Assembly (NCBI GenBank): GCA_017451395.1
Contig: JAFSPR010000048.1
Coordinates: forward strand, 1 to 47,179
Reading direction: 5' to 3'
Length of the DNA: 47,179 bases
Origin: Bacteroidales bacterium
GTDB lineage: Bacteria; Bacteroidota; Bacteroidia; Bacteroidales; UBA932
The position numbers and the translations under genes are program-made. The notes beneath the pieces are model-generated. The model saw only the letters and a list, made by a program, of their open reading frames with translations, was not told where the DNA came from and ran no database searches. Of this stretch, positions 1 through 47,179 are shown piece after piece. Position 1 is the stretch's first letter, and every line of letters begins with the position of its first letter.

Positions 1-1
1 G

Positions 2-100
2 GCTAGTGCAATGCGCCGGTTGTTTTCAGGGAAAGCGCCCTTACCCATCTTGAGATTCCGGCCGACAGTATGGTTCAATGGGGAAAGAGTAATGTATTGA
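2..100 (+). CDS. 3' end of an unidentified gene (truncated by window start)
   Basis: One forward frame is open from the window edge to a TGA at 98-100, encoding about 32 residues that are basic and aromatic near the end (…RPTVWFNGERVMY). The stop lies three bases before the ATG of the deiminase gene, a spacing typical of an operon, which is the main reason to take it as a gene tail. Another frame is also open for 17 residues. I do not recognise the peptide, and too little is present to name it. Confidence 0.25.
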   Translation, partial: ASAMRRLFSGKAPLPILRFRPTVWFNGERVMY

Positions 101-103
101 CGT

Positions 104-958
104 ATGATTTGCGATTATCAGACGAATAAGGTCTATCTGGCCGAAGGAATCAAGCACTACGAGACCGTGGCGCATAACCTTCTTCTGGCACTCTACAATG
201 AAGGAATCGAGACAGAATTCCTTCGGCGTACTGAGTCTTGGAAGCATATATGGGCCAGGGACTATATGCCCATCCAACTCACAAAGACACGCTTCTTACT
301 GTACCGATATGCCCCTGATTACCTCAAGGGTTATGAGGACTACATCCCGCCCTATCAGACTATCTGCCGAGGTTTACGTCTGAAGGTGAAGGAAACACCG
401 TTGATAATAGATGGAGGCAATGTTGTCAAATTCAACAATTGTGTTGTGATGACAGATAAAGTCCTGAAAGAGAATCCCGGCTATACGGAAGGCTACATCC
501 GGAAACAGTTGGAGGAAGCCTTCGGCTGCGAAGTTGTCCTCATACCCTGGGATCGCTATGAAATGTTCGGCCACGCCGATGGAATGGTGCGTGCTATCGG
601 GGACTACTATATCCTGATGAACAATTATTGCGATTTCGACAAAGACCTGCAAAAAAGCCTTAAAGATGCTCTGTCTGGCCGATTCAGCATCGCCGAACTT
701 CACTATGATGTACCACGTCCTTCACGTCTCAGTTGGGCCTATCTGAACTTCCTTCAAGTAAATAATTGTATATTTGTACCTGGGCTGGGTGTCCGGGAAG
801 ATGAAAAGGCTATAGAGCAGCTTCAGGAGTATTATCCTCACCACAAGGTAATCCTCATCCCCGGCTGCCAGGAGCTAGTAAAGGAAGGTGGAGCCCTGAA
901 CTGTGTGAGTTGGAATATACTCGGTAATCTGCAGGAGAAACCAAAAGAAGAAGCATAA
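104..958 (+). CDS. Agmatine deiminase / PAD-type amidinohydrolase family protein (short form)
   Basis: A 284-residue protein of the Porphyromonas-type peptidylarginine deiminase/agmatine deiminase family, which hydrolyses guanidino groups to ureido groups and releases ammonia. The family landmarks appear in order: WARDY at 50-54, DGGN at 103-106, GHADG at 156-160 (catalytic His157 and Asp159) and EGGALNC ending at Cys267, the expected nucleophile. No signal peptide is seen, so it is probably cytosolic. It is clearly shorter than the usual agmatine deiminase (about 340-370 residues), and the usual GGG-x-HC nucleophile loop reads GGALNC, so the substrate could differ from agmatine. No N-carbamoylputrescine amidase is adjacent in the window. 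The 13-base gap to the next, frameshifted gene suggests co-transcription. Confidence 0.8.
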   Translation: MICDYQTNKVYLAEGIKHYETVAHNLLLALYNEGIETEFLRRTESWKHIWARDYMPIQLTKTRFLLYRYAPDYLKGYEDYIPPYQTICRGLRLKVKETPLIIDGGNVVKFNNCVVMTDKVLKENPGYTEGYIRKQLEEAFGCEVVLIPWDRYEMFGHADGMVRAIGDYYILMNNYCDFDKDLQKSLKDALSGRFSIAELHYDVPRPSRLSWAYLNFLQVNNCIFVPGLGVREDEKAIEQLQEYYPHHKVILIPGCQELVKEGGALNCVSWNILGNLQEKPKEEA

Positions 959-971
959 TAATAACACGACT

Positions 972-1636
972 ATGACCAATAACATTACAGCAGAATTCAT
1001 CCAGAACCATTCACTGATGGATTGCCTCCGGGAGTTCGACGGCGCCCACTCAGAAGGTGACGAAGCAAAGGTTAATGAATTGAACCGTATCTTCTACCTC
1101 CTGGCACAAAAGATGCTCTACGGCGGATATTTTGCCGTTTTCAAGGATGGCGTTGTAGCCCGACGCATCTATTTAACTGTGTTGAGTTCTACTATCACGA
1201 AGAAGAGACGGATGGCTTCAAGGACTGGATTGTCTATCACCGCAACCCGGTGAACGGAAAGAACAAGAAAGCTGCCTTCCCACTTGGATCGCTGCACTCA
1301 CACGTCTCCGGCGTGGACATTACCTTCGAAGATCAGAAGGCCAAGGCCGATGATGTCCGCTATCGGGCCTCCGCCCTCATCCGCGAATTCATGGTCACAG
1401 ATGGTGACAACGAGCAATGCGGCCCTGTCGATATCTATCCGACCCACCTGTACGAGTACCTTTACACTCAATCCTCTCTCGAAGACATTCATATCCAGTG
1501 GATGCCTGTAAAGTTCCAAGACATCAAGGTCAACCCCCAGCCCCGAATCAATGTCTGTACCTACACCTTTGACGGCAAAACTCTTACCAAAAACAAAGGA
1601 GTGCTTGATCAGAAACAATGGGGCTTTTGCCGATAA
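972..1636 (+). pseudogene. Uncharacterised gene split by a -1 frameshift
   Basis: Two overlapping reading frames form one protein. The first runs from ATG 972 and is coherent to about residue 66 (…FKDGVVARRIY), then degenerates. The second frame is open from the same point and continues coherently (FNCVEFYYHEEETDGFKDW…) to the stop at 1636. Restoring one T in the TTT run near 1172-1174 joins them into about 222 residues. The run ATTTAAC resembles a slippery heptamer but is not a canonical one, so a one-base deletion or a base-call error is likelier than programmed frameshifting. The restored protein is probably soluble, with a conserved-looking GSLHSHVSGVDITFED segment. I do not recognise the family. 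Confidence 0.6.
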
Positions 1637-1687
1637 TTCGCACGTCCACTTCGTTACCGCCCTGTGGCCGTGGACAGGAATTATTCA

Positions 1688-1695
1688 TATCTTTG
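1688..1695 (+). promoter_or_regulatory. Bacteroidetes -7 promoter box (TATCTTTG)
   Basis: Exact match to TAnnTTTG, 27 bases before the ATG at 1723. No clear TTG stands at the -33 position, so the promoter may be weak. Confidence 0.5.
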
Positions 1696-1722
1696 TGGTG
1701 CAAACCACTGATTAAATAACAC

Positions 1723-2025
1723 ATGGCCGATACCAAAACACCCCAGCCCAACTACGACGCCATCGCCCAGCAGGCCTATGAATGGCTCAAGAAAAGGCGT
1801 GCCAAAGGTGAAATCTCTACCTTTGAAGTGCTCATGAAGATCAATGGGTACAAGTGGGGCAGCAAGGAACTGGAGCTGTTAGAGGATTTGGATCTAGTCG
1901 AAGTCCATGACCGCCTTCTCCGTCTTATCAAGAAGGGAAATGAGTATGTGGCCGATTTCTCGGCTTACGAGGATATGTGCGTTGGTCTTCCTTACGACAT
2001 CCCTTTTGTGTTTAGGAAGAAATAG
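1723..2025 (+). CDS. Small hypothetical protein (100 aa)
   Basis: A charged, leucine-rich 100-residue protein with no signal peptide or membrane segment. Residues about 10-70 read as helices followed by a short hairpin (…EVHDRLLRLIKKGNEYV), reminiscent of a small winged-helix fold, but no DNA-binding motif can be named. It has its own -7 box at 1688 and is followed by a candidate small RNA and terminator. Its base composition is normal and the frame is clean, so it is probably a real gene. Function unknown. Confidence 0.6.
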   Translation: MADTKTPQPNYDAIAQQAYEWLKKRRAKGEISTFEVLMKINGYKWGSKELELLEDLDLVEVHDRLLRLIKKGNEYVADFSAYEDMCVGLPYDIPFVFRKK

Positions 2026-2057
2026 GACAACATTGGTGTTGATTTTGAAATAATTAT

Positions 2058-2065
2058 TACCTTTG
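2058..2065 (+). promoter_or_regulatory. -7 promoter box (TACCTTTG) of candidate small RNA
   Basis: Exact TAnnTTTG match with a TTG at 2039-2041, 16 bases upstream, slightly short of the usual 19-20. No reading frame of useful length follows before a terminator about 60 bases downstream. Confidence 0.5.
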
Positions 2066-2071
2066 CATTGT

Positions 2072-2150
2072 CACCAACGTACTATTCTTTTAAAGCAGTT
2101 ACGTTGTTCTTGAAAAATTGGGACCGGCTCCTTTGGGGGCCGGTTTTTCC
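2072..2150 (+). ncRNA. Candidate small RNA with two stem-loops
   Basis: Between two convergent genes there is a complete small transcription unit: a -7 box at 2058-2065, a 7-bp stem CAACGTA (2075-2081) / TACGTTG (2100-2106), then a GC-rich hairpin with a U tract at 2123-2148. The transcript would be about 75-80 nt and has no plausible ORF. It does not carry the conserved loops of SRP RNA and is too short for 6S RNA or tmRNA. The same hairpin could simply end the upstream gene, so the RNA is an inference. Confidence 0.4.
2123..2148 (+). terminator. Rho-independent terminator
   Basis: ACCGGCTCC (2123-2131) pairs with GGGGCCGGT (2136-2144) through one G-T pair around a TTTG loop, followed by TTTTT. 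It lies between convergent genes ending at 2025 (+) and 2180 (-). Confidence 0.8.
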
Positions 2151-2179
2151 TTTGTTTTCTTTAGAGAAAAGTATGACGG

Positions 2180-2629
2180 CTAATTGGTTCTACGCATAGA
2201 GCTCGTAAATAGTGACAGCATCAAAATACCGCCACCAATCCCACCAACGAGCCCGATTGTTTTACCAAGACTAAATTTACTTTCTTCTCGCTCCCTATTG
2301 GTCCTGACATTATAGCATACATCTGAAGGATTCATATAAAGATGGATGAACCCTTTCGAGGCCTGGGTTATCGATTCATAGTTATTAGACCAGCGGTTAT
2401 AATGACCGTCTGTAAAGAAAGACATCTCCTCATAGACGAGGACCTGACCATCTTTTCCGTCGGGCATAATTCTATCCGGGACACCTATTACATCTACGAT
2501 ATCGGCATAAGTCTTACCGATAAATACCTGTTCTAATTCAGGCTGGATGGAGACATTATATGAGGAGCGGCAAGACGAAACAAATGCGGCTAGTGTCAGA
2601 AGTATGGAAATGAAAAATATCTTTCTCAT
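2180..2629 (-). CDS. Lipoprotein with SmpA/BamE-like N-terminal region and C-terminal hydrophobic segment
   Basis: A 149-residue protein beginning with a lipoprotein signal (MRKIFFISILLTLAAFVSSC). After the cysteine, the segment IGKTYADIVDVIGVPDRI resembles the SmpA/OmlA (BamE) fold, in which a turn of the type G-x-T-x-x-x-V-x-x-x-x-G-x-P is typical. The match is partial and the function cannot be fixed. An unusual glycine-rich hydrophobic stretch (IGLVGGIGGGILMLSLF) near the C-terminus could be a membrane anchor. It has its own promoter box at 2653-2660 and ends convergently with the preceding genes. Confidence 0.65.
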   Translation of the reverse strand: MRKIFFISILLTLAAFVSSCRSSYNVSIQPELEQVFIGKTYADIVDVIGVPDRIMPDGKDGQVLVYEEMSFFTDGHYNRWSNNYESITQASKGFIHLYMNPSDVCYNVRTNREREESKFSLGKTIGLVGGIGGGILMLSLFTSSMRRTN

Positions 2630-2652
2630 AGAGGTCTAGAATGTATTCAAGG

Positions 2653-2660
2653 CAAATTTA
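2653..2660 (-). promoter_or_regulatory. -7 promoter box (TAAATTTG) for the lipoprotein
   Basis: Exact TAnnTTTG on the minus strand, 24 bases before the ATG at 2629. Confidence 0.5.
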
Positions 2661-2726
2661 CAAAAAATGATAAAGACGGCAAAATGTTGGCTACGTACAC
2701 TTGACACCAGCCATCTATAAGTATTT

Positions 2727-3416
2727 TCAGAGGTCTAGTATTTTTTCAAAGGTTTTGATGATATGATCAATACCATATAAAAGACTCCGGCCGTCTATTT
2801 CCATCCAGCTAAAGAGTTTCATAATGCGCATATATTCAGTTTGTGCATATGATATCGTTTTTGTTGGAGAACCTGCAACAAAACAGATAGGTTCGTGGTG
2901 AGCTATCCGATTGCGTATTTGATTTATACCATCAAGTTCATTGAATATATGCTTATTGTCAAAACGATTATCTGCCGATGACTTGGGCTTACACGGAAAA
3001 ACAGATAACAACTTCTGGCCTGTGGCTGCATACTGTGGTCCAGAATACATATATTTCCAAACACCGAACTCCATTTCTGACAATAATTTACTGGGGGTAT
3101 AAGCACTCTTTAACAAAAGACCATTATATGCTTTGCTTATTATTTTTAAAGTGCCCTGTGTCTGGGGTTTATCAAAGATTCCACCAGGAAGACAACTATC
3201 CCGTAGCCAATCACTGCCAAAATATGGCTCCAAAGAATAGTCAATCTTATTGCGAAGTGCAACTTCAAAACAACTGACTATTTTGAGCATTTCGCTGGAC
3301 AAAGAGAGATTGTAACGATAAAGTGCCATCCCTTTCTGTACATTCCCGTCACACGCCTTTACATATCGTCTAAGACGATCTGCCGATATTACTTCTTCAA
3401 AAGCATTGAAAGTCAT
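2727..3416 (-). CDS. Abi-like (Abi_2 / AbiD-F type) HEPN-domain protein
   Basis: A 229-residue protein resembling the Abi_2 abortive-infection family. It has the N-terminal helical segment (…ALYRYNLSLSSEMLKIV…FEVALRNKID) and, at 168-173, the HEPN signature RNRIAH (R-x4-H), followed by HEP. HEPN proteins of this kind usually act as RNases in phage defence or toxin-antitoxin systems. No membrane segment and no obvious antitoxin gene are seen beside it. The gene is visibly A+T richer than the surrounding chromosome, consistent with horizontal acquisition. It has an unusually structured leader (inverted repeat at 3446-3523) with a -7 box at 3516-3523. Confidence 0.7.
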   Translation of the reverse strand: MTFNAFEEVISADRLRRYVKACDGNVQKGMALYRYNLSLSSEMLKIVSCFEVALRNKIDYSLEPYFGSDWLRDSCLPGGIFDKPQTQGTLKIISKAYNGLLLKSAYTPSKLLSEMEFGVWKYMYSGPQYAATGQKLLSVFPCKPKSSADNRFDNKHIFNELDGINQIRNRIAHHEPICFVAGSPTKTISYAQTEYMRIMKLFSWMEIDGRSLLYGIDHIIKTFEKILDL

Positions 3417-3445
3417 AAAGATTCTTTGTTTTATCTTTATTTTAT

Positions 3446-3523
3446 TATCTTTGTAGTGTTCATTCCCGGTAACCTCTGGAGCAATCCAAGTTATCGGGTT
3501 TCGTTTTTCTGGCTACAAAGATA
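3446..3523. repeat. Nested inverted repeat carrying facing -7 boxes, in the leader of the Abi-like gene
   Basis: TATCTTTGTAG at 3446-3456 is repeated inverted at 3513-3523. Inside it, CCCGGTAAC (3465-3473) pairs with GTTATCGGG (3490-3498) with one mismatch. The outer arms both contain the -7 consensus, so promoters point inward from each end. The minus-strand one can drive the Abi-like gene with a leader of about 90 nt that includes the inner hairpin. Confidence 0.55.
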
Positions 3524-3542
3524 TAACTTCCCGTAAACACGA

Positions 3543-3648
3543 GTGGAGGCCAAGTAATTGATACTTAAAGGTTTACAGGATCCTATGGGAAAAGATTTTA
3601 TCCCAAAGGATCCTGTAAGTTACTATCTACCAGGCGATTAACCTCCAC
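3543..3648. repeat. 106-bp centred palindromic intergenic element, copy A
   Basis: Bounded by GTGGAGG (3543-3549) and CCTCCAC (3642-3648). At the exact centre is a long hairpin, TTACAGGATCC (3573-3583) / GGATCCTGTAA (3608-3618), with an inner GGGA/TCCC. It aligns without gaps to the copy at 40438-40543 and is related to that at 13592-13695. It lies between the esterase stop and the Abi-like gene. Confidence 0.8.
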
Positions 3649-3688
3649 CGCAAGGGGAGAACCGCAAAGGGTAACCCCACAAGGGGAG
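3647..3688. repeat. Three degenerate 14-bp direct repeats
   Basis: Units start at 3647, 3661 and 3675 (ACCGCAAGGGGAGA and variants). On the minus strand the last unit forms CCCCTTGTGGGG directly after the esterase stop codon, which could act as a terminator hairpin. GGAGGTT at 3685-3691 also complements AACCTCC at 3640-3646 in copy A. Confidence 0.5.
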
Positions 3689-3689
3689 G

Positions 3690-4586
3690 TTAGTAGATGT
3701 CGTCCAGGGAAATGTTGCCCCAGGTGGGGAGTGAAGGATCGTCTATGGTGGCATCGATGAAGCGGGGCGTACCCTTCTCGACGTCGTTCTGGAGGAAGGA
3801 GAGCACCTGGGACCAGGCCACCAGCATATAGGCGGCTATGTCGTGGGTGCGGTCCTCATACCTGTAGATGGTGTGAGGGTACTCCTTGAGGGCAAGTTTA
3901 CGGGCAATGTAGTCGCTGCCCCAGATGCCGCGGCCGAAGGCGGCGAAGGACTTGTAATTCACCGCTTGGTCGGCCGTGCCGTGAAGCATAAGGATGGGAC
4001 AGGGCTGCTTGGTGAACTTGGGAGCGCCGCTGGTGCTGATAATGGCGCCGGCAAAACTCATCACGCCCTTGAAATTGAAGTCAGGGATGTCACATTTACC
4101 GCTAATGACGGCATATTCCGACGCCAGTGAAATGATGGCTCCGGCGGAATTTCCCGCCACAACAAGGTTATCCGTGTCTATCCCAAGTTCAGGGTGCTCC
4201 CTGAGATATGCAACTGCAGAGAAGACATCCTCAACGCCAACTTCCTGAGCGTGATAAAACGCCTTGGAGGCCTTGAAGGCACCCGATAGGCCGTTTCCAA
4301 CCTTAACACCCTTCATCCCAAGCCTGTAATCCACGGCCACTACGGGATAGCCGTTCTCCGTGAGTTTGTTGTAGAATTCCACCAGGTATTTGTCGTTGCG
4401 GGCGCCGGAAATAAAGCCGCCGCCAAAGACAAACATCACGGCGGGCTTAGCCTCCTCCGCCGCCTCTGCGGGCCGATAAATATCCAACTTCAGTTCACAG
4501 GTATCCCTCTGGGCAAAAGTGTAGGTTTCCTGGGCACTGGCCGTAAGGCCTGCAAAAAGTGCGATGATTATAAGTAAACGCTTCAT
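3690..4586 (-). CDS. Secreted alpha/beta-hydrolase (carboxylesterase/lipase-like)
   Basis: A 298-residue alpha/beta-hydrolase with a signal peptide (MKRLLIIIALFAGLTASAQ). The oxyanion-hole GGGF is at 55-58, the nucleophile elbow GNSAG has Ser147, HGTAD supplies Asp206 and the RTHD segment supplies His248, so the triad is complete. The GGGF/GNSAG arrangement fits the carboxylesterase/BD-FAE group that deacylates short esters. The substrate cannot be read from sequence. Its ATG overlaps the stop of the alpha-2-macroglobulin-like gene by four bases, so it is translated as the last gene of that operon. An acetyl-xylan-esterase-like role is possible but not shown. Confidence 0.8.
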   Translation of the reverse strand: MKRLLIIIALFAGLTASAQETYTFAQRDTCELKLDIYRPAEAAEEAKPAVMFVFGGGFISGARNDKYLVEFYNKLTENGYPVVAVDYRLGMKGVKVGNGLSGAFKASKAFYHAQEVGVEDVFSAVAYLREHPELGIDTDNLVVAGNSAGAIISLASEYAVISGKCDIPDFNFKGVMSFAGAIISTSGAPKFTKQPCPILMLHGTADQAVNYKSFAAFGRGIWGSDYIARKLALKEYPHTIYRYEDRTHDIAAYMLVAWSQVLSFLQNDVEKGTPRFIDATIDDPSLPTWGNISLDDIY

Positions 4587-7500
4587 AATGAAGATTCTAA
4601 AGGTTTTCTATATTCAGTGTTTGCCCTATAATGAGGAGCATAAAGGGATTCTATCACGGTTACTGGAGCCTGGAACGAACCTGCGCGGGTAACAAAGAAC
4701 TCCTCCGCAAGTTCAGTCTTTTCTTCCGGATAGGAGTCAAAGTAGTATTCCGTGGCCGATGCCTTCACGTTGCGGTAGCCCTGCGGGGTAAATCCCCAAA
4801 CGAATCCGCTTCTGAGCGGACGGATGAATCCGTAGCCGATATGTCCGGAAAGTTGCTGAACGGGGTTCAGGGACGCTTCGCGGCCTGCCGTCACCTTCAC
4901 GAACGAGCGGTTCTCCCCGTTCCAGATCTTGTACACGATGCGGATCTTGTCTCCAACCTTCACGGGGTCTCCGGGCTGGATTTCTTTGTCATCCAGGAAG
5001 AAGCGGCGCTCAATGGTGAAGCCGTTTCCTGCAGCCTTAATGTCTTTGAACGGGGCTTTATAGGTGGCCGATAATGCCAGCACCTTAGTATCCAGAACGG
5101 CCTTGGAACCATCCAGGATAGCGGTTATGGCATCTATGTAAGCGGGCTCGGTATCCCACTTCTGCGTCTCCTTCTGGAGCATCAGCCACAGACGGATGCC
5201 GTCTGCTACAGCCGAAGGGGACACCTCTTCCGGAGCATTTGCCCGGACAGGGTTGCGAAGCAACGCGGAGGAAGAGGAGTCCCCTTCGGCCGCAAGAAGA
5301 TCGCACAGGAGGGCGTGGGCATAAGCCTCGCTTTCCAGAAGCCCCCTCCAGGGCATAACGGCATTGGGGTAGTACCAGCCGCCGTCACGGTGCTCTACGG
5401 CGTATTCAAGGAGAGATGCCACATCGGCCTTGAGGGATTTCTCAATCTTTGATTTGGCAAGTGTGATGCCCCAGGCCTTGGCAAGGGCAATTCCGCCGTC
5501 CCTCTCAAGGAGATTCTTGAGGGTTAGGAGCCTACGGGCCTTTGAAAGGATCTGGCCCTTAAGGCCACGGCCTTCCTTGGCAGAAGGTGTAAGGTAACTC
5601 TTTGCATCCTTCCTGAAGGCATCCCAGCGCTTCTTTTCACTTTGTGAAACAGCCTTTTCCGTGAAAGGAACGGATGCGTACATAGCGCGGACGTGCATAT
5701 ACTGGGCGTCGGAGAGCCAGCCGCACCAGTAGGGACGGACGTCCCCGAACTGATTGGCATCCAGATATTTGACGGATGAGGTGACGTCCGGAACGCTGAA
5801 GCCCCTGTCACGGAGTTTTGCAAAGCGCTCCAGCATCACCGCGGTAATTACCGGCGACGATGTCATCCCCTCGAACCATCCAAAGCCGCCGTCTGAGTTA
5901 CGGCAGGCCATTATCTTAGTGATAAGGTCCTCAACAGAGGAAGAGGCGCTTTCTGGAGCATTTGCCCGGATAGGGTCGCGAAGCGACGCGGAAGAAAGCG
6001 CCTCTTCCTCTGTCATAAGCTTATTAGCCATAAGCCGCACATACCAGGCCTCGGAGAGGGAGAGAACGTCGTTGCCCTGAGGCTCTACGTGGGACGGGAT
6101 GGCGTCCTTAACCATATCAAGGACGGTGATTTCCTTAAGATCGGCCCTGTTTCCGGGAACGTTCACAAAGCGGGAACGGAGGTCCCGCAGGAGCGCGTCA
6201 CGGTCCTCACCGGCGTGAAGAACGGCGGAGTGGGCTTCCGTAAGTTCCTGCGCCGCGGGGTATACGGGCACGGTCACGCGGACCGCGTCAGAGAATTCGG
6301 AGGCGATGAAGGCGGCGGTGAAGGTGAGAGATTTCTCGGCTTCGCTGGAAATGACAGAGGGTACCGCCACATTAATAACCTTTGTGAGGGTTTCACCGGC
6401 TGGAACGGTGACGGGCACCTGGGCGCTGCCGCCTTCCCACTGGAGTGCGATGACGCCGGAGACGGGGACATCGGCCACGGAAGAAACCGTGACAGCGGCA
6501 TCCCAGACGTCTCCTTCAAAGAGGAAACGGGGCTCCTGCATTGCCACCTTTACGGGAAGACTCACCACCATCTCCCCTTCCGCAATGGCGTTTCTCATCG
6601 AAGGGTCGTGCGCGTACACGCGTACATAATATGTGGAAAGTTTGTCGGAAGTGCGGAAACTGAAGGTGAGCGTTCCGTCACCGGCCGATACAAGGTGAGG
6701 CTGGAAGGTAAGCGCCTGGAGGAATTCACTGCGGATGGGGATATCATCCGGGATTGCGGCGCCTTCCACTGCGTCATCGGCCGCCATTTCATACTGGACG
6801 GACTCTTCTTCCACCGCTGCCATAGCGGGCGCAGCGTCAAGCATCACCGCTCCGTTGCTGCGGGCCATCTTGAGGCTTTTTGTGCCGTAGGCTATGAAAC
6901 GGGGATCGTCGTCATAGTAATCGTAACCGTTTCCAACGCTGCCACAGGCCGAGTGGACGTACACCATCGGCACGGAGTAATCACTCTGGTTCACCTGGGA
7001 CCAGTAGTTACGCGAGACGGCGTCCATACTCTTGTCCCAGGCTGCCGCAAGGGCCTCTACGCCGGGTTCGGTCCTGAGGGTAAAGGTATATTCCCTGCCG
7101 GGATAGGCCTTATCCGTGAAGCTTGAGAATGTGAGCGGCAGGGCAAGTTTAGTGACGCTCCTTCGGTACTGACGCTCATAACTGACGGCCTTTCCGTGGA
7201 GGAAGTAGAACACCTGGAGGCGCACGGCATCAGGCCAGGACTCCTTATAATCAAGGCCGATATCCATAAGCCTTCCGTCCTTTGCGGTAAGGCGGCTTGT
7301 CTGAAGGACCTCGCTGTCCTTGCCGTAGACGGTGGCAATGGCCCAGGCGTCGCCATCGGCCGATCCTATAACTGCCTCAATGCGGCCCTCAACGGTTGAA
7401 GGGCCGCCGATGAAAAGGCGGGAGCCATCCACCATCAGTTCTTTTTCTCCGGGAAGGAGCACAAGGACCTTGACTTCCTCGCTCTCCTTAACCTCATTGC

Positions 7501-9829
7501 CGTCCGGGAGTTGTGCCTTGACTGTTGCCTTGATGGTATAAAGGCCGCTCTTTTTGACGGGGATCCTGACTTCCTCTCCGGAAGGGACCACGCCGCACTC
7601 ACCGGCGATGTCGTACGTAACTTCAAGAGGCACGGAGTTACCCTGAGCGTCCTCTGCCTGGAATTTTGCTCGGATTTCGTTACCGCGGACAACGTGGCGG
7701 GGTTCCCTTCTCCAGCGCCAACTCTGACCTGAGTCTCCGGGAAGGATGAATTCCGCATCCTCGGTGCCAAGGACGCTGATTCCAACGCCCAGGCTTTCAC
7801 CTACATAGAAGCCGTCAGTGAAGGAAAGGGTCTCTCCGGTGGCGTCTATGACAGTGACCTCCGCGTGGTAGTAGCCTTCCTCGTTTGCGGGAACCTCGAC
7901 GCGGAAGAGTCCATCGGCCCCAAGGGGATGTTCCTCCTCAAGGACGGTGCTCTCCGACCAGTAATTCACCTTTATGCGTACGCGAGCGCCGGAAAGGCCG
8001 TGGCCGGAATAGGAGGTGACCTTTCCGCTCACGGGAACCTTGGAGCCAACCATATAGAGTTCCGTGCGGCCGTCAAAACTAAGGTCAAAGGTAGGGAGCA
8101 CGAATTCGTCCACCCTGAAACTGTCCCAGGCTAGGACATCCTTTGTGGAAACGTCTACAATCTCCAGGCGGAAATATCCATTCCTGAGGCCCCTGGGGAG
8201 GGTAAAGCCGCCGCTTGCAGAGCCAAAGTCCCCGGTTATGAGCCTCTTTGTTTCTAGGCGGTTACTCTCGGAGTCATAGAGGGTTACGTCCAGTTTCCGG
8301 CCCTTGCACACGTTCATCCTAAGCATGGGGTCTCCCTGGAACACCACGGCCTTGAACTGGAGGGAGTCTCCGGGATTGTATGCCCCGCGGTCCCTGTAGA
8401 CGTTGCATCTTATACCCGTGCGGGGGATATACGATGCGGCATCCCTTATGACGCCCACGCTTCTGGAACGACGGCCTCCGCTCACTGCAACGTAGTTATA
8501 ATACGTCCTGGGATGGGCGTTGATGGCCTTTTCAAGGGCCTGGGGTATGAGCGTGAAGCCGTCAAGTTTCATGGTTGCGCGCGCCGCCTCAGTGTCTCCC
8601 TTCATAAGGAGGAGAGTCACCTTGGAGAGGGGCTTTCCGGAGTCGTAATCGGCCACATAAACCTTGCGTCCCTCTGCGTCAGTGCGGGTAGCAATGGAGA
8701 GGGTGTACTGGTCAAATGTATCTGAGGCCGATATTTTCCCGTTCACGGCCTCGGCACGGTAACTGCCGTCCGGGAGGCCGGGAAGGGCCAGGCGCACGGT
8801 ATCACGCACATAGAAACTGCCGGTGGGATTCTTGGCGTTCCAGGTAGTTACAACGGTTTTGCCTTTGTAGAGTTTAACCGTGGCCGATGAAAGGTTACGG
8901 AAAAGGACAGTTATGGCATCCTTGTCTATGCTCAGCCCCAGATCCTGGGAGGTAAGGGTGTTGCAGATACTACTGACGTTATAGTATCTGGATGCAATTT
9001 TCAATTCCTTGTTACGGAACGCGGTGCGGCGGCTCTCAAATTCCTTGCACCTGTCATAGAATGCCTTATACTGGGCCGATGTAGAGGTTTTGCTTTCCTC
9101 AAGGTCCTGATAATCCATTCCCAGAAGGTCTCCTTCAGGGAAAATAGCCAGGGCAGTACCCTTGTACGCATCCTGGAGTTCCTTCAGGGCGGCCCGCTTC
9201 CGGGACCTTTCCTGAACGGAGTTATACTTCCTCCCTATAAGATAATACTTGAGGGCTCCTTCCTGGGGGTATTTCCCTTCAACCATCTTCTGAAGGGCCT
9301 CCACAACGGGCTCCGAGTACCTGCCGTTAAGAAGGCGCCAGTGCGCCCACTCCTCATCCGACTCCACAAACTGGGTGAGGCCTCCGTTCAGAAAGCCCGT
9401 CATCCCGCGGTGAAGGGCCGGGTTATTGCCTTCCAGAGGGTTCTTCCGGAGGTATTCCCAGAGTTCCTCCTGGCTTACGCCTTTCCACTCGTCCATCCAG
9501 AGGAAGGTGACTATGGGTTCATTGAACTCCTCCACTTCCTTTGCAAGGCCTTCACGGAGAGAGTCCCTCTTTTTCCAGTCACGGCGCTGGACTACGCTCA
9601 CGTACTGCGTTGCAGCATCCCAGAAATCCACCGGGAGGCGTTTTTCCATGGCTTCCTTCTTGATTTGCTCCAGGATGGAGGCTTCCTTTTTGGGGAGATC
9701 GGCCTTGGAGGCCTCATCATACTGCTTCCAGAGGGCAGTTAAAGTGTGACCGTCTTCAGACATAGTTGCCGCATTTATTGCCCCTGCCCAGGTGAGGGCA
9801 GCGAGCAGTGATAGTAGTATTCGTTTCAT
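4583..9829 (-). CDS. Giant alpha-2-macroglobulin-like secreted protein
   Basis: A 1748-residue protein starting at MKRILLSLLAALTWAGAINA (signal peptide). An in-frame ATG six codons upstream (9847) is less likely because it precedes the hydrophobic core. The middle holds macroglobulin-type beta domains: YRDRGAYNPGDSLQFKAVVF (MG-type), FRVDEFVLPTFDL, then the A2M signature region with LTFSFRTSDKLSTYYVRVYA. It ends with a helical thioester-domain-like region (GGFGWFEG…) and a C-terminal receptor-binding-like sandwich. I find no C-x-E-Q thioester motif, so trapping by covalent bonding is unlikely. Bacterial relatives are thought to guard the envelope against proteases. Three palindromic elements are translated in frame within it, near residues 1155-1172, 1273-1299 and 1514-1540. 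It lies between folC and the esterase on the same strand. Confidence 0.85.
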   Translation of the reverse strand: MKRILLSLLAALTWAGAINAATMSEDGHTLTALWKQYDEASKADLPKKEASILEQIKKEAMEKRLPVDFWDAATQYVSVVQRRDWKKRDSLREGLAKEVEEFNEPIVTFLWMDEWKGVSQEELWEYLRKNPLEGNNPALHRGMTGFLNGGLTQFVESDEEWAHWRLLNGRYSEPVVEALQKMVEGKYPQEGALKYYLIGRKYNSVQERSRKRAALKELQDAYKGTALAIFPEGDLLGMDYQDLEESKTSTSAQYKAFYDRCKEFESRRTAFRNKELKIASRYYNVSSICNTLTSQDLGLSIDKDAITVLFRNLSSATVKLYKGKTVVTTWNAKNPTGSFYVRDTVRLALPGLPDGSYRAEAVNGKISASDTFDQYTLSIATRTDAEGRKVYVADYDSGKPLSKVTLLLMKGDTEAARATMKLDGFTLIPQALEKAINAHPRTYYNYVAVSGGRRSRSVGVIRDAASYIPRTGIRCNVYRDRGAYNPGDSLQFKAVVFQGDPMLRMNVCKGRKLDVTLYDSESNRLETKRLITGDFGSASGGFTLPRGLRNGYFRLEIVDVSTKDVLAWDSFRVDEFVLPTFDLSFDGRTELYMVGSKVPVSGKVTSYSGHGLSGARVRIKVNYWSESTVLEEEHPLGADGLFRVEVPANEEGYYHAEVTVIDATGETLSFTDGFYVGESLGVGISVLGTEDAEFILPGDSGQSWRWRREPRHVVRGNEIRAKFQAEDAQGNSVPLEVTYDIAGECGVVPSGEEVRIPVKKSGLYTIKATVKAQLPDGNEVKESEEVKVLVLLPGEKELMVDGSRLFIGGPSTVEGRIEAVIGSADGDAWAIATVYGKDSEVLQTSRLTAKDGRLMDIGLDYKESWPDAVRLQVFYFLHGKAVSYERQYRRSVTKLALPLTFSSFTDKAYPGREYTFTLRTEPGVEALAAAWDKSMDAVSRNYWSQVNQSDYSVPMVYVHSACGSVGNGYDYYDDDPRFIAYGTKSLKMARSNGAVMLDAAPAMAAVEEESVQYEMAADDAVEGAAIPDDIPIRSEFLQALTFQPHLVSAGDGTLTFSFRTSDKLSTYYVRVYAHDPSMRNAIAEGEMVVSLPVKVAMQEPRFLFEGDVWDAAVTVSSVADVPVSGVIALQWEGGSAQVPVTVPAGETLTKVINVAVPSVISSEAEKSLTFTAAFIASEFSDAVRVTVPVYPAAQELTEAHSAVLHAGEDRDALLRDLRSRFVNVPGNRADLKEITVLDMVKDAIPSHVEPQGNDVLSLSEAWYVRLMANKLMTEEEALSSASLRDPIRANAPESASSSVEDLITKIMACRNSDGGFGWFEGMTSSPVITAVMLERFAKLRDRGFSVPDVTSSVKYLDANQFGDVRPYWCGWLSDAQYMHVRAMYASVPFTEKAVSQSEKKRWDAFRKDAKSYLTPSAKEGRGLKGQILSKARRLLTLKNLLERDGGIALAKAWGITLAKSKIEKSLKADVASLLEYAVEHRDGGWYYPNAVMPWRGLLESEAYAHALLCDLLAAEGDSSSSALLRNPVRANAPEEVSPSAVADGIRLWLMLQKETQKWDTEPAYIDAITAILDGSKAVLDTKVLALSATYKAPFKDIKAAGNGFTIERRFFLDDKEIQPGDPVKVGDKIRIVYKIWNGENRSFVKVTAGREASLNPVQQLSGHIGYGFIRPLRSGFVWGFTPQGYRNVKASATEYYFDSYPEEKTELAEEFFVTRAGSFQAPVTVIESLYAPHYRANTEYRKPLESSL
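5211..5290. repeat. In-frame palindromic element P1 inside the alpha-2-macroglobulin-like gene
   Basis: 80 bp. The outer arms 5211-5231 and 5270-5290 pair at 20 of 21 positions. The core shares 35 of 40 bases with P2, and its inner hairpin is GTTGCGAAGCAAC (5252-5264). On the coding strand the core reads ALLRNPVRANAPE. P1 and P2 are offset by 723 bases, so they are read in the same frame. Confidence 0.8.
5934..6013. repeat. In-frame palindromic element P2 inside the alpha-2-macroglobulin-like gene
   Basis: 80 bp, gapless with P1. The arms 5934-5954 and 5993-6013 are perfectly complementary (21 of 21) although only about half their bases match P1's arms. The inner hairpin is GTCGCGAAGCGAC, with a C-G pair where P1 has T-A. 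It is translated as ASLRDPIRANAPE. Confidence 0.8.
6314..6368. repeat. In-frame palindromic element P3 (SEAEKS-type)
   Basis: GGCGGT (6314-6319) and ACCGCC (6363-6368) enclose ATTTC (6331-6335) / GAAAT (6348-6352), all around nearly the same centre. The loop encodes SVISSEAEKSL on the minus strand. The sequence is unrelated to P1 and P2 but has the same design. Confidence 0.55.
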
Positions 9830-9855
9830 ATCTTGAGTCCATTTCAAGAATTGTG

Positions 9856-11100
9856 CTACTCAAAGAGGGGAAGCGCTTCGCTCACGACAAAAGTGCTGCC
9901 TCCTATATATATTATGGTATCGGGCGATGAAAGTTCCAGGGCTTTCCGGACGGCGTCCTGAACGGAATCAATTACAATTGCCGGGGCCGCGAAACGCCTG
10001 GCTATCTCTCCGGCAGGGAGGGCACGGGGCGTTGCCGGAGATGTAAAAATGTATTTGGCCCTACGGGGCATAAGGGGGATGATTGCATCAAGGTCTTTAT
10101 CGGCCATAATGCCGTAGACTATAATGAGAGGCCGGTTCATTGCCTCCAACTGGGCAAAATTATGCCTTAGGGCATGCGCGTTGTGGCCGATATCAGCAAT
10201 GACAAGGGGATCCTTCTGCAGCCTCTCCCACCTGCCGTGGAATTCCATATTGCGGGCAGCGTGGATAATTCCGTTAAGGACGCTTTCATCGTGGATTCCA
10301 AGGATTTGAAGCGCAGAAAGGACTGTCCTCAGGTTATTTCTTTGAACTTCTGCACCAAGGTCCATCTTAGAAAGTATGTCATCACGCCTGTCCCAGAAGG
10401 AAGGATCCATTTCCTCAGCAAAATACAGCGGGCAAAAACCGTTTGCCCTGGCTTCAAACACCGGCCTGGTCTCCGGAAGGGCTTCACCTATTAGAGCGGG
10501 GACTCCTTCCTTAAAAATGCCTGCTTTTTCTGCAGCAATTTTGGGAAGAGTATCTCCAAGAAGGGCCATATGGTCAAATCCTATGGAAGTGACAATGATA
10601 ATCTCCGGCTTTTCAAGGATATTTGTGGAGTCAAGACGTCCGCCAAGACCCGTTTCAATCACCGCGTAATCAACCCCGGAGTCGGCAAAGTATTTAAAGG
10701 CCAGTCCGGTGGTGATTTCAAAGAAAGATAAGTCGTTTGCCACTATCCATGGCATCCAAGAGGTGAGTTGTTTAAAGACATACTCCACCGGAATAAGGCC
10801 GTTTACCCTTATTCTCTCCCTAAAGTCCAAAATGTGAGGGGAAGTGAACAGTCCTGCCGATAACCCGCAACTTTGGAGTGCGCTGGCCACCAGATTTGCT
10901 ACGCTCCCCTTGCCGTTAGTCCCTGCTATGTGGATGGATTTAAACTGCCGTGAAGGATAACCAAGATAGCGGTCAAAAGAGAGCATCCTATCCAGCCCGG
11001 GCTTATATGCGCCGGCAGTGAACCCGTCTTTCTGCACGGACGGGAACCGCCTGAAGATATCCTCTATAAGAGAATTGTACGCATCCAAAGTGAATTCCAT
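9856..11100 (-). CDS. folC: Bifunctional folylpolyglutamate/dihydrofolate synthase
   Basis: 414 residues, the normal FolC length. It ligates glutamate to dihydropteroate or folates using ATP in the cytosol. The Mur-ligase-type P-loop AGTNGKGS is at 59-66, followed by SPHILDFRERIRVNG, the family's folate-loop region. GLGGRLDSTN carries the conserved Asp, DHMALLGDT the metal-site His, and ADIGHNAHA the C-terminal domain motif. The ATG at 11100 is only five bases beyond its -7 box (11105-11112), so the message should be nearly leaderless. It is 26 bases upstream of the alpha-2-macroglobulin-like gene and probably heads that operon. Confidence 0.95.
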   Translation of the reverse strand: MEFTLDAYNSLIEDIFRRFPSVQKDGFTAGAYKPGLDRMLSFDRYLGYPSRQFKSIHIAGTNGKGSVANLVASALQSCGLSAGLFTSPHILDFRERIRVNGLIPVEYVFKQLTSWMPWIVANDLSFFEITTGLAFKYFADSGVDYAVIETGLGGRLDSTNILEKPEIIIVTSIGFDHMALLGDTLPKIAAEKAGIFKEGVPALIGEALPETRPVFEARANGFCPLYFAEEMDPSFWDRRDDILSKMDLGAEVQRNNLRTVLSALQILGIHDESVLNGIIHAARNMEFHGRWERLQKDPLVIADIGHNAHALRHNFAQLEAMNRPLIIVYGIMADKDLDAIIPLMPRRAKYIFTSPATPRALPAGEIARRFAAPAIVIDSVQDAVRKALELSSPDTIIYIGGSTFVVSEALPLFE

Positions 11101-11104
11101 AGTA

Positions 11105-11112
11105 CAAAGATA
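11105..11112 (-). promoter_or_regulatory. -7 box (TATCTTTG) of folC, predicting a leaderless transcript
   Basis: Exact TAnnTTTG. Transcription expected about 5-7 bases downstream would start at or next to the folC ATG. Confidence 0.6.
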
Positions 11113-11124
11113 AGATTTTTTTAC

Positions 11125-11132
11125 TACCTTTG
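11125..11132 (+). promoter_or_regulatory. -7 box (TACCTTTG) of the AIR-synthase-related gene, predicting a leaderless transcript
   Basis: Exact TAnnTTTG ending six bases before the ATG at 11139. It lies back to back with the folC box within a 38-base intergenic space. Confidence 0.6.
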
Positions 11133-11138
11133 AATGCT

Positions 11139-12251
11139 ATGACAGAACTCCTGAACGCTTCCTACATCCTGGACGGGGTGCCTATGCCGCTCTCCCCTGC
11201 CAAAATGCTCCGTGAGTGCACCGTAGAGCCTCCGCTGGAGCCGGACGGTGATCCCGCAACCCTGGCAGACGAACACCTGGACCAGGTACCGGGAAATTTC
11301 GCATTTGAGGAATCGGAGATAGATTCCTATGCCCTGGCCGTGGAGCACGCAAGAAGCACCGTGCCGCTGGAGTTTGCCGGGTCTTATACTGCCGGAAAGG
11401 TGGCTCAGGGGCTCCTTGACGCCATCTGGCTTAGCGGCCATTTCAGGATGGAAGACCTTATGCTTAAAGCAGACTGGAAGTGGAAAGACTCCCCTATCGG
11501 CCTTCCTGCCGCGTTTTATGATTCCGTAGAGGCTGCCTGTTCCTTCATAGACGCACTTGGTGTAAAGATTTCAAAGTACAGCCTCACTTCGGGTACTCCT
11601 TCAGTCTCTTTCAAGGCTTCCGTCACGGCAGACGACGAACTTGAGGCCCAGGAAGAGGAAGAGTCCTTTCTTCTGGAACTACGCACATCCAACCCCAGGA
11701 TGTCCAAGCGGAGAAAATGCCCGGCAAAGTTCCTCCCGGAAGGATCGGACTGGATTATCTACATCCCGTTTGACACCTGCGATTTCCGTATGGGCGGATC
11801 CCGCCTGGCACAGGCCGTGGGCGCAACTCCCTCATCGGCCCCGGAAATTGGAGACGCCGATTACTTTATGGATTGCTACGAGGTTGTGCGTGAACTGGTT
11901 GAAGACGGAATAGTAAAGGCCGGCGCAACGGTGAGCGGCGGCGGGCTTATGACCGCCCTCAGGGCTATGTGCGGGGCCGCTTCCGGTGCCAATATCTGCA
12001 TTGACGACATCTGCCGCGCATATTCCGGAGAACTCCCCATCCGTGTCCTCTTTGCTGAGGTTCCGGGCGTAATTATCCAGATTGCCGATATTGACTATGA
12101 CTACGTAGACGCGGAACTCCTGCTTCAGGACGTGGTCTTCTTCCCGCTGGGGCACCCGGACATAACCACTCCCAGCGTAGTTCTCACAGACAGAACAGAC
12201 CTCCCCCTCATCCTTGAATCCCTGATGAGTTCAATGGAAGGGGAAGACTAA
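11139..12251 (+). CDS. AIR-synthase-related (PurM/PurL C-terminal-like) protein
   Basis: 370 residues. The second half contains the AIR-synthase C-terminal-like stretch VRELVEDGIVKAGATVSGGG followed by LMTALRAM, and LFAEVPGVIIQI, resembling the glycine-rich ATP/FGAR-binding half of PurM and PurL. The N-terminal half is not clearly the usual AIRS N-domain, and the full-length FGAM synthase domains are absent. It is therefore probably a divergent relative rather than a purine-pathway enzyme. An upstream TTG at 11130 is in frame, but it lies inside the -7 box, so ATG 11139 is preferred. It is followed after 11 bases by phoH. No signal peptide. Confidence 0.65.
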   Translation: MTELLNASYILDGVPMPLSPAKMLRECTVEPPLEPDGDPATLADEHLDQVPGNFAFEESEIDSYALAVEHARSTVPLEFAGSYTAGKVAQGLLDAIWLSGHFRMEDLMLKADWKWKDSPIGLPAAFYDSVEAACSFIDALGVKISKYSLTSGTPSVSFKASVTADDELEAQEEEESFLLELRTSNPRMSKRRKCPAKFLPEGSDWIIYIPFDTCDFRMGGSRLAQAVGATPSSAPEIGDADYFMDCYEVVRELVEDGIVKAGATVSGGGLMTALRAMCGAASGANICIDDICRAYSGELPIRVLFAEVPGVIIQIADIDYDYVDAELLLQDVVFFPLGHPDITTPSVVLTDRTDLPLILESLMSSMEGED

Positions 12252-12262
12252 CCCATAACACT

Positions 12263-13588
12263 ATGGCCAAAATATTTGTCTTAGACACAAACATCATCCT
12301 CCACGACTTCAATGCCGTGAAACAGTTTCAGGACAATGACATTGTGATTCCAATCGCCGTCATCGAAGAACTGGACAAGTTCAAGAAGGGTGAGGACAAC
12401 CTTAGTTTTAACGCGCGCGCATTCATGCGTGAGATCAACAAACTCACGGACAAGCACGATTTCGGCCCCCGCGGCGTTCCGCTTGGAAAGAAACTGGGAT
12501 ATATAAAGATAGAGCCCAACCACCCGTTTGCCCCTGAGTATCAGGACCTTTTCCGTGACGATATCCAGGACCACCGTATCCTTTCCACCGCAATGTGGGT
12601 AAGGGACACGCACCCTTCAAAGTTTGTGGCGCTTGTAACCAAGGACATCAACCTCCGCCTCAAGGCAAAGGCCGTTGGGATGGCCGCCCAGGATTACCTC
12701 CGTGACCGTGTGGACGACGAAGCAATGATGGGTATAGAGAAAGAGGTTATTGTGGCCGATGCCAACACCGACGCCCTCCAGCGCCTTGCCTACGGCCAGG
12801 ACAACGCCCTCCCGTGGCAGGATGTGGCCGATAAGGAACCCCGCCCCAACCAACTCTATAAGTTCAACTTTGGCGGAGACACCGTATGCGCCCGCTACGA
12901 TGCCCACAGGAAGGAGGTTGTCCTTGTGAAGGCCAAGGAGGCCTGCGGTATAAGGCCACGCAATGATGAACAGAAATTCGCCCTTGACGCCTGCCTCAAC
13001 CCCAATCTTCCGCTGGTTTCCCTCACAGGAGGCGCCGGTACCGGTAAAACCCTCATAGCGCTTGCCGCTGCACTTGAGCAGTGCAACAGTTATGACCAGA
13101 TAATCCTCACAAGGCCCACTGTAGTACTTGGAGGGCAGGATATCGGCTTCCTTCCCGGAGACCAGAAGTCCAAGATGAGCCCATACATCCAGCCGCTTAT
13201 GGATAACCTGGATGTAATCAAGCGCTGCTTCAAACCCGGAAGCAAGCAGTTCCAGAAAATTGAGGGACTCATCCGTGAAGAAAAACTAATCATTTCACCG
13301 CTTGCCTACATCCGCGGCCGTTCACTTGGAAAGGTCTACTTCATTGTGGACGAAGCCCAGAACCTCACCCCCCAGGAAGTAAAAACCATCATCACGCGTG
13401 CCGGAGAAGGTACCAAGATGGTATTTACAGGTGATATCTACCAGATAGACCAGCCCTTCCTGGACCAGTGGTCAAACGGTCTCACGCACCTTGGAGAAAA
13501 GATGAGGGGCCAGGCTCTCTTCGAGCACGTATTCCTGCGTAAGGGAGAACGTTCGGAACTGTCAGACACTGCAGCAAAACTGCTTTAG
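12263..13588 (+). CDS. PIN-PhoH fusion ATPase (PhoH2-type)
   Basis: 441 residues. The N-terminal PIN nuclease domain (about 1-140) starts MAKIFVLDTNIILHDF, with the acidic DTN motif, and continues VIEELDKFK. The PhoH ATPase domain follows, with Walker A GGAGTGKT at 256-263 and Walker B VYFIVDEAQN around Asp363, then the TGDIYQID sensor. In other bacteria PIN-PhoH (PhoH2/YlaK) proteins are reported as RNA helicase/RNases. A role in RNA turnover is inferred here. Length and domain order are typical. It is co-directional with the AIR-related gene and ends in the palindromic element at 13592-13695. Confidence 0.9.
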   Translation: MAKIFVLDTNIILHDFNAVKQFQDNDIVIPIAVIEELDKFKKGEDNLSFNARAFMREINKLTDKHDFGPRGVPLGKKLGYIKIEPNHPFAPEYQDLFRDDIQDHRILSTAMWVRDTHPSKFVALVTKDINLRLKAKAVGMAAQDYLRDRVDDEAMMGIEKEVIVADANTDALQRLAYGQDNALPWQDVADKEPRPNQLYKFNFGGDTVCARYDAHRKEVVLVKAKEACGIRPRNDEQKFALDACLNPNLPLVSLTGGAGTGKTLIALAAALEQCNSYDQIILTRPTVVLGGQDIGFLPGDQKSKMSPYIQPLMDNLDVIKRCFKPGSKQFQKIEGLIREEKLIISPLAYIRGRSLGKVYFIVDEAQNLTPQEVKTIITRAGEGTKMVFTGDIYQIDQPFLDQWSNGLTHLGEKMRGQALFEHVFLRKGERSELSDTAAKLL

Positions 13589-13591
13589 ACC

Positions 13592-13695
13592 GTGGAGGCA
13601 AGTCTCTGATTATCAGTACATTACACAAATTAGGGTGCTCGGTTTCGAGCACCCTAATTAACATAACACGCTGAATTTCAGCGTTTTAACTCCAC
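13592..13695. repeat. Centred palindromic intergenic element, copy B (104 bp)
   Basis: GTGGAG (13592-13597) and CTCCAC (13690-13695) bound a perfect 14-bp stem, 13628-13641 / 13646-13659, centred exactly mid-element. It shares GTGGAGGC and the box ATTATCAGT with copy C but has a different central stem. It separates the convergent phoH and ppdK genes. Confidence 0.7.
13628..13687. terminator. Double hairpin, likely bidirectional terminator of phoH and ppdK
   Basis: A 14-bp perfect stem with a GTTT loop (13628-13659) is followed by ACGCTGAA/TTCAGCGT (13668-13684) and a TTTT run on the plus strand. Both lie inside palindromic copy B. Confidence 0.65.
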
Positions 13696-13706
13696 GCGGC
13701 GGGCTA

Positions 13707-16433
13707 TTAATTTGCCTGCTTGATCTGAGCCTGTGCCGCGGCCAGACGTGCGATAGGCACGCGGAACGGACTGCAGGACACGTAGTCAATACCGATGGTG
13801 TTGAAGAACTCGATGGATGCGGGATCACCACCGTGCTCACCGCAAATACCGCACTGAAGTTCTGAACGCTTGCTGCGGCCGCGCTCTACACCAATCTTTA
13901 CAAGCTGACCCACTGCCTTGGTGTCGATGGTCTGGAAAGGATCGGAATCCAGGATCTTGTTGCCAAGATAGTCACCCATGAATGTGCCGATATCGTCACG
14001 GCTGAAGCCGAAGGTCATCTGGGTGAGGTCATTGGTACCGAAGCTGAAGAACTCTGCGGTACGGGCCATGCGGTCTGCGGTAAGGGCAGCGCGGGGGATC
14101 TCGATCATAGTACCGAACTGGTAGTCGATCTGCTGGGCGGTCCTGGTCTCAACCTCTGCCTTGATTCGGTCGCAGATAACTTTCTGGAAGCTGAGTTCAC
14201 GAGCGGAAATGGTGACGGGAATCATGATTTCCGGATGAGGGTGCAGGCCTTCCTTCTGGAGTTCTGCGGTTGCGGTGAAGATTGCGCGGTACTGGGTTTC
14301 GGCAATCAGAGGGAAGGAAACGTGCAGACGTACGCCACGGTGACCCATCATAGGGTTGACCTCGTGGAGGCTCTCGCCACGTTTCTCAACTTCCTTCACG
14401 GAAATGCCAAGGTCCTTTGCAAGTTCTTTCTTCTTGTCCTCGCCCTGAGGTACGAACTCATGGAGCGGCGGGTCAAGGAGACGGAACACGACGGGCTTGC
14501 CGTCCATGACGCGGAGGGTTTCCTTCACTGCGGCCTTCATATAAGGCTCAAGTTCTGCAAGGGCGGCCTTGCGTTCGTCGTCTGTGTTGCAGAGGATCAT
14601 CTTGCGGAGCTTGGAGAGCGGCTGCTCACTGTTACGGCCGTAGAACATATGCTCTATACGGAACAGGCCGATACCCTGGGCACCGAACTTGAGTGCGCGT
14701 GCTGCATCTTCCGGAGTATCTGCGTTGGTGCGGATACCGAGTTTGCGGAATTTGTCGCACATTGTCATAAACTTGGCGAAGAGAGGATTCTCAGAGGCGT
14801 CCATAGTCTCAATGGCACCTGCATACACAAGACCCTTTGCGCCGTTGAGGGAGAGCCACTCGCCTTCCTTGAAGGACTTGCCTACACCTGCGAAGGTGAC
14901 GGTCTTGTCCTTGAAGTTGATCTTGAGGGCGTCGCAGCCCACGATGCAGCACTTGCCCCAGCCGCGGGCCACGAGGGCTGCGTGGGAAGTCATACCGCCG
15001 CGCTCTGTTAGGATACCCACGGAAGCGTGCATACCGTCGATGTCTTCAGGGGAAGTCTCTTCACGGACAAGGATGCACTTCTTGCCGGCCTTTGCGTAGG
15101 CGATAGCGTCCTCTGAGGTGAATACGATCTGACCCACGGCGCCGCCCGGAGATGCGGGAAGACCCTGTGCAAGGCATTCGGCCTTCTTCTCTGAAGCGGG
15201 GTCAAGGATGGGGTGAAGGACCTCGTCAAGCTGTGCGGGAGCAACCCTCATAACTGCGGTCTTTTCATCGATGAGGCCTTCCTCAACCATATCTACTGCC
15301 ATCTGGAGGGCGGCAAGACCGGTGCGCTTGCCAATGCGGCACTGCAGCATCCAGAGTTTGCCTTCCTGGATGGTGAACTCAATATCCTGCATATCCTGGA
15401 AGTGGTCCTCCAGACGCTTGCGAATTTCGTCAAGTTCCTTGTAAACCTCAGGCATAGCCTTTTCAAGGGAAGCCAGGTTCTTGTTCTTCTCACTCTTGGT
15501 AGCCTCGTTCAGGGGGTTGGGGGTGCGGATACCTGCAACCACGTCTTCACCCTGGGCGTTGATGAGCCACTCACCATAGAATTTGTTGTCACCGTTGGCG
15601 GGGTTACGGGAGAATGCAACACCGGTAGCGGAGGTGTCACCCATGTTACCGAACACCATGGACTGAACGTTCACGGCTGTTCCCCAGTCGTCCGGAATGT
15701 GCTCGATCTGACGGTAGCGGATAGCGCGCTTTCCGTTCCAGCTCTTGAACACACCGCCGATTGAGCCCCAAAGCTGTGCCTGGGCGTCGTCGGGGAACTC
15801 AACACCAAGGACTTCCTTGATGCGTACCTTGAAAGCCTCTGCAAGGTCCTTGAGCTGATCTGCGGTAAGTTCGGTGTCGGACTTGTAACCGTTGGCCTTC
15901 TTGACCTCTTCCATCATGCGGTCAAGCTGCTGGCGGATACCCATGCCGTCTGCGGGCTCGATGCCTTCTGCCTTCTCCATCACAACATCAGAGTACATCA
16001 TGATGAGACGACGGTATGCATCATAAACGAAACGGGGGTTGCCGGTCTTCTTGATCATTCCGGGAATGGTCTTGGAGCAAAGGCCGATATTGAGGATGGT
16101 GTCCATCATGCCGGGCATGGAACTGCGGGCGCCGGAACGGCAGCTGACAAGGAGAGGATCTTCCGCATCACCGAATTTCTTGCCCATGATCTTTTCAGTT
16201 GCCTCGAGGGCAGCCGCCACATCGGCCTTGAGTTCAGGGGTGTAACCGCCGCCAAGGCGATAGTACTCCGTGCAGCATTCGGTGGTGATGGTGAAACCGG
16301 CGGGAACCGGCATACCAAGGAGGTTCATCTCGGCCAGGTTTGCGCCCTTGCCGCCAAGAAGTTCTCTCATCTTGCCATCGCCTTCAGCGTGCTTTCCGCC
16401 GAAACGATAGACTCTTTTCTTAATTTCTGCCAT
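13707..16433 (-). CDS. ppdK: Pyruvate, phosphate dikinase
   Basis: 908 residues, full length. It interconverts pyruvate + ATP + Pi with PEP + AMP + PPi in the cytosol. The N-terminal nucleotide-binding part starts GGKGANLAEMNLLGMPVPAGF. The swivelling domain carries the phospho-histidine in GGMTSHAALVARG (His484). The C-terminal PEP/pyruvate barrel ends with QCGICGEHGGDP (Cys864). Bacteroidales often use this enzyme in PEP metabolism alongside fermentation. A strong-looking -7 box at 16483-16490 gives a leader of about 45 nt. It stands alone on the minus strand, converging on phoH. Confidence 0.97.
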   Translation of the reverse strand: MAEIKKRVYRFGGKHAEGDGKMRELLGGKGANLAEMNLLGMPVPAGFTITTECCTEYYRLGGGYTPELKADVAAALEATEKIMGKKFGDAEDPLLVSCRSGARSSMPGMMDTILNIGLCSKTIPGMIKKTGNPRFVYDAYRRLIMMYSDVVMEKAEGIEPADGMGIRQQLDRMMEEVKKANGYKSDTELTADQLKDLAEAFKVRIKEVLGVEFPDDAQAQLWGSIGGVFKSWNGKRAIRYRQIEHIPDDWGTAVNVQSMVFGNMGDTSATGVAFSRNPANGDNKFYGEWLINAQGEDVVAGIRTPNPLNEATKSEKNKNLASLEKAMPEVYKELDEIRKRLEDHFQDMQDIEFTIQEGKLWMLQCRIGKRTGLAALQMAVDMVEEGLIDEKTAVMRVAPAQLDEVLHPILDPASEKKAECLAQGLPASPGGAVGQIVFTSEDAIAYAKAGKKCILVREETSPEDIDGMHASVGILTERGGMTSHAALVARGWGKCCIVGCDALKINFKDKTVTFAGVGKSFKEGEWLSLNGAKGLVYAGAIETMDASENPLFAKFMTMCDKFRKLGIRTNADTPEDAARALKFGAQGIGLFRIEHMFYGRNSEQPLSKLRKMILCNTDDERKAALAELEPYMKAAVKETLRVMDGKPVVFRLLDPPLHEFVPQGEDKKKELAKDLGISVKEVEKRGESLHEVNPMMGHRGVRLHVSFPLIAETQYRAIFTATAELQKEGLHPHPEIMIPVTISARELSFQKVICDRIKAEVETRTAQQIDYQFGTMIEIPRAALTADRMARTAEFFSFGTNDLTQMTFGFSRDDIGTFMGDYLGNKILDSDPFQTIDTKAVGQLVKIGVERGRSKRSELQCGICGEHGGDPASIEFFNTIGIDYVSCSPFRVPIARLAAAQAQIKQAN

Positions 16434-16482
16434 AAAAAAGTGGGTTTATAATATATTTTACGAATTTGTCGTCCAAATCACG

Positions 16483-16490
16483 CAAATATA
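16483..16490 (-). promoter_or_regulatory. -7 promoter box (TATATTTG) for ppdK
   Basis: Exact TAnnTTTG on the minus strand, 50 bases before the ATG at 16433. The leader between them is A+T rich. Confidence 0.6.
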
Positions 16491-16526
16491 CAACAAATTC
16501 GGCAAATAATGAAAAGAATCTTAATG

Positions 16527-17384
16527 CTATATAAGGCCGGCTATGTCTTCTTTTGAGAATTCGTAAGTGAGAGGGCGCCCGTAGCACTGCTCGTAGCAGC
16601 GGACTTTGGCGTCATAATCGGCCCGGCACATGATGAAACTGTTCTCCCGGGACGATTTCTCCGGGTCCGGAAAAATTGGCGGCAGCACGTGCAGGACAAG
16701 TTTTACGTCGTGAAAGCCGGGGGCAACAATTTCAGGAAGGTCCACCATTTCCACGAAGGTAGGGACCACCGGGACGCCGTACTCCGCGGCAAAGAGGAAG
16801 GCACCCCTTTTCCCGGGACGGGGCTTGCGGTAGTTGAACCACATCTCCTGCTCCGGGTAAATGAGGATGAAGCGGTTCCGGTCAAGATTCCGCCTCATAA
16901 GGGTACGGAAGGCCCCGTTCATATACGAGGGCTCCTGTATGAGTGGAATAACATCTATATTTCTAAGGATAAATCCGTTGAGCCCGGGCATCACGAAGTT
17001 GGTTCCCTGGCTTATGGCTACAAGGCGGTCCCGTCCCGTCAGGCGGGAAAGGGTGCGGTGGACGCCGTTGTCAAAAGGGTTGAAGTGGTTGCTGGTGAGA
17101 AAGGCAGGGCCCTGGACGGTGAAAAGGTTCCTGATGCCGGTTATTTCGTTCACCGGCTCACTCCACTTCCTTACCCAGGAGTCCACAATGGCCCTCGCAA
17201 CGGCGGTTTTCAGTTTCTGAACCGGAGAGTTCAGGCGGGATACGTAGCCAAGGATATCGGCCTTTAGCGCCTCAGGAGTAATTTCCGGGTCAAAGGGCTC
17301 GGTTTTGTCGTTGAACCTGCCCTCCAGGGCCGCCCTCCTTATGTTTTCAATGGCCAGTTCCCTTCCGGGAGTGACTAGGAGCAT
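16527..17384 (-). CDS. PlsC-like 1-acylglycerol-3-phosphate acyltransferase family protein
   Basis: 285 residues. The acyltransferase motif I is present as SNHFNPFD (H-x4-D) and motif III as IYPEQEMWF, where most PlsC proteins have EGTRS. The downstream KRGAFLFAAEYGVPVVP matches motif IV. It probably transfers an acyl chain to a lipid or lipid-linked acceptor at the cytoplasmic membrane. There is no clear N-terminal membrane anchor, and the first about 70 residues are a helical extension. Its start overlaps the end of the GT8 gene by 10 bases, so the two are translationally linked and may act on the same glycolipid. The altered motif III makes the exact substrate uncertain. Confidence 0.8.
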   Translation of the reverse strand: MLLVTPGRELAIENIRRAALEGRFNDKTEPFDPEITPEALKADILGYVSRLNSPVQKLKTAVARAIVDSWVRKWSEPVNEITGIRNLFTVQGPAFLTSNHFNPFDNGVHRTLSRLTGRDRLVAISQGTNFVMPGLNGFILRNIDVIPLIQEPSYMNGAFRTLMRRNLDRNRFILIYPEQEMWFNYRKPRPGKRGAFLFAAEYGVPVVPTFVEMVDLPEIVAPGFHDVKLVLHVLPPIFPDPEKSSRENSFIMCRADYDAKVRCYEQCYGRPLTYEFSKEDIAGLI

Positions 17385-18304
17385 AGGCGGAAAGATACGG
17401 TGGAATGAGTCAGTTCGGTTGCCATACGAATAAGCGCGTCTATGCCTTCACGATATGCCTTCACGGCATTGGCGTTTGTAAGGAATGCCGTCCTACGGGC
17501 CCTGATTTCGTCATAGTAGCCACTTTGAAGGGCGTATTTCCAGAAAACCTCATCATATGGCACAGTCTCGTTGAGCCAGGGCTTTGCGGCAAGGTTGAAA
17601 TGAATGATCTGGGGATTGTCGAACTGCGTGACGGAACCGCCCGGCATACAGTTCCAGCACGGGTCAAGATACTGGATATGGTTTTCGCAAAGAGCATTCA
17701 GGTAGTCCTGGTCAGGGGCAACAGTACCAAGGGAATAATCCGAAAGCCAGCGGAGGAACTTACCCGTGATATCATTATCCCTCAGCGCCCTGAGGTTCAT
17801 CAGAAGTACGCCAGAATTTACATATCTCCTGTGGTCAACGCCCACATATTCATCTATATATTTCATAAAGGGGCCTATATGCTGGATGCTGTAATCGGCC
17901 ACGGCACCGATGTACTTATCCCCAAGGGGTTCTTCCCAAAGCCAGGAGATATCACCCGGGACCACGATATCGGCATCCAGATATATTCCCTTGTCATATT
18001 GAGGGAACAGCACGGGGATAAAGAGGCGGAAATAAATGCTGAGTGAACTGAAAGCCTTGAACCGGTGACAGCGGAGACCGTCAAGACACTTCAGTTTCCT
18101 GGTCAGAGAATGGAACTCAATTTTGAAATTATCACTCTGAAAAGCGCCTAAACCGGCTTTGCCGGCCTTGGAAATATTGTCGTTAAGTATATGAATATGA
18201 TAGAGATAACGCTCTGAAGCGTTGTCTTTGATGGATTTAAGGGCCACTGCGAGGTAGGGCACGTAATGCTCGTCAACGGAGAAGAAAATAGGGATAGTCT
18301 GCAT
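17375..18304 (-). CDS. Glycosyltransferase family 8
   Basis: 309 residues. It starts IPIFFSVDEHYVPYLAVALKSI, the usual GT8 (LgtC/glycogenin-like) beginning. The metal-binding DAD is at 110-112 in YLDADIVVPGD, followed by VNSGVLLMNL, the APDQDYLN segment and HFNLAAKPW, all typical GT8 blocks. It would add a hexose from a UDP-sugar with retention of configuration to a surface glycan or lipid. No signal or membrane segment. It overlaps the PlsC-like gene, and both are read from a -7 box at 18337-18344. Confidence 0.9.
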   Translation of the reverse strand: MQTIPIFFSVDEHYVPYLAVALKSIKDNASERYLYHIHILNDNISKAGKAGLGAFQSDNFKIEFHSLTRKLKCLDGLRCHRFKAFSSLSIYFRLFIPVLFPQYDKGIYLDADIVVPGDISWLWEEPLGDKYIGAVADYSIQHIGPFMKYIDEYVGVDHRRYVNSGVLLMNLRALRDNDITGKFLRWLSDYSLGTVAPDQDYLNALCENHIQYLDPCWNCMPGGSVTQFDNPQIIHFNLAAKPWLNETVPYDEVFWKYALQSGYYDEIRARRTAFLTNANAVKAYREGIDALIRMATELTHSTVSFRLCS

Positions 18305-18336
18305 AGTTTTTACTGTTTTTTCTCGGTTTTTCAGGG

Positions 18337-18344
18337 CAAAATTA
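18337..18344 (-). promoter_or_regulatory. -7 promoter box (TAATTTTG) for the GT8-acyltransferase pair
   Basis: Exact TAnnTTTG on the minus strand, 33 bases before the GT8 ATG. No clear TTG at -33. Confidence 0.45.
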
Positions 18345-18394
18345 GCGTCTTCGCGCCGGGTGGGAAAATTTATGAGGCGAAAAACGGGATTTCT

Positions 18395-18487
18395 GGGACT
18401 AAAATGCGTATTTAGGGACGAATGTAATAAAATTGGGACGAATGAAATATTTTTTGTATATTCGTCCCAGCAATTTTGTGACGAATG
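18395..18487. promoter_or_regulatory. Phased GGGACGAAT repeats: probable LytTR operator
   Basis: GGGAC starts at 18395, 18415 and 18435, exactly 20 bases apart. The last two copies continue as GGGACGAATG. An inverted ATTCGTCCC follows at 18460-18468, then TGACGAATGAC at 18479-18489 overlapping the start codon. LytTR regulators bind direct repeats about two helical turns apart, so autoregulation is likely. A promoter could be TATATTCG (18457-18464) with TTG at 18433-18435. Confidence 0.6.
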
Positions 18488-19294
18488 ACAGCAATTTCAC
18501 GTAATTTTTACAGGATGAGCGCCAATATCCTCTACTTTACGGTAATTCCGCTCTTCTATTTCCTCTTCACACTGGCCTATCACCCCTTCGACATAACTGA
18601 CTTTCTGGGCGTAGGGAAAGGCTATTTCGCTGAAAATCTGATATTTACAACTCTCATTCTGCTGGGGGTCATAGCGCTCAGCCGTATGCTGCTCTTTATC
18701 CTGAGGCACGTGATAGACCTCTCCTGGCCGCTTTACATCACATGGTGCGTGGGAGAAATCGTTGCCGCGGGACTCTTCTGGTCCATCCTGCTGGGGATAG
18801 AATGGAGGCCGGCCATTCCCTATTTCACCGTAATGTCCACGGGCATCCTATACCTTGGAGGTATAGTCGTTTTCCCTTACGTTATACTCACGCAGGCCAT
18901 TCAACTGCATATCCTTGGAGGCTCCAAGCAGCCAGTTCCCGCCGACGACAAATCTCTGGTGCGTTTCCACGACGACCAAAAGCGCCTGAAGTTCATCATC
19001 TCCTCTCCTGCCATATTATATATAGAGGCGGAGGACAATTACGTGCATATCGTTCACCTTGACAACGGACGGGTAAAGGATTTCACACTTCGTTCGTCTA
19101 TGCGCGCGCTGGAGGAGACTCTCACCAAACACGGCCTTGTGCGGTGTCACAGGTCATTTTTTGTAAACGCAGACCACGTTGAACTTGTAAGGAAGGACCT
19201 CAACGGTTACGCCCTTGCAAAACTGGACAGGGACGGCCTTGATCCCGTGCCGGTCTCAAGAAAGTACTACGATTCCCTGTCGGCCTTATTGTAA
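18485..19294 (+). CDS. Membrane-anchored LytTR transcription regulator
   Basis: 269 residues. Four hydrophobic helices occupy about 15-145 (ILYFTVIPLFYFLFTLAY; FAENLIFTTLILLGVIAL; YITWCVGEIVAAGLFWSILL; FTVMSTGILYLGGIVVFPYV). A C-terminal LytTR DNA-binding domain follows from about 165 (SSPAILYIEAEDNYVHIVH…LVRCHRSFFVNADHV). There is no receiver domain, so it senses through the membrane part or a partner. Such one-piece membrane LytTR proteins are common in Bacteroidetes. Phased repeats immediately upstream suggest it binds its own promoter. It sits just before a sugar transporter/kinase operon, which it may control, although that operon has its own promoter. Confidence 0.88.
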   Translation: MTAISRNFYRMSANILYFTVIPLFYFLFTLAYHPFDITDFLGVGKGYFAENLIFTTLILLGVIALSRMLLFILRHVIDLSWPLYITWCVGEIVAAGLFWSILLGIEWRPAIPYFTVMSTGILYLGGIVVFPYVILTQAIQLHILGGSKQPVPADDKSLVRFHDDQKRLKFIISSPAILYIEAEDNYVHIVHLDNGRVKDFTLRSSMRALEETLTKHGLVRCHRSFFVNADHVELVRKDLNGYALAKLDRDGLDPVPVSRKYYDSLSALL

Positions 19295-19319
19295 ATCAAA
19301 GGGAAAATTCTTAAATTTG
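19289..19319 (+). promoter_or_regulatory. Promoter of the MFS-ROK operon (TTG-N20-TAAATTTG)
   Basis: TTG 19289-19291 and TAAATTTG 19312-19319, with ideal Bacteroides spacing. It overlaps the end of the LytTR gene and gives a leader of about 33 nt before ATG 19359. Confidence 0.75.
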
Positions 19320-19358
19320 AAAACTAAACGAAATATTATTAACTCTAATACCATAACA

Positions 19359-20654
19359 ATGACTAAAACCAAAGAAAACAGCAACATCATCGCTGTTATC
19401 ACCATGATCTTCCTCTTTGGAATGATCTCCTTCGTCACTAACCTGGCCGCCCCTATCGGCAACATCTGGAAAATGCAGCCCGGCATCGAGGGTTCCAACA
19501 CCCTTGGTATGATGGGTAACATGATGAACTTCCTGGCATATGCCATTATGGGCATCCCCGCCGGCAACCTCCTCAAGAAGAAGGGTTACAAGTTCACCAT
19601 CCTCGCAGCCCTGCTGGTGGGCCTCCTCGGCGTATTTGTCCAGTTCCTCTCAGGTATCGTTGGTGTGGGCAGCACCATCGGCAACATCCCCACCAACTTC
19701 TTCGTATACCTTCTTGGCGCATTCATCTGCGGTTTCTCCGTATGTATGCTCAACACCGTGGTGAACCCTATGCTGAAGATCCTGGGCGGCAAGCGTTCCA
19801 ACCAGTACATCCAGATCGGCGGTTCCTTCAACTCCCTGATGGGAACCCTCACCCCTATGCTGGTGGGCTCTATGATCGGCACCCTTACTCACGACACCCT
19901 TATCTCTGACGTTAACACCCTCCTCTTTATGGCAATGGGCGTATTCGCAGTGGCATTCGTAATCCTCCTCTTCGTCCCCATCCAGAACCCGGAGGTCAAG
20001 GCTGTGGAAGGCCAGGTGGAGAATCCCCTCAAATTCAAGCACTTCGTTCTTGGCGCAATTGCTATATTCGTATATGTGGGCGTTGAGGTAGGTATCCCCG
20101 GAACCCTCAACTTCTACCTCTCGGATCCCGTGAAGGGCGCAGGTATGGATCCCGCTTCCGCAGTGGCCATCGCCGGCTTCGTTGCAGGCACATACTGGTT
20201 CCTGATGCTTGTTGGCCGTCTTGTCTCTTCCGCAATCTCCGGTAAGGTTAGTTCCCGCACCCAACTCACCTGCGTATCGGCAGTGGCTCTCCTCCTCCTT
20301 GTCCTTGCCATCTTCCTGGGCAACGCCGCCTGGGTCAAGATGCCCGTATTCACCGGCAGCGGCTTCGGTATGGTTCAGGTTCCCATCGCAGCGCTCCTGC
20401 TTGTCCTCTGCGGCCTTTGCACCTCCGTTATGTGGGGTACAATCTTCGACCTCTCCGTAGAAGGCCTTGGCTCGGCAACTGAGCGCGCTTCCGGTATCTT
20501 TATGGCTATGGTAGTTGGCGGCGGTATCGTTCCGCTCCTCCAGAACTTCATCGCAGACAAGGTGAACTATATGGCAAGTTACTGGGTGCTTGCAGTATGC
20601 GTTGCATTCATCCTCTATTTTGCAGTCGTCGGCTCAAAGATTAAGAAAGCATAA
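19359..20654 (+). CDS. MFS sugar transporter (FucP/GluP-like)
   Basis: 431 residues with about 12 hydrophobic segments. It starts TKTKENSNIIAVITMIFLFGMISFVTNL, resembling FucP/GluP-type sugar-proton symporters of the inner membrane. An in-frame extension back to 19215 exists but lies inside the LytTR gene and the promoter, so ATG 19359 is chosen. Two bases separate it from the ROK kinase, so import and phosphorylation of the same sugar are coupled in one operon. Glucose or galactose is the likely substrate. That is inferred from the family and its neighbour. Confidence 0.88.
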   Translation: MTKTKENSNIIAVITMIFLFGMISFVTNLAAPIGNIWKMQPGIEGSNTLGMMGNMMNFLAYAIMGIPAGNLLKKKGYKFTILAALLVGLLGVFVQFLSGIVGVGSTIGNIPTNFFVYLLGAFICGFSVCMLNTVVNPMLKILGGKRSNQYIQIGGSFNSLMGTLTPMLVGSMIGTLTHDTLISDVNTLLFMAMGVFAVAFVILLFVPIQNPEVKAVEGQVENPLKFKHFVLGAIAIFVYVGVEVGIPGTLNFYLSDPVKGAGMDPASAVAIAGFVAGTYWFLMLVGRLVSSAISGKVSSRTQLTCVSAVALLLLVLAIFLGNAAWVKMPVFTGSGFGMVQVPIAALLLVLCGLCTSVMWGTIFDLSVEGLGSATERASGIFMAMVVGGGIVPLLQNFIADKVNYMASYWVLAVCVAFILYFAVVGSKIKKA

Positions 20655-20656
20655 TT

Positions 20657-21613
20657 ATGGCAAAAGACTTAGTAATCGGCATTGACATCGGAGGACAGAC
20701 CTCCAAATGCGGCATCGTGGATGCCCGTGGTACCGTTCTGGCGCAGACAGTCATCCGCTCGGACAACCACTCCACCGTAGAACCCTTCATCGCAGAACTC
20801 GCAGAGGCCCTCAACCATATAATCGCTGAGGCCGGCGCAGAAGGCCGCATCCGCGGTATCGGCGTAGGCGCCCCCAACGGCAACTACTACACCGGCACCA
20901 TTGAATGCGCCCCCAACCTGGCCTGGGCCCACGACAGAGTGGAGTTCGCAAAACTGCTCTCCGAGCAGATGAACGGCATTCCCGTGTCACTTACCAACGA
21001 TGCAAACGCCGCCGCCGTGGGTGAAATGACTTACGGCGCCGCCCGCGGTATGAAGAACTTCATCATGATCACTCTGGGAACCGGCGTAGGATCCGGTATC
21101 GTGATTGACGGTAACGTGGTTTACGGCCACGACGGCTTTGCCGGAGAACTTGGCCACACCACAGCCGTTCGTCACAACGGCCGTCAGTGCAACTGCGGCA
21201 AAACCGGCTGCTTGGAGGCATACTGCAGCGCAATCGGCGTAGCACGTACCGCACGTGAATGGCTGGAGATGAGTGACGAGCCCTCAGAACTCCGTTCCCT
21301 GGACAAGATTACGTCCAAGGATGTCTATGAGGCGGCAAAGGACGGCGACAAACTTGCCCTCAAGGTATTTGAATTCACCGGCCGTATCCTCGGAGAGAAG
21401 TTCGCCGATTTCATTGCCTTCTCCGCTCCTGAAGCCATTGTGCTCTTCGGCGGCCTGGCCCGCGCAAAGGAATTCCTCACGGAACCCATTGTAAAGGCAA
21501 TGAACGAGAACGTCCTTTCCCTGTGGCGCAACAAAGTTAAACTTGTATTCTCCCAGCTTAAGGAATCCGACGCCGCAATTCTTGGTGCGTCGGCACTTGC
21601 CTGGGAACTCTAG
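20657..21613 (+). CDS. ROK-family sugar kinase (glucokinase-like)
   Basis: 318 residues, typical ROK length. The phosphate-1 loop is GIDIGGQTSKCGIVD at the N-terminus, the phosphate-2 segment is MITLGTGVGSGIVIDG, and the glucose-contact region includes ELGHTT. The zinc motif CNCGKTGCLEAYCS is intact, with the preceding His. It phosphorylates a hexose with ATP in the cytosol, glucose most likely. No helix-turn-helix is present, so it is an enzyme rather than a ROK repressor. The TAG stop shares the palindrome CTAG with the stop of the convergent galactanase gene. Confidence 0.9.
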   Translation: MAKDLVIGIDIGGQTSKCGIVDARGTVLAQTVIRSDNHSTVEPFIAELAEALNHIIAEAGAEGRIRGIGVGAPNGNYYTGTIECAPNLAWAHDRVEFAKLLSEQMNGIPVSLTNDANAAAVGEMTYGAARGMKNFIMITLGTGVGSGIVIDGNVVYGHDGFAGELGHTTAVRHNGRQCNCGKTGCLEAYCSAIGVARTAREWLEMSDEPSELRSLDKITSKDVYEAAKDGDKLALKVFEFTGRILGEKFADFIAFSAPEAIVLFGGLARAKEFLTEPIVKAMNENVLSLWRNKVKLVFSQLKESDAAILGASALAWEL

Positions 21614-22704
21614 TTACAGAGTGCATCCATAACTTTTGACGGGCGTCCTCCGGTAAGGAAGGCGCCCATATTGTATGAGTTCCATCCCAAAGAACTGTAC
21701 ACGGAGGGTTTCCACCAGTCATAGACTTCCGGCTCCCAGTAGAAAACGCCCTTGCAGGAGGAAATCTGCTTGACGGCAGTCATAAACTCCTGAAGGATGT
21801 TGGCGGCCTCGGTCTCGTTGTCGGGAGTCTTGACGCCAACCTCGGAGACTATCACGGGGACATTATATGTGCCTATAAGAGCCTTTATACGGCTCACGGC
21901 CGCGGTATTGCACTCTGCAGGAGTCATCTTCGTTTGGGCCTGGGGATAGTGGGACAGGCATATCATATCAAACTTGCACCCTGAAGCCTTGCGGTCCTTG
22001 AACCACCAGTCGTTGTCGTCATATGCATTGTTGACGTGAGGACCCACAAGGGCGCTGGGAAATACAGCCTTGGCGGCGTTGTAGCCGGCTTTGTAAAGGT
22101 CTGCGAACTTTTCATTGCCGCCGGCGCCGTTTCCCCAAAGTTGGCCGATGGGCCAAAGGAAGCCGTTACGGGTTTCGTTGCCTATCTGAATCCAGGCGGG
22201 AGTTACTCCTACGGCCTTCAGGGCCTCAAGGACCTCCGTGGTGTGCTCCTTAACGTGGACGCACATCTTGTTTACATCGGCCTTGTCTGCCGCCCAGGCC
22301 CTGGGGATATCCTGGCGGGAAGGGTCACAGAAGAAGTCACTGTAATGGAAGTCCACCATAAGGGCCATACCTGCCTTGGCTGCCCTCCGGGCAAGCCCTA
22401 CCATATCTTTCTTATCGCTCCATCCGCCGGTGGGGTTCACCCATACGCGAAGACGTATTGAGTTCACGCCGCAGTCCTTCAGGACCTCAAAGCAGTCGGC
22501 GGTGGTTCCGTCCTTTTTCTTGAAGGTTTTGCCATTTGCCTCCATCTCGGAGAGCCAACTTACGTCTGCGCCTTTTGCAAAAGAGGGGGTCTCAATTACC
22601 TTATTATCAGAGGATGAACCGTTGTTATTGTCCCCGTTGTTTCCGGGCTTTGTGCAGCCTGCGACAAGCGCCAGACCACATAACGCGATAAGGAGTTTTT
22701 TCAT
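21610..22704 (-). CDS. GH53 endo-beta-1,4-galactanase lipoprotein
   Basis: 364 residues from the start at MKKLLIALCGLALVAGC, a lipobox. An upstream ATG at 22737 would spoil the signal peptide. GH53 enzymes cut beta-1,4-galactan, such as the side chains of pectic arabinogalactan type I, and keep the anomeric configuration. The acid/base Glu177 is in QIGNETRNG and the nucleophile Glu288 in VIVSEVGVK. The conserved MVDFHYSDFFCDP segment is present. The asparagine-rich linker after the cysteine suggests surface display. It has its own promoter at 22725-22755 but is also the last gene of the PUL. Confidence 0.92.
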   Translation of the reverse strand: MKKLLIALCGLALVAGCTKPGNNGDNNNGSSSDNKVIETPSFAKGADVSWLSEMEANGKTFKKKDGTTADCFEVLKDCGVNSIRLRVWVNPTGGWSDKKDMVGLARRAAKAGMALMVDFHYSDFFCDPSRQDIPRAWAADKADVNKMCVHVKEHTTEVLEALKAVGVTPAWIQIGNETRNGFLWPIGQLWGNGAGGNEKFADLYKAGYNAAKAVFPSALVGPHVNNAYDDNDWWFKDRKASGCKFDMICLSHYPQAQTKMTPAECNTAAVSRIKALIGTYNVPVIVSEVGVKTPDNETEAANILQEFMTAVKQISSCKGVFYWEPEVYDWWKPSVYSSLGWNSYNMGAFLTGGRPSKVMDALCN

Positions 22705-22724
22705 TTTATTCAGTTTAGTAAGGG

Positions 22725-22755
22725 CAAATTTAGTCAATAATTATTACTGTGGCAA
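22725..22755 (-). promoter_or_regulatory. Internal promoter for the galactanase (TTG-N20-TAAATTTG)
   Basis: Minus-strand TTG at 22753-22755 and TAAATTTG at 22725-22732. It overlaps the end of the GH13 gene, so the galactanase can be expressed apart from the starch genes. Confidence 0.65.
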
Positions 22756-24456
22756 CACGCTGAACGAGTACGGATCCAGCGTCAACGCGCCGCCGTAAGG
22801 AAGCGTCACATTGGCCTTAACTGCCCCGGCGTTTACAACCAGGGCGCCGCCGCCCTCGTACTGGACTATGCCCACCTTGCCGTCACAGTATACCGTAAGG
22901 GCCTTGCTGCGGTCAAAAGCGCCAACTGCCGCCATTGCTTCCTTGTAGGCGGCAAAATACTCCGGCTGGGCGGTCCAGGCAAAACTCTGAGTGTTGAAGA
23001 AATTGATTGTGGAACCGTATGCAACCTCCTGGCTGCCGTAGATCATAGTGGCGGTATTGAGGCTCCTCATAAGCGTAAACGCCGTAAGCGCGCCTTCCTT
23101 GGAGCGGAAATCAGTGACGGGTGAACTCTCCGTGGCGTCGTCGTGGTTGGTGATGAAAAAGAGCGGGCATTTAGGGGCTCCTACTCCCTCCAGGGCACTC
23201 TTATAGGCATTGAAGAAGCCGTCAAGGCCGGCTCCGCCGAACGCCTGGATGAGTTTACTCTTTGCGCTGCGGGAGAAGATAAGGTCAAAGCCGTCGTCGT
23301 ACATCTTGGGGAAGTCTGACTCGGCAAGCATAATGAAGCCTGGCTTTTCCTGCCTGAGGGCCGATATTGCGTCTTTCCAGAACTCATCCATCGGGCCCAC
23401 GTTACGTCCGGTGGGGCCGTGGGCGTAGTCGCAGCGGTATCCGTCAATGTCCAGTTCCTTCACCCAGTAAAGGAGGGCATCGGTCATAGCGGCGCGAAGA
23501 TCCGCGCTGGAGTAATTGAGCTGCGCAACGTCCGTCCACACGCCATCGGCCGTGGGATTCACCACGTTCCCGCCCGAATCCTGGGCATACCAGTCCTTGT
23601 GATCCTTCACCCAGGAGCAGTCCCAGGCGGTGTGGTTCGCAACCCAGTCGAACATCACCTTCATCCCCTTTGCGTGGGCTGCGTCCACAAGGGCCCGGAG
23701 ATCCTCCAGGGAGCCGTAAGACGTATTCACGGCCTTGAAATCCTTGATGCAGTAGGGAGAGCCTATAGCCTTCTGGGTTCCCTGCTGATATATGGGCATA
23801 AGATAGAAAACGTCAGTTCCCAGGGCCTTAATGTCGTCCAGGCGGTCCTTGATCTTGCCAAAGGCGCCGCTGCTGCCGTAGAGTTTGGGATTTACCTGAT
23901 AGATGTTCCAGGCGTCACGCTTCTGCGCGGCCATTTTGAACAGTTCCTTCGGAGCAACGTCCACGGGGGCGTCGGACACGGTTATTTCAAGGTTTGAGCC
24001 GCCCTTGAAGGCCTTCGCCTCCTGTTCCGTCACCGTGAAGAAATAATCGGCCTTCTTCTCAAAAGTGAGGGACGGCTCTCCGGAAGAAGGGATCTGCTTG
24101 CCGTTGCCGTCATTGAAAATGAGTTTCTCCGTATTTCCGTATGCGGCCGATTGAGACACGTTGAAATAGGTGTACTCACGGCCCTTGACCGTTATCTTGC
24201 CGCTTGACTTGACGCCCGGCCAGGAGCCGCCAAGGTTGTTGACGGTACCATACATATATACAAGAAGGCTTTCCCAGCCGGTATTGTCAATCGCATAGAT
24301 GCGGTAACCGTCGTGGGCGGGGAATTCGGTATTGTTTTCCTCCTGCTCACCTCCCTGAGGCGTTGTATCAGGCTCAGTTTTGACCGGAGCGGTACAGCCC
24401 GCCAGAAGCGCCGCAACCGACAGGGCCAAGATAAGATTCAGAAGCTTTGTTTTCAT
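22744..24456 (-). CDS. GH13 alpha-amylase-family lipoprotein with N-terminal starch-binding region
   Basis: 570 residues, lipoprotein signal ending LLAGC. Residues about 45-165 look like a starch-binding beta-sandwich (NLGGSWPGVKSSG…TYFNVSQSA…FNDGNGKQIP), as in CBM26-type modules. The catalytic barrel follows with region I DWVANHT (270-276), region II GYRCDYAH with nucleophile Asp343, region III MLAESD with Glu379 and region IV FITNHDD with Asp439. All catalytic residues are present. It would be an outer-surface enzyme cutting alpha-1,4-glucan for SusC/D. It lies six bases after the BACON lipoprotein gene, in the same operon. Confidence 0.92.
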   Translation of the reverse strand: MKTKLLNLILALSVAALLAGCTAPVKTEPDTTPQGGEQEENNTEFPAHDGYRIYAIDNTGWESLLVYMYGTVNNLGGSWPGVKSSGKITVKGREYTYFNVSQSAAYGNTEKLIFNDGNGKQIPSSGEPSLTFEKKADYFFTVTEQEAKAFKGGSNLEITVSDAPVDVAPKELFKMAAQKRDAWNIYQVNPKLYGSSGAFGKIKDRLDDIKALGTDVFYLMPIYQQGTQKAIGSPYCIKDFKAVNTSYGSLEDLRALVDAAHAKGMKVMFDWVANHTAWDCSWVKDHKDWYAQDSGGNVVNPTADGVWTDVAQLNYSSADLRAAMTDALLYWVKELDIDGYRCDYAHGPTGRNVGPMDEFWKDAISALRQEKPGFIMLAESDFPKMYDDGFDLIFSRSAKSKLIQAFGGAGLDGFFNAYKSALEGVGAPKCPLFFITNHDDATESSPVTDFRSKEGALTAFTLMRSLNTATMIYGSQEVAYGSTINFFNTQSFAWTAQPEYFAAYKEAMAAVGAFDRSKALTVYCDGKVGIVQYEGGGALVVNAGAVKANVTLPYGGALTLDPYSFSVLPQ

Positions 24457-24462
24457 CAGTTA

Positions 24463-25506
24463 TTATTGTAATACCACGAAGGCCGAATAAGAATCGGCAC
24501 TCATATAAATATCTACAATGCCATTTACTCCGGGAAGGATGTCAGGGCCATTCTGGGTCAGGGGAAATGACGTTCCTAACTCCTGTATGTTTCCGCCCCT
24601 GTTAACATCCCAGGAGTGCCTGTAGATGAATTTGAATTTGTCGGAGGCCGATAAACTGACCCGGCGCGCGACCCACAAGTCTCCTTCCAGGGTCATTGGG
24701 ATGGAGGCTTTGGTGTCCCACTGCGGAGTAACCATAGTACCGGTTATGCTCCAGTCCCTGGATGATTCATCGGCATAATTCAACACTAACTGCTGCGAAG
24801 GATCTTCAATGCTGGAAAAAAAGGTGCAGCCGCCTTCTACCTTCACCACCTTCAGGCGGATATGTTCCTGAAGAGACGGGCTCTGAGGAATCACATTCTG
24901 AAGGATGGACGCCTCAACAATGGCTCCAGGCTCATTGGAATAAACCATACGAACGCTCAAAAACTGCTGAGTCCCGGGGTTAAGAATCACAAATTTTTTC
25001 AGGGAACCTTCCTTTCTCACATAATACTGGTGACGTCCCTTATCATACTTGAAATTGAGCCCCGCCACCCCGTAAACGCCGGGTCCTTTTACCTCTTCCC
25101 GGCCCTCCTGGCTGACGTGCAATGTCTCCGAGAGTTTCTCCTCCTCATTTATAAATCGTATATCGGCCTCTCTGGGCGCTGTTTCCGGATTTGGCTCTAC
25201 GGTGAAGGTATGGACGGTCTCTGTCATATCGGCCTTTGTCTCCCCCATTCTTATCCACGTGGTATTATCCGGGATAACTGCCTTTACATCTACATTGCTG
25301 GTCACTTTTACCTCTATCACCCCACCGTCTGCACCAACGTTTACAGAGGTTTCTGAAAGGATAAGCCGGGATTCCTCCTTTTGAGGAGTATCCTCGTTCC
25401 CGTTATTCTGCTCTTTTTCATCTGGCTTTTCGGGCTCCACCTCTTTGGCCGGAGTACAGGAGACGGCAAACAATATGATGGATAGTATGTATAACGCTCT
25501 TTTCAT
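24463..25506 (-). CDS. BACON-domain, SusE/F-like starch-binding lipoprotein (copy 2)
   Basis: 347 residues with a lipobox (ILFAVSC) and an acidic, lysine-rich linker suited to surface export. A BACON-type domain lies at about 45-135 (LILSETSVNVGADGGVIEVKVTSN…WIRMGE). A C-terminal carbohydrate-binding sandwich follows (DWSITGTMVTPQWDTKASIPM…KFKFIYRHSWDVNRGGN), matching the SusE/SusF starch-binding fold with its aromatic residues. It is a paralogue of the lipoprotein at 28105-29145, similar along its full length. It sits 12 bases after an M6 protease gene and six before the GH13 gene, so the group is co-expressed. Confidence 0.82.
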   Translation of the reverse strand: MKRALYILSIILFAVSCTPAKEVEPEKPDEKEQNNGNEDTPQKEESRLILSETSVNVGADGGVIEVKVTSNVDVKAVIPDNTTWIRMGETKADMTETVHTFTVEPNPETAPREADIRFINEEEKLSETLHVSQEGREEVKGPGVYGVAGLNFKYDKGRHQYYVRKEGSLKKFVILNPGTQQFLSVRMVYSNEPGAIVEASILQNVIPQSPSLQEHIRLKVVKVEGGCTFFSSIEDPSQQLVLNYADESSRDWSITGTMVTPQWDTKASIPMTLEGDLWVARRVSLSASDKFKFIYRHSWDVNRGGNIQELGTSFPLTQNGPDILPGVNGIVDIYMSADSYSAFVVLQ

Positions 25507-25518
25507 CGCCGATATAAA

Positions 25519-28065
25519 CTAGAGGACATTCACTGTAAGTTCAACGGTATCACTGTCAATGCTGGAGCCAAGGATGGTCATCTCCGCCTTTATTGTATGT
25601 TCTCCGGCAGAAAGGGTCACCGAGTCATCAGACGTCTCTTTTCCATCCACAAACCAACGAACGGACCCCAAATTCACTACGGGAGATTGTACAAGCTTCA
25701 GGGGGAAGCTGTCTCCGGCGTGAAGCTGGCCCGAGGGAGCCTCGATATAGGATATGCCGAAATCGGCCAGGGTGGCCCGCCCGTCAATTTGAACATAATC
25801 TTCAAGGGTAAGGACAATCACGGCGTTACCGCAATCCCATCCCCAGTCAAAAGCCGGTTCTCCCCACTTGTCTCCACCCGCTTCCGTGGTGGAGAAACCG
25901 TTATAAATAAGGAAGCCGCCTCTGACGGCAGGGCCGTTGTCCGTTATGACGGGATAGTCTTCATAATTGGTCTTAATCATATAACCCACATAGATATCCT
26001 GCCCCTGGGGAATGACAAAGTTTGAAGAAAGCTCCACATCCGTAACCAGGTTTCCTTTATCGGGCACCTGCTGGACAAGAACGCGATTGTCCTTTCCTGC
26101 GTCGATGAAAACCCAGAGTTCGTCACAGGAAGGATAATAACCGAATCTAATGTGTTTGACAAGCTTCCCGGCATAATCCTTCAACATGCTGGCACTGAAT
26201 TTCTGGGCAACGGTATAGTTTGTCCGGCTCCCGATACCCCACTGCTGGGCAAGGTGCAAATCTGAGAGCGACAGGGTGCTGGTGGAAGATTCTATGAATA
26301 CGGATTCCAACTTGAAGTTCTTTGCCACAAAATGGCCTTTCACAGTGGCCTCCTGAGGAAGGCAGTCCCGGCCGAAGACCGTTATCACAAGGTCTTCCGG
26401 CATACCGCTGTCTGTTAAAAGAGTGTATTTCCCATTAGAATCCGTGGTGGTCCAGGCAAGGGCCTCGCTTTGGACAGACCTCCTGGTTATGGACCTTCTC
26501 ATGTTACGGGAAGCGGCCGATGACAAAAACACCGCCGCATCCGGGAAGGGATTCCCGTCTTTGTCCAGCACGTAGCCGGAAATGGTCTGTCCACGGACAG
26601 TCACGTTGAAAGATGCCTGGTTGGCTAATTTGTCATAGCTGATATTCTCAAGCATGTAGCCATCAATACCGGACCAGTCTGAGAGAACATAATCAGTCAC
26701 CTCGTAAGAATAGCCCGGATAAAAGTCCGACGTAGGGAAGGTCCAAAAAATCCAGTTGTCCTCTCCCCAGTCCGTAGGAGAAAGGATATAGCAGCACGGA
26801 TGGTCTCCGTAGGAGTTTATTGAATTGAGATTCCAGATATCGGCCGCGGTGGAATTGCCTACCGGATTCAATGAGGCATCAATGTGATACACAAGAAGGC
26901 CTGACGGGGAATTTGAATCCCAGCCATTTCCGCTACGGGTTTCAAAGAGAAAGCATTCATTCTCCGTCGATGCGGGAAGGATATATGCCTTGCCGCTGTC
27001 CAAACCGGGAATGGAGATTGTACCAAGCTGTGGATCAAGTGGCTCCAGTTCTTTAATATACCCCAGCAGATAGCGCTCAAAAGCGCTCATACTGGGTGGA
27101 AACTGTTTAGAATCCCCATATGCCATAAGATTCCAGGCTGAAGGAGTCCTGGCCTTTCCATTATCTTCATAGTCCAGGTCATATAGATCTGGAAGACCGA
27201 TTGAGTGACCGAATTCATGGGCAAACGATCCAATTCCATTAAAAGACGACCAGTCTCTATGTAATTCAGATGAATAGGTGTATATATTGACTTTCTTCCC
27301 GTCAAAGGTCCTGTTTCTTAAATCGGAAGAAATCTGGTAATAGTTCTGCAAGAACGCCTTGTGCGACCATATGGCATCTGCCCCGCCACCAGCCGCCTGG
27401 TCCACTCCGGGGCATATCAGGCATACGGTATCCATGGCACCGTCATTATCGTAATCATAGCCTGAAAAATCTACGGAAGGATCCAGCTTCACCATTGCTT
27501 CCAGAAGTGACGTGGACGCCTTCAGAAAATTTTTCTCCCCGTCCCCGGTTATTCTCTCATAAAATGATCTCTCCAGCCTTACAGGCCCATACACGTCAAA
27601 TGTCGGCGTAAAAAGGCCGTAAGAGGCTTCCGTGAAGTAATCCTTTACAGATCCGTACTGACCGTTCTCGGAGAACCCTGGCTCATTCAAAGCACGATTA
27701 AAATAGATCACAGCGCCATCCTGGAAATACTTGTCACTGAATTCCACCAAAATCACCGGGATGCGCCGGTTCCCTAATCCGTTACCGTTATTGCCCCAGT
27801 AACCCATCTGTGCTTTTGGACGTACGGTGCGTTTTTGCCTGACGGAATGCATTGATGACGGCCGCAACCATTTGTCTTCCCCCATCTCATAGACGGTCCG
27901 GCCATCTTCGGATGTATACCAACTGAAGTACTCGTCTCCGTGAATCCTCACTACGATGGTACTTCCATCCGGCTGCACCATCTTTACGGGACGTGGAATA
28001 GCCGGCCCGGCACCTGCCAACACGGTCAGCGTCATAAGCCATATAATAACCAGTAGTTTTCTCAT
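25519..28065 (-). CDS. M6-family metalloprotease, long form (copy 2)
   Basis: 848 residues with a cleavable signal peptide (no lipobox). The InhA-like M6 domain carries zinc motif HEFGHSIGLPD at 283-293, followed by YDLDY and the SAWNLMAYGD turn. A carboxypeptidase-regulatory-like sandwich follows (QTISGYVLDKDGNPFPDAAVF). An extra beta-rich domain of about 150 residues is missing from its paralogue, and a C-terminal Ig-like domain (ATLADFGISYIEAPSGQLH…) closes the protein. It would be a secreted endopeptidase. It does not show a standard type IX secretion tail that I recognise. It forms a repeated pair with the adjacent starch-binding lipoprotein gene. Confidence 0.88.
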   Translation of the reverse strand: MRKLLVIIWLMTLTVLAGAGPAIPRPVKMVQPDGSTIVVRIHGDEYFSWYTSEDGRTVYEMGEDKWLRPSSMHSVRQKRTVRPKAQMGYWGNNGNGLGNRRIPVILVEFSDKYFQDGAVIYFNRALNEPGFSENGQYGSVKDYFTEASYGLFTPTFDVYGPVRLERSFYERITGDGEKNFLKASTSLLEAMVKLDPSVDFSGYDYDNDGAMDTVCLICPGVDQAAGGGADAIWSHKAFLQNYYQISSDLRNRTFDGKKVNIYTYSSELHRDWSSFNGIGSFAHEFGHSIGLPDLYDLDYEDNGKARTPSAWNLMAYGDSKQFPPSMSAFERYLLGYIKELEPLDPQLGTISIPGLDSGKAYILPASTENECFLFETRSGNGWDSNSPSGLLVYHIDASLNPVGNSTAADIWNLNSINSYGDHPCCYILSPTDWGEDNWIFWTFPTSDFYPGYSYEVTDYVLSDWSGIDGYMLENISYDKLANQASFNVTVRGQTISGYVLDKDGNPFPDAAVFLSSAASRNMRRSITRRSVQSEALAWTTTDSNGKYTLLTDSGMPEDLVITVFGRDCLPQEATVKGHFVAKNFKLESVFIESSTSTLSLSDLHLAQQWGIGSRTNYTVAQKFSASMLKDYAGKLVKHIRFGYYPSCDELWVFIDAGKDNRVLVQQVPDKGNLVTDVELSSNFVIPQGQDIYVGYMIKTNYEDYPVITDNGPAVRGGFLIYNGFSTTEAGGDKWGEPAFDWGWDCGNAVIVLTLEDYVQIDGRATLADFGISYIEAPSGQLHAGDSFPLKLVQSPVVNLGSVRWFVDGKETSDDSVTLSAGEHTIKAEMTILGSSIDSDTVELTVNVL

Positions 28066-28104
28066 AGCCGCAAGTTACATAAAATCAGATAAAAAAACAA
28101 TGAC

Positions 28105-29145
28105 CTACTGCGCCACCAGATAAGCCGAAAAAGTATCGGCATTCATATAGATGTCAAAGGTGCCGCTTGTTCTGGGGATGATGTTGGGGCCATCCTGATA
28201 GACGGAGAATGGTGTCCCAAAACCAATTATGTTCCCGCCTCTGTTAATCTCCCAGGAGTGCCTGTAAATGAACTTGAATTCATCCGACGAGGTAAGAGTC
28301 ACGCCACGGGCCACCCACCAGTCATCTTCAAGTGTCATAGGTATGGAAGCGATGGTGTCCCACTGCGGGAAAACCATTGTTCCGGTTATGCTCCAGTCCG
28401 TAGGGTTGTCGTTGGAATACTTGACCATAAGCACTTTTGTGTCGTCTTCCAGACTTGAGAAAAAAGTATTGCTCCCCTCTGTCTTCATTACTTTGAGGCG
28501 GACATTCTCATAGACGGATTGAATAGCCGGATTCACGTTCTGCACTATTTTTGCGTCAACCTCAGTGCCTGCGATTCCGGTGTATAACATACTTACACTT
28601 AAAAACTTCTGAGTCACAGGATCCAGAATAATGAACTTATCAACAGATCCGTCTTTTCTTGTCAGGTACTGGTTCTTTCCTTCCTCGTAAACGAAATTCA
28701 AACCGCAAATGCCGTAAACTCCGGGCCCTTTTACCTGGTCCTCCGGCTTGTAGGCATCCTGGACAATATGTACTGTTTTCTTCAGGTTATCGGCATTATA
28801 GACAAAGGCTATATCTGTATGTCTCGGCGATGTCTCCGGATTAGCCTCAACGATGAAGGTATACACGGTTTCTGTCAGGGCCTTGGTTTCTCCAAGACTT
28901 ATCCAGGGAGCGGAATCAGGAAGAATCACCTCAAGTTCAACATTGCTGGTTACCTTTACTTCTATTTCTCCGCCCTGGTAACCTATTCCGGCTGACGGGG
29001 CCGACAGAATGATACGCGACTTTTCTTTTTCAGGCGGCGAAACATCTTCCTTTTTGTCATCCTTTTCCGGAGCAGTCTGCTCCTGCGGCGTGCAGGAAAC
29101 AATTAATAATGCGGCCGACAATAATATGTAAAAAGCTTTTTTCAT
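28105..29145 (-). CDS. BACON-domain, SusE/F-like starch-binding lipoprotein (copy 1)
   Basis: 346 residues, paralogue of 24463-25506 with the same order: lipobox (LLIVSC), charged linker, BACON domain (IILSAPSAGIGYQGGEIEVKVTSN), and the C-terminal starch-binding module DWSITGTMVFPQWDTIASIPM with KFIYRHSWEINRGGN. The conserved aromatics at the presumed glucan platform are kept in both copies, which suggests both still bind. It lies 12 bases downstream of the shorter M6 protease and 39 bases upstream of the longer one. Confidence 0.82.
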   Translation of the reverse strand: MKKAFYILLSAALLIVSCTPQEQTAPEKDDKKEDVSPPEKEKSRIILSAPSAGIGYQGGEIEVKVTSNVELEVILPDSAPWISLGETKALTETVYTFIVEANPETSPRHTDIAFVYNADNLKKTVHIVQDAYKPEDQVKGPGVYGICGLNFVYEEGKNQYLTRKDGSVDKFIILDPVTQKFLSVSMLYTGIAGTEVDAKIVQNVNPAIQSVYENVRLKVMKTEGSNTFFSSLEDDTKVLMVKYSNDNPTDWSITGTMVFPQWDTIASIPMTLEDDWWVARGVTLTSSDEFKFIYRHSWEINRGGNIIGFGTPFSVYQDGPNIIPRTSGTFDIYMNADTFSAYLVAQ

Positions 29146-29157
29146 AACAGGAATATG

Positions 29158-31116
29158 CTATAGAACATTTATGACAAGCTCAACGGTGTCGGATTCCAAA
29201 CCGTCGCCGTATATATTATTGTAGTCAATCGTGACCTTGATGGTATGCCGGCCGGATGAAACCACCACTGAGTCTTCAGTTGCTTCATTGCCGTCCATAT
29301 ACCAATGCAGAGTCTCAATTTCACCGACAGCAGACTTCACAAGCTTCAGGGGGAAGGAATCGCCTGAATGAAGCTGCCCTGTGGGCGCTTGAATGTAGGA
29401 AATGCCGAAATCGGCCAGGGTGGCACGGCTGTCAATCCAGAAAGAGTCTGTATATACGGACTCCAGAGTAAAGTCCTTTATAACATAGTGGCCATGCACA
29501 TTTGCCTTCTGGGAGATGCAGTTACGCCCGAAAGTGGTAATTACAAGGTCCTCCGGCATTGATTCGTCCGGATAAAAACTGTAATAACCGCCGAACTCGG
29601 TGGTGGTTGTAGCCAGGATTTCCTCTGTTGCGGCCGATGACAGGTTCAGGACCGCACCGTTGATTGGATTCCCGTCTTTGTCATATACATATCCTGATAT
29701 ATGCTGAGCCACGAATTTCACGTCAAACGCCGCCTGGCCGAATGCCGCGTCATAGCTGATATTCAGAAGCCTGTAGTCCGGCTCCCCTGACCACTCGGTA
29801 AGGGTATAATCCGGTTCTGAATTGATACACCAGGAACTCCAGGAATCATTTCCGACTGAACCCAGAATATAGCAGCAAGGGTGATCACCGTAAGCATTTA
29901 TCTGATTGCTGTTCCAAATGGCCGAAGCATTGGTGTCGTGAATCTGATTCAGGGAAGTGTCTATATGGTAGATAAGCAGGCCCGACGGAACGCAGGAATC
30001 CCAGCCGTAAGTGTTTCTGACCTCAAAAAGGAAGTACTCTCCTCCGTTGGAAGCCGGGAGAATATATGCCTTTCCCTGGTCCAGACCGGGAATAGTTTGA
30101 GCGCCCTCACCATCAATGGTATCCAAACTGCTGATATATCCCAGCAGATAACGTTCAAATGTACTCAGTCTGGGAGGAATCTGCAAATGATTGCCTGCAG
30201 CCATAAGATTCCAGTAGGAAGGGTGGGGTGCCGTGCCGTTTTCCTCATAGTTGGTGTCATATAAATCCGGAAGGCCCAGTGTATGGCCGAATTCATGACA
30301 GAAAGTACCTATCCTATGAAAGGCAGACATGTCGCCTGACATTTCCGGGGAGCAGAAATAGGTTCCGGCAATCTTCCCGTCAAATGACTTTTGGCCGGAA
30401 TAAGTGAGATGGGCCTGATGTGACCAGATTGCATCGGGACCGCCTCCATCCTCCTGCCCCATGCCGGGAAAAATGAGCGCAATGGTGTCTATATATCCGT
30501 CATTGTCATGGTCGTAGATGGAGAAATCAACCGTAGGGTCAAGCATTGCCATGGCCTCAAAAATGACGGTGCGGGCAAGAGCATTGTTTCCGGAGTTATC
30601 ACCGCTGATTTTATCTGTGGATTTCCGTGAAATCCTCACAGGTCCCATCACGTCAAATTCCGGCGTAAAGAGCCCGTAAGACGCATCGATATAATAATCC
30701 CTCACAGAGCCGTATTGTCCGTTGTCGGAAAAGCCTTCTGCGTTAAGCGCACGGCGGAAATAATCGTATGCCCCTTCATGGAAATGCTTGTCGCTGAATT
30801 CTACCAGCAAAACCGGGATATGCTTGTTCCCCATTCCATTTCCATTTTCTCCCCACCAACCCTGATTTATACGGGGTTCGGCCTTGCGACGCGGCTTTTT
30901 CCCGGACACAGGGCGCCACCAGAGGTCCTCGCCCCTCTCATAAACGGTTTTTCCGTCTTCGGATGTATACCAATTATAATACTCGTCTCCATGAAGCCTG
31001 AGTGTAATGAAACTGCCGTCCGGCTGCTTCATTTTCACCGGGAACGGCGTGGCGGGTCCTGCACTGGCCGCATACGCCAGACATATCAATAAAACAATAA
31101 CCGATATCTTTTTCAT
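29158..31116 (-). CDS. M6-family metalloprotease, short form (copy 1)
   Basis: 652 residues, signal peptide MKKISVIVLLICLAYAASA. The M6 domain carries zinc motif HEFGHTLGLPD from 274, the regulatory-like sandwich QHISGYVYDKDGNPINGAV follows, and the same C-terminal Ig-like domain as copy 2 comes directly after TLESVYTDSFWID. The domain of about 150 residues that copy 2 carries at that point is absent, so one copy gained or lost a whole module. It follows susE after a strong hairpin at 31179-31204 and has a possible promoter of its own at 31145-31152, so its dose may differ from SusCDE. Confidence 0.88.
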   Translation of the reverse strand: MKKISVIVLLICLAYAASAGPATPFPVKMKQPDGSFITLRLHGDEYYNWYTSEDGKTVYERGEDLWWRPVSGKKPRRKAEPRINQGWWGENGNGMGNKHIPVLLVEFSDKHFHEGAYDYFRRALNAEGFSDNGQYGSVRDYYIDASYGLFTPEFDVMGPVRISRKSTDKISGDNSGNNALARTVIFEAMAMLDPTVDFSIYDHDNDGYIDTIALIFPGMGQEDGGGPDAIWSHQAHLTYSGQKSFDGKIAGTYFCSPEMSGDMSAFHRIGTFCHEFGHTLGLPDLYDTNYEENGTAPHPSYWNLMAAGNHLQIPPRLSTFERYLLGYISSLDTIDGEGAQTIPGLDQGKAYILPASNGGEYFLFEVRNTYGWDSCVPSGLLIYHIDTSLNQIHDTNASAIWNSNQINAYGDHPCCYILGSVGNDSWSSWCINSEPDYTLTEWSGEPDYRLLNISYDAAFGQAAFDVKFVAQHISGYVYDKDGNPINGAVLNLSSAATEEILATTTTEFGGYYSFYPDESMPEDLVITTFGRNCISQKANVHGHYVIKDFTLESVYTDSFWIDSRATLADFGISYIQAPTGQLHSGDSFPLKLVKSAVGEIETLHWYMDGNEATEDSVVVSSGRHTIKVTIDYNNIYGDGLESDTVELVINVL

Positions 31117-31144
31117 AAGTAACTGTCCTTCAACCGCGAATATA

Positions 31145-31152
31145 CAAAAATA
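31145..31152 (-). promoter_or_regulatory. Possible internal -7 box (TATTTTTG) before the M6 gene
   Basis: TAnnTTTG match 29 bases before the ATG at 31116. No well-spaced TTG, so it is tentative. Confidence 0.35.
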
Positions 31153-31178
31153 TCATAACACTGCCAACTACATAACAA

Positions 31179-31204
31179 GCGGCTGGCCCGGTGGGGCCAG
31201 CCGC
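31179..31204 (-). terminator. Strong intercistronic hairpin after susE
   Basis: Perfect 11-bp GC-rich stem GCGGCTGGCCC / GGGCCAGCCGC with a four-base loop, followed on the minus strand by TTGTTATG. It is probably a partial terminator or an RNA-stabilising 3' hairpin separating susCDE from the protease genes. Confidence 0.65.
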
Positions 31205-31228
31205 AAGAAGAGTATTGGTATAGAACCG

Positions 31229-32410
31229 CTACTTGGTAATGTAGCAAACCATATACGTAGGGAAGAGGTACACGGTGTAGGTACCTGCCTCGATAGCCAT
31301 ATCACCGCCACCCTTTGAGAGTTCGATGATGGTGTCAAGCGCTACGGTGCCGCCGCCAAGGTCATAATCCTTCCACTCGTCGTTGCCACGGAACTTGAAC
31401 TTGTCACCTGCAAGTTCGATATCCTTGACGCACCAGATTTCAGGATCGTCGGAAACCTTCTCAAGGTCAGTGTCAACATCCCATCCGCCGGGCTGTGCAG
31501 GGCCGATAAGACCCCAGGTATTTGCGCCGCCCATTGCGTCGTTGATGCTGTAACCTGAGAGATCCACGTCCGGGAGTGAAGCGCCGCCGCCGGCGGGCTC
31601 ATCAATCTCCTCAACATTGTCGTCGGTGATCTTGAAGAAGAAGTTGCGTTCGATCTTCTGTCCCTTGAAGCAGTCGAAGTTCTCAAGCTGAGCGCCCTTA
31701 CCGTTGTTGTTGATGATGAAGTTGACGGTCAGATCCTTTGTCTTTGCTCCGAGGTCGAAGTATACGAAGGTGGTACCGCCAAGGTCCACAGTGCCGGTAG
31801 GCTGCATTCCGGGCCAACTGCCAAAGAGGTCGTTGGCATCGCTGAGGCCGTCACCCCAGGCGTAGAGAGCCATCTCTGCATAAGTGGGAGCGTCGCTGTT
31901 GTCCACAAAGAAGCCGAAGCCTTCAAGTGCGGGCAGGTTGCTTGAGCCCTGCTCCTCTTCCTTGAGGGTCCAGGAGATCTGCTTGGGCTGGGAATCCACG
32001 TAGCCGTTGGTTACGCCCTTGGAAGGATCCTGGATGGTGCCGCGTACGACAATCTCCAGATCTACGTTATCACCGTAAGAAAGGCCGCGGTTAAGAAGGG
32101 CTGCGGTGAGATTCTTGCCGGAAATCTTGAGGGAAGTGCCTTCGTCCTTTGCGGATGAAAGGGTTACGTCGCAGGGGGAATCGTTAACGGAGATGAGGCC
32201 GAGAGTATGATAGACCGGCATCTTCTCGTTGAAGGACATATTGAAGGCAGCGGGAGTATAATTGACGGTAACGTCGGTGCCGACAGTTACGTCTCCAATG
32301 ACGGGAGCGGTAACTTCACTTGCCTTGAAAGTCACTTTCTCGTCTTTGGCGCAGGAGATTGCCAGTACGGCAAGAAGGCCTGCGGAAACTATTGATAGAA
32401 CTTTTTTCAT
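31229..32410 (-). CDS. SusE-like starch-binding outer-membrane lipoprotein
   Basis: 393 residues with lipobox LAVLAISC. After an N-terminal SusE-type Ig domain (about 25-155) comes a carbohydrate-binding sandwich (ALYAWGDGLSDANDLFGSWPGMQPTG), with the tryptophans seen in starch-binding CBM26-like modules. A C-terminal module (GWDVDTDLEKVSDDPEIWCVKDIELAGDKFKFRGNDEW) resembles SusE/F. It would hold alpha-glucan at the cell surface for SusC/D. It lies five bases after susD and is the last gene before the hairpin. Confidence 0.85.
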   Translation of the reverse strand: MKKVLSIVSAGLLAVLAISCAKDEKVTFKASEVTAPVIGDVTVGTDVTVNYTPAAFNMSFNEKMPVYHTLGLISVNDSPCDVTLSSAKDEGTSLKISGKNLTAALLNRGLSYGDNVDLEIVVRGTIQDPSKGVTNGYVDSQPKQISWTLKEEEQGSSNLPALEGFGFFVDNSDAPTYAEMALYAWGDGLSDANDLFGSWPGMQPTGTVDLGGTTFVYFDLGAKTKDLTVNFIINNNGKGAQLENFDCFKGQKIERNFFFKITDDNVEEIDEPAGGGASLPDVDLSGYSINDAMGGANTWGLIGPAQPGGWDVDTDLEKVSDDPEIWCVKDIELAGDKFKFRGNDEWKDYDLGGGTVALDTIIELSKGGGDMAIEAGTYTVYLFPTYMVCYITK

Positions 32411-32415
32411 ATCTT

Positions 32416-33975
32416 CTATTTGTTATAACCCTCGTTCTGCTGGAGGTTGGGGTTAACCATAAGGTCTGAGGTAGGGATAGGGAACAGGTTCTTGTAGTCC
32501 TCTACTGCCTGACCGTCGTGGACACCGCCCTTCCACTGCCAGATATAAGCATCGGTAGTGTACTGACCGGCACGGATGAGGTCCTGGCGGCGCCAGAGTT
32601 CAAGATAGAGTTCGCGGGCGCGCTCGTCAAGGATTTCCTGCTTGGAAGGAGTGGCGATGGCGCCAAGTCCGGCACGTGCGCGCACCTGGTTGAAGCCGGC
32701 ATAGCCGTCAACTGCGGCGCCGTTTGCTTCGCACTCGGCAGCCATCAGGAGAACGTCGGCATAACGGAATACGGGGAAGTCGATGTCAACAAAGCCATCG
32801 GCCTTGCCGGAAGTGCCGTCTGCATTCTTGTTTCTGTATTTCTGGAAGGCGTAGCCATTGGTGAACTCGCCGAAATCGGCAACATCCAGAGTCTGGCCGT
32901 CGGTCCAGAAGAGGGCGCGTTTGTCAGCGGCGGTGAACTTGCCGTAGAACTCGGGAGTGGTGCGGCAGCCGGACCAACCGGAGGAGATACCAAGTGCCGA
33001 TGCGTCCATAGAACCGCCGGTGAAGGCGAATACAAGGTAATTGGTCACGCCGTAGGACTGGGTATCGGTGCCGTCCTGCTCGATTGCGAAGATGATTTCA
33101 TCGGTGCACTCGTCGTTATCGGCAAGGAACAGATCCTGATATGCGCTGTAGATGGTTCCGTTTGCAGCGGTGTGGAGGCTGTAGCCGTCGTCCATCAGGT
33201 CCTTCACCACATTTGCGCATTCGGCCCACTTTTCAGTGCCGATATAAACCTTTGCATTGAGGTAAAGTTTAGCAAGGAGCATCTTTGCGGCGCCCTTGTC
33301 GATGTGACCGTACTCGCCGGCGCGGGCATTTGCAAGGGCGGAGTTGTCGATGATGTCCTTAAGTTCGGTCTCAAGCCAGTTGAAAAGGTCGGCGCGGGTG
33401 ATGCGCTGGGGAATCTGGCCCACCACAGAGGTTTCGTCGGCGAAAGGAACATTGCCGAAGTTGTCGATTGCGTGATAGTAACTCATTGCGCGGAGGGCGC
33501 GGGCCTCGGCAATCCACTCGTCCTTCTTGGGAAGGCTGATTGAAGTGGCCTTAGCCTGGCGGATGAACTCGTTGCACTGCGCAATCTGGAAGAACATACG
33601 TGAGTAGATGGAGTAGATAAGACCGGTATTCTGGTCCCACTGCATCTTGCAGACGTCGGGAACACCTTCATCGTTCCAACCGCAGACATACACGTCAGTG
33701 GAAAGTTCGCAGAGGTGGAAGAGGCCGCGGACATACTGGCTCATACCGCCGTCAAGACCGGAGATTGAAGGGTCTCCGTTGGGGCCGTAGTAACCGGATG
33801 TGCCGTAACCGGTATAGATACCTGCCAGGAAAGCCTCAAATGCCTCGGGGGTGTTGAGGGCTTTGTCGGCGGTGTTCTTGTTGGGGTCGATAGGAACTAC
33901 GTTCAGGTCCTTTACGCAGGAAGCGAGCACCGACACCACAGCGATTGCAGAAAGGATATATTTAAGTGATTTCAT
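32416..33975 (-). CDS. SusD-like glycan-binding outer-membrane lipoprotein
   Basis: 519 residues, lipobox VLASC, then the SusD N-terminal TPR-like helices (ALNTPEAFEAFLAGIYTGY…) and the RagB/SusD C-terminal region (VFRYADVLLMAAECEANGAA…ILDERARELYLELWRRQDLIR). It forms the lid of the SusC channel and binds the incoming oligosaccharide at the outer surface. It lies 14 bases after susC. The closest characterised partner system is the starch Sus of Bacteroides, but specificity cannot be assigned from sequence alone. Confidence 0.95.
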   Translation of the reverse strand: MKSLKYILSAIAVVSVLASCVKDLNVVPIDPNKNTADKALNTPEAFEAFLAGIYTGYGTSGYYGPNGDPSISGLDGGMSQYVRGLFHLCELSTDVYVCGWNDEGVPDVCKMQWDQNTGLIYSIYSRMFFQIAQCNEFIRQAKATSISLPKKDEWIAEARALRAMSYYHAIDNFGNVPFADETSVVGQIPQRITRADLFNWLETELKDIIDNSALANARAGEYGHIDKGAAKMLLAKLYLNAKVYIGTEKWAECANVVKDLMDDGYSLHTAANGTIYSAYQDLFLADNDECTDEIIFAIEQDGTDTQSYGVTNYLVFAFTGGSMDASALGISSGWSGCRTTPEFYGKFTAADKRALFWTDGQTLDVADFGEFTNGYAFQKYRNKNADGTSGKADGFVDIDFPVFRYADVLLMAAECEANGAAVDGYAGFNQVRARAGLGAIATPSKQEILDERARELYLELWRRQDLIRAGQYTTDAYIWQWKGGVHDGQAVEDYKNLFPIPTSDLMVNPNLQQNEGYNK

Positions 33976-33989
33976 TGCTGTATCCTCCT

Positions 33990-36980
33990 TTAGAAGTTAA
34001 ATTTGGCACCAATGACGAAGGTACGGGGCCTGGGGTAAACGGTACCGTCGATACCGCCGTAGACCTCGGGATCAATACCGGAGTACTTGGTGATAGTGCA
34101 GATATTCTGGACAGTTCCGAAGATGTTCAGGGATGCAGGACGGCTGCCGGCTATCTCGAACAGTTTGGGGAAGGTGTAACCGATTGTGAGGTTGTCCAGT
34201 TTCAGGAAGGAACCATCCTCGATGTAGTAGTCGGAGATGTACATAGCGTCGTCAAAGTTGGACTTTGTGGCCGATGCTACACGGTTGGAGACGAAGGAGT
34301 TGACCCAGAGGTCCTTGTACATTTCACTGTTGGAAGCAACGTTGTTGTAGACGTAGTTGCCAAGTGATGCGTGACCTGAGAGGGCTGCGTTCCAGTTCTT
34401 ATATGTGAAGTTGGTATTGAAACCGAAGGTGAAATCGGCCCAGGGCTTGTGGAAGAAGTGGCGGTCGCTCTCGTTGATGACGCCGTCGTTGTTCTGGTCC
34501 TTGTACTGGCCGAAGATAGGATTGCCGTTCTCATCGTACACCTGCTGGTATACATAGAAGGAACTCATAGGATAACCTACGTCGTGCTTCTGTACCCAGT
34601 TGTCGGTACCGCCGGCGATGCCGCCCGTGCGGACACCTTCCTTATTCTCGGAGGAAGCGTTCAGTTTGGTGATCTTGTTGTTGTTGTAAGCCACGTTGAA
34701 GCCGGCGGTCCAACTCATATCCTTCTTCTCGATGAGAATACCGTTGAGTTCCAGTTCGACACCAAGGTTGGTGAGGGAAGCGATATTGGTATTGAGGTAG
34801 TTGGTAAGGTTGGAAAGGGCTGCAACCTGAACGTAGGAAAGGAGGTCGTTGGTGTCACGCTTGTAGACATCCAGGTCACCGGTGAGGCGGTCGTTCCAGA
34901 AGCCGAAGTCGAAACCTACGTTGTAAGTTGTGGTGGTCTCCCATTTAAGGTCTGAGTTGTAACCCAGGGCGGTGATGGGAGTGATGGTCTGGCCGTTGAA
35001 CTGATAGAGGGAACCAAGCTGGTTGGTGTAGAAGGTTGCGAAGGTGTCATAGTAGCCACCCACATCCTGCTGACCGGTCTGACCCCAGGAAGCGCGGAGT
35101 TTCAGGGTGGACAGGACATCGAGGTTCTTCATGAAGTTCTCATTCTTGATATTCCAGCCCAGGGCCACTGAAGGGAAGAGACCCCACTTGTGATTCTGGA
35201 AACGGGAAGTACCATCCCTACGGATCGTAGCGGTGATGAGGTAACGGTCTCCGAAACTGTAGTTTGCGCGGCCGAAGAAGGAGATAAGGAAATACTCGCC
35301 CATATAGACGGAGTCGTTCAGGACATCTCCGTTGCTGAGTTTTACGGTCTTTGAGTCGCTGTCATTGTAGAAACGCTGCCAGGAATAACCGGCCATCACG
35401 TCTACGTTGTGGAGATCGGCGAAAGTCTTGTTGTAGTCGGCGTAGAGTTCCAGGGTGGTGTTCATACGGCCATAGTGGTAATCCGTGTGGGAACCGCTGC
35501 CGGACTGCTGGGTATTGTGGAAGGAAGCCTCTGAATTCTGGGCAACCTCAGTCATACCGGAACTCTTTGCCCAGTCCATACCGAGGTTGAGGTTGACGCG
35601 GAGGTCTTCGAAGCCGTGGATCTTGTAGTCAAACTGGGCATTGCCGATGAAACGGTTTGCGGTAGCGTTGTCCTGCTGCTGCTCAAGTTGTGCCACGGGG
35701 TTGGTGGTTGCCATAGTGTTCACGTCACCGCTGGTCATTCTCCAGATCCTGTAGCCGCCAAGGCCGCCTTCTGCGTCAGTTGCGTAGATGGGCTGGGTAG
35801 GGTCATAACGGAGAGCGGAACCGATGGCGCCCTGGTTTGCATACCAGTTCTTTGCAAAGGTGTACTTTCCGTTGAGGTTTACCTGCAGGTGTTTGTCAAG
35901 GAATGAAGGAGAGAGGTTGAGAGCGGCGGTAGCGCGGTTCATCTTGGAGCCCTTCAGGGTACCGTTCTGGGTGGTGAAGCCACCGGATACGCGGTAAGGA
36001 AGAGCGACAGCCTTGCCGAAATTGACATTGCCGTTGACGCTTACGTTGGCGTCCACGGTGGGGGCTGCGTGATAGATCTGCTTCTGCCAGTTGGTGTTCT
36101 CGGTGCCGAGGGCCTCAAGTGCGGCGGCGGCCATCTTGCCGTCTGCAACGCGCTGATTGATCAGTTCGCGCATCTGGTCACCGGTGAGGACATCATAGTA
36201 CTTGGCGATGGTGTTCACGGAAGTGGTGAGGTCTACGGCCACGTGAGGGATAGCGCTGGAAGCGCCGCGTGCGCCCTTCTTGGTGGTGATCACGATAACA
36301 CCGTTGGAAGCGCGGGAACCGTAGATGGCGGTTGCCGATGCATCCTTGAGGACGGTGAAACTCTCGATGTCCTCGGGGTTGATGGAGGACAGGGGATCGC
36401 TCATACCGGAGATGCCGTCATTGGAAACGGGCAGACCGTCGATGATGTACAGGGGGTCGTTGGATGCGTTCAGGGAAGCGCCGCCACGGATACGGACGGT
36501 AGCGCCAGAACCAGGCATACCGGAACCGGAAGTAACGACGACACCTGCGCTCTTGCCGCGGAGGAGGTCTGCGGGAGTTGTGATGACGCCCTTGTTGATT
36601 TCATCGGCCTTGACCGTTGAGATTGAACCTGTGAGGTCGCTCTTCTTGACGGTACCGTAACCGATGACTACAACCTCATCCAGGAAGGTGGAGTCTTCTC
36701 CGAGGGTAACCACGGCGGGAACGGCCGATGCTTTGAATGTTTGGGTTGCATAGCCGATGCAACTGATTTCCACAGTAGCATCTGCACTGGAAACGGTGAG
36801 GAGGAAGTCGCCGTCAAGTCCTGTGGAGACACCGTTGGTGGTGCCAACCTCAAGGACCGTGGCTCCGATAACGGGGCCCATGGCGTCTTCTACCACACCT
36901 TTAACCTGGTACTTGCCCTGGGCAAATACGGTAACGCAGGCTGTCAGTAGCACTGCGATTGCGGTTAAAATCCTTTTCAT
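33990..36980 (-). CDS. SusC-like TonB-dependent transporter
   Basis: 996 residues with a signal peptide (ending VFAQG). An N-terminal carboxypeptidase-D-like extension follows (KYQVKGVVEDAMGPVIGATV), then the SusC TonB box and plug beginning VVIGYGTVKKSDLTGSIS, VRIRGGASLNASNDPLYIIDGLP, and a C-terminal 22-strand barrel ending in Phe. It imports oligosaccharides across the outer membrane, powered by TonB. There is no extra STN domain, so signalling through an ECF sigma factor is not expected. It is 20 bases after the MFS gene and continues that transcript. Confidence 0.96.
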   Translation of the reverse strand: MKRILTAIAVLLTACVTVFAQGKYQVKGVVEDAMGPVIGATVLEVGTTNGVSTGLDGDFLLTVSSADATVEISCIGYATQTFKASAVPAVVTLGEDSTFLDEVVVIGYGTVKKSDLTGSISTVKADEINKGVITTPADLLRGKSAGVVVTSGSGMPGSGATVRIRGGASLNASNDPLYIIDGLPVSNDGISGMSDPLSSINPEDIESFTVLKDASATAIYGSRASNGVIVITTKKGARGASSAIPHVAVDLTTSVNTIAKYYDVLTGDQMRELINQRVADGKMAAAALEALGTENTNWQKQIYHAAPTVDANVSVNGNVNFGKAVALPYRVSGGFTTQNGTLKGSKMNRATAALNLSPSFLDKHLQVNLNGKYTFAKNWYANQGAIGSALRYDPTQPIYATDAEGGLGGYRIWRMTSGDVNTMATTNPVAQLEQQQDNATANRFIGNAQFDYKIHGFEDLRVNLNLGMDWAKSSGMTEVAQNSEASFHNTQQSGSGSHTDYHYGRMNTTLELYADYNKTFADLHNVDVMAGYSWQRFYNDSDSKTVKLSNGDVLNDSVYMGEYFLISFFGRANYSFGDRYLITATIRRDGTSRFQNHKWGLFPSVALGWNIKNENFMKNLDVLSTLKLRASWGQTGQQDVGGYYDTFATFYTNQLGSLYQFNGQTITPITALGYNSDLKWETTTTYNVGFDFGFWNDRLTGDLDVYKRDTNDLLSYVQVAALSNLTNYLNTNIASLTNLGVELELNGILIEKKDMSWTAGFNVAYNNNKITKLNASSENKEGVRTGGIAGGTDNWVQKHDVGYPMSSFYVYQQVYDENGNPIFGQYKDQNNDGVINESDRHFFHKPWADFTFGFNTNFTYKNWNAALSGHASLGNYVYNNVASNSEMYKDLWVNSFVSNRVASATKSNFDDAMYISDYYIEDGSFLKLDNLTIGYTFPKLFEIAGSRPASLNIFGTVQNICTITKYSGIDPEVYGGIDGTVYPRPRTFVIGAKFNF

Positions 36981-37000
36981 TAGTGTGATTATTGGTTAAT

Positions 37001-38338
37001 TTATTTGGTTTTGATAAAATGTACGGAGAGGGCTCCCAGCACCAGGAACACGCCGGCGGTAAGGAGCATTGCGGGCTGTGAGCCCACCAGTGAGATAACT
37101 GCGCCGCCGGTTGCAGCCGCCACAATCTGGGGCAGGCATATGGTGCAGTTGAAAAGGCCCAGGTAACTGCCCATATAGGGACTTCCCTCCAGGGCGTTGG
37201 TGAGGAGGGTAAAGGGCAGGGCAAGCATTGCGGCCCAGGCGAAGCCGATAAGGAAGTAACTTCCGAAGAGCACCCACTGGTTGTGGACGAACATAATGGA
37301 AGCGAAGCCCACGGCGCCGAGGAGGAGGCTCACCACATAGGAGAGTTTGATGCTCTTGAAGCGGGGAAGGATTGCGGCCCACACAAGTGAACCAACGGCC
37401 TGGACGGCGAACACCACGCCAACCCAGTTGCCTGCGGCCTGGAAGCCTTCCGTTGCGGCGGCTCCGGCCGAAGTCATATCCACGCCCCAGCAGTTTGCGG
37501 CGATGGCCCCGTTACTGTAAGTCCACATATAGAGGAAGGCGCTCCAGCAGAAGAACTGCACAAGACCAACGGTCCAGAAGGTCTTAGGAGCTTTGAAAAG
37601 CAGTTTCACAAGGCCCTCGGAGGGGGTGTCGGCCTTCTTCTCAAGGTCAATTCCGTGGAATTCCGCGTACTCCTTGGGAGGCATCTCCTTCACGCGTGCG
37701 AACGTGTACACCACGCAAAGAATAAGGATGGCGGCGCCGATGTAGAAACTCCAGACCACTGACGGAGGGATTACGCCTTCCGGGGCGGTGTTTGCAAGGC
37801 CGATCCAGGTGAAGAAGATAGGGAAAAGGTATCCCACAAGTGAGCCGGCGTTGCACAGGAAACTCTGGATGGAGTAGGCCTGGGTCTTCTGTTTCTCGTT
37901 CACCATATCTCCCACCATCATCTTGAAGGGCTGCATGGCCATATTGATGGAGGTGTCAAGGAAAATGAGGGAGAAAAGCCCGAACCACATTGCCATATTG
38001 AGGCCCAGGAACAGGCGGGCCGGGAAGTTGAAGGAACCGGCGTTTGGAAGGAGCAGCATCACGGCCACAGCGATAAGGGCGCCCACGATGAGGTAGGGCT
38101 TGCGGCGTCCCATACGGTTCCAGGTACGGTCACTGTATTTTCCGACGAGGGGCTGGACTATCATTCCCATAAGCGGGGGAAGGATCCAGAAGAAACTGAG
38201 TTGATGTGGATCCGCGCCGAGTGTGGCGAAGATACGGCTGATGTTGGCGCTCTGAAGGGCATATGCAATCTGCACGCCGAAAAAGCCAAAGCTCAGGTCC
38301 ACCAGCTGGCGGAAAGTCAAATCACGTTTTAGAGACAT
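37001..38338 (-). CDS. MFS transporter of the SLC45/GPH disaccharide type
   Basis: 445 residues with about 12 membrane helices. The N-terminal DLSFGFFGVQIAYALQSANISRIFATLGADPHQLSFFW and the motif QPLVGKYSDRTWNRMGRRKPYLIVG resemble inner-membrane alpha-glucoside/sucrose carriers found in Bacteroidetes starch loci. It would carry maltose or short maltodextrins from periplasm to cytosol. It is the first gene of the PUL transcript, starting from the promoter at 38373-38380 beside a perfect palindrome. Confidence 0.88.
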   Translation of the reverse strand: MSLKRDLTFRQLVDLSFGFFGVQIAYALQSANISRIFATLGADPHQLSFFWILPPLMGMIVQPLVGKYSDRTWNRMGRRKPYLIVGALIAVAVMLLLPNAGSFNFPARLFLGLNMAMWFGLFSLIFLDTSINMAMQPFKMMVGDMVNEKQKTQAYSIQSFLCNAGSLVGYLFPIFFTWIGLANTAPEGVIPPSVVWSFYIGAAILILCVVYTFARVKEMPPKEYAEFHGIDLEKKADTPSEGLVKLLFKAPKTFWTVGLVQFFCWSAFLYMWTYSNGAIAANCWGVDMTSAGAAATEGFQAAGNWVGVVFAVQAVGSLVWAAILPRFKSIKLSYVVSLLLGAVGFASIMFVHNQWVLFGSYFLIGFAWAAMLALPFTLLTNALEGSPYMGSYLGLFNCTICLPQIVAAATGGAVISLVGSQPAMLLTAGVFLVLGALSVHFIKTK

Positions 38339-38372
38339 CTCTGTTACTAGTTTTAGCCTAAAAATGCATCTG

Positions 38373-38401
38373 CAAATTTAGTATTTATAATTTATTATAA
38401 A
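38373..38401 (-). promoter_or_regulatory. PUL promoter with adjacent 18-bp palindromic operator
   Basis: Minus-strand -7 box TAAATTTG at 38373-38380. Three bases upstream is the perfect palindrome TTTATAATTTATTATAAA (38384-38401), occupying the -13 to -33 zone where a repressor or activator would contact RNA polymerase. No TTG is seen at -33, consistent with activator dependence. Confidence 0.6.
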
Positions 38402-38438
38402 CCATTCCCGGCACCGCTGTTTTCTCCGAATGGATATT

Positions 38439-38471
38439 ATTTTGTGACGAACGGATTTTTCACTAACTTAG
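38439..38471 (+). promoter_or_regulatory. Histidine kinase promoter region with ATTTTGTGACGAACG box
   Basis: The box at 38439-38453 matches 14 of 15 bases at 18473-18487 in front of the LytTR gene. A near-consensus -7 box, TAACTTAG, is at 38464-38471, with ATG at 38476, so the leader is very short. Confidence 0.5.
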
Positions 38472-38475
38472 CGGT

Positions 38476-39657
38476 ATGAAAAAGGTCTCCACAAACTGGC
38501 TTATCCACGGCTTTGCGCTGCTTCACGCGCTGAGCACCATATCCTGCACCCTGCTGGACTTGAAGGACAGCCTGCTCCTGACGGTCCTTACAATGACTAT
38601 GACCGTCCTTATCTGCTACCGGGAAAAACTCACGGTGGAGATCACCATAGCCTCAATAGTCCTGGTGAACATCCTGGGCTTTCTCCTCGGCAACCTTGTG
38701 GCGCTTTTCGTCTTTGACCAGTTCCCTCCCATATGGCAGCACTCGCTGTCCACGCTCATAGTCACGGAACTGCTGGGATGGGGCCTGTACGGCTTTGCCA
38801 ACATCTTCCAGAAGGAAGGATCGGCCGAATATGAGAGGGCGCAGTCCTGGGAGAAGCATAAGATCCTACTCATCAGCGTCATAGCCATCATCCTGGGCCT
38901 CAGGTACTATCTGGCCGATACCTATACCGGCAACATCTTCAAGGACTCCACCGTGGTGAGCCTCCTTGTGGTTGCAACGGTGTTCGCATTCACATATATG
39001 GTCACAGTGGCCATCAGGATGCAGAGGGAGGCAACCCGCCAGAGAACCCGCCGCCACCAGGCGGAATTCCGGTATATGACCCTCAAGCACCAGGTAAATC
39101 CGCACTTCCTGTTCAACAGCCTCAACGTACTGGATTCCATAGTCCAGGACGGCAGCCGTGAGGAAGCCAGCGAGTATATTCACAAGATGGCCACCATCTA
39201 CCGGTATCTTGTAAAACAGGAGGGAGAGAGGCTGGTTCCCATTGAGGAGGAGGTTGAATTCACCAGAAATTACAGGGAACTTATGCAGATCCGCTTCCCG
39301 GAAGGCCTTACGTTCATAAACCACGGCATTCCGGACAATCCCCCCCACGGCTACATAGTCCCCTGCACGCTGCAGCTTCTGCTGGAAAATGCGCTCAAGC
39401 ACAACGCCTTTTCGGCGTCGGATCCCCTGGTGATAGAGGTGACTACGGACGGAAAGAGCATTTCAATGGAAAACACCCTCAGGCCAAAGGCATTCACAAC
39501 ACCGTCAACGGGTATCGGCCTTCAGTATATCCGGAATCAGTACCGTGACCTTGCGGGCGCTGAGATTCAAGTGGTTAAGACCAACACCCACTTCAAGGTC
39601 ACCCTCCCTATTTTGCCCTGTCACAATAAATTAGTAACTTTGCCCCCAGACAGATAA
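38476..39657 (+). CDS. LytS-type sensor histidine kinase (His_kinase family)
   Basis: 393 residues. The N-terminal half has five to six hydrophobic helices (to about 180) with no recognisable extracellular domain. Then come a short coiled linker rich in Arg and Gln, the LytS/YehU-type phospho-acceptor region FRYMTLKHQVNPHFLFNSLN, and an ATPase domain with LLENALKHN and GIGLQYIRNQY. It should phosphorylate the response regulator encoded four bases downstream. It reads divergently from the PUL and may control it. Confidence 0.92.
   Translation: MKKVSTNWLIHGFALLHALSTISCTLLDLKDSLLLTVLTMTMTVLICYREKLTVEITIASIVLVNILGFLLGNLVALFVFDQFPPIWQHSLSTLIVTELLGWGLYGFANIFQKEGSAEYERAQSWEKHKILLISVIAIILGLRYYLADTYTGNIFKDSTVVSLLVVATVFAFTYMVTVAIRMQREATRQRTRRHQAEFRYMTLKHQVNPHFLFNSLNVLDSIVQDGSREEASEYIHKMATIYRYLVKQEGERLVPIEEEVEFTRNYRELMQIRFPEGLTFINHGIPDNPPHGYIVPCTLQLLLENALKHNAFSASDPLVIEVTTDGKSISMENTLRPKAFTTPSTGIGLQYIRNQYRDLAGAEIQVVKTNTHFKVTLPILPCHNKLVTLPPDR
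39612..39642 (+). promoter_or_regulatory. Internal promoter for the response regulator (TTTG-N19-TAACTTTG)
   Basis: TTTG 39612-39615 and TAACTTTG 39635-39642, inside the last codons of the kinase gene and 20 bases before the regulator ATG. The regulator can therefore be made without the kinase. Confidence 0.6.
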
Positions 39658-39661
39658 ACTT

Positions 39662-40408
39662 ATGAGAGCGCTCATTATAGAAGACGAGGCCCGCGCCCGT
39701 GAACATATGAAAAACCTCCTTGCGCAGCACTTCCCCTCAACGGAGGTCGCCGGCGCCGTTGGATCCGTCAGTGATGCCGTCCAGTGGCTTCTTTCAAATC
39801 CGGATCCGGATGTAATCTTTATGGATGTGGAACTGACCGACGGAATCAGTTTCGACATATTCAACAAGATAGAGATCAAGTCCCCGGTCATCGTCACCAC
39901 CGCATATGACCAGTACGCCATCCAGGCGTTCGAGGTAAATGCCGTGGACTATCTCCTCAAGCCCATCGAGATAAAGGATCTGCAGCGCGCAATGGCGCGT
40001 ATCGCTTCCGGAGAGGCCAAGGCTCCATCGGCCGATGCAGTCCGCAGCCTTATGGACCAGGCCCGCAAGGAGAAGTTCCTCATCCGCCTCAATGACCGGA
40101 TAGTTCCCGTACGCGTAGCCGATATAGCATATTTCTACTCGGAGGACAAAAACACCTATATGGTAACCGTAAGCGGCACGTCCTACGTGCTGGACGACAG
40201 CCTGGACGCCCTTGTGGAAAGCCTTGACCCCCAGTCCTTCTTCCGCATCTCACGCAGTTGCATCATCTCGGAAAAAGCCATTGACAGCATCTCCAAACTG
40301 ATGGGCGGGCGGCTCCGCATCAGCGTGCAGCCCGGCATCGCAGCCCTCACGGACTTCACCGTCTCCCGCGCCCGCGTGGAAGGCTTTATGAAGTGGCTGG
40401 AGAAATAG
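39662..40408 (+). CDS. LytTR-family response regulator
   Basis: 248 residues. The receiver domain (1-120) has acidic pocket EDE at 7-9, phospho-acceptor Asp55 in IFMDVEL, and the conserved Lys in DYLLKPI. The LytTR DNA-binding domain is at about 145-245 (IRLNDRIVPVRVADIAYFYSEDKNTYMVT…FFRISRSCIIS). Partner of the adjacent LytS-type kinase. LytTR proteins bind direct repeats, and a shared ATTTTGTGACGAA box in front of both LytTR-linked transcription units is a candidate site. It probably regulates its own operon and perhaps the divergent PUL. Confidence 0.94.
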   Translation: MRALIIEDEARAREHMKNLLAQHFPSTEVAGAVGSVSDAVQWLLSNPDPDVIFMDVELTDGISFDIFNKIEIKSPVIVTTAYDQYAIQAFEVNAVDYLLKPIEIKDLQRAMARIASGEAKAPSADAVRSLMDQARKEKFLIRLNDRIVPVRVADIAYFYSEDKNTYMVTVSGTSYVLDDSLDALVESLDPQSFFRISRSCIISEKAIDSISKLMGGRLRISVQPGIAALTDFTVSRARVEGFMKWLEK

Positions 40409-40437
40409 TCTCCCCCCCGCCGCGTAATGCCGACGCG

Positions 40438-40543
40438 GTGGAGGCCAACCCGTTAATTATCAGTTATTTACAGAATTATTTGGGATTATTTCTTTTCCCA
40501 AACGATTCTGTAAATTATTGCATATCAATCATTTAACCTCCAC
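40438..40543. repeat. 106-bp centred palindromic intergenic element, copy C
   Basis: GTGGAGG (40438-40444) and CCTCCAC (40537-40543) bound TTACAGAAT (40468-40476) / ATTCTGTAA (40505-40513) and an inner TTTGGGA/TCCCAAA. It aligns base for base with copy A. A G-C pair of copy A's stem is an A-T pair here, so the fold is conserved while the sequence drifts. Confidence 0.8.
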
Positions 40544-40562
40544 CCGCCTCCGCGCTATGTTT

Positions 40563-40570
40563 TATCTTTG
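40563..40570 (+). promoter_or_regulatory. -7 promoter box (TATCTTTG) for the HRDC gene
   Basis: Exact TAnnTTTG, 19 bases before ATG 40590. It decides the start, because the earlier in-frame ATG (40557) overlaps the box. Confidence 0.6.
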
Positions 40571-40589
40571 CGTAAAACTTTTTGAAGTT

Positions 40590-41042
40590 ATGGAAGAACT
40601 ATTTTACGCAATTATCACGGAGGACGGGAGTGTCCAGGTGATGACGGATTATGAATCCCCGGAAGCGGCATCCGGAAAAAGGGCCGTAATTGACCGTAAC
40701 AGTTTCCTTTTCCAGAGCCTTGTGAGCGCGCTCAGGGACGCTCGGCCGGAGTGCCTTTACGTAATTCAGCTTCTGGAAGCGGCACGGCGTGAAGCCAGGT
40801 ATGACTGCGCTCATCTGCACCCGGAACTGGAGACGGCGCTGTCCCGCTGGAGAAGGATGAGGGCCGATTCCCTTGGCTACTCCCCCTTTGTGGTCCTCCA
40901 TCAGGGAGTGCTCCTGAAGATTGCCGATGCAGCCCCTCAGACAGAGGAGGAACTTCTGGCCATACCGGGGTTCAGCCAGGGAAAAATGGAAAAGTACGGG
41001 GAAGAAATCCTTGCCCTTACAAGGACGGTCAATCCAGTTTGA
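40590..41042 (+). CDS. Stand-alone HRDC-domain protein
   Basis: 150 residues. The C-terminal half (about 80-148) is an HRDC domain, the helicase/RNase D nucleic-acid-binding fold: [25 protein letters not shown], then [26 protein letters not shown], matching the RecQ C-terminus closely. No helicase or nuclease domain accompanies it. The first 75 residues are unrecognised ([18 protein letters not shown]…). It probably binds DNA or RNA in the cytosol as an accessory factor. The tail overlaps the end of lepA by 14 bases, convergently. Confidence 0.8.
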
Positions 41043-42816
41043 GAACTGCCATGAAGGCGCTCTGGGGCACCTGGACGGTACCTATCTGACGCATACGCTT
41101 CTTGCCCTCCTTCTGCTTTTCAAGGAGTTTTCGCTTACGCGTCACGTCGCCGCCGTAGCACTTTGCAGTAACGTCCTTGCGCACCTGACGCACGGTCTCA
41201 CGGGCGATGATCTTGGCCCCGATTGCGGCCTGGACGGCAATGTCAAACTGCTGACGGGGAATGAGGTCCTTGAGTTTGAGGCAGATCTTACGGCCGAAGT
41301 CGTAGGCGTGGTCCTCGTGGATAAGGGTGGAGAGGGCATCGGCAGGATCTCCGTTAAGGAGGATGTCCAGTTTCACCAGCCTTGCCGGGCGGAAGTCCGT
41401 GACGTGGTAGTCAAAGGATGCGTATCCCTTGGAGATGGACTTTAGTTTGTCGTAGAAGTCAAAGACCACCTCTGAGAGCGGAAGGTCATAATTCAGTTCC
41501 ACGCGGTCCGTGGTGATGTAATGCTGGCCGATGAGCGTCCCCCTCTTATCCATGCACAGTTTCATTATGGGACCGTAAAAATCGGCCTTTGTGATAATCT
41601 GGGCGCGGATATAGGGCTCTTCAATGTGGTCAATGACAGAGGGGGCCGGTAGTCCGGAGGGGTTGTGCACGTCCACAACCTCTCCCTTGGTGGTGTACAC
41701 CTTGTAGGAGACGTTGGGGACGGTGGTGATCACGTCCATATTGAACTCCCTGAACAGGCGTTCCTGCACAATCTCAAGGTGCAGGAGTCCCAGGAAGCCG
41801 CAGCGGAAACCGAAGCCAAGGGCCAGGGAACTCTCAGGTTCGTAGGTAAAGGAGGCGTCGTTGAGTTGGAACTTCTCCAGCGTGGCGCGCAGTTCCTCAA
41901 ACTTTGATGCGTCTACGGGATAGAGGCCGGCGAAGACCATAGGCTTCACCTCCTCAAAACCTGCTATAGCCACCTTGCAGGGCTCCTCAACGTGGGTGAT
42001 GGTGTCGCCTACCTTTACCTCAACCGCAGCCTTGATGCCGGTGATGATGTAGCCCACGTCTCCGGCCTTAACTTCTCCTGTGGGATTGAGTTTGAGTTTG
42101 AGGTTACCTATTTCCTCGGCCTCATATTCATTGCCGGTAGAGAAGAATTTCACTTTGTCGCCGGTTTTGATGGAGCCGTTCACCACCTTGAAGTATGCGA
42201 TGATGCCGCGGAACTGGTTGAAGACGGAGTCAAAGATAAGGGCCTGAAGAGGGGCCTCGGGGTCTCCTTTTGGAGCGGGGACCTTGTCCACGATGGCATC
42301 CAGCACTGCCTGGACGCCTTCTCCCGTACGGGCCGATACCCTCAGGACATCCTCCGGGTCACAGCCCAGGAGGTCACATATCTGGTCCTCCACAACCTCC
42401 GGCTGGGCGCTGTCCATGTCAATCTTGTTGAGCACCGGGATAATCTCCAGGGAGTGGTCAATTGCCTGATAGAGGTTGGAGATAGTCTGGGCCTGGATGC
42501 CCTGGGAGGCATCTACAACCAGAAGCGCACCCTCGCAGGATGCTATTGAGCGGGACACCTCGTAGGAGAAGTCCACGTGACCGGGGGTGTCGATGAGGTT
42601 GAGACGGTAGGTTTCCCCGCCACGAACGTAATCCATCTGGATAGCGTGGCTCTTGATGGTGATTCCCTTCTCACGCTCCAGGTCCATATCGTCCAGCACC
42701 TGGTTTTCCATCTCACGGGCGCTCAGGGTCTGGGTAAGTTCCAGAAGGCGGTCGGCCAGGGTGGACTTGCCGTGGTCTATGTGGGCAATTATGCAGAAGT
42801 TGCGGATATTCTTCAT
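41029..42816 (-). CDS. lepA: Elongation factor 4 (LepA) GTPase
   Basis: 595 residues from [19 protein letters not shown]. An ATG eight codons upstream lies within the preceding gene's tail and is less likely. The G1 loop AHIDHGKS is followed by switch [10 protein letters not shown] and G4 NKID. The EF-G-like domains and the unique LepA C-terminal domain ([23 protein letters not shown]) are complete. It acts on stalled or pre-initiation ribosomes. Its ATG overlaps the stop of the thioredoxin-like gene by four bases, so the two are translationally coupled. Confidence 0.97.
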
Positions 42817-43373
42817 AGGGCGCAGCTTTCGTCCCGGCAAAGTTCCTGCCCGGGTTTTTTGAGGGTTACGGAACCTCCAAGGGCCTTTTCAATCTTGTCT
42901 ATCATCACAGTCCCCAAAAGCACCTTGCCGTCTTTGTCCAGAAGGTACAGGGACGGAATCCACTTTACGCCAAAGGCATCGGCCACCTTTGACTCCTTCT
43001 TCCCTGCCGGGTCAAAAAGCTGAACTCCCGGAAGGTAATTCTCATTCACATAAGTCTGGAGCGCTTCCAGCGTGCGGTCAAATGACACGGACACAAAGGC
43101 TACCTTCTCAGGATTTGCCTGAGCCTGAAGAGCCTTCAGCTGCGGGACCTCTGCCCTGCAGTCCGGGCACCAGGAGGCCCAGAACACAAGAACCACCTGC
43201 CTTCCGCGGAAACTACTGAGTTTCACAGGGTTACCGTTAATGTCATTGAGAGTGAAGTCCGGAGCCTGCACTCCCGACTTCAGAAGATCCACGGCGTATT
43301 CCGCATCCAAATCCTGCGCCGCCGCCCCAAGGAAAGGCAGCATAACGGCTATTATGGCGATAAGTCTTTTCAT
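42813..43373 (-). CDS. TlpA/ResA-like periplasmic thioredoxin
   Basis: 186 residues from [20 protein letters not shown], a signal peptide. An in-frame ATG seven codons upstream is possible but less natural. The AhpC/TSA-type thioredoxin fold has FWASWCPDC, with active-site Cys69 and Cys72. It is probably a periplasmic reductant for cytochrome maturation or oxidative stress. The C-terminal tail ends LCRDESCAL, with two extra cysteines. It shares a promoter and overlapping codons with lepA. Confidence 0.88.
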
Positions 43374-43391
43374 TCCACTGATTTGAGACGC

Positions 43392-43423
43392 CAAAAATAC
43401 GCATTTTGGTGCACTTTTGCAAA
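43392..43423 (-). promoter_or_regulatory. Promoter of tlpA-like/lepA (TTTTG-N20-TATTTTTG)
   Basis: Minus-strand TATTTTTG at 43392-43399, with TTTTG starting 20 bases upstream at 43420. The leader is about 12-15 nt before the ATG at 43373. Confidence 0.6.
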
Positions 43424-43458
43424 AAACCCTCCCTTCCCCCTATCTCCCCCGTCCAATA

Positions 43459-43497
43459 AGCGCACTTTCGGCCATAATTCGTGCTCAAGGTGTGCGC
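43459..43497 (-). repeat. Hairpin repeat R1 (inverted relative of 45505-45544)
   Basis: GCGCAC (43460-43465) pairs with GTGCGC (43492-43497) across 26 bases. Read on the minus strand it matches the repeat right after menA (GCGCACACCTTGAGC… CCGAAAGTGCGCTTAT) at most positions. It lies just upstream of the galM promoter. Confidence 0.7.
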
Positions 43498-43506
43498 AAA
43501 AAGTGC

Positions 43507-43514
43507 TATATTTG
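43507..43514 (+). promoter_or_regulatory. -7 promoter box (TATATTTG) of galM-menA
   Basis: Exact TAnnTTTG, eight bases before ATG 43523, so the message is nearly leaderless. Confidence 0.65.
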
Positions 43515-43522
43515 TGGAAACA

Positions 43523-44599
43523 ATGACAACTATGAAGAAATATCTGACTCTGGCCGTGACGGCGGTGATGCTGGCGGCAGGATGTTTCCAAAAAGAAGAA
43601 ATCGGCCTTTACACTATCTCCAACGGTAGTGGAATGCAGGTTTCCATCACAAATTACGGCGGACGAATAGTGTCCCTGATGGTCCCGGACCGCGAGGGAA
43701 ACCTCAAGGACGTGGTGCTGGGATTCGAAGACCTTAATGATTACAGGCCGGAGAATAACCAGACGGATTTCGGCGCTTCCATAGGCCGATACGCAAACCG
43801 CATAAACCAGGGGCGCATCACAATAGACGGAGAAACCTACCAGTTGCCGCAGAACAACTTTGGGCACTGCCTTCACGGCGGGCCTGACGGCTGGCAGTAC
43901 AGGCCTTACAAGGTGGTTGAGGCAACCGAAAACAGCCTTAAGCTGCAGATTGTGTCCCCTGACGGAGATGCAAATTTCCCCGGAACCGTAACGGCAACTG
44001 TCACTTTCACTCTCACGGAAGACAACGCCCTGGATATTGATTATGAGGCGGTCACAGACAAGGCGACTGTTATCAATATGACCAATCACGCCTATTTCAA
44101 CCTCTCCGGTGATCCCGCCCACCACAGCATCACTGAGGACATCCTTCAGATCAATGCCTCAGCATACACCCCCGTGGACAGCACGTTTATGACCACAGGT
44201 GAGATCGCTCCAGTGGAGGGTACGCCCTTCGATTTCCGTGAGCCCAAGCTCATCGGCCTTGACATTGATGCCGATAATGAGCAAATCCGCAACGGCCACG
44301 GATACGACCACAACTGGGTTCTGGACGGCACCGAGCCTGCCGCAACGCTCTATTGCCCGGAAACCGGAATTTGCCTGGAGGTCTCTACCAACGAGCCGGG
44401 CATCCAGGTGTATTGCGGCAATTTCCTTGACGGAACTGTTATCGGCAAGGGCGGCATAGCCTATCCTCACCGCAGCGCAATCTGCCTTGAGACCCAGCAC
44501 TATCCGGATTCTCCCAATAAGCCTGAGTGGCCGTCAGTGATCCTGAGGCCGGGTGAAACCTATCACAGCCACTGCACATTCAGTTTCTCTGTAAGATGA
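43523..44599 (+). CDS. galM: Aldose 1-epimerase (mutarotase) lipoprotein
   Basis: 358 residues. ATG 43523 fits the promoter, though MKKYLTLAV at 43532 is also possible. The signal peptide ends VMLAAGC (lipobox), so the enzyme is lipid-anchored in the periplasm or on the outer membrane. The conserved GalM blocks are GRYANRI, HCLHGG, NMTNHAYFNL with the acid His, GYDHNWV with the Asp, and ICLETQHYPD with the catalytic Glu. It interconverts alpha and beta aldoses, helping hexose uptake. Its TGA overlaps the menA ATG. Confidence 0.93.
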   Translation: MTTMKKYLTLAVTAVMLAAGCFQKEEIGLYTISNGSGMQVSITNYGGRIVSLMVPDREGNLKDVVLGFEDLNDYRPENNQTDFGASIGRYANRINQGRITIDGETYQLPQNNFGHCLHGGPDGWQYRPYKVVEATENSLKLQIVSPDGDANFPGTVTATVTFTLTEDNALDIDYEAVTDKATVINMTNHAYFNLSGDPAHHSITEDILQINASAYTPVDSTFMTTGEIAPVEGTPFDFREPKLIGLDIDADNEQIRNGHGYDHNWVLDGTEPAATLYCPETGICLEVSTNEPGIQVYCGNFLDGTVIGKGGIAYPHRSAICLETQHYPDSPNKPEWPSVILRPGETYHSHCTFSFSVR

Positions 44600-45504
44600 A
44601 AGCATCGGCAGCAATAAAATCAATGCGCCTGAGGACGCTTCCGCTCTCTATGGCGGGAGTGCTCCTTGGCATTCTTCTGGCGGTGGCTGACTGGAAAGTG
44701 GACCTTCTGGCGGCCATCCTCATCGTGCTTACCACGGTGTGTCTGCAGATACTCTCCAATCTCTCAAATGAGCTGGGAGATGTGTTAAAGGGGACGGATA
44801 CTGCCGAAAGACAGGGCCCTGAGTACGGACTCAACAGCGGAGCTATGACCATCCCACAGATGAAAGTGCTGATAGGCGTGTTTGTGGGCCTTTGCATAGT
44901 GTTTGGAACGGTCATGACGTGGAAGGCTTTTGGCACTTTGCTGGACATTACTCCAATCCTGGTGCTTATGCTTGGCGCCGCCGCAATTGCAGGTGCAATG
45001 AAATACACGTTGGGTCGCAATCCTTACGGTTACAGGGCTAAAGGAGATATCTATGTGTTCCTGTTCTTTGGCCTTGTGGCGGTGCTGGGGGCATATTTTG
45101 TGTGCACCCGCGGCCTTGGTCTTCACTGGAAACTGCTTCTTCCCGCCGCCGGCATAGGGTGTTTCAGCGTGGGCGTTCTCAACGTGAACAACATCCGTGA
45201 TATGGAAACGGACCGCGCCACCCGCACAACCGTTGCAATAAAACTTGGTGAGCGCAAAGCAAAAGTCTACCAGAGCGTGCTGATCGGCCTTGGATGGGCG
45301 TGTATGACTGCATACTGCCTCCTCTGCTGGCCGTCCTGGTGGCACTGGATGTGGGTTATTACCCTTCCGCTTTACATCCTTCATCTCCGCGGCGTCTGGA
45401 CCCGCTCCGGCAAGGCCCTGGACCCTATGCTCCCGCTGCTTGTGATGTCCACGTTCCTTCTCAGTATCCTTATGGGAGCAGGTTTTTGCGTGTTCCTGTT
45501 CTAG
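44596..45504 (+). CDS. menA: 1,4-dihydroxy-2-naphthoate polyprenyltransferase (UbiA family)
   Basis: 302 residues with about nine membrane helices. The first Asp-rich motif is NELGDVLKGTD (58-68) and the second is NNIRDMETD, where Mg-pyrophosphate binds. Length and motifs match MenA, which attaches the isoprenoid tail to 1,4-dihydroxy-2-naphthoate in menaquinone synthesis at the cytoplasmic membrane. It overlaps galM by four bases, although the functions are unrelated, and no other men genes are in the window. A palindromic repeat begins at its stop codon. Confidence 0.9.
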   Translation: MKASAAIKSMRLRTLPLSMAGVLLGILLAVADWKVDLLAAILIVLTTVCLQILSNLSNELGDVLKGTDTAERQGPEYGLNSGAMTIPQMKVLIGVFVGLCIVFGTVMTWKAFGTLLDITPILVLMLGAAAIAGAMKYTLGRNPYGYRAKGDIYVFLFFGLVAVLGAYFVCTRGLGLHWKLLLPAAGIGCFSVGVLNVNNIRDMETDRATRTTVAIKLGERKAKVYQSVLIGLGWACMTAYCLLCWPSWWHWMWVITLPLYILHLRGVWTRSGKALDPMLPLLVMSTFLLSILMGAGFCVFLF

Positions 45505-45650
45505 GCGCACACCTTGAGCGCGTTTTAATGCCGAAAGTGCGCTTATCGGCACCGATTGGCCAGCGATGAGCACGTTTTAATGCCGAAAGCGTGCTTGTCG
45601 CCGCCGTTCTGCCAGCGATGAGCACGAATTTGTCCCCCAAGCGTGCTTAT
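45505..45650. repeat. 52-bp tandem hairpin array, three units
   Basis: Stems start at 45517, 45569 and 45621, exactly 52 bases apart: AGCGCG/TGCGCT, AGCACG/CGTGCT and AGCACG/CGTGCT, each around a loop of about 15 bases. The first two loops share TTTTAATGCCGAAAG, while the third loop has a different sequence. The array fills most of the space between menA and the transketolase promoter and could end the menA transcript. Confidence 0.75.
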
Positions 45651-45676
45651 CGGCCCAAATATCGGACAAAAATGAT

Positions 45677-45684
45677 TATATTTG
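45677..45684 (+). promoter_or_regulatory. -7 promoter box (TATATTTG) for transketolase genes
   Basis: Exact TAnnTTTG, 34 bases before ATG 45719, giving a leader of about 28 nt. Confidence 0.6.
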
Positions 45685-45718
45685 TGAATCACAAGCAAAA
45701 TAACCGCATACCTCTTAT

Positions 45719-46567
45719 ATGAAAACCAACGAAGAACTCAAAACGATTGCAACGCAGATCCGCAGGGATATCCTGCGTATGGTGTGCCTTGCAAAATCCG
45801 GTCATCCGGGCGGATCGATGTCATCCACAGACATCCTTACGGCCCTGTATTTCAATGAGATGAATCATGATCCGGCAAAGTGGACCCGTGACGGAAAAGG
45901 CCAGGATATGTTCATCCTCAGCGCCGGCCATATGACCCCCGTGTACTATTCCCTGCTCTCACGCGCAGGCTATTTTCCGGTTAGCGAACTTGCCACTTTC
46001 CGCCAGATGGGAACCCGCCTTCAGGGCCACCCTTCCGTGCGTAAGAACCTACCCGGTGTGTTCCAGGCATCAGGTTCCCTGGGCCAGGGCCTCAGCGCCG
46101 CGGCGGGTCTTGCACTTGGAAAGAAACTGGATAAGGACGACAACCTTGTGTTCTGCCTCTGCGGAGACGGCGAATCAGAGGAAGGTCAGATCTGGGAAGC
46201 CGGTATGTTTGCGGTTTTCCACAAACTGGACAATCTCATTGCCATGACCGACTGGAATGGCAAGCAGATTGACGGCCCCGTTGAAGAGGTTGCCGGAGAA
46301 GGAGACCTTGCCGCCAAGTGGGAATCCTGGGGCTGGAGAGTGATTGTGGCCGATGCCCACGACTTCGACGCAATTGAAAAGGCCTTCGAACTGGCAAAGG
46401 CCGGAAAGGGCAGCGGCGTTCCCACAATGATTCTTTGGAAGAGCGAAATGGGCCACGGCGTAGACTTTATGGCCGGCACCCACAAGTGGCACGGCTCCGT
46501 TCCCAAGCCGGAGCAACTTGAAGATGCCCTTAAACAGTTAGGTGAAACCCCTCTTGGAGACTTTTAG
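45719..46567 (+). CDS. Transketolase, N-terminal subunit
   Basis: 282 residues: the thiamine-diphosphate-binding half of transketolase as a separate protein. It shows [41 protein letters not shown], and the TPP motif [13 protein letters not shown] followed by [12 protein letters not shown]. It acts in the non-oxidative pentose phosphate pathway and needs the C-terminal subunit encoded one base downstream. Split transketolases are known in several bacteria and archaea, while many Bacteroidetes have a single full-length gene. Confidence 0.93.
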
Positions 46568-46568
46568 T

Positions 46569-47179
46569 ATGAAAAAATACACAGACACAGGAAAGAAAGA
46601 CACCCGCAGCGGATTTGGCGTGGGTCTTCTGAAGGCAGGACAGGCCGATAAGAACGTCGTAGCCCTCACCGCAGACCTCAAGGGCTCCCTCAAGATGGAC
46701 GCCTTTGCGGCAGAATTCCCGGAGAGGTTCATCCAGTGCGGCATTGCCGAGGCCAATATGGTTGGCGTAGCCGCCGGCCTTGCAATCACCGGAAAAGTTC
46801 CTTTCATCGGCTCATTCGCAGAGTTCGTGACCGGCCGCGTCTATGACCAGATCCGTCAGGAAGTGGCCTACGGCTGCACCAACGTAAAGATTGCATCCTC
46901 CCACGCAGGCATCACCCTTGGAGAAGACGGCGCCACCCACAAGACCATGGAAGACATAGCCCTCATGAGGGCCCTTCCCGGAATGGTGGTCCTCAACCCT
47001 TGCGACTTCAACCAGACCGTCCAGGCCACAATCGCCGCCGCAAAATACAACGGCCCCGTGTACCTTCGTTTCGGCCGTCCCAGTGTCCCCAACTTCACCC
47101 CGGAGGATGAGCCCTTCGAGATTGGAAAGGCAATAGTTATGAACGAGGGAAAGGACGTCACCATCTTTGCAACCGGCCA
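46569..47179 (+). CDS. Transketolase, C-terminal subunit (truncated by window end)
   Basis: 203 codons are present from ATG 46569, immediately after the N-terminal subunit's TAG, with no stop before the window edge. The pyrimidine-binding half begins [29 protein letters not shown] and contains [24 protein letters not shown], with the Glu that activates thiamine, then [30 protein letters not shown]. It should run on for about 100 more residues and forms the heterotetramer with its partner. Confidence 0.93.

Follow-up and report, generated by a model that had tools for sequence, protein, structure and literature searches.

A dispersed family of in-frame palindromes with variable paired arms and a core found in both orientations in a Bacteroidales genus

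Two palindromic elements that are read in frame within an alpha-2-macroglobulin-like gene of a Bacteroidales bacterium, here called P1 and P2, are members of a dispersed family of short palindromes in which a core is set between variable paired arms. The family is distinguished by a constant loop in variable arms, by inversion of that loop in place and by a near-exclusive location in open frames. We consider it likely that the core spread into permissive loops, that the copies were then inherited in place, and that arms and core have been reworked by template switching. The elements lie in a window of 47,179 nucleotides, the whole stretch of DNA that was analysed, which is contig C119 of the genome referred to as G000 (the window's own assembly, 2.15 Mb in 133 contigs). 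The features under study are the following.

4583..9847, minus strand: host gene, 1754 amino acids, alpha-2-macroglobulin-like (MG2, bMG10); both elements are read in frame
5211..5290, plus strand: element P1, 80 bp; core-plus on the plus strand, antisense to the gene; covariance model E 8.6e-20
5211..5231, plus strand: P1 left arm, 21 bp; 20/21 paired with 5270-5290
5232..5269, plus strand: P1 core, 38 bp, CGGAC/TTGC subtype; 35-base core pattern at 5232-5266 with 0 mismatches
5270..5290, plus strand: P1 right arm, 21 bp
5934..6013, plus strand: element P2, 80 bp; core-plus on the plus strand, antisense to the gene; covariance model E 3.5e-20
5934..5954, plus strand: P2 left arm, 21 bp; 21/21 paired with 5993-6013
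5955..5992, plus strand: P2 core, 38 bp, CGGAT/TCGC subtype; 35-base core pattern at 5955-5989 with 0 mismatches
5993..6013, plus strand: P2 right arm, 21 bp

An earlier note on this DNA, made from the sequence alone, had described two 80-bp palindromes that align without gaps, and the positions it gave (5211-5290 and 5934-6013) are exact. As it had reported, the arms pair almost perfectly (20/21 in P1 and 21/21 in P2), yet the two copies differ, their left arms agreeing at 10/21 positions when compared by eye. Bases 21-60 of P1 and P2 differ at five sites, and two pairs of these changes are compensatory, namely C-G to T-A at the arm base and T-A to C-G in the inner hairpin. The reading of both elements in the same frame of the minus-strand gene, as LRNPVRANAPE and LRDPIRANAPE, was likewise found to be correct. 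The core is best delimited as bases 22-59, that is 38 bp, against the 40 bases first assumed. The search for further copies in the genome that the earlier note had proposed revealed 12 in G000 at up to three mismatches in the 35-base core pattern, split seven to five between the two orientations, and the same pattern read backwards has 0 matches in G000.

Across the genomes compared we collected 146 distinct copies, P1 and P2 among them, taking those whose core pattern has at most four substitutions and that are flanked by 25 bases or more on each side; this 80-bp family of P1 and P2 is called family A below. A subset of 36 copies from seven genomes aligns without gaps in a layout of 21 + 38 + 21, with 96.7% of arm cells paired, a nearly invariant core and an arm sequence that varies between sites. 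Two-sided changes are found at all 21 arm positions, the outermost pair being the weakest (unpaired in 6/36 copies), and at its unpaired base the core ends, judged by eye, in GGA in 30/36 copies and in TCC in 6/36. For the named structure in these 36 copies, 97.5% of the cells are paired, against 72.7% in shuffles, and 256 cells are two-sided, against 63.5; 0 of 500 shuffles reach either value, and slid partners likewise fall far below the observed pairing. The consensus fold of the family is one long stem. The wider set is less rigid: at least 17/21 arm pairs in a fixed register are present in 134/146 copies, the other 12 falling below this value, some through indels, and in some copies the arms are longer, shorter or extended inward. 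The arms are variable and not random, as seen from a weak consensus in the 36 copies, from an agreement of 0.50 (SD 0.12) between unrelated copies and from arm position 20, which is C in 104/116 copies. The idea that arm variation is concentrated at third codon positions was dropped (permutation p 0.20 on 116 copies). At one locus (L127, the e2 site of G317) a family-A core contains a further palindrome-like insert of 39 nt, a multiple of three.

All 12 copies in G000 lie within long open frames, and in 11 of them the first base of the element is codon position 1. Among the 142 copies with at least 240 nt of flank, the best-scoring frame is open over at least 100 codons in 136 and lies in phase 0 in 125; in these phase-0 copies the core is antisense in 77 and sense in 48 (p 0.012). 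Coding calls are softer than these ORF counts and vary with the criterion: under a codon model that was trained on the host flanks of the family itself, 133/142 copies have coding-like flanks (score >0) and 96/142 pass a stricter score of >0.15, 92 of them in phase 0; one clearly dominant frame is present in 81/140. The eleven hosts classed or tried in G000 comprise DNA polymerase I, DnaX, ATP synthase gamma, a helix-hairpin-helix protein, an M20 peptidase, a DUF6259 protein, a SpoU methylase, prephenate dehydrogenase, isoleucyl-tRNA synthetase (its gene cut by the locus, and the match above the Pfam cut-off and just below the TIGR00392 cut-off), the alpha-2-macroglobulin-like protein with its two copies P1 and P2, and one protein without a match. 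A palindromic repeat is here read in frame in conserved protein genes and is absent from homologues, as is the case for the Rickettsia palindromic elements (RPEs). We take the elements to be RPE-like coding palindromes of a new family, probably neutral or selfish; the peptides that the open frames would encode are presumably tolerated as surface-loop inserts. Both core orientations are open in phase 0. Since the element length of 80 equals 26x3+2 and the usual start is on codon position 1, inversion in place keeps the phase, and a peptide of the LRNPVRANAPE type would give way to one of the AFARTGLRSNAE type, both being open. This genome has palindromes in coding sequence beyond family A: 13/18 REP-like pattern hits in G000 are also in coding frames (score >0), a share that differs from that of family A at p 0.011.

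As far as searched, the family seems to be restricted to one Bacteroidales genus. When a covariance model trained on the 36 copies was run against 400 genomes of the genus, 112 matched at E<=1e-3, the own genome included; the scan scored at most 11 places per genome, and its weaker, uninspected matches may include other palindromes. The same approach at the level of the order identified 1/295 genomes at E<=1e-6, which is the window's own. An exact scan for the core in one genome per species (84,980) found 98 stretches that carry it; the 80 of these that were listed are all titled Bacteroidales or Bacteroidia, with deer, reindeer, buffalo or goat as the animals named in titles, and for the MAGs among them the title does not establish membership of the window's genus. 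Carriage by phages was rejected, with the exact-core pattern found in 0 stretches of viral contigs. In a literature search that covered mostly open-access papers by titles and abstract openings, we found no paper naming the 80-bp family.

To account for these observations, we propose that the 38-bp core was spread by some agent into permissive loops of protein genes, where many copies would now be inherited in place. Template switching during replication, or strand exchange, between the two arms would copy one arm onto the other, and switching that runs through the loop would invert the core. Both outcomes, arm homogenisation and spacer inversion, are attributed to replication template switching in coding inverted repeats of yeast (PMC8604942), and template switching has been proposed for RNA stems (PMC8794818). 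Comparison of the copies reveals open frames, complementary arms that drift and both core orientations, and we infer that arm matching and core inversion may come from a single process.

Inheritance in place can be followed in the host gene of P1 and P2. Its segment 4901-6301 has matches in 99/121 genomes of the genus, own genome included. Homologues without the two peptides, which the earlier note had suggested looking for, are the rule: in the 30 best-matching aligned homologues of these 99 genomes, the P2 peptide is absent in 27 and present in three (G000, G019 and G054), and the P1 peptide is absent in 29 and present in G000 only. One scan of relatives scored only one or two candidates per genome, and gaps in it do not equal absences. 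G288 has P2 at the same site and no P1, its P1 loop holding other sequence; G183 has P1 at the same site and a P2 internally deleted by 51 nt, in frame; G125 carries P1 with one compensated change, G273 an element at the P1 site, and G222 neither P1 nor P2. By eye, the 51-nt deletion at the P2 site of G183 (L179:3518-4867) ends at short AGA repeats. The earlier note's proposal of independent insertion stands only in part, since many copies stay in one place by inheritance: the arms of orthologous sites are alike at 60-94% of positions, against 50% at unrelated ones, and exceed this background in every divergence bin (0.60 to 0.94).

In other relatives these loops are occupied by REP-like GTCAT...ATCT repeats or by elements of a second family (family B), or the loop is short. 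Clean empty sites were not found; at P1, the loop of G288 is not an uninterrupted copy of the flanks, and empty loops differ in sequence from filled ones, so that the exact insertion footprint and a target-site duplication are unreadable. The REP-like repeats, some of them as inverted pairs, are seen in family-A coding loops at L119, L120, L123, L124, L129, L137, L139 and L144, and L054 (G037) has tandem TCTTCTTCTGTCCTACCGGGC-type codon repeats in the loop where G000 has P1. The second coding palindrome family, seen among others at L136, L138, L140, L145, L149 and L151, has the core GCATCGGCCTTCTTNTTNGC between variable paired arms. Its pattern, with one mismatch allowed, occurs in 14/151 genomes, among them G133 (26 hits), G077 (17) and G141 (12); arms are paired at at least 20/24 positions in some copies, and many scattered hits in other genomes are armless and look like chance. 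In some second-family copies the core has the same ends as in family A, GGAGCAT and GCGGA.

Within a genome, non-orthologous copies of family A agree at 0.963 of core and 0.510 of arm positions (429 pairs), and orthologous copies from different genomes with a flank identity <0.82 at 0.927 and 0.637, respectively (137 pairs), in a comparison where 13/146 copies had no genome label. On these alignments cores appear to follow the genome and arms the site, a modest contrast, and in close genome pairs cores keep a memory of the site as well (G000-G183: 1.000 for orthologous and 0.950 for other copies). Arm-based template switching leaves the within-genome likeness of the cores (0.963 vs 0.510 for arms) unexplained. 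Recent bursts of whole elements are not supported as the cause of identical cores, as arms within a genome agree on average at 10.67/21 positions, like shuffled columns (10.80). Among 438 within-genome arm pairs 0 exceed 17/21, although many sites share an identical core; 45 reach at least 15/21, against about 20 expected, and some arms are related. Old copies with concerted cores fit best, and the cores could be homogenised by gene conversion, by exchange through an enzyme, or by selection through a trans-acting partner.

Regarding the agent of the spread, a MITE- or REP-like element moved by a hairpin-recognising Y1 (RAYT-type) transposase is a possibility that we entertain tentatively, and it is compatible with the inheritance and template switching proposed above. 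PF01797 is over the cut-off in 14/16 chosen carriers and in 5/12 chosen non-carriers (Fisher p 0.017), in genomes that were hand-picked and are related, but at E<=1e-3 the numbers become 14/16 and 8/12 (p 0.35). Two of the five PF01797 matches in G000 are located near elements, G000:C41 at 2.7 kb from e8 and G000:C3 at 4.1 kb from e6, which may be chance. Such a transposase is further disfavoured by the missing GTAG or CGTC tag (the element ends share no tetranucleotide in 36 copies), by an arm consensus that is only weak, and by the lack of a near-identical arm pair within any genome.

A related and rather unlikely scenario is that a hairpin-recognising trans-acting enzyme swaps core cassettes, in either orientation, among fixed site-specific arm sockets, with the cores being homogenised across the genome. 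Exchange of this kind would account for cores that go with the genome and arms that go with the site, for the absence of near-identical arms despite many identical cores in one genome, and for a second family built in the same way around a different core. If it were true, the genome would carry a set of in-frame, invertible and concertedly evolving peptide cassettes.

At orthologous sites the core is also found inverted in place. In 184 orthologous-site pairs, drawn from 138 copies, the core has the same orientation between homologous arms in 108 and the inverted one in 76; a less stringent orthology test at the protein level counted 131 same and 85 inverted among 216 pairs. These pairs are not independent and fall into 26 sites: at least one inversion is found at 16/26 sites, 11 with arms at least 75% alike, and the closest pair per site is inverted in 9/26 cases, or 3/9 at a flank identity of at least 0.9. 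Divided by flank identity, same and inverted pairs number 13 v 4 (>=0.9), 25 v 29 (0.8-0.9), 58 v 39 (0.7-0.8) and 12 v 4 (0.62-0.7), so that from close to distant the inverted share (4/17, 29/54, 39/97, 4/16) does not rise steadily. In the closest pairs orientation seems to be kept more often than not, the 4/17 inverted differing from half at p 0.049 only, and at p 0.51 when counted by site (3/9). The kept orientation weakly favours slow inversion over a fast switch or random misassembly; the genomes compared are MAGs, in which misassembly at palindromes is possible.

Where arms are at least 90% alike (n=30), 12 pairs are inverted and 18 have the same orientation; arm identity is 0.83 for same and 0.94 for inverted pairs at a flank identity of at least 0.9, and 0.71 and 0.70 at 0.8-0.9. 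Between L109 and L110, whose flanks are about 91% alike, arms and cores are identical, and within the element only the orientation of the core differs. Likewise, L040 and L107 (G045, G171) have identical arms and an identical, inverted core, with flanks 80-83% alike; the best-scoring frame of this pair is the unusual phase 1. At the e9 site, G382 has the flanks and arms of G000, G183 and G288 but a reversed core, and its left-arm mismatch is on the same side as in G000 despite the inversion, which suggests an exchange inside the arms, unless the mismatch arose twice. Inversion of the spacer with unchanged arms, as looked for under template switching, is found in L109/L110, in L040/L107 and in ten further pairs with arms at least 90% alike. 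The same pairs bear on repeated independent insertion, in which active elements would keep entering the same permissive loops and an inverted core would mark a re-insertion. We regard it as unlikely, because 12 inverted pairs keep arms at least 90% alike, compared with a background of 0.50 (SD 0.12). It is consistent with the loops that elsewhere hold REP-like repeats, family-B elements or short loops, and with L170/L209, where flanks are about 90% and cores 38/38 identical, but arms agree at only 8/21 positions each; re-insertion probably explains part of the turnover in any case.

The manner in which the arms change was analyzed in orthologous pairs with arms at least 70% alike only (30, 18 and 29 pairs in three bins). 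With increasing divergence of the flanks, one-arm and paired two-arm changes number 50 v 24 of 630 positions, 37 v 44 of 378 and 40 v 107 of 609; one-arm changes stay level at 7-10% of positions, and paired two-arm changes climb from 4% to 12% and 18%. In the three bins, 1, 9 and 10 two-arm changes leave one of the copies unpaired, and among the closest pairs one-arm changes outnumber paired two-arm ones (27 v 6 of 294). As a pattern, this is the arm homogenisation known from inverted repeats under template switching: it is what would be expected if a mutated arm were copied onto its partner or the partner onto it, and selection for pairing would predict much the same. Runs of two-arm changes (n=144) consist of 122 single positions, 15 runs of two, six of three and one of five; most two-arm changes are therefore not the multi-base events that are best diagnostic of template switching.

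The single-position changes, the very strong pairing with its 256 two-sided cells and the consensus fold into one long stem would also be expected of a functional RNA hairpin, whose structure in the mRNA is selected, for instance for regulation or co-translational pausing, and whose arms carry true compensatory mutations. We nevertheless judge such a hairpin to be distinctly unlikely: on the mRNA strand G-U mismatches are no commoner than A-C (44 v 51 in 123 copies), the core occurs both sense and antisense and turns up inverted at orthologous sites, the hosts are functionally unrelated, and the window has no Rfam match at the gathering score. With no difference in frequency between the two mismatches on the sense strand, selection for pairing is unlikely to act on the mRNA; together with the cores inverted in place, this means that the covariation is not by itself evidence of a selected RNA and points to copying of arms at the DNA level. 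On the core-plus strand of the 123 family-A copies, G-T mismatches exceed A-C (62 over 33, p 0.004), a possible sign of single-stranded recognition. Programmed inversion, in which a dedicated recombinase turns the core as a phase-variation switch of protein loops, is highly improbable: it would suit the 76/184 inverted pairs, the two orientations open in phase 0 and the weak arm consensus with C at position 20 in 104/116 copies, but no strictly conserved site exists in the arms, orientation is kept in 13/17 pairs at a flank identity of at least 0.9, and several G000 hosts have housekeeping roles, for example DNA polymerase I and ATP synthase gamma.

Several known systems share part of this behaviour. 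RPEs and the Wolbachia elements (WPEs) are described in frame in genes of conserved proteins, some of the repeats in solvent-exposed regions, and shared by orthologues (PMC3767692, PMC2229807). Like these, family A consists of palindromic inserts read in frame in conserved genes, and RPEs, named by the earlier note, are the right precedent for an in-frame dispersed palindromic family with covarying arms. It differs from both in a length of 80 bp versus 100-150, in its occurrence in Bacteroidales, in the site-specific arm sequence, in the core inverted in place and in having nearly all its copies in open frames. A CGTC tag is reported for the RPEs of R. conorii (PMC3733652); family A is without it, and the likeness to RPEs drawn here is one of behaviour. 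The additional statement that Bacteroidales hold no counterpart was too strong, as PMC3733652 has Bacteroidetes among five phyla with CGTC-tagged REPs; in the sections of that paper drawn on here, the described REPs are mostly intergenic, and intragenic ones are given for several species with Bacteroidetes not specified.

Similarly, CGTC/GTAG REPs and REPINs are short palindromes, some of them intragenic, and REP-like repeats occupy the same loops in relatives of G000; in family A, however, the constant part is the loop and not the stem. Unlike a MITE, the family has no conserved terminal inverted repeats, with an arm identity of 0.50 between unrelated sites and a weak consensus. The coding inverted repeats of yeast (PMC8604942) resemble it in arm homogenisation and spacer inversion inside genes, but they concern ten genes with spacers of 2-5 bp, whereas family A has a 38-bp spacer, is dispersed and was compared across species. 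Nematomorph mitochondria keep perfect inverted repeats inside translated genes, where they encode conserved protein regions (PMC6649704); retention of inverted repeats inside coding genes is common to both cases, but family A is made up of inserts that are absent from 27 to 29 of 30 aligned homologues.

Protein-coding palindromes are best known from Rickettsia and Wolbachia; this family adds a large Bacteroidales genus, in which they reside in genes such as polA, dnaX and atpG. The orthologous copies of the family offer a natural series of increasing divergence along which events of arm correction and of loop inversion can be counted. With this series the long-standing question of how hairpin stems keep pairing, by compensatory selection or by template copying, becomes directly testable, and the family serves as a warning that strong covariation can arise without a functional RNA.
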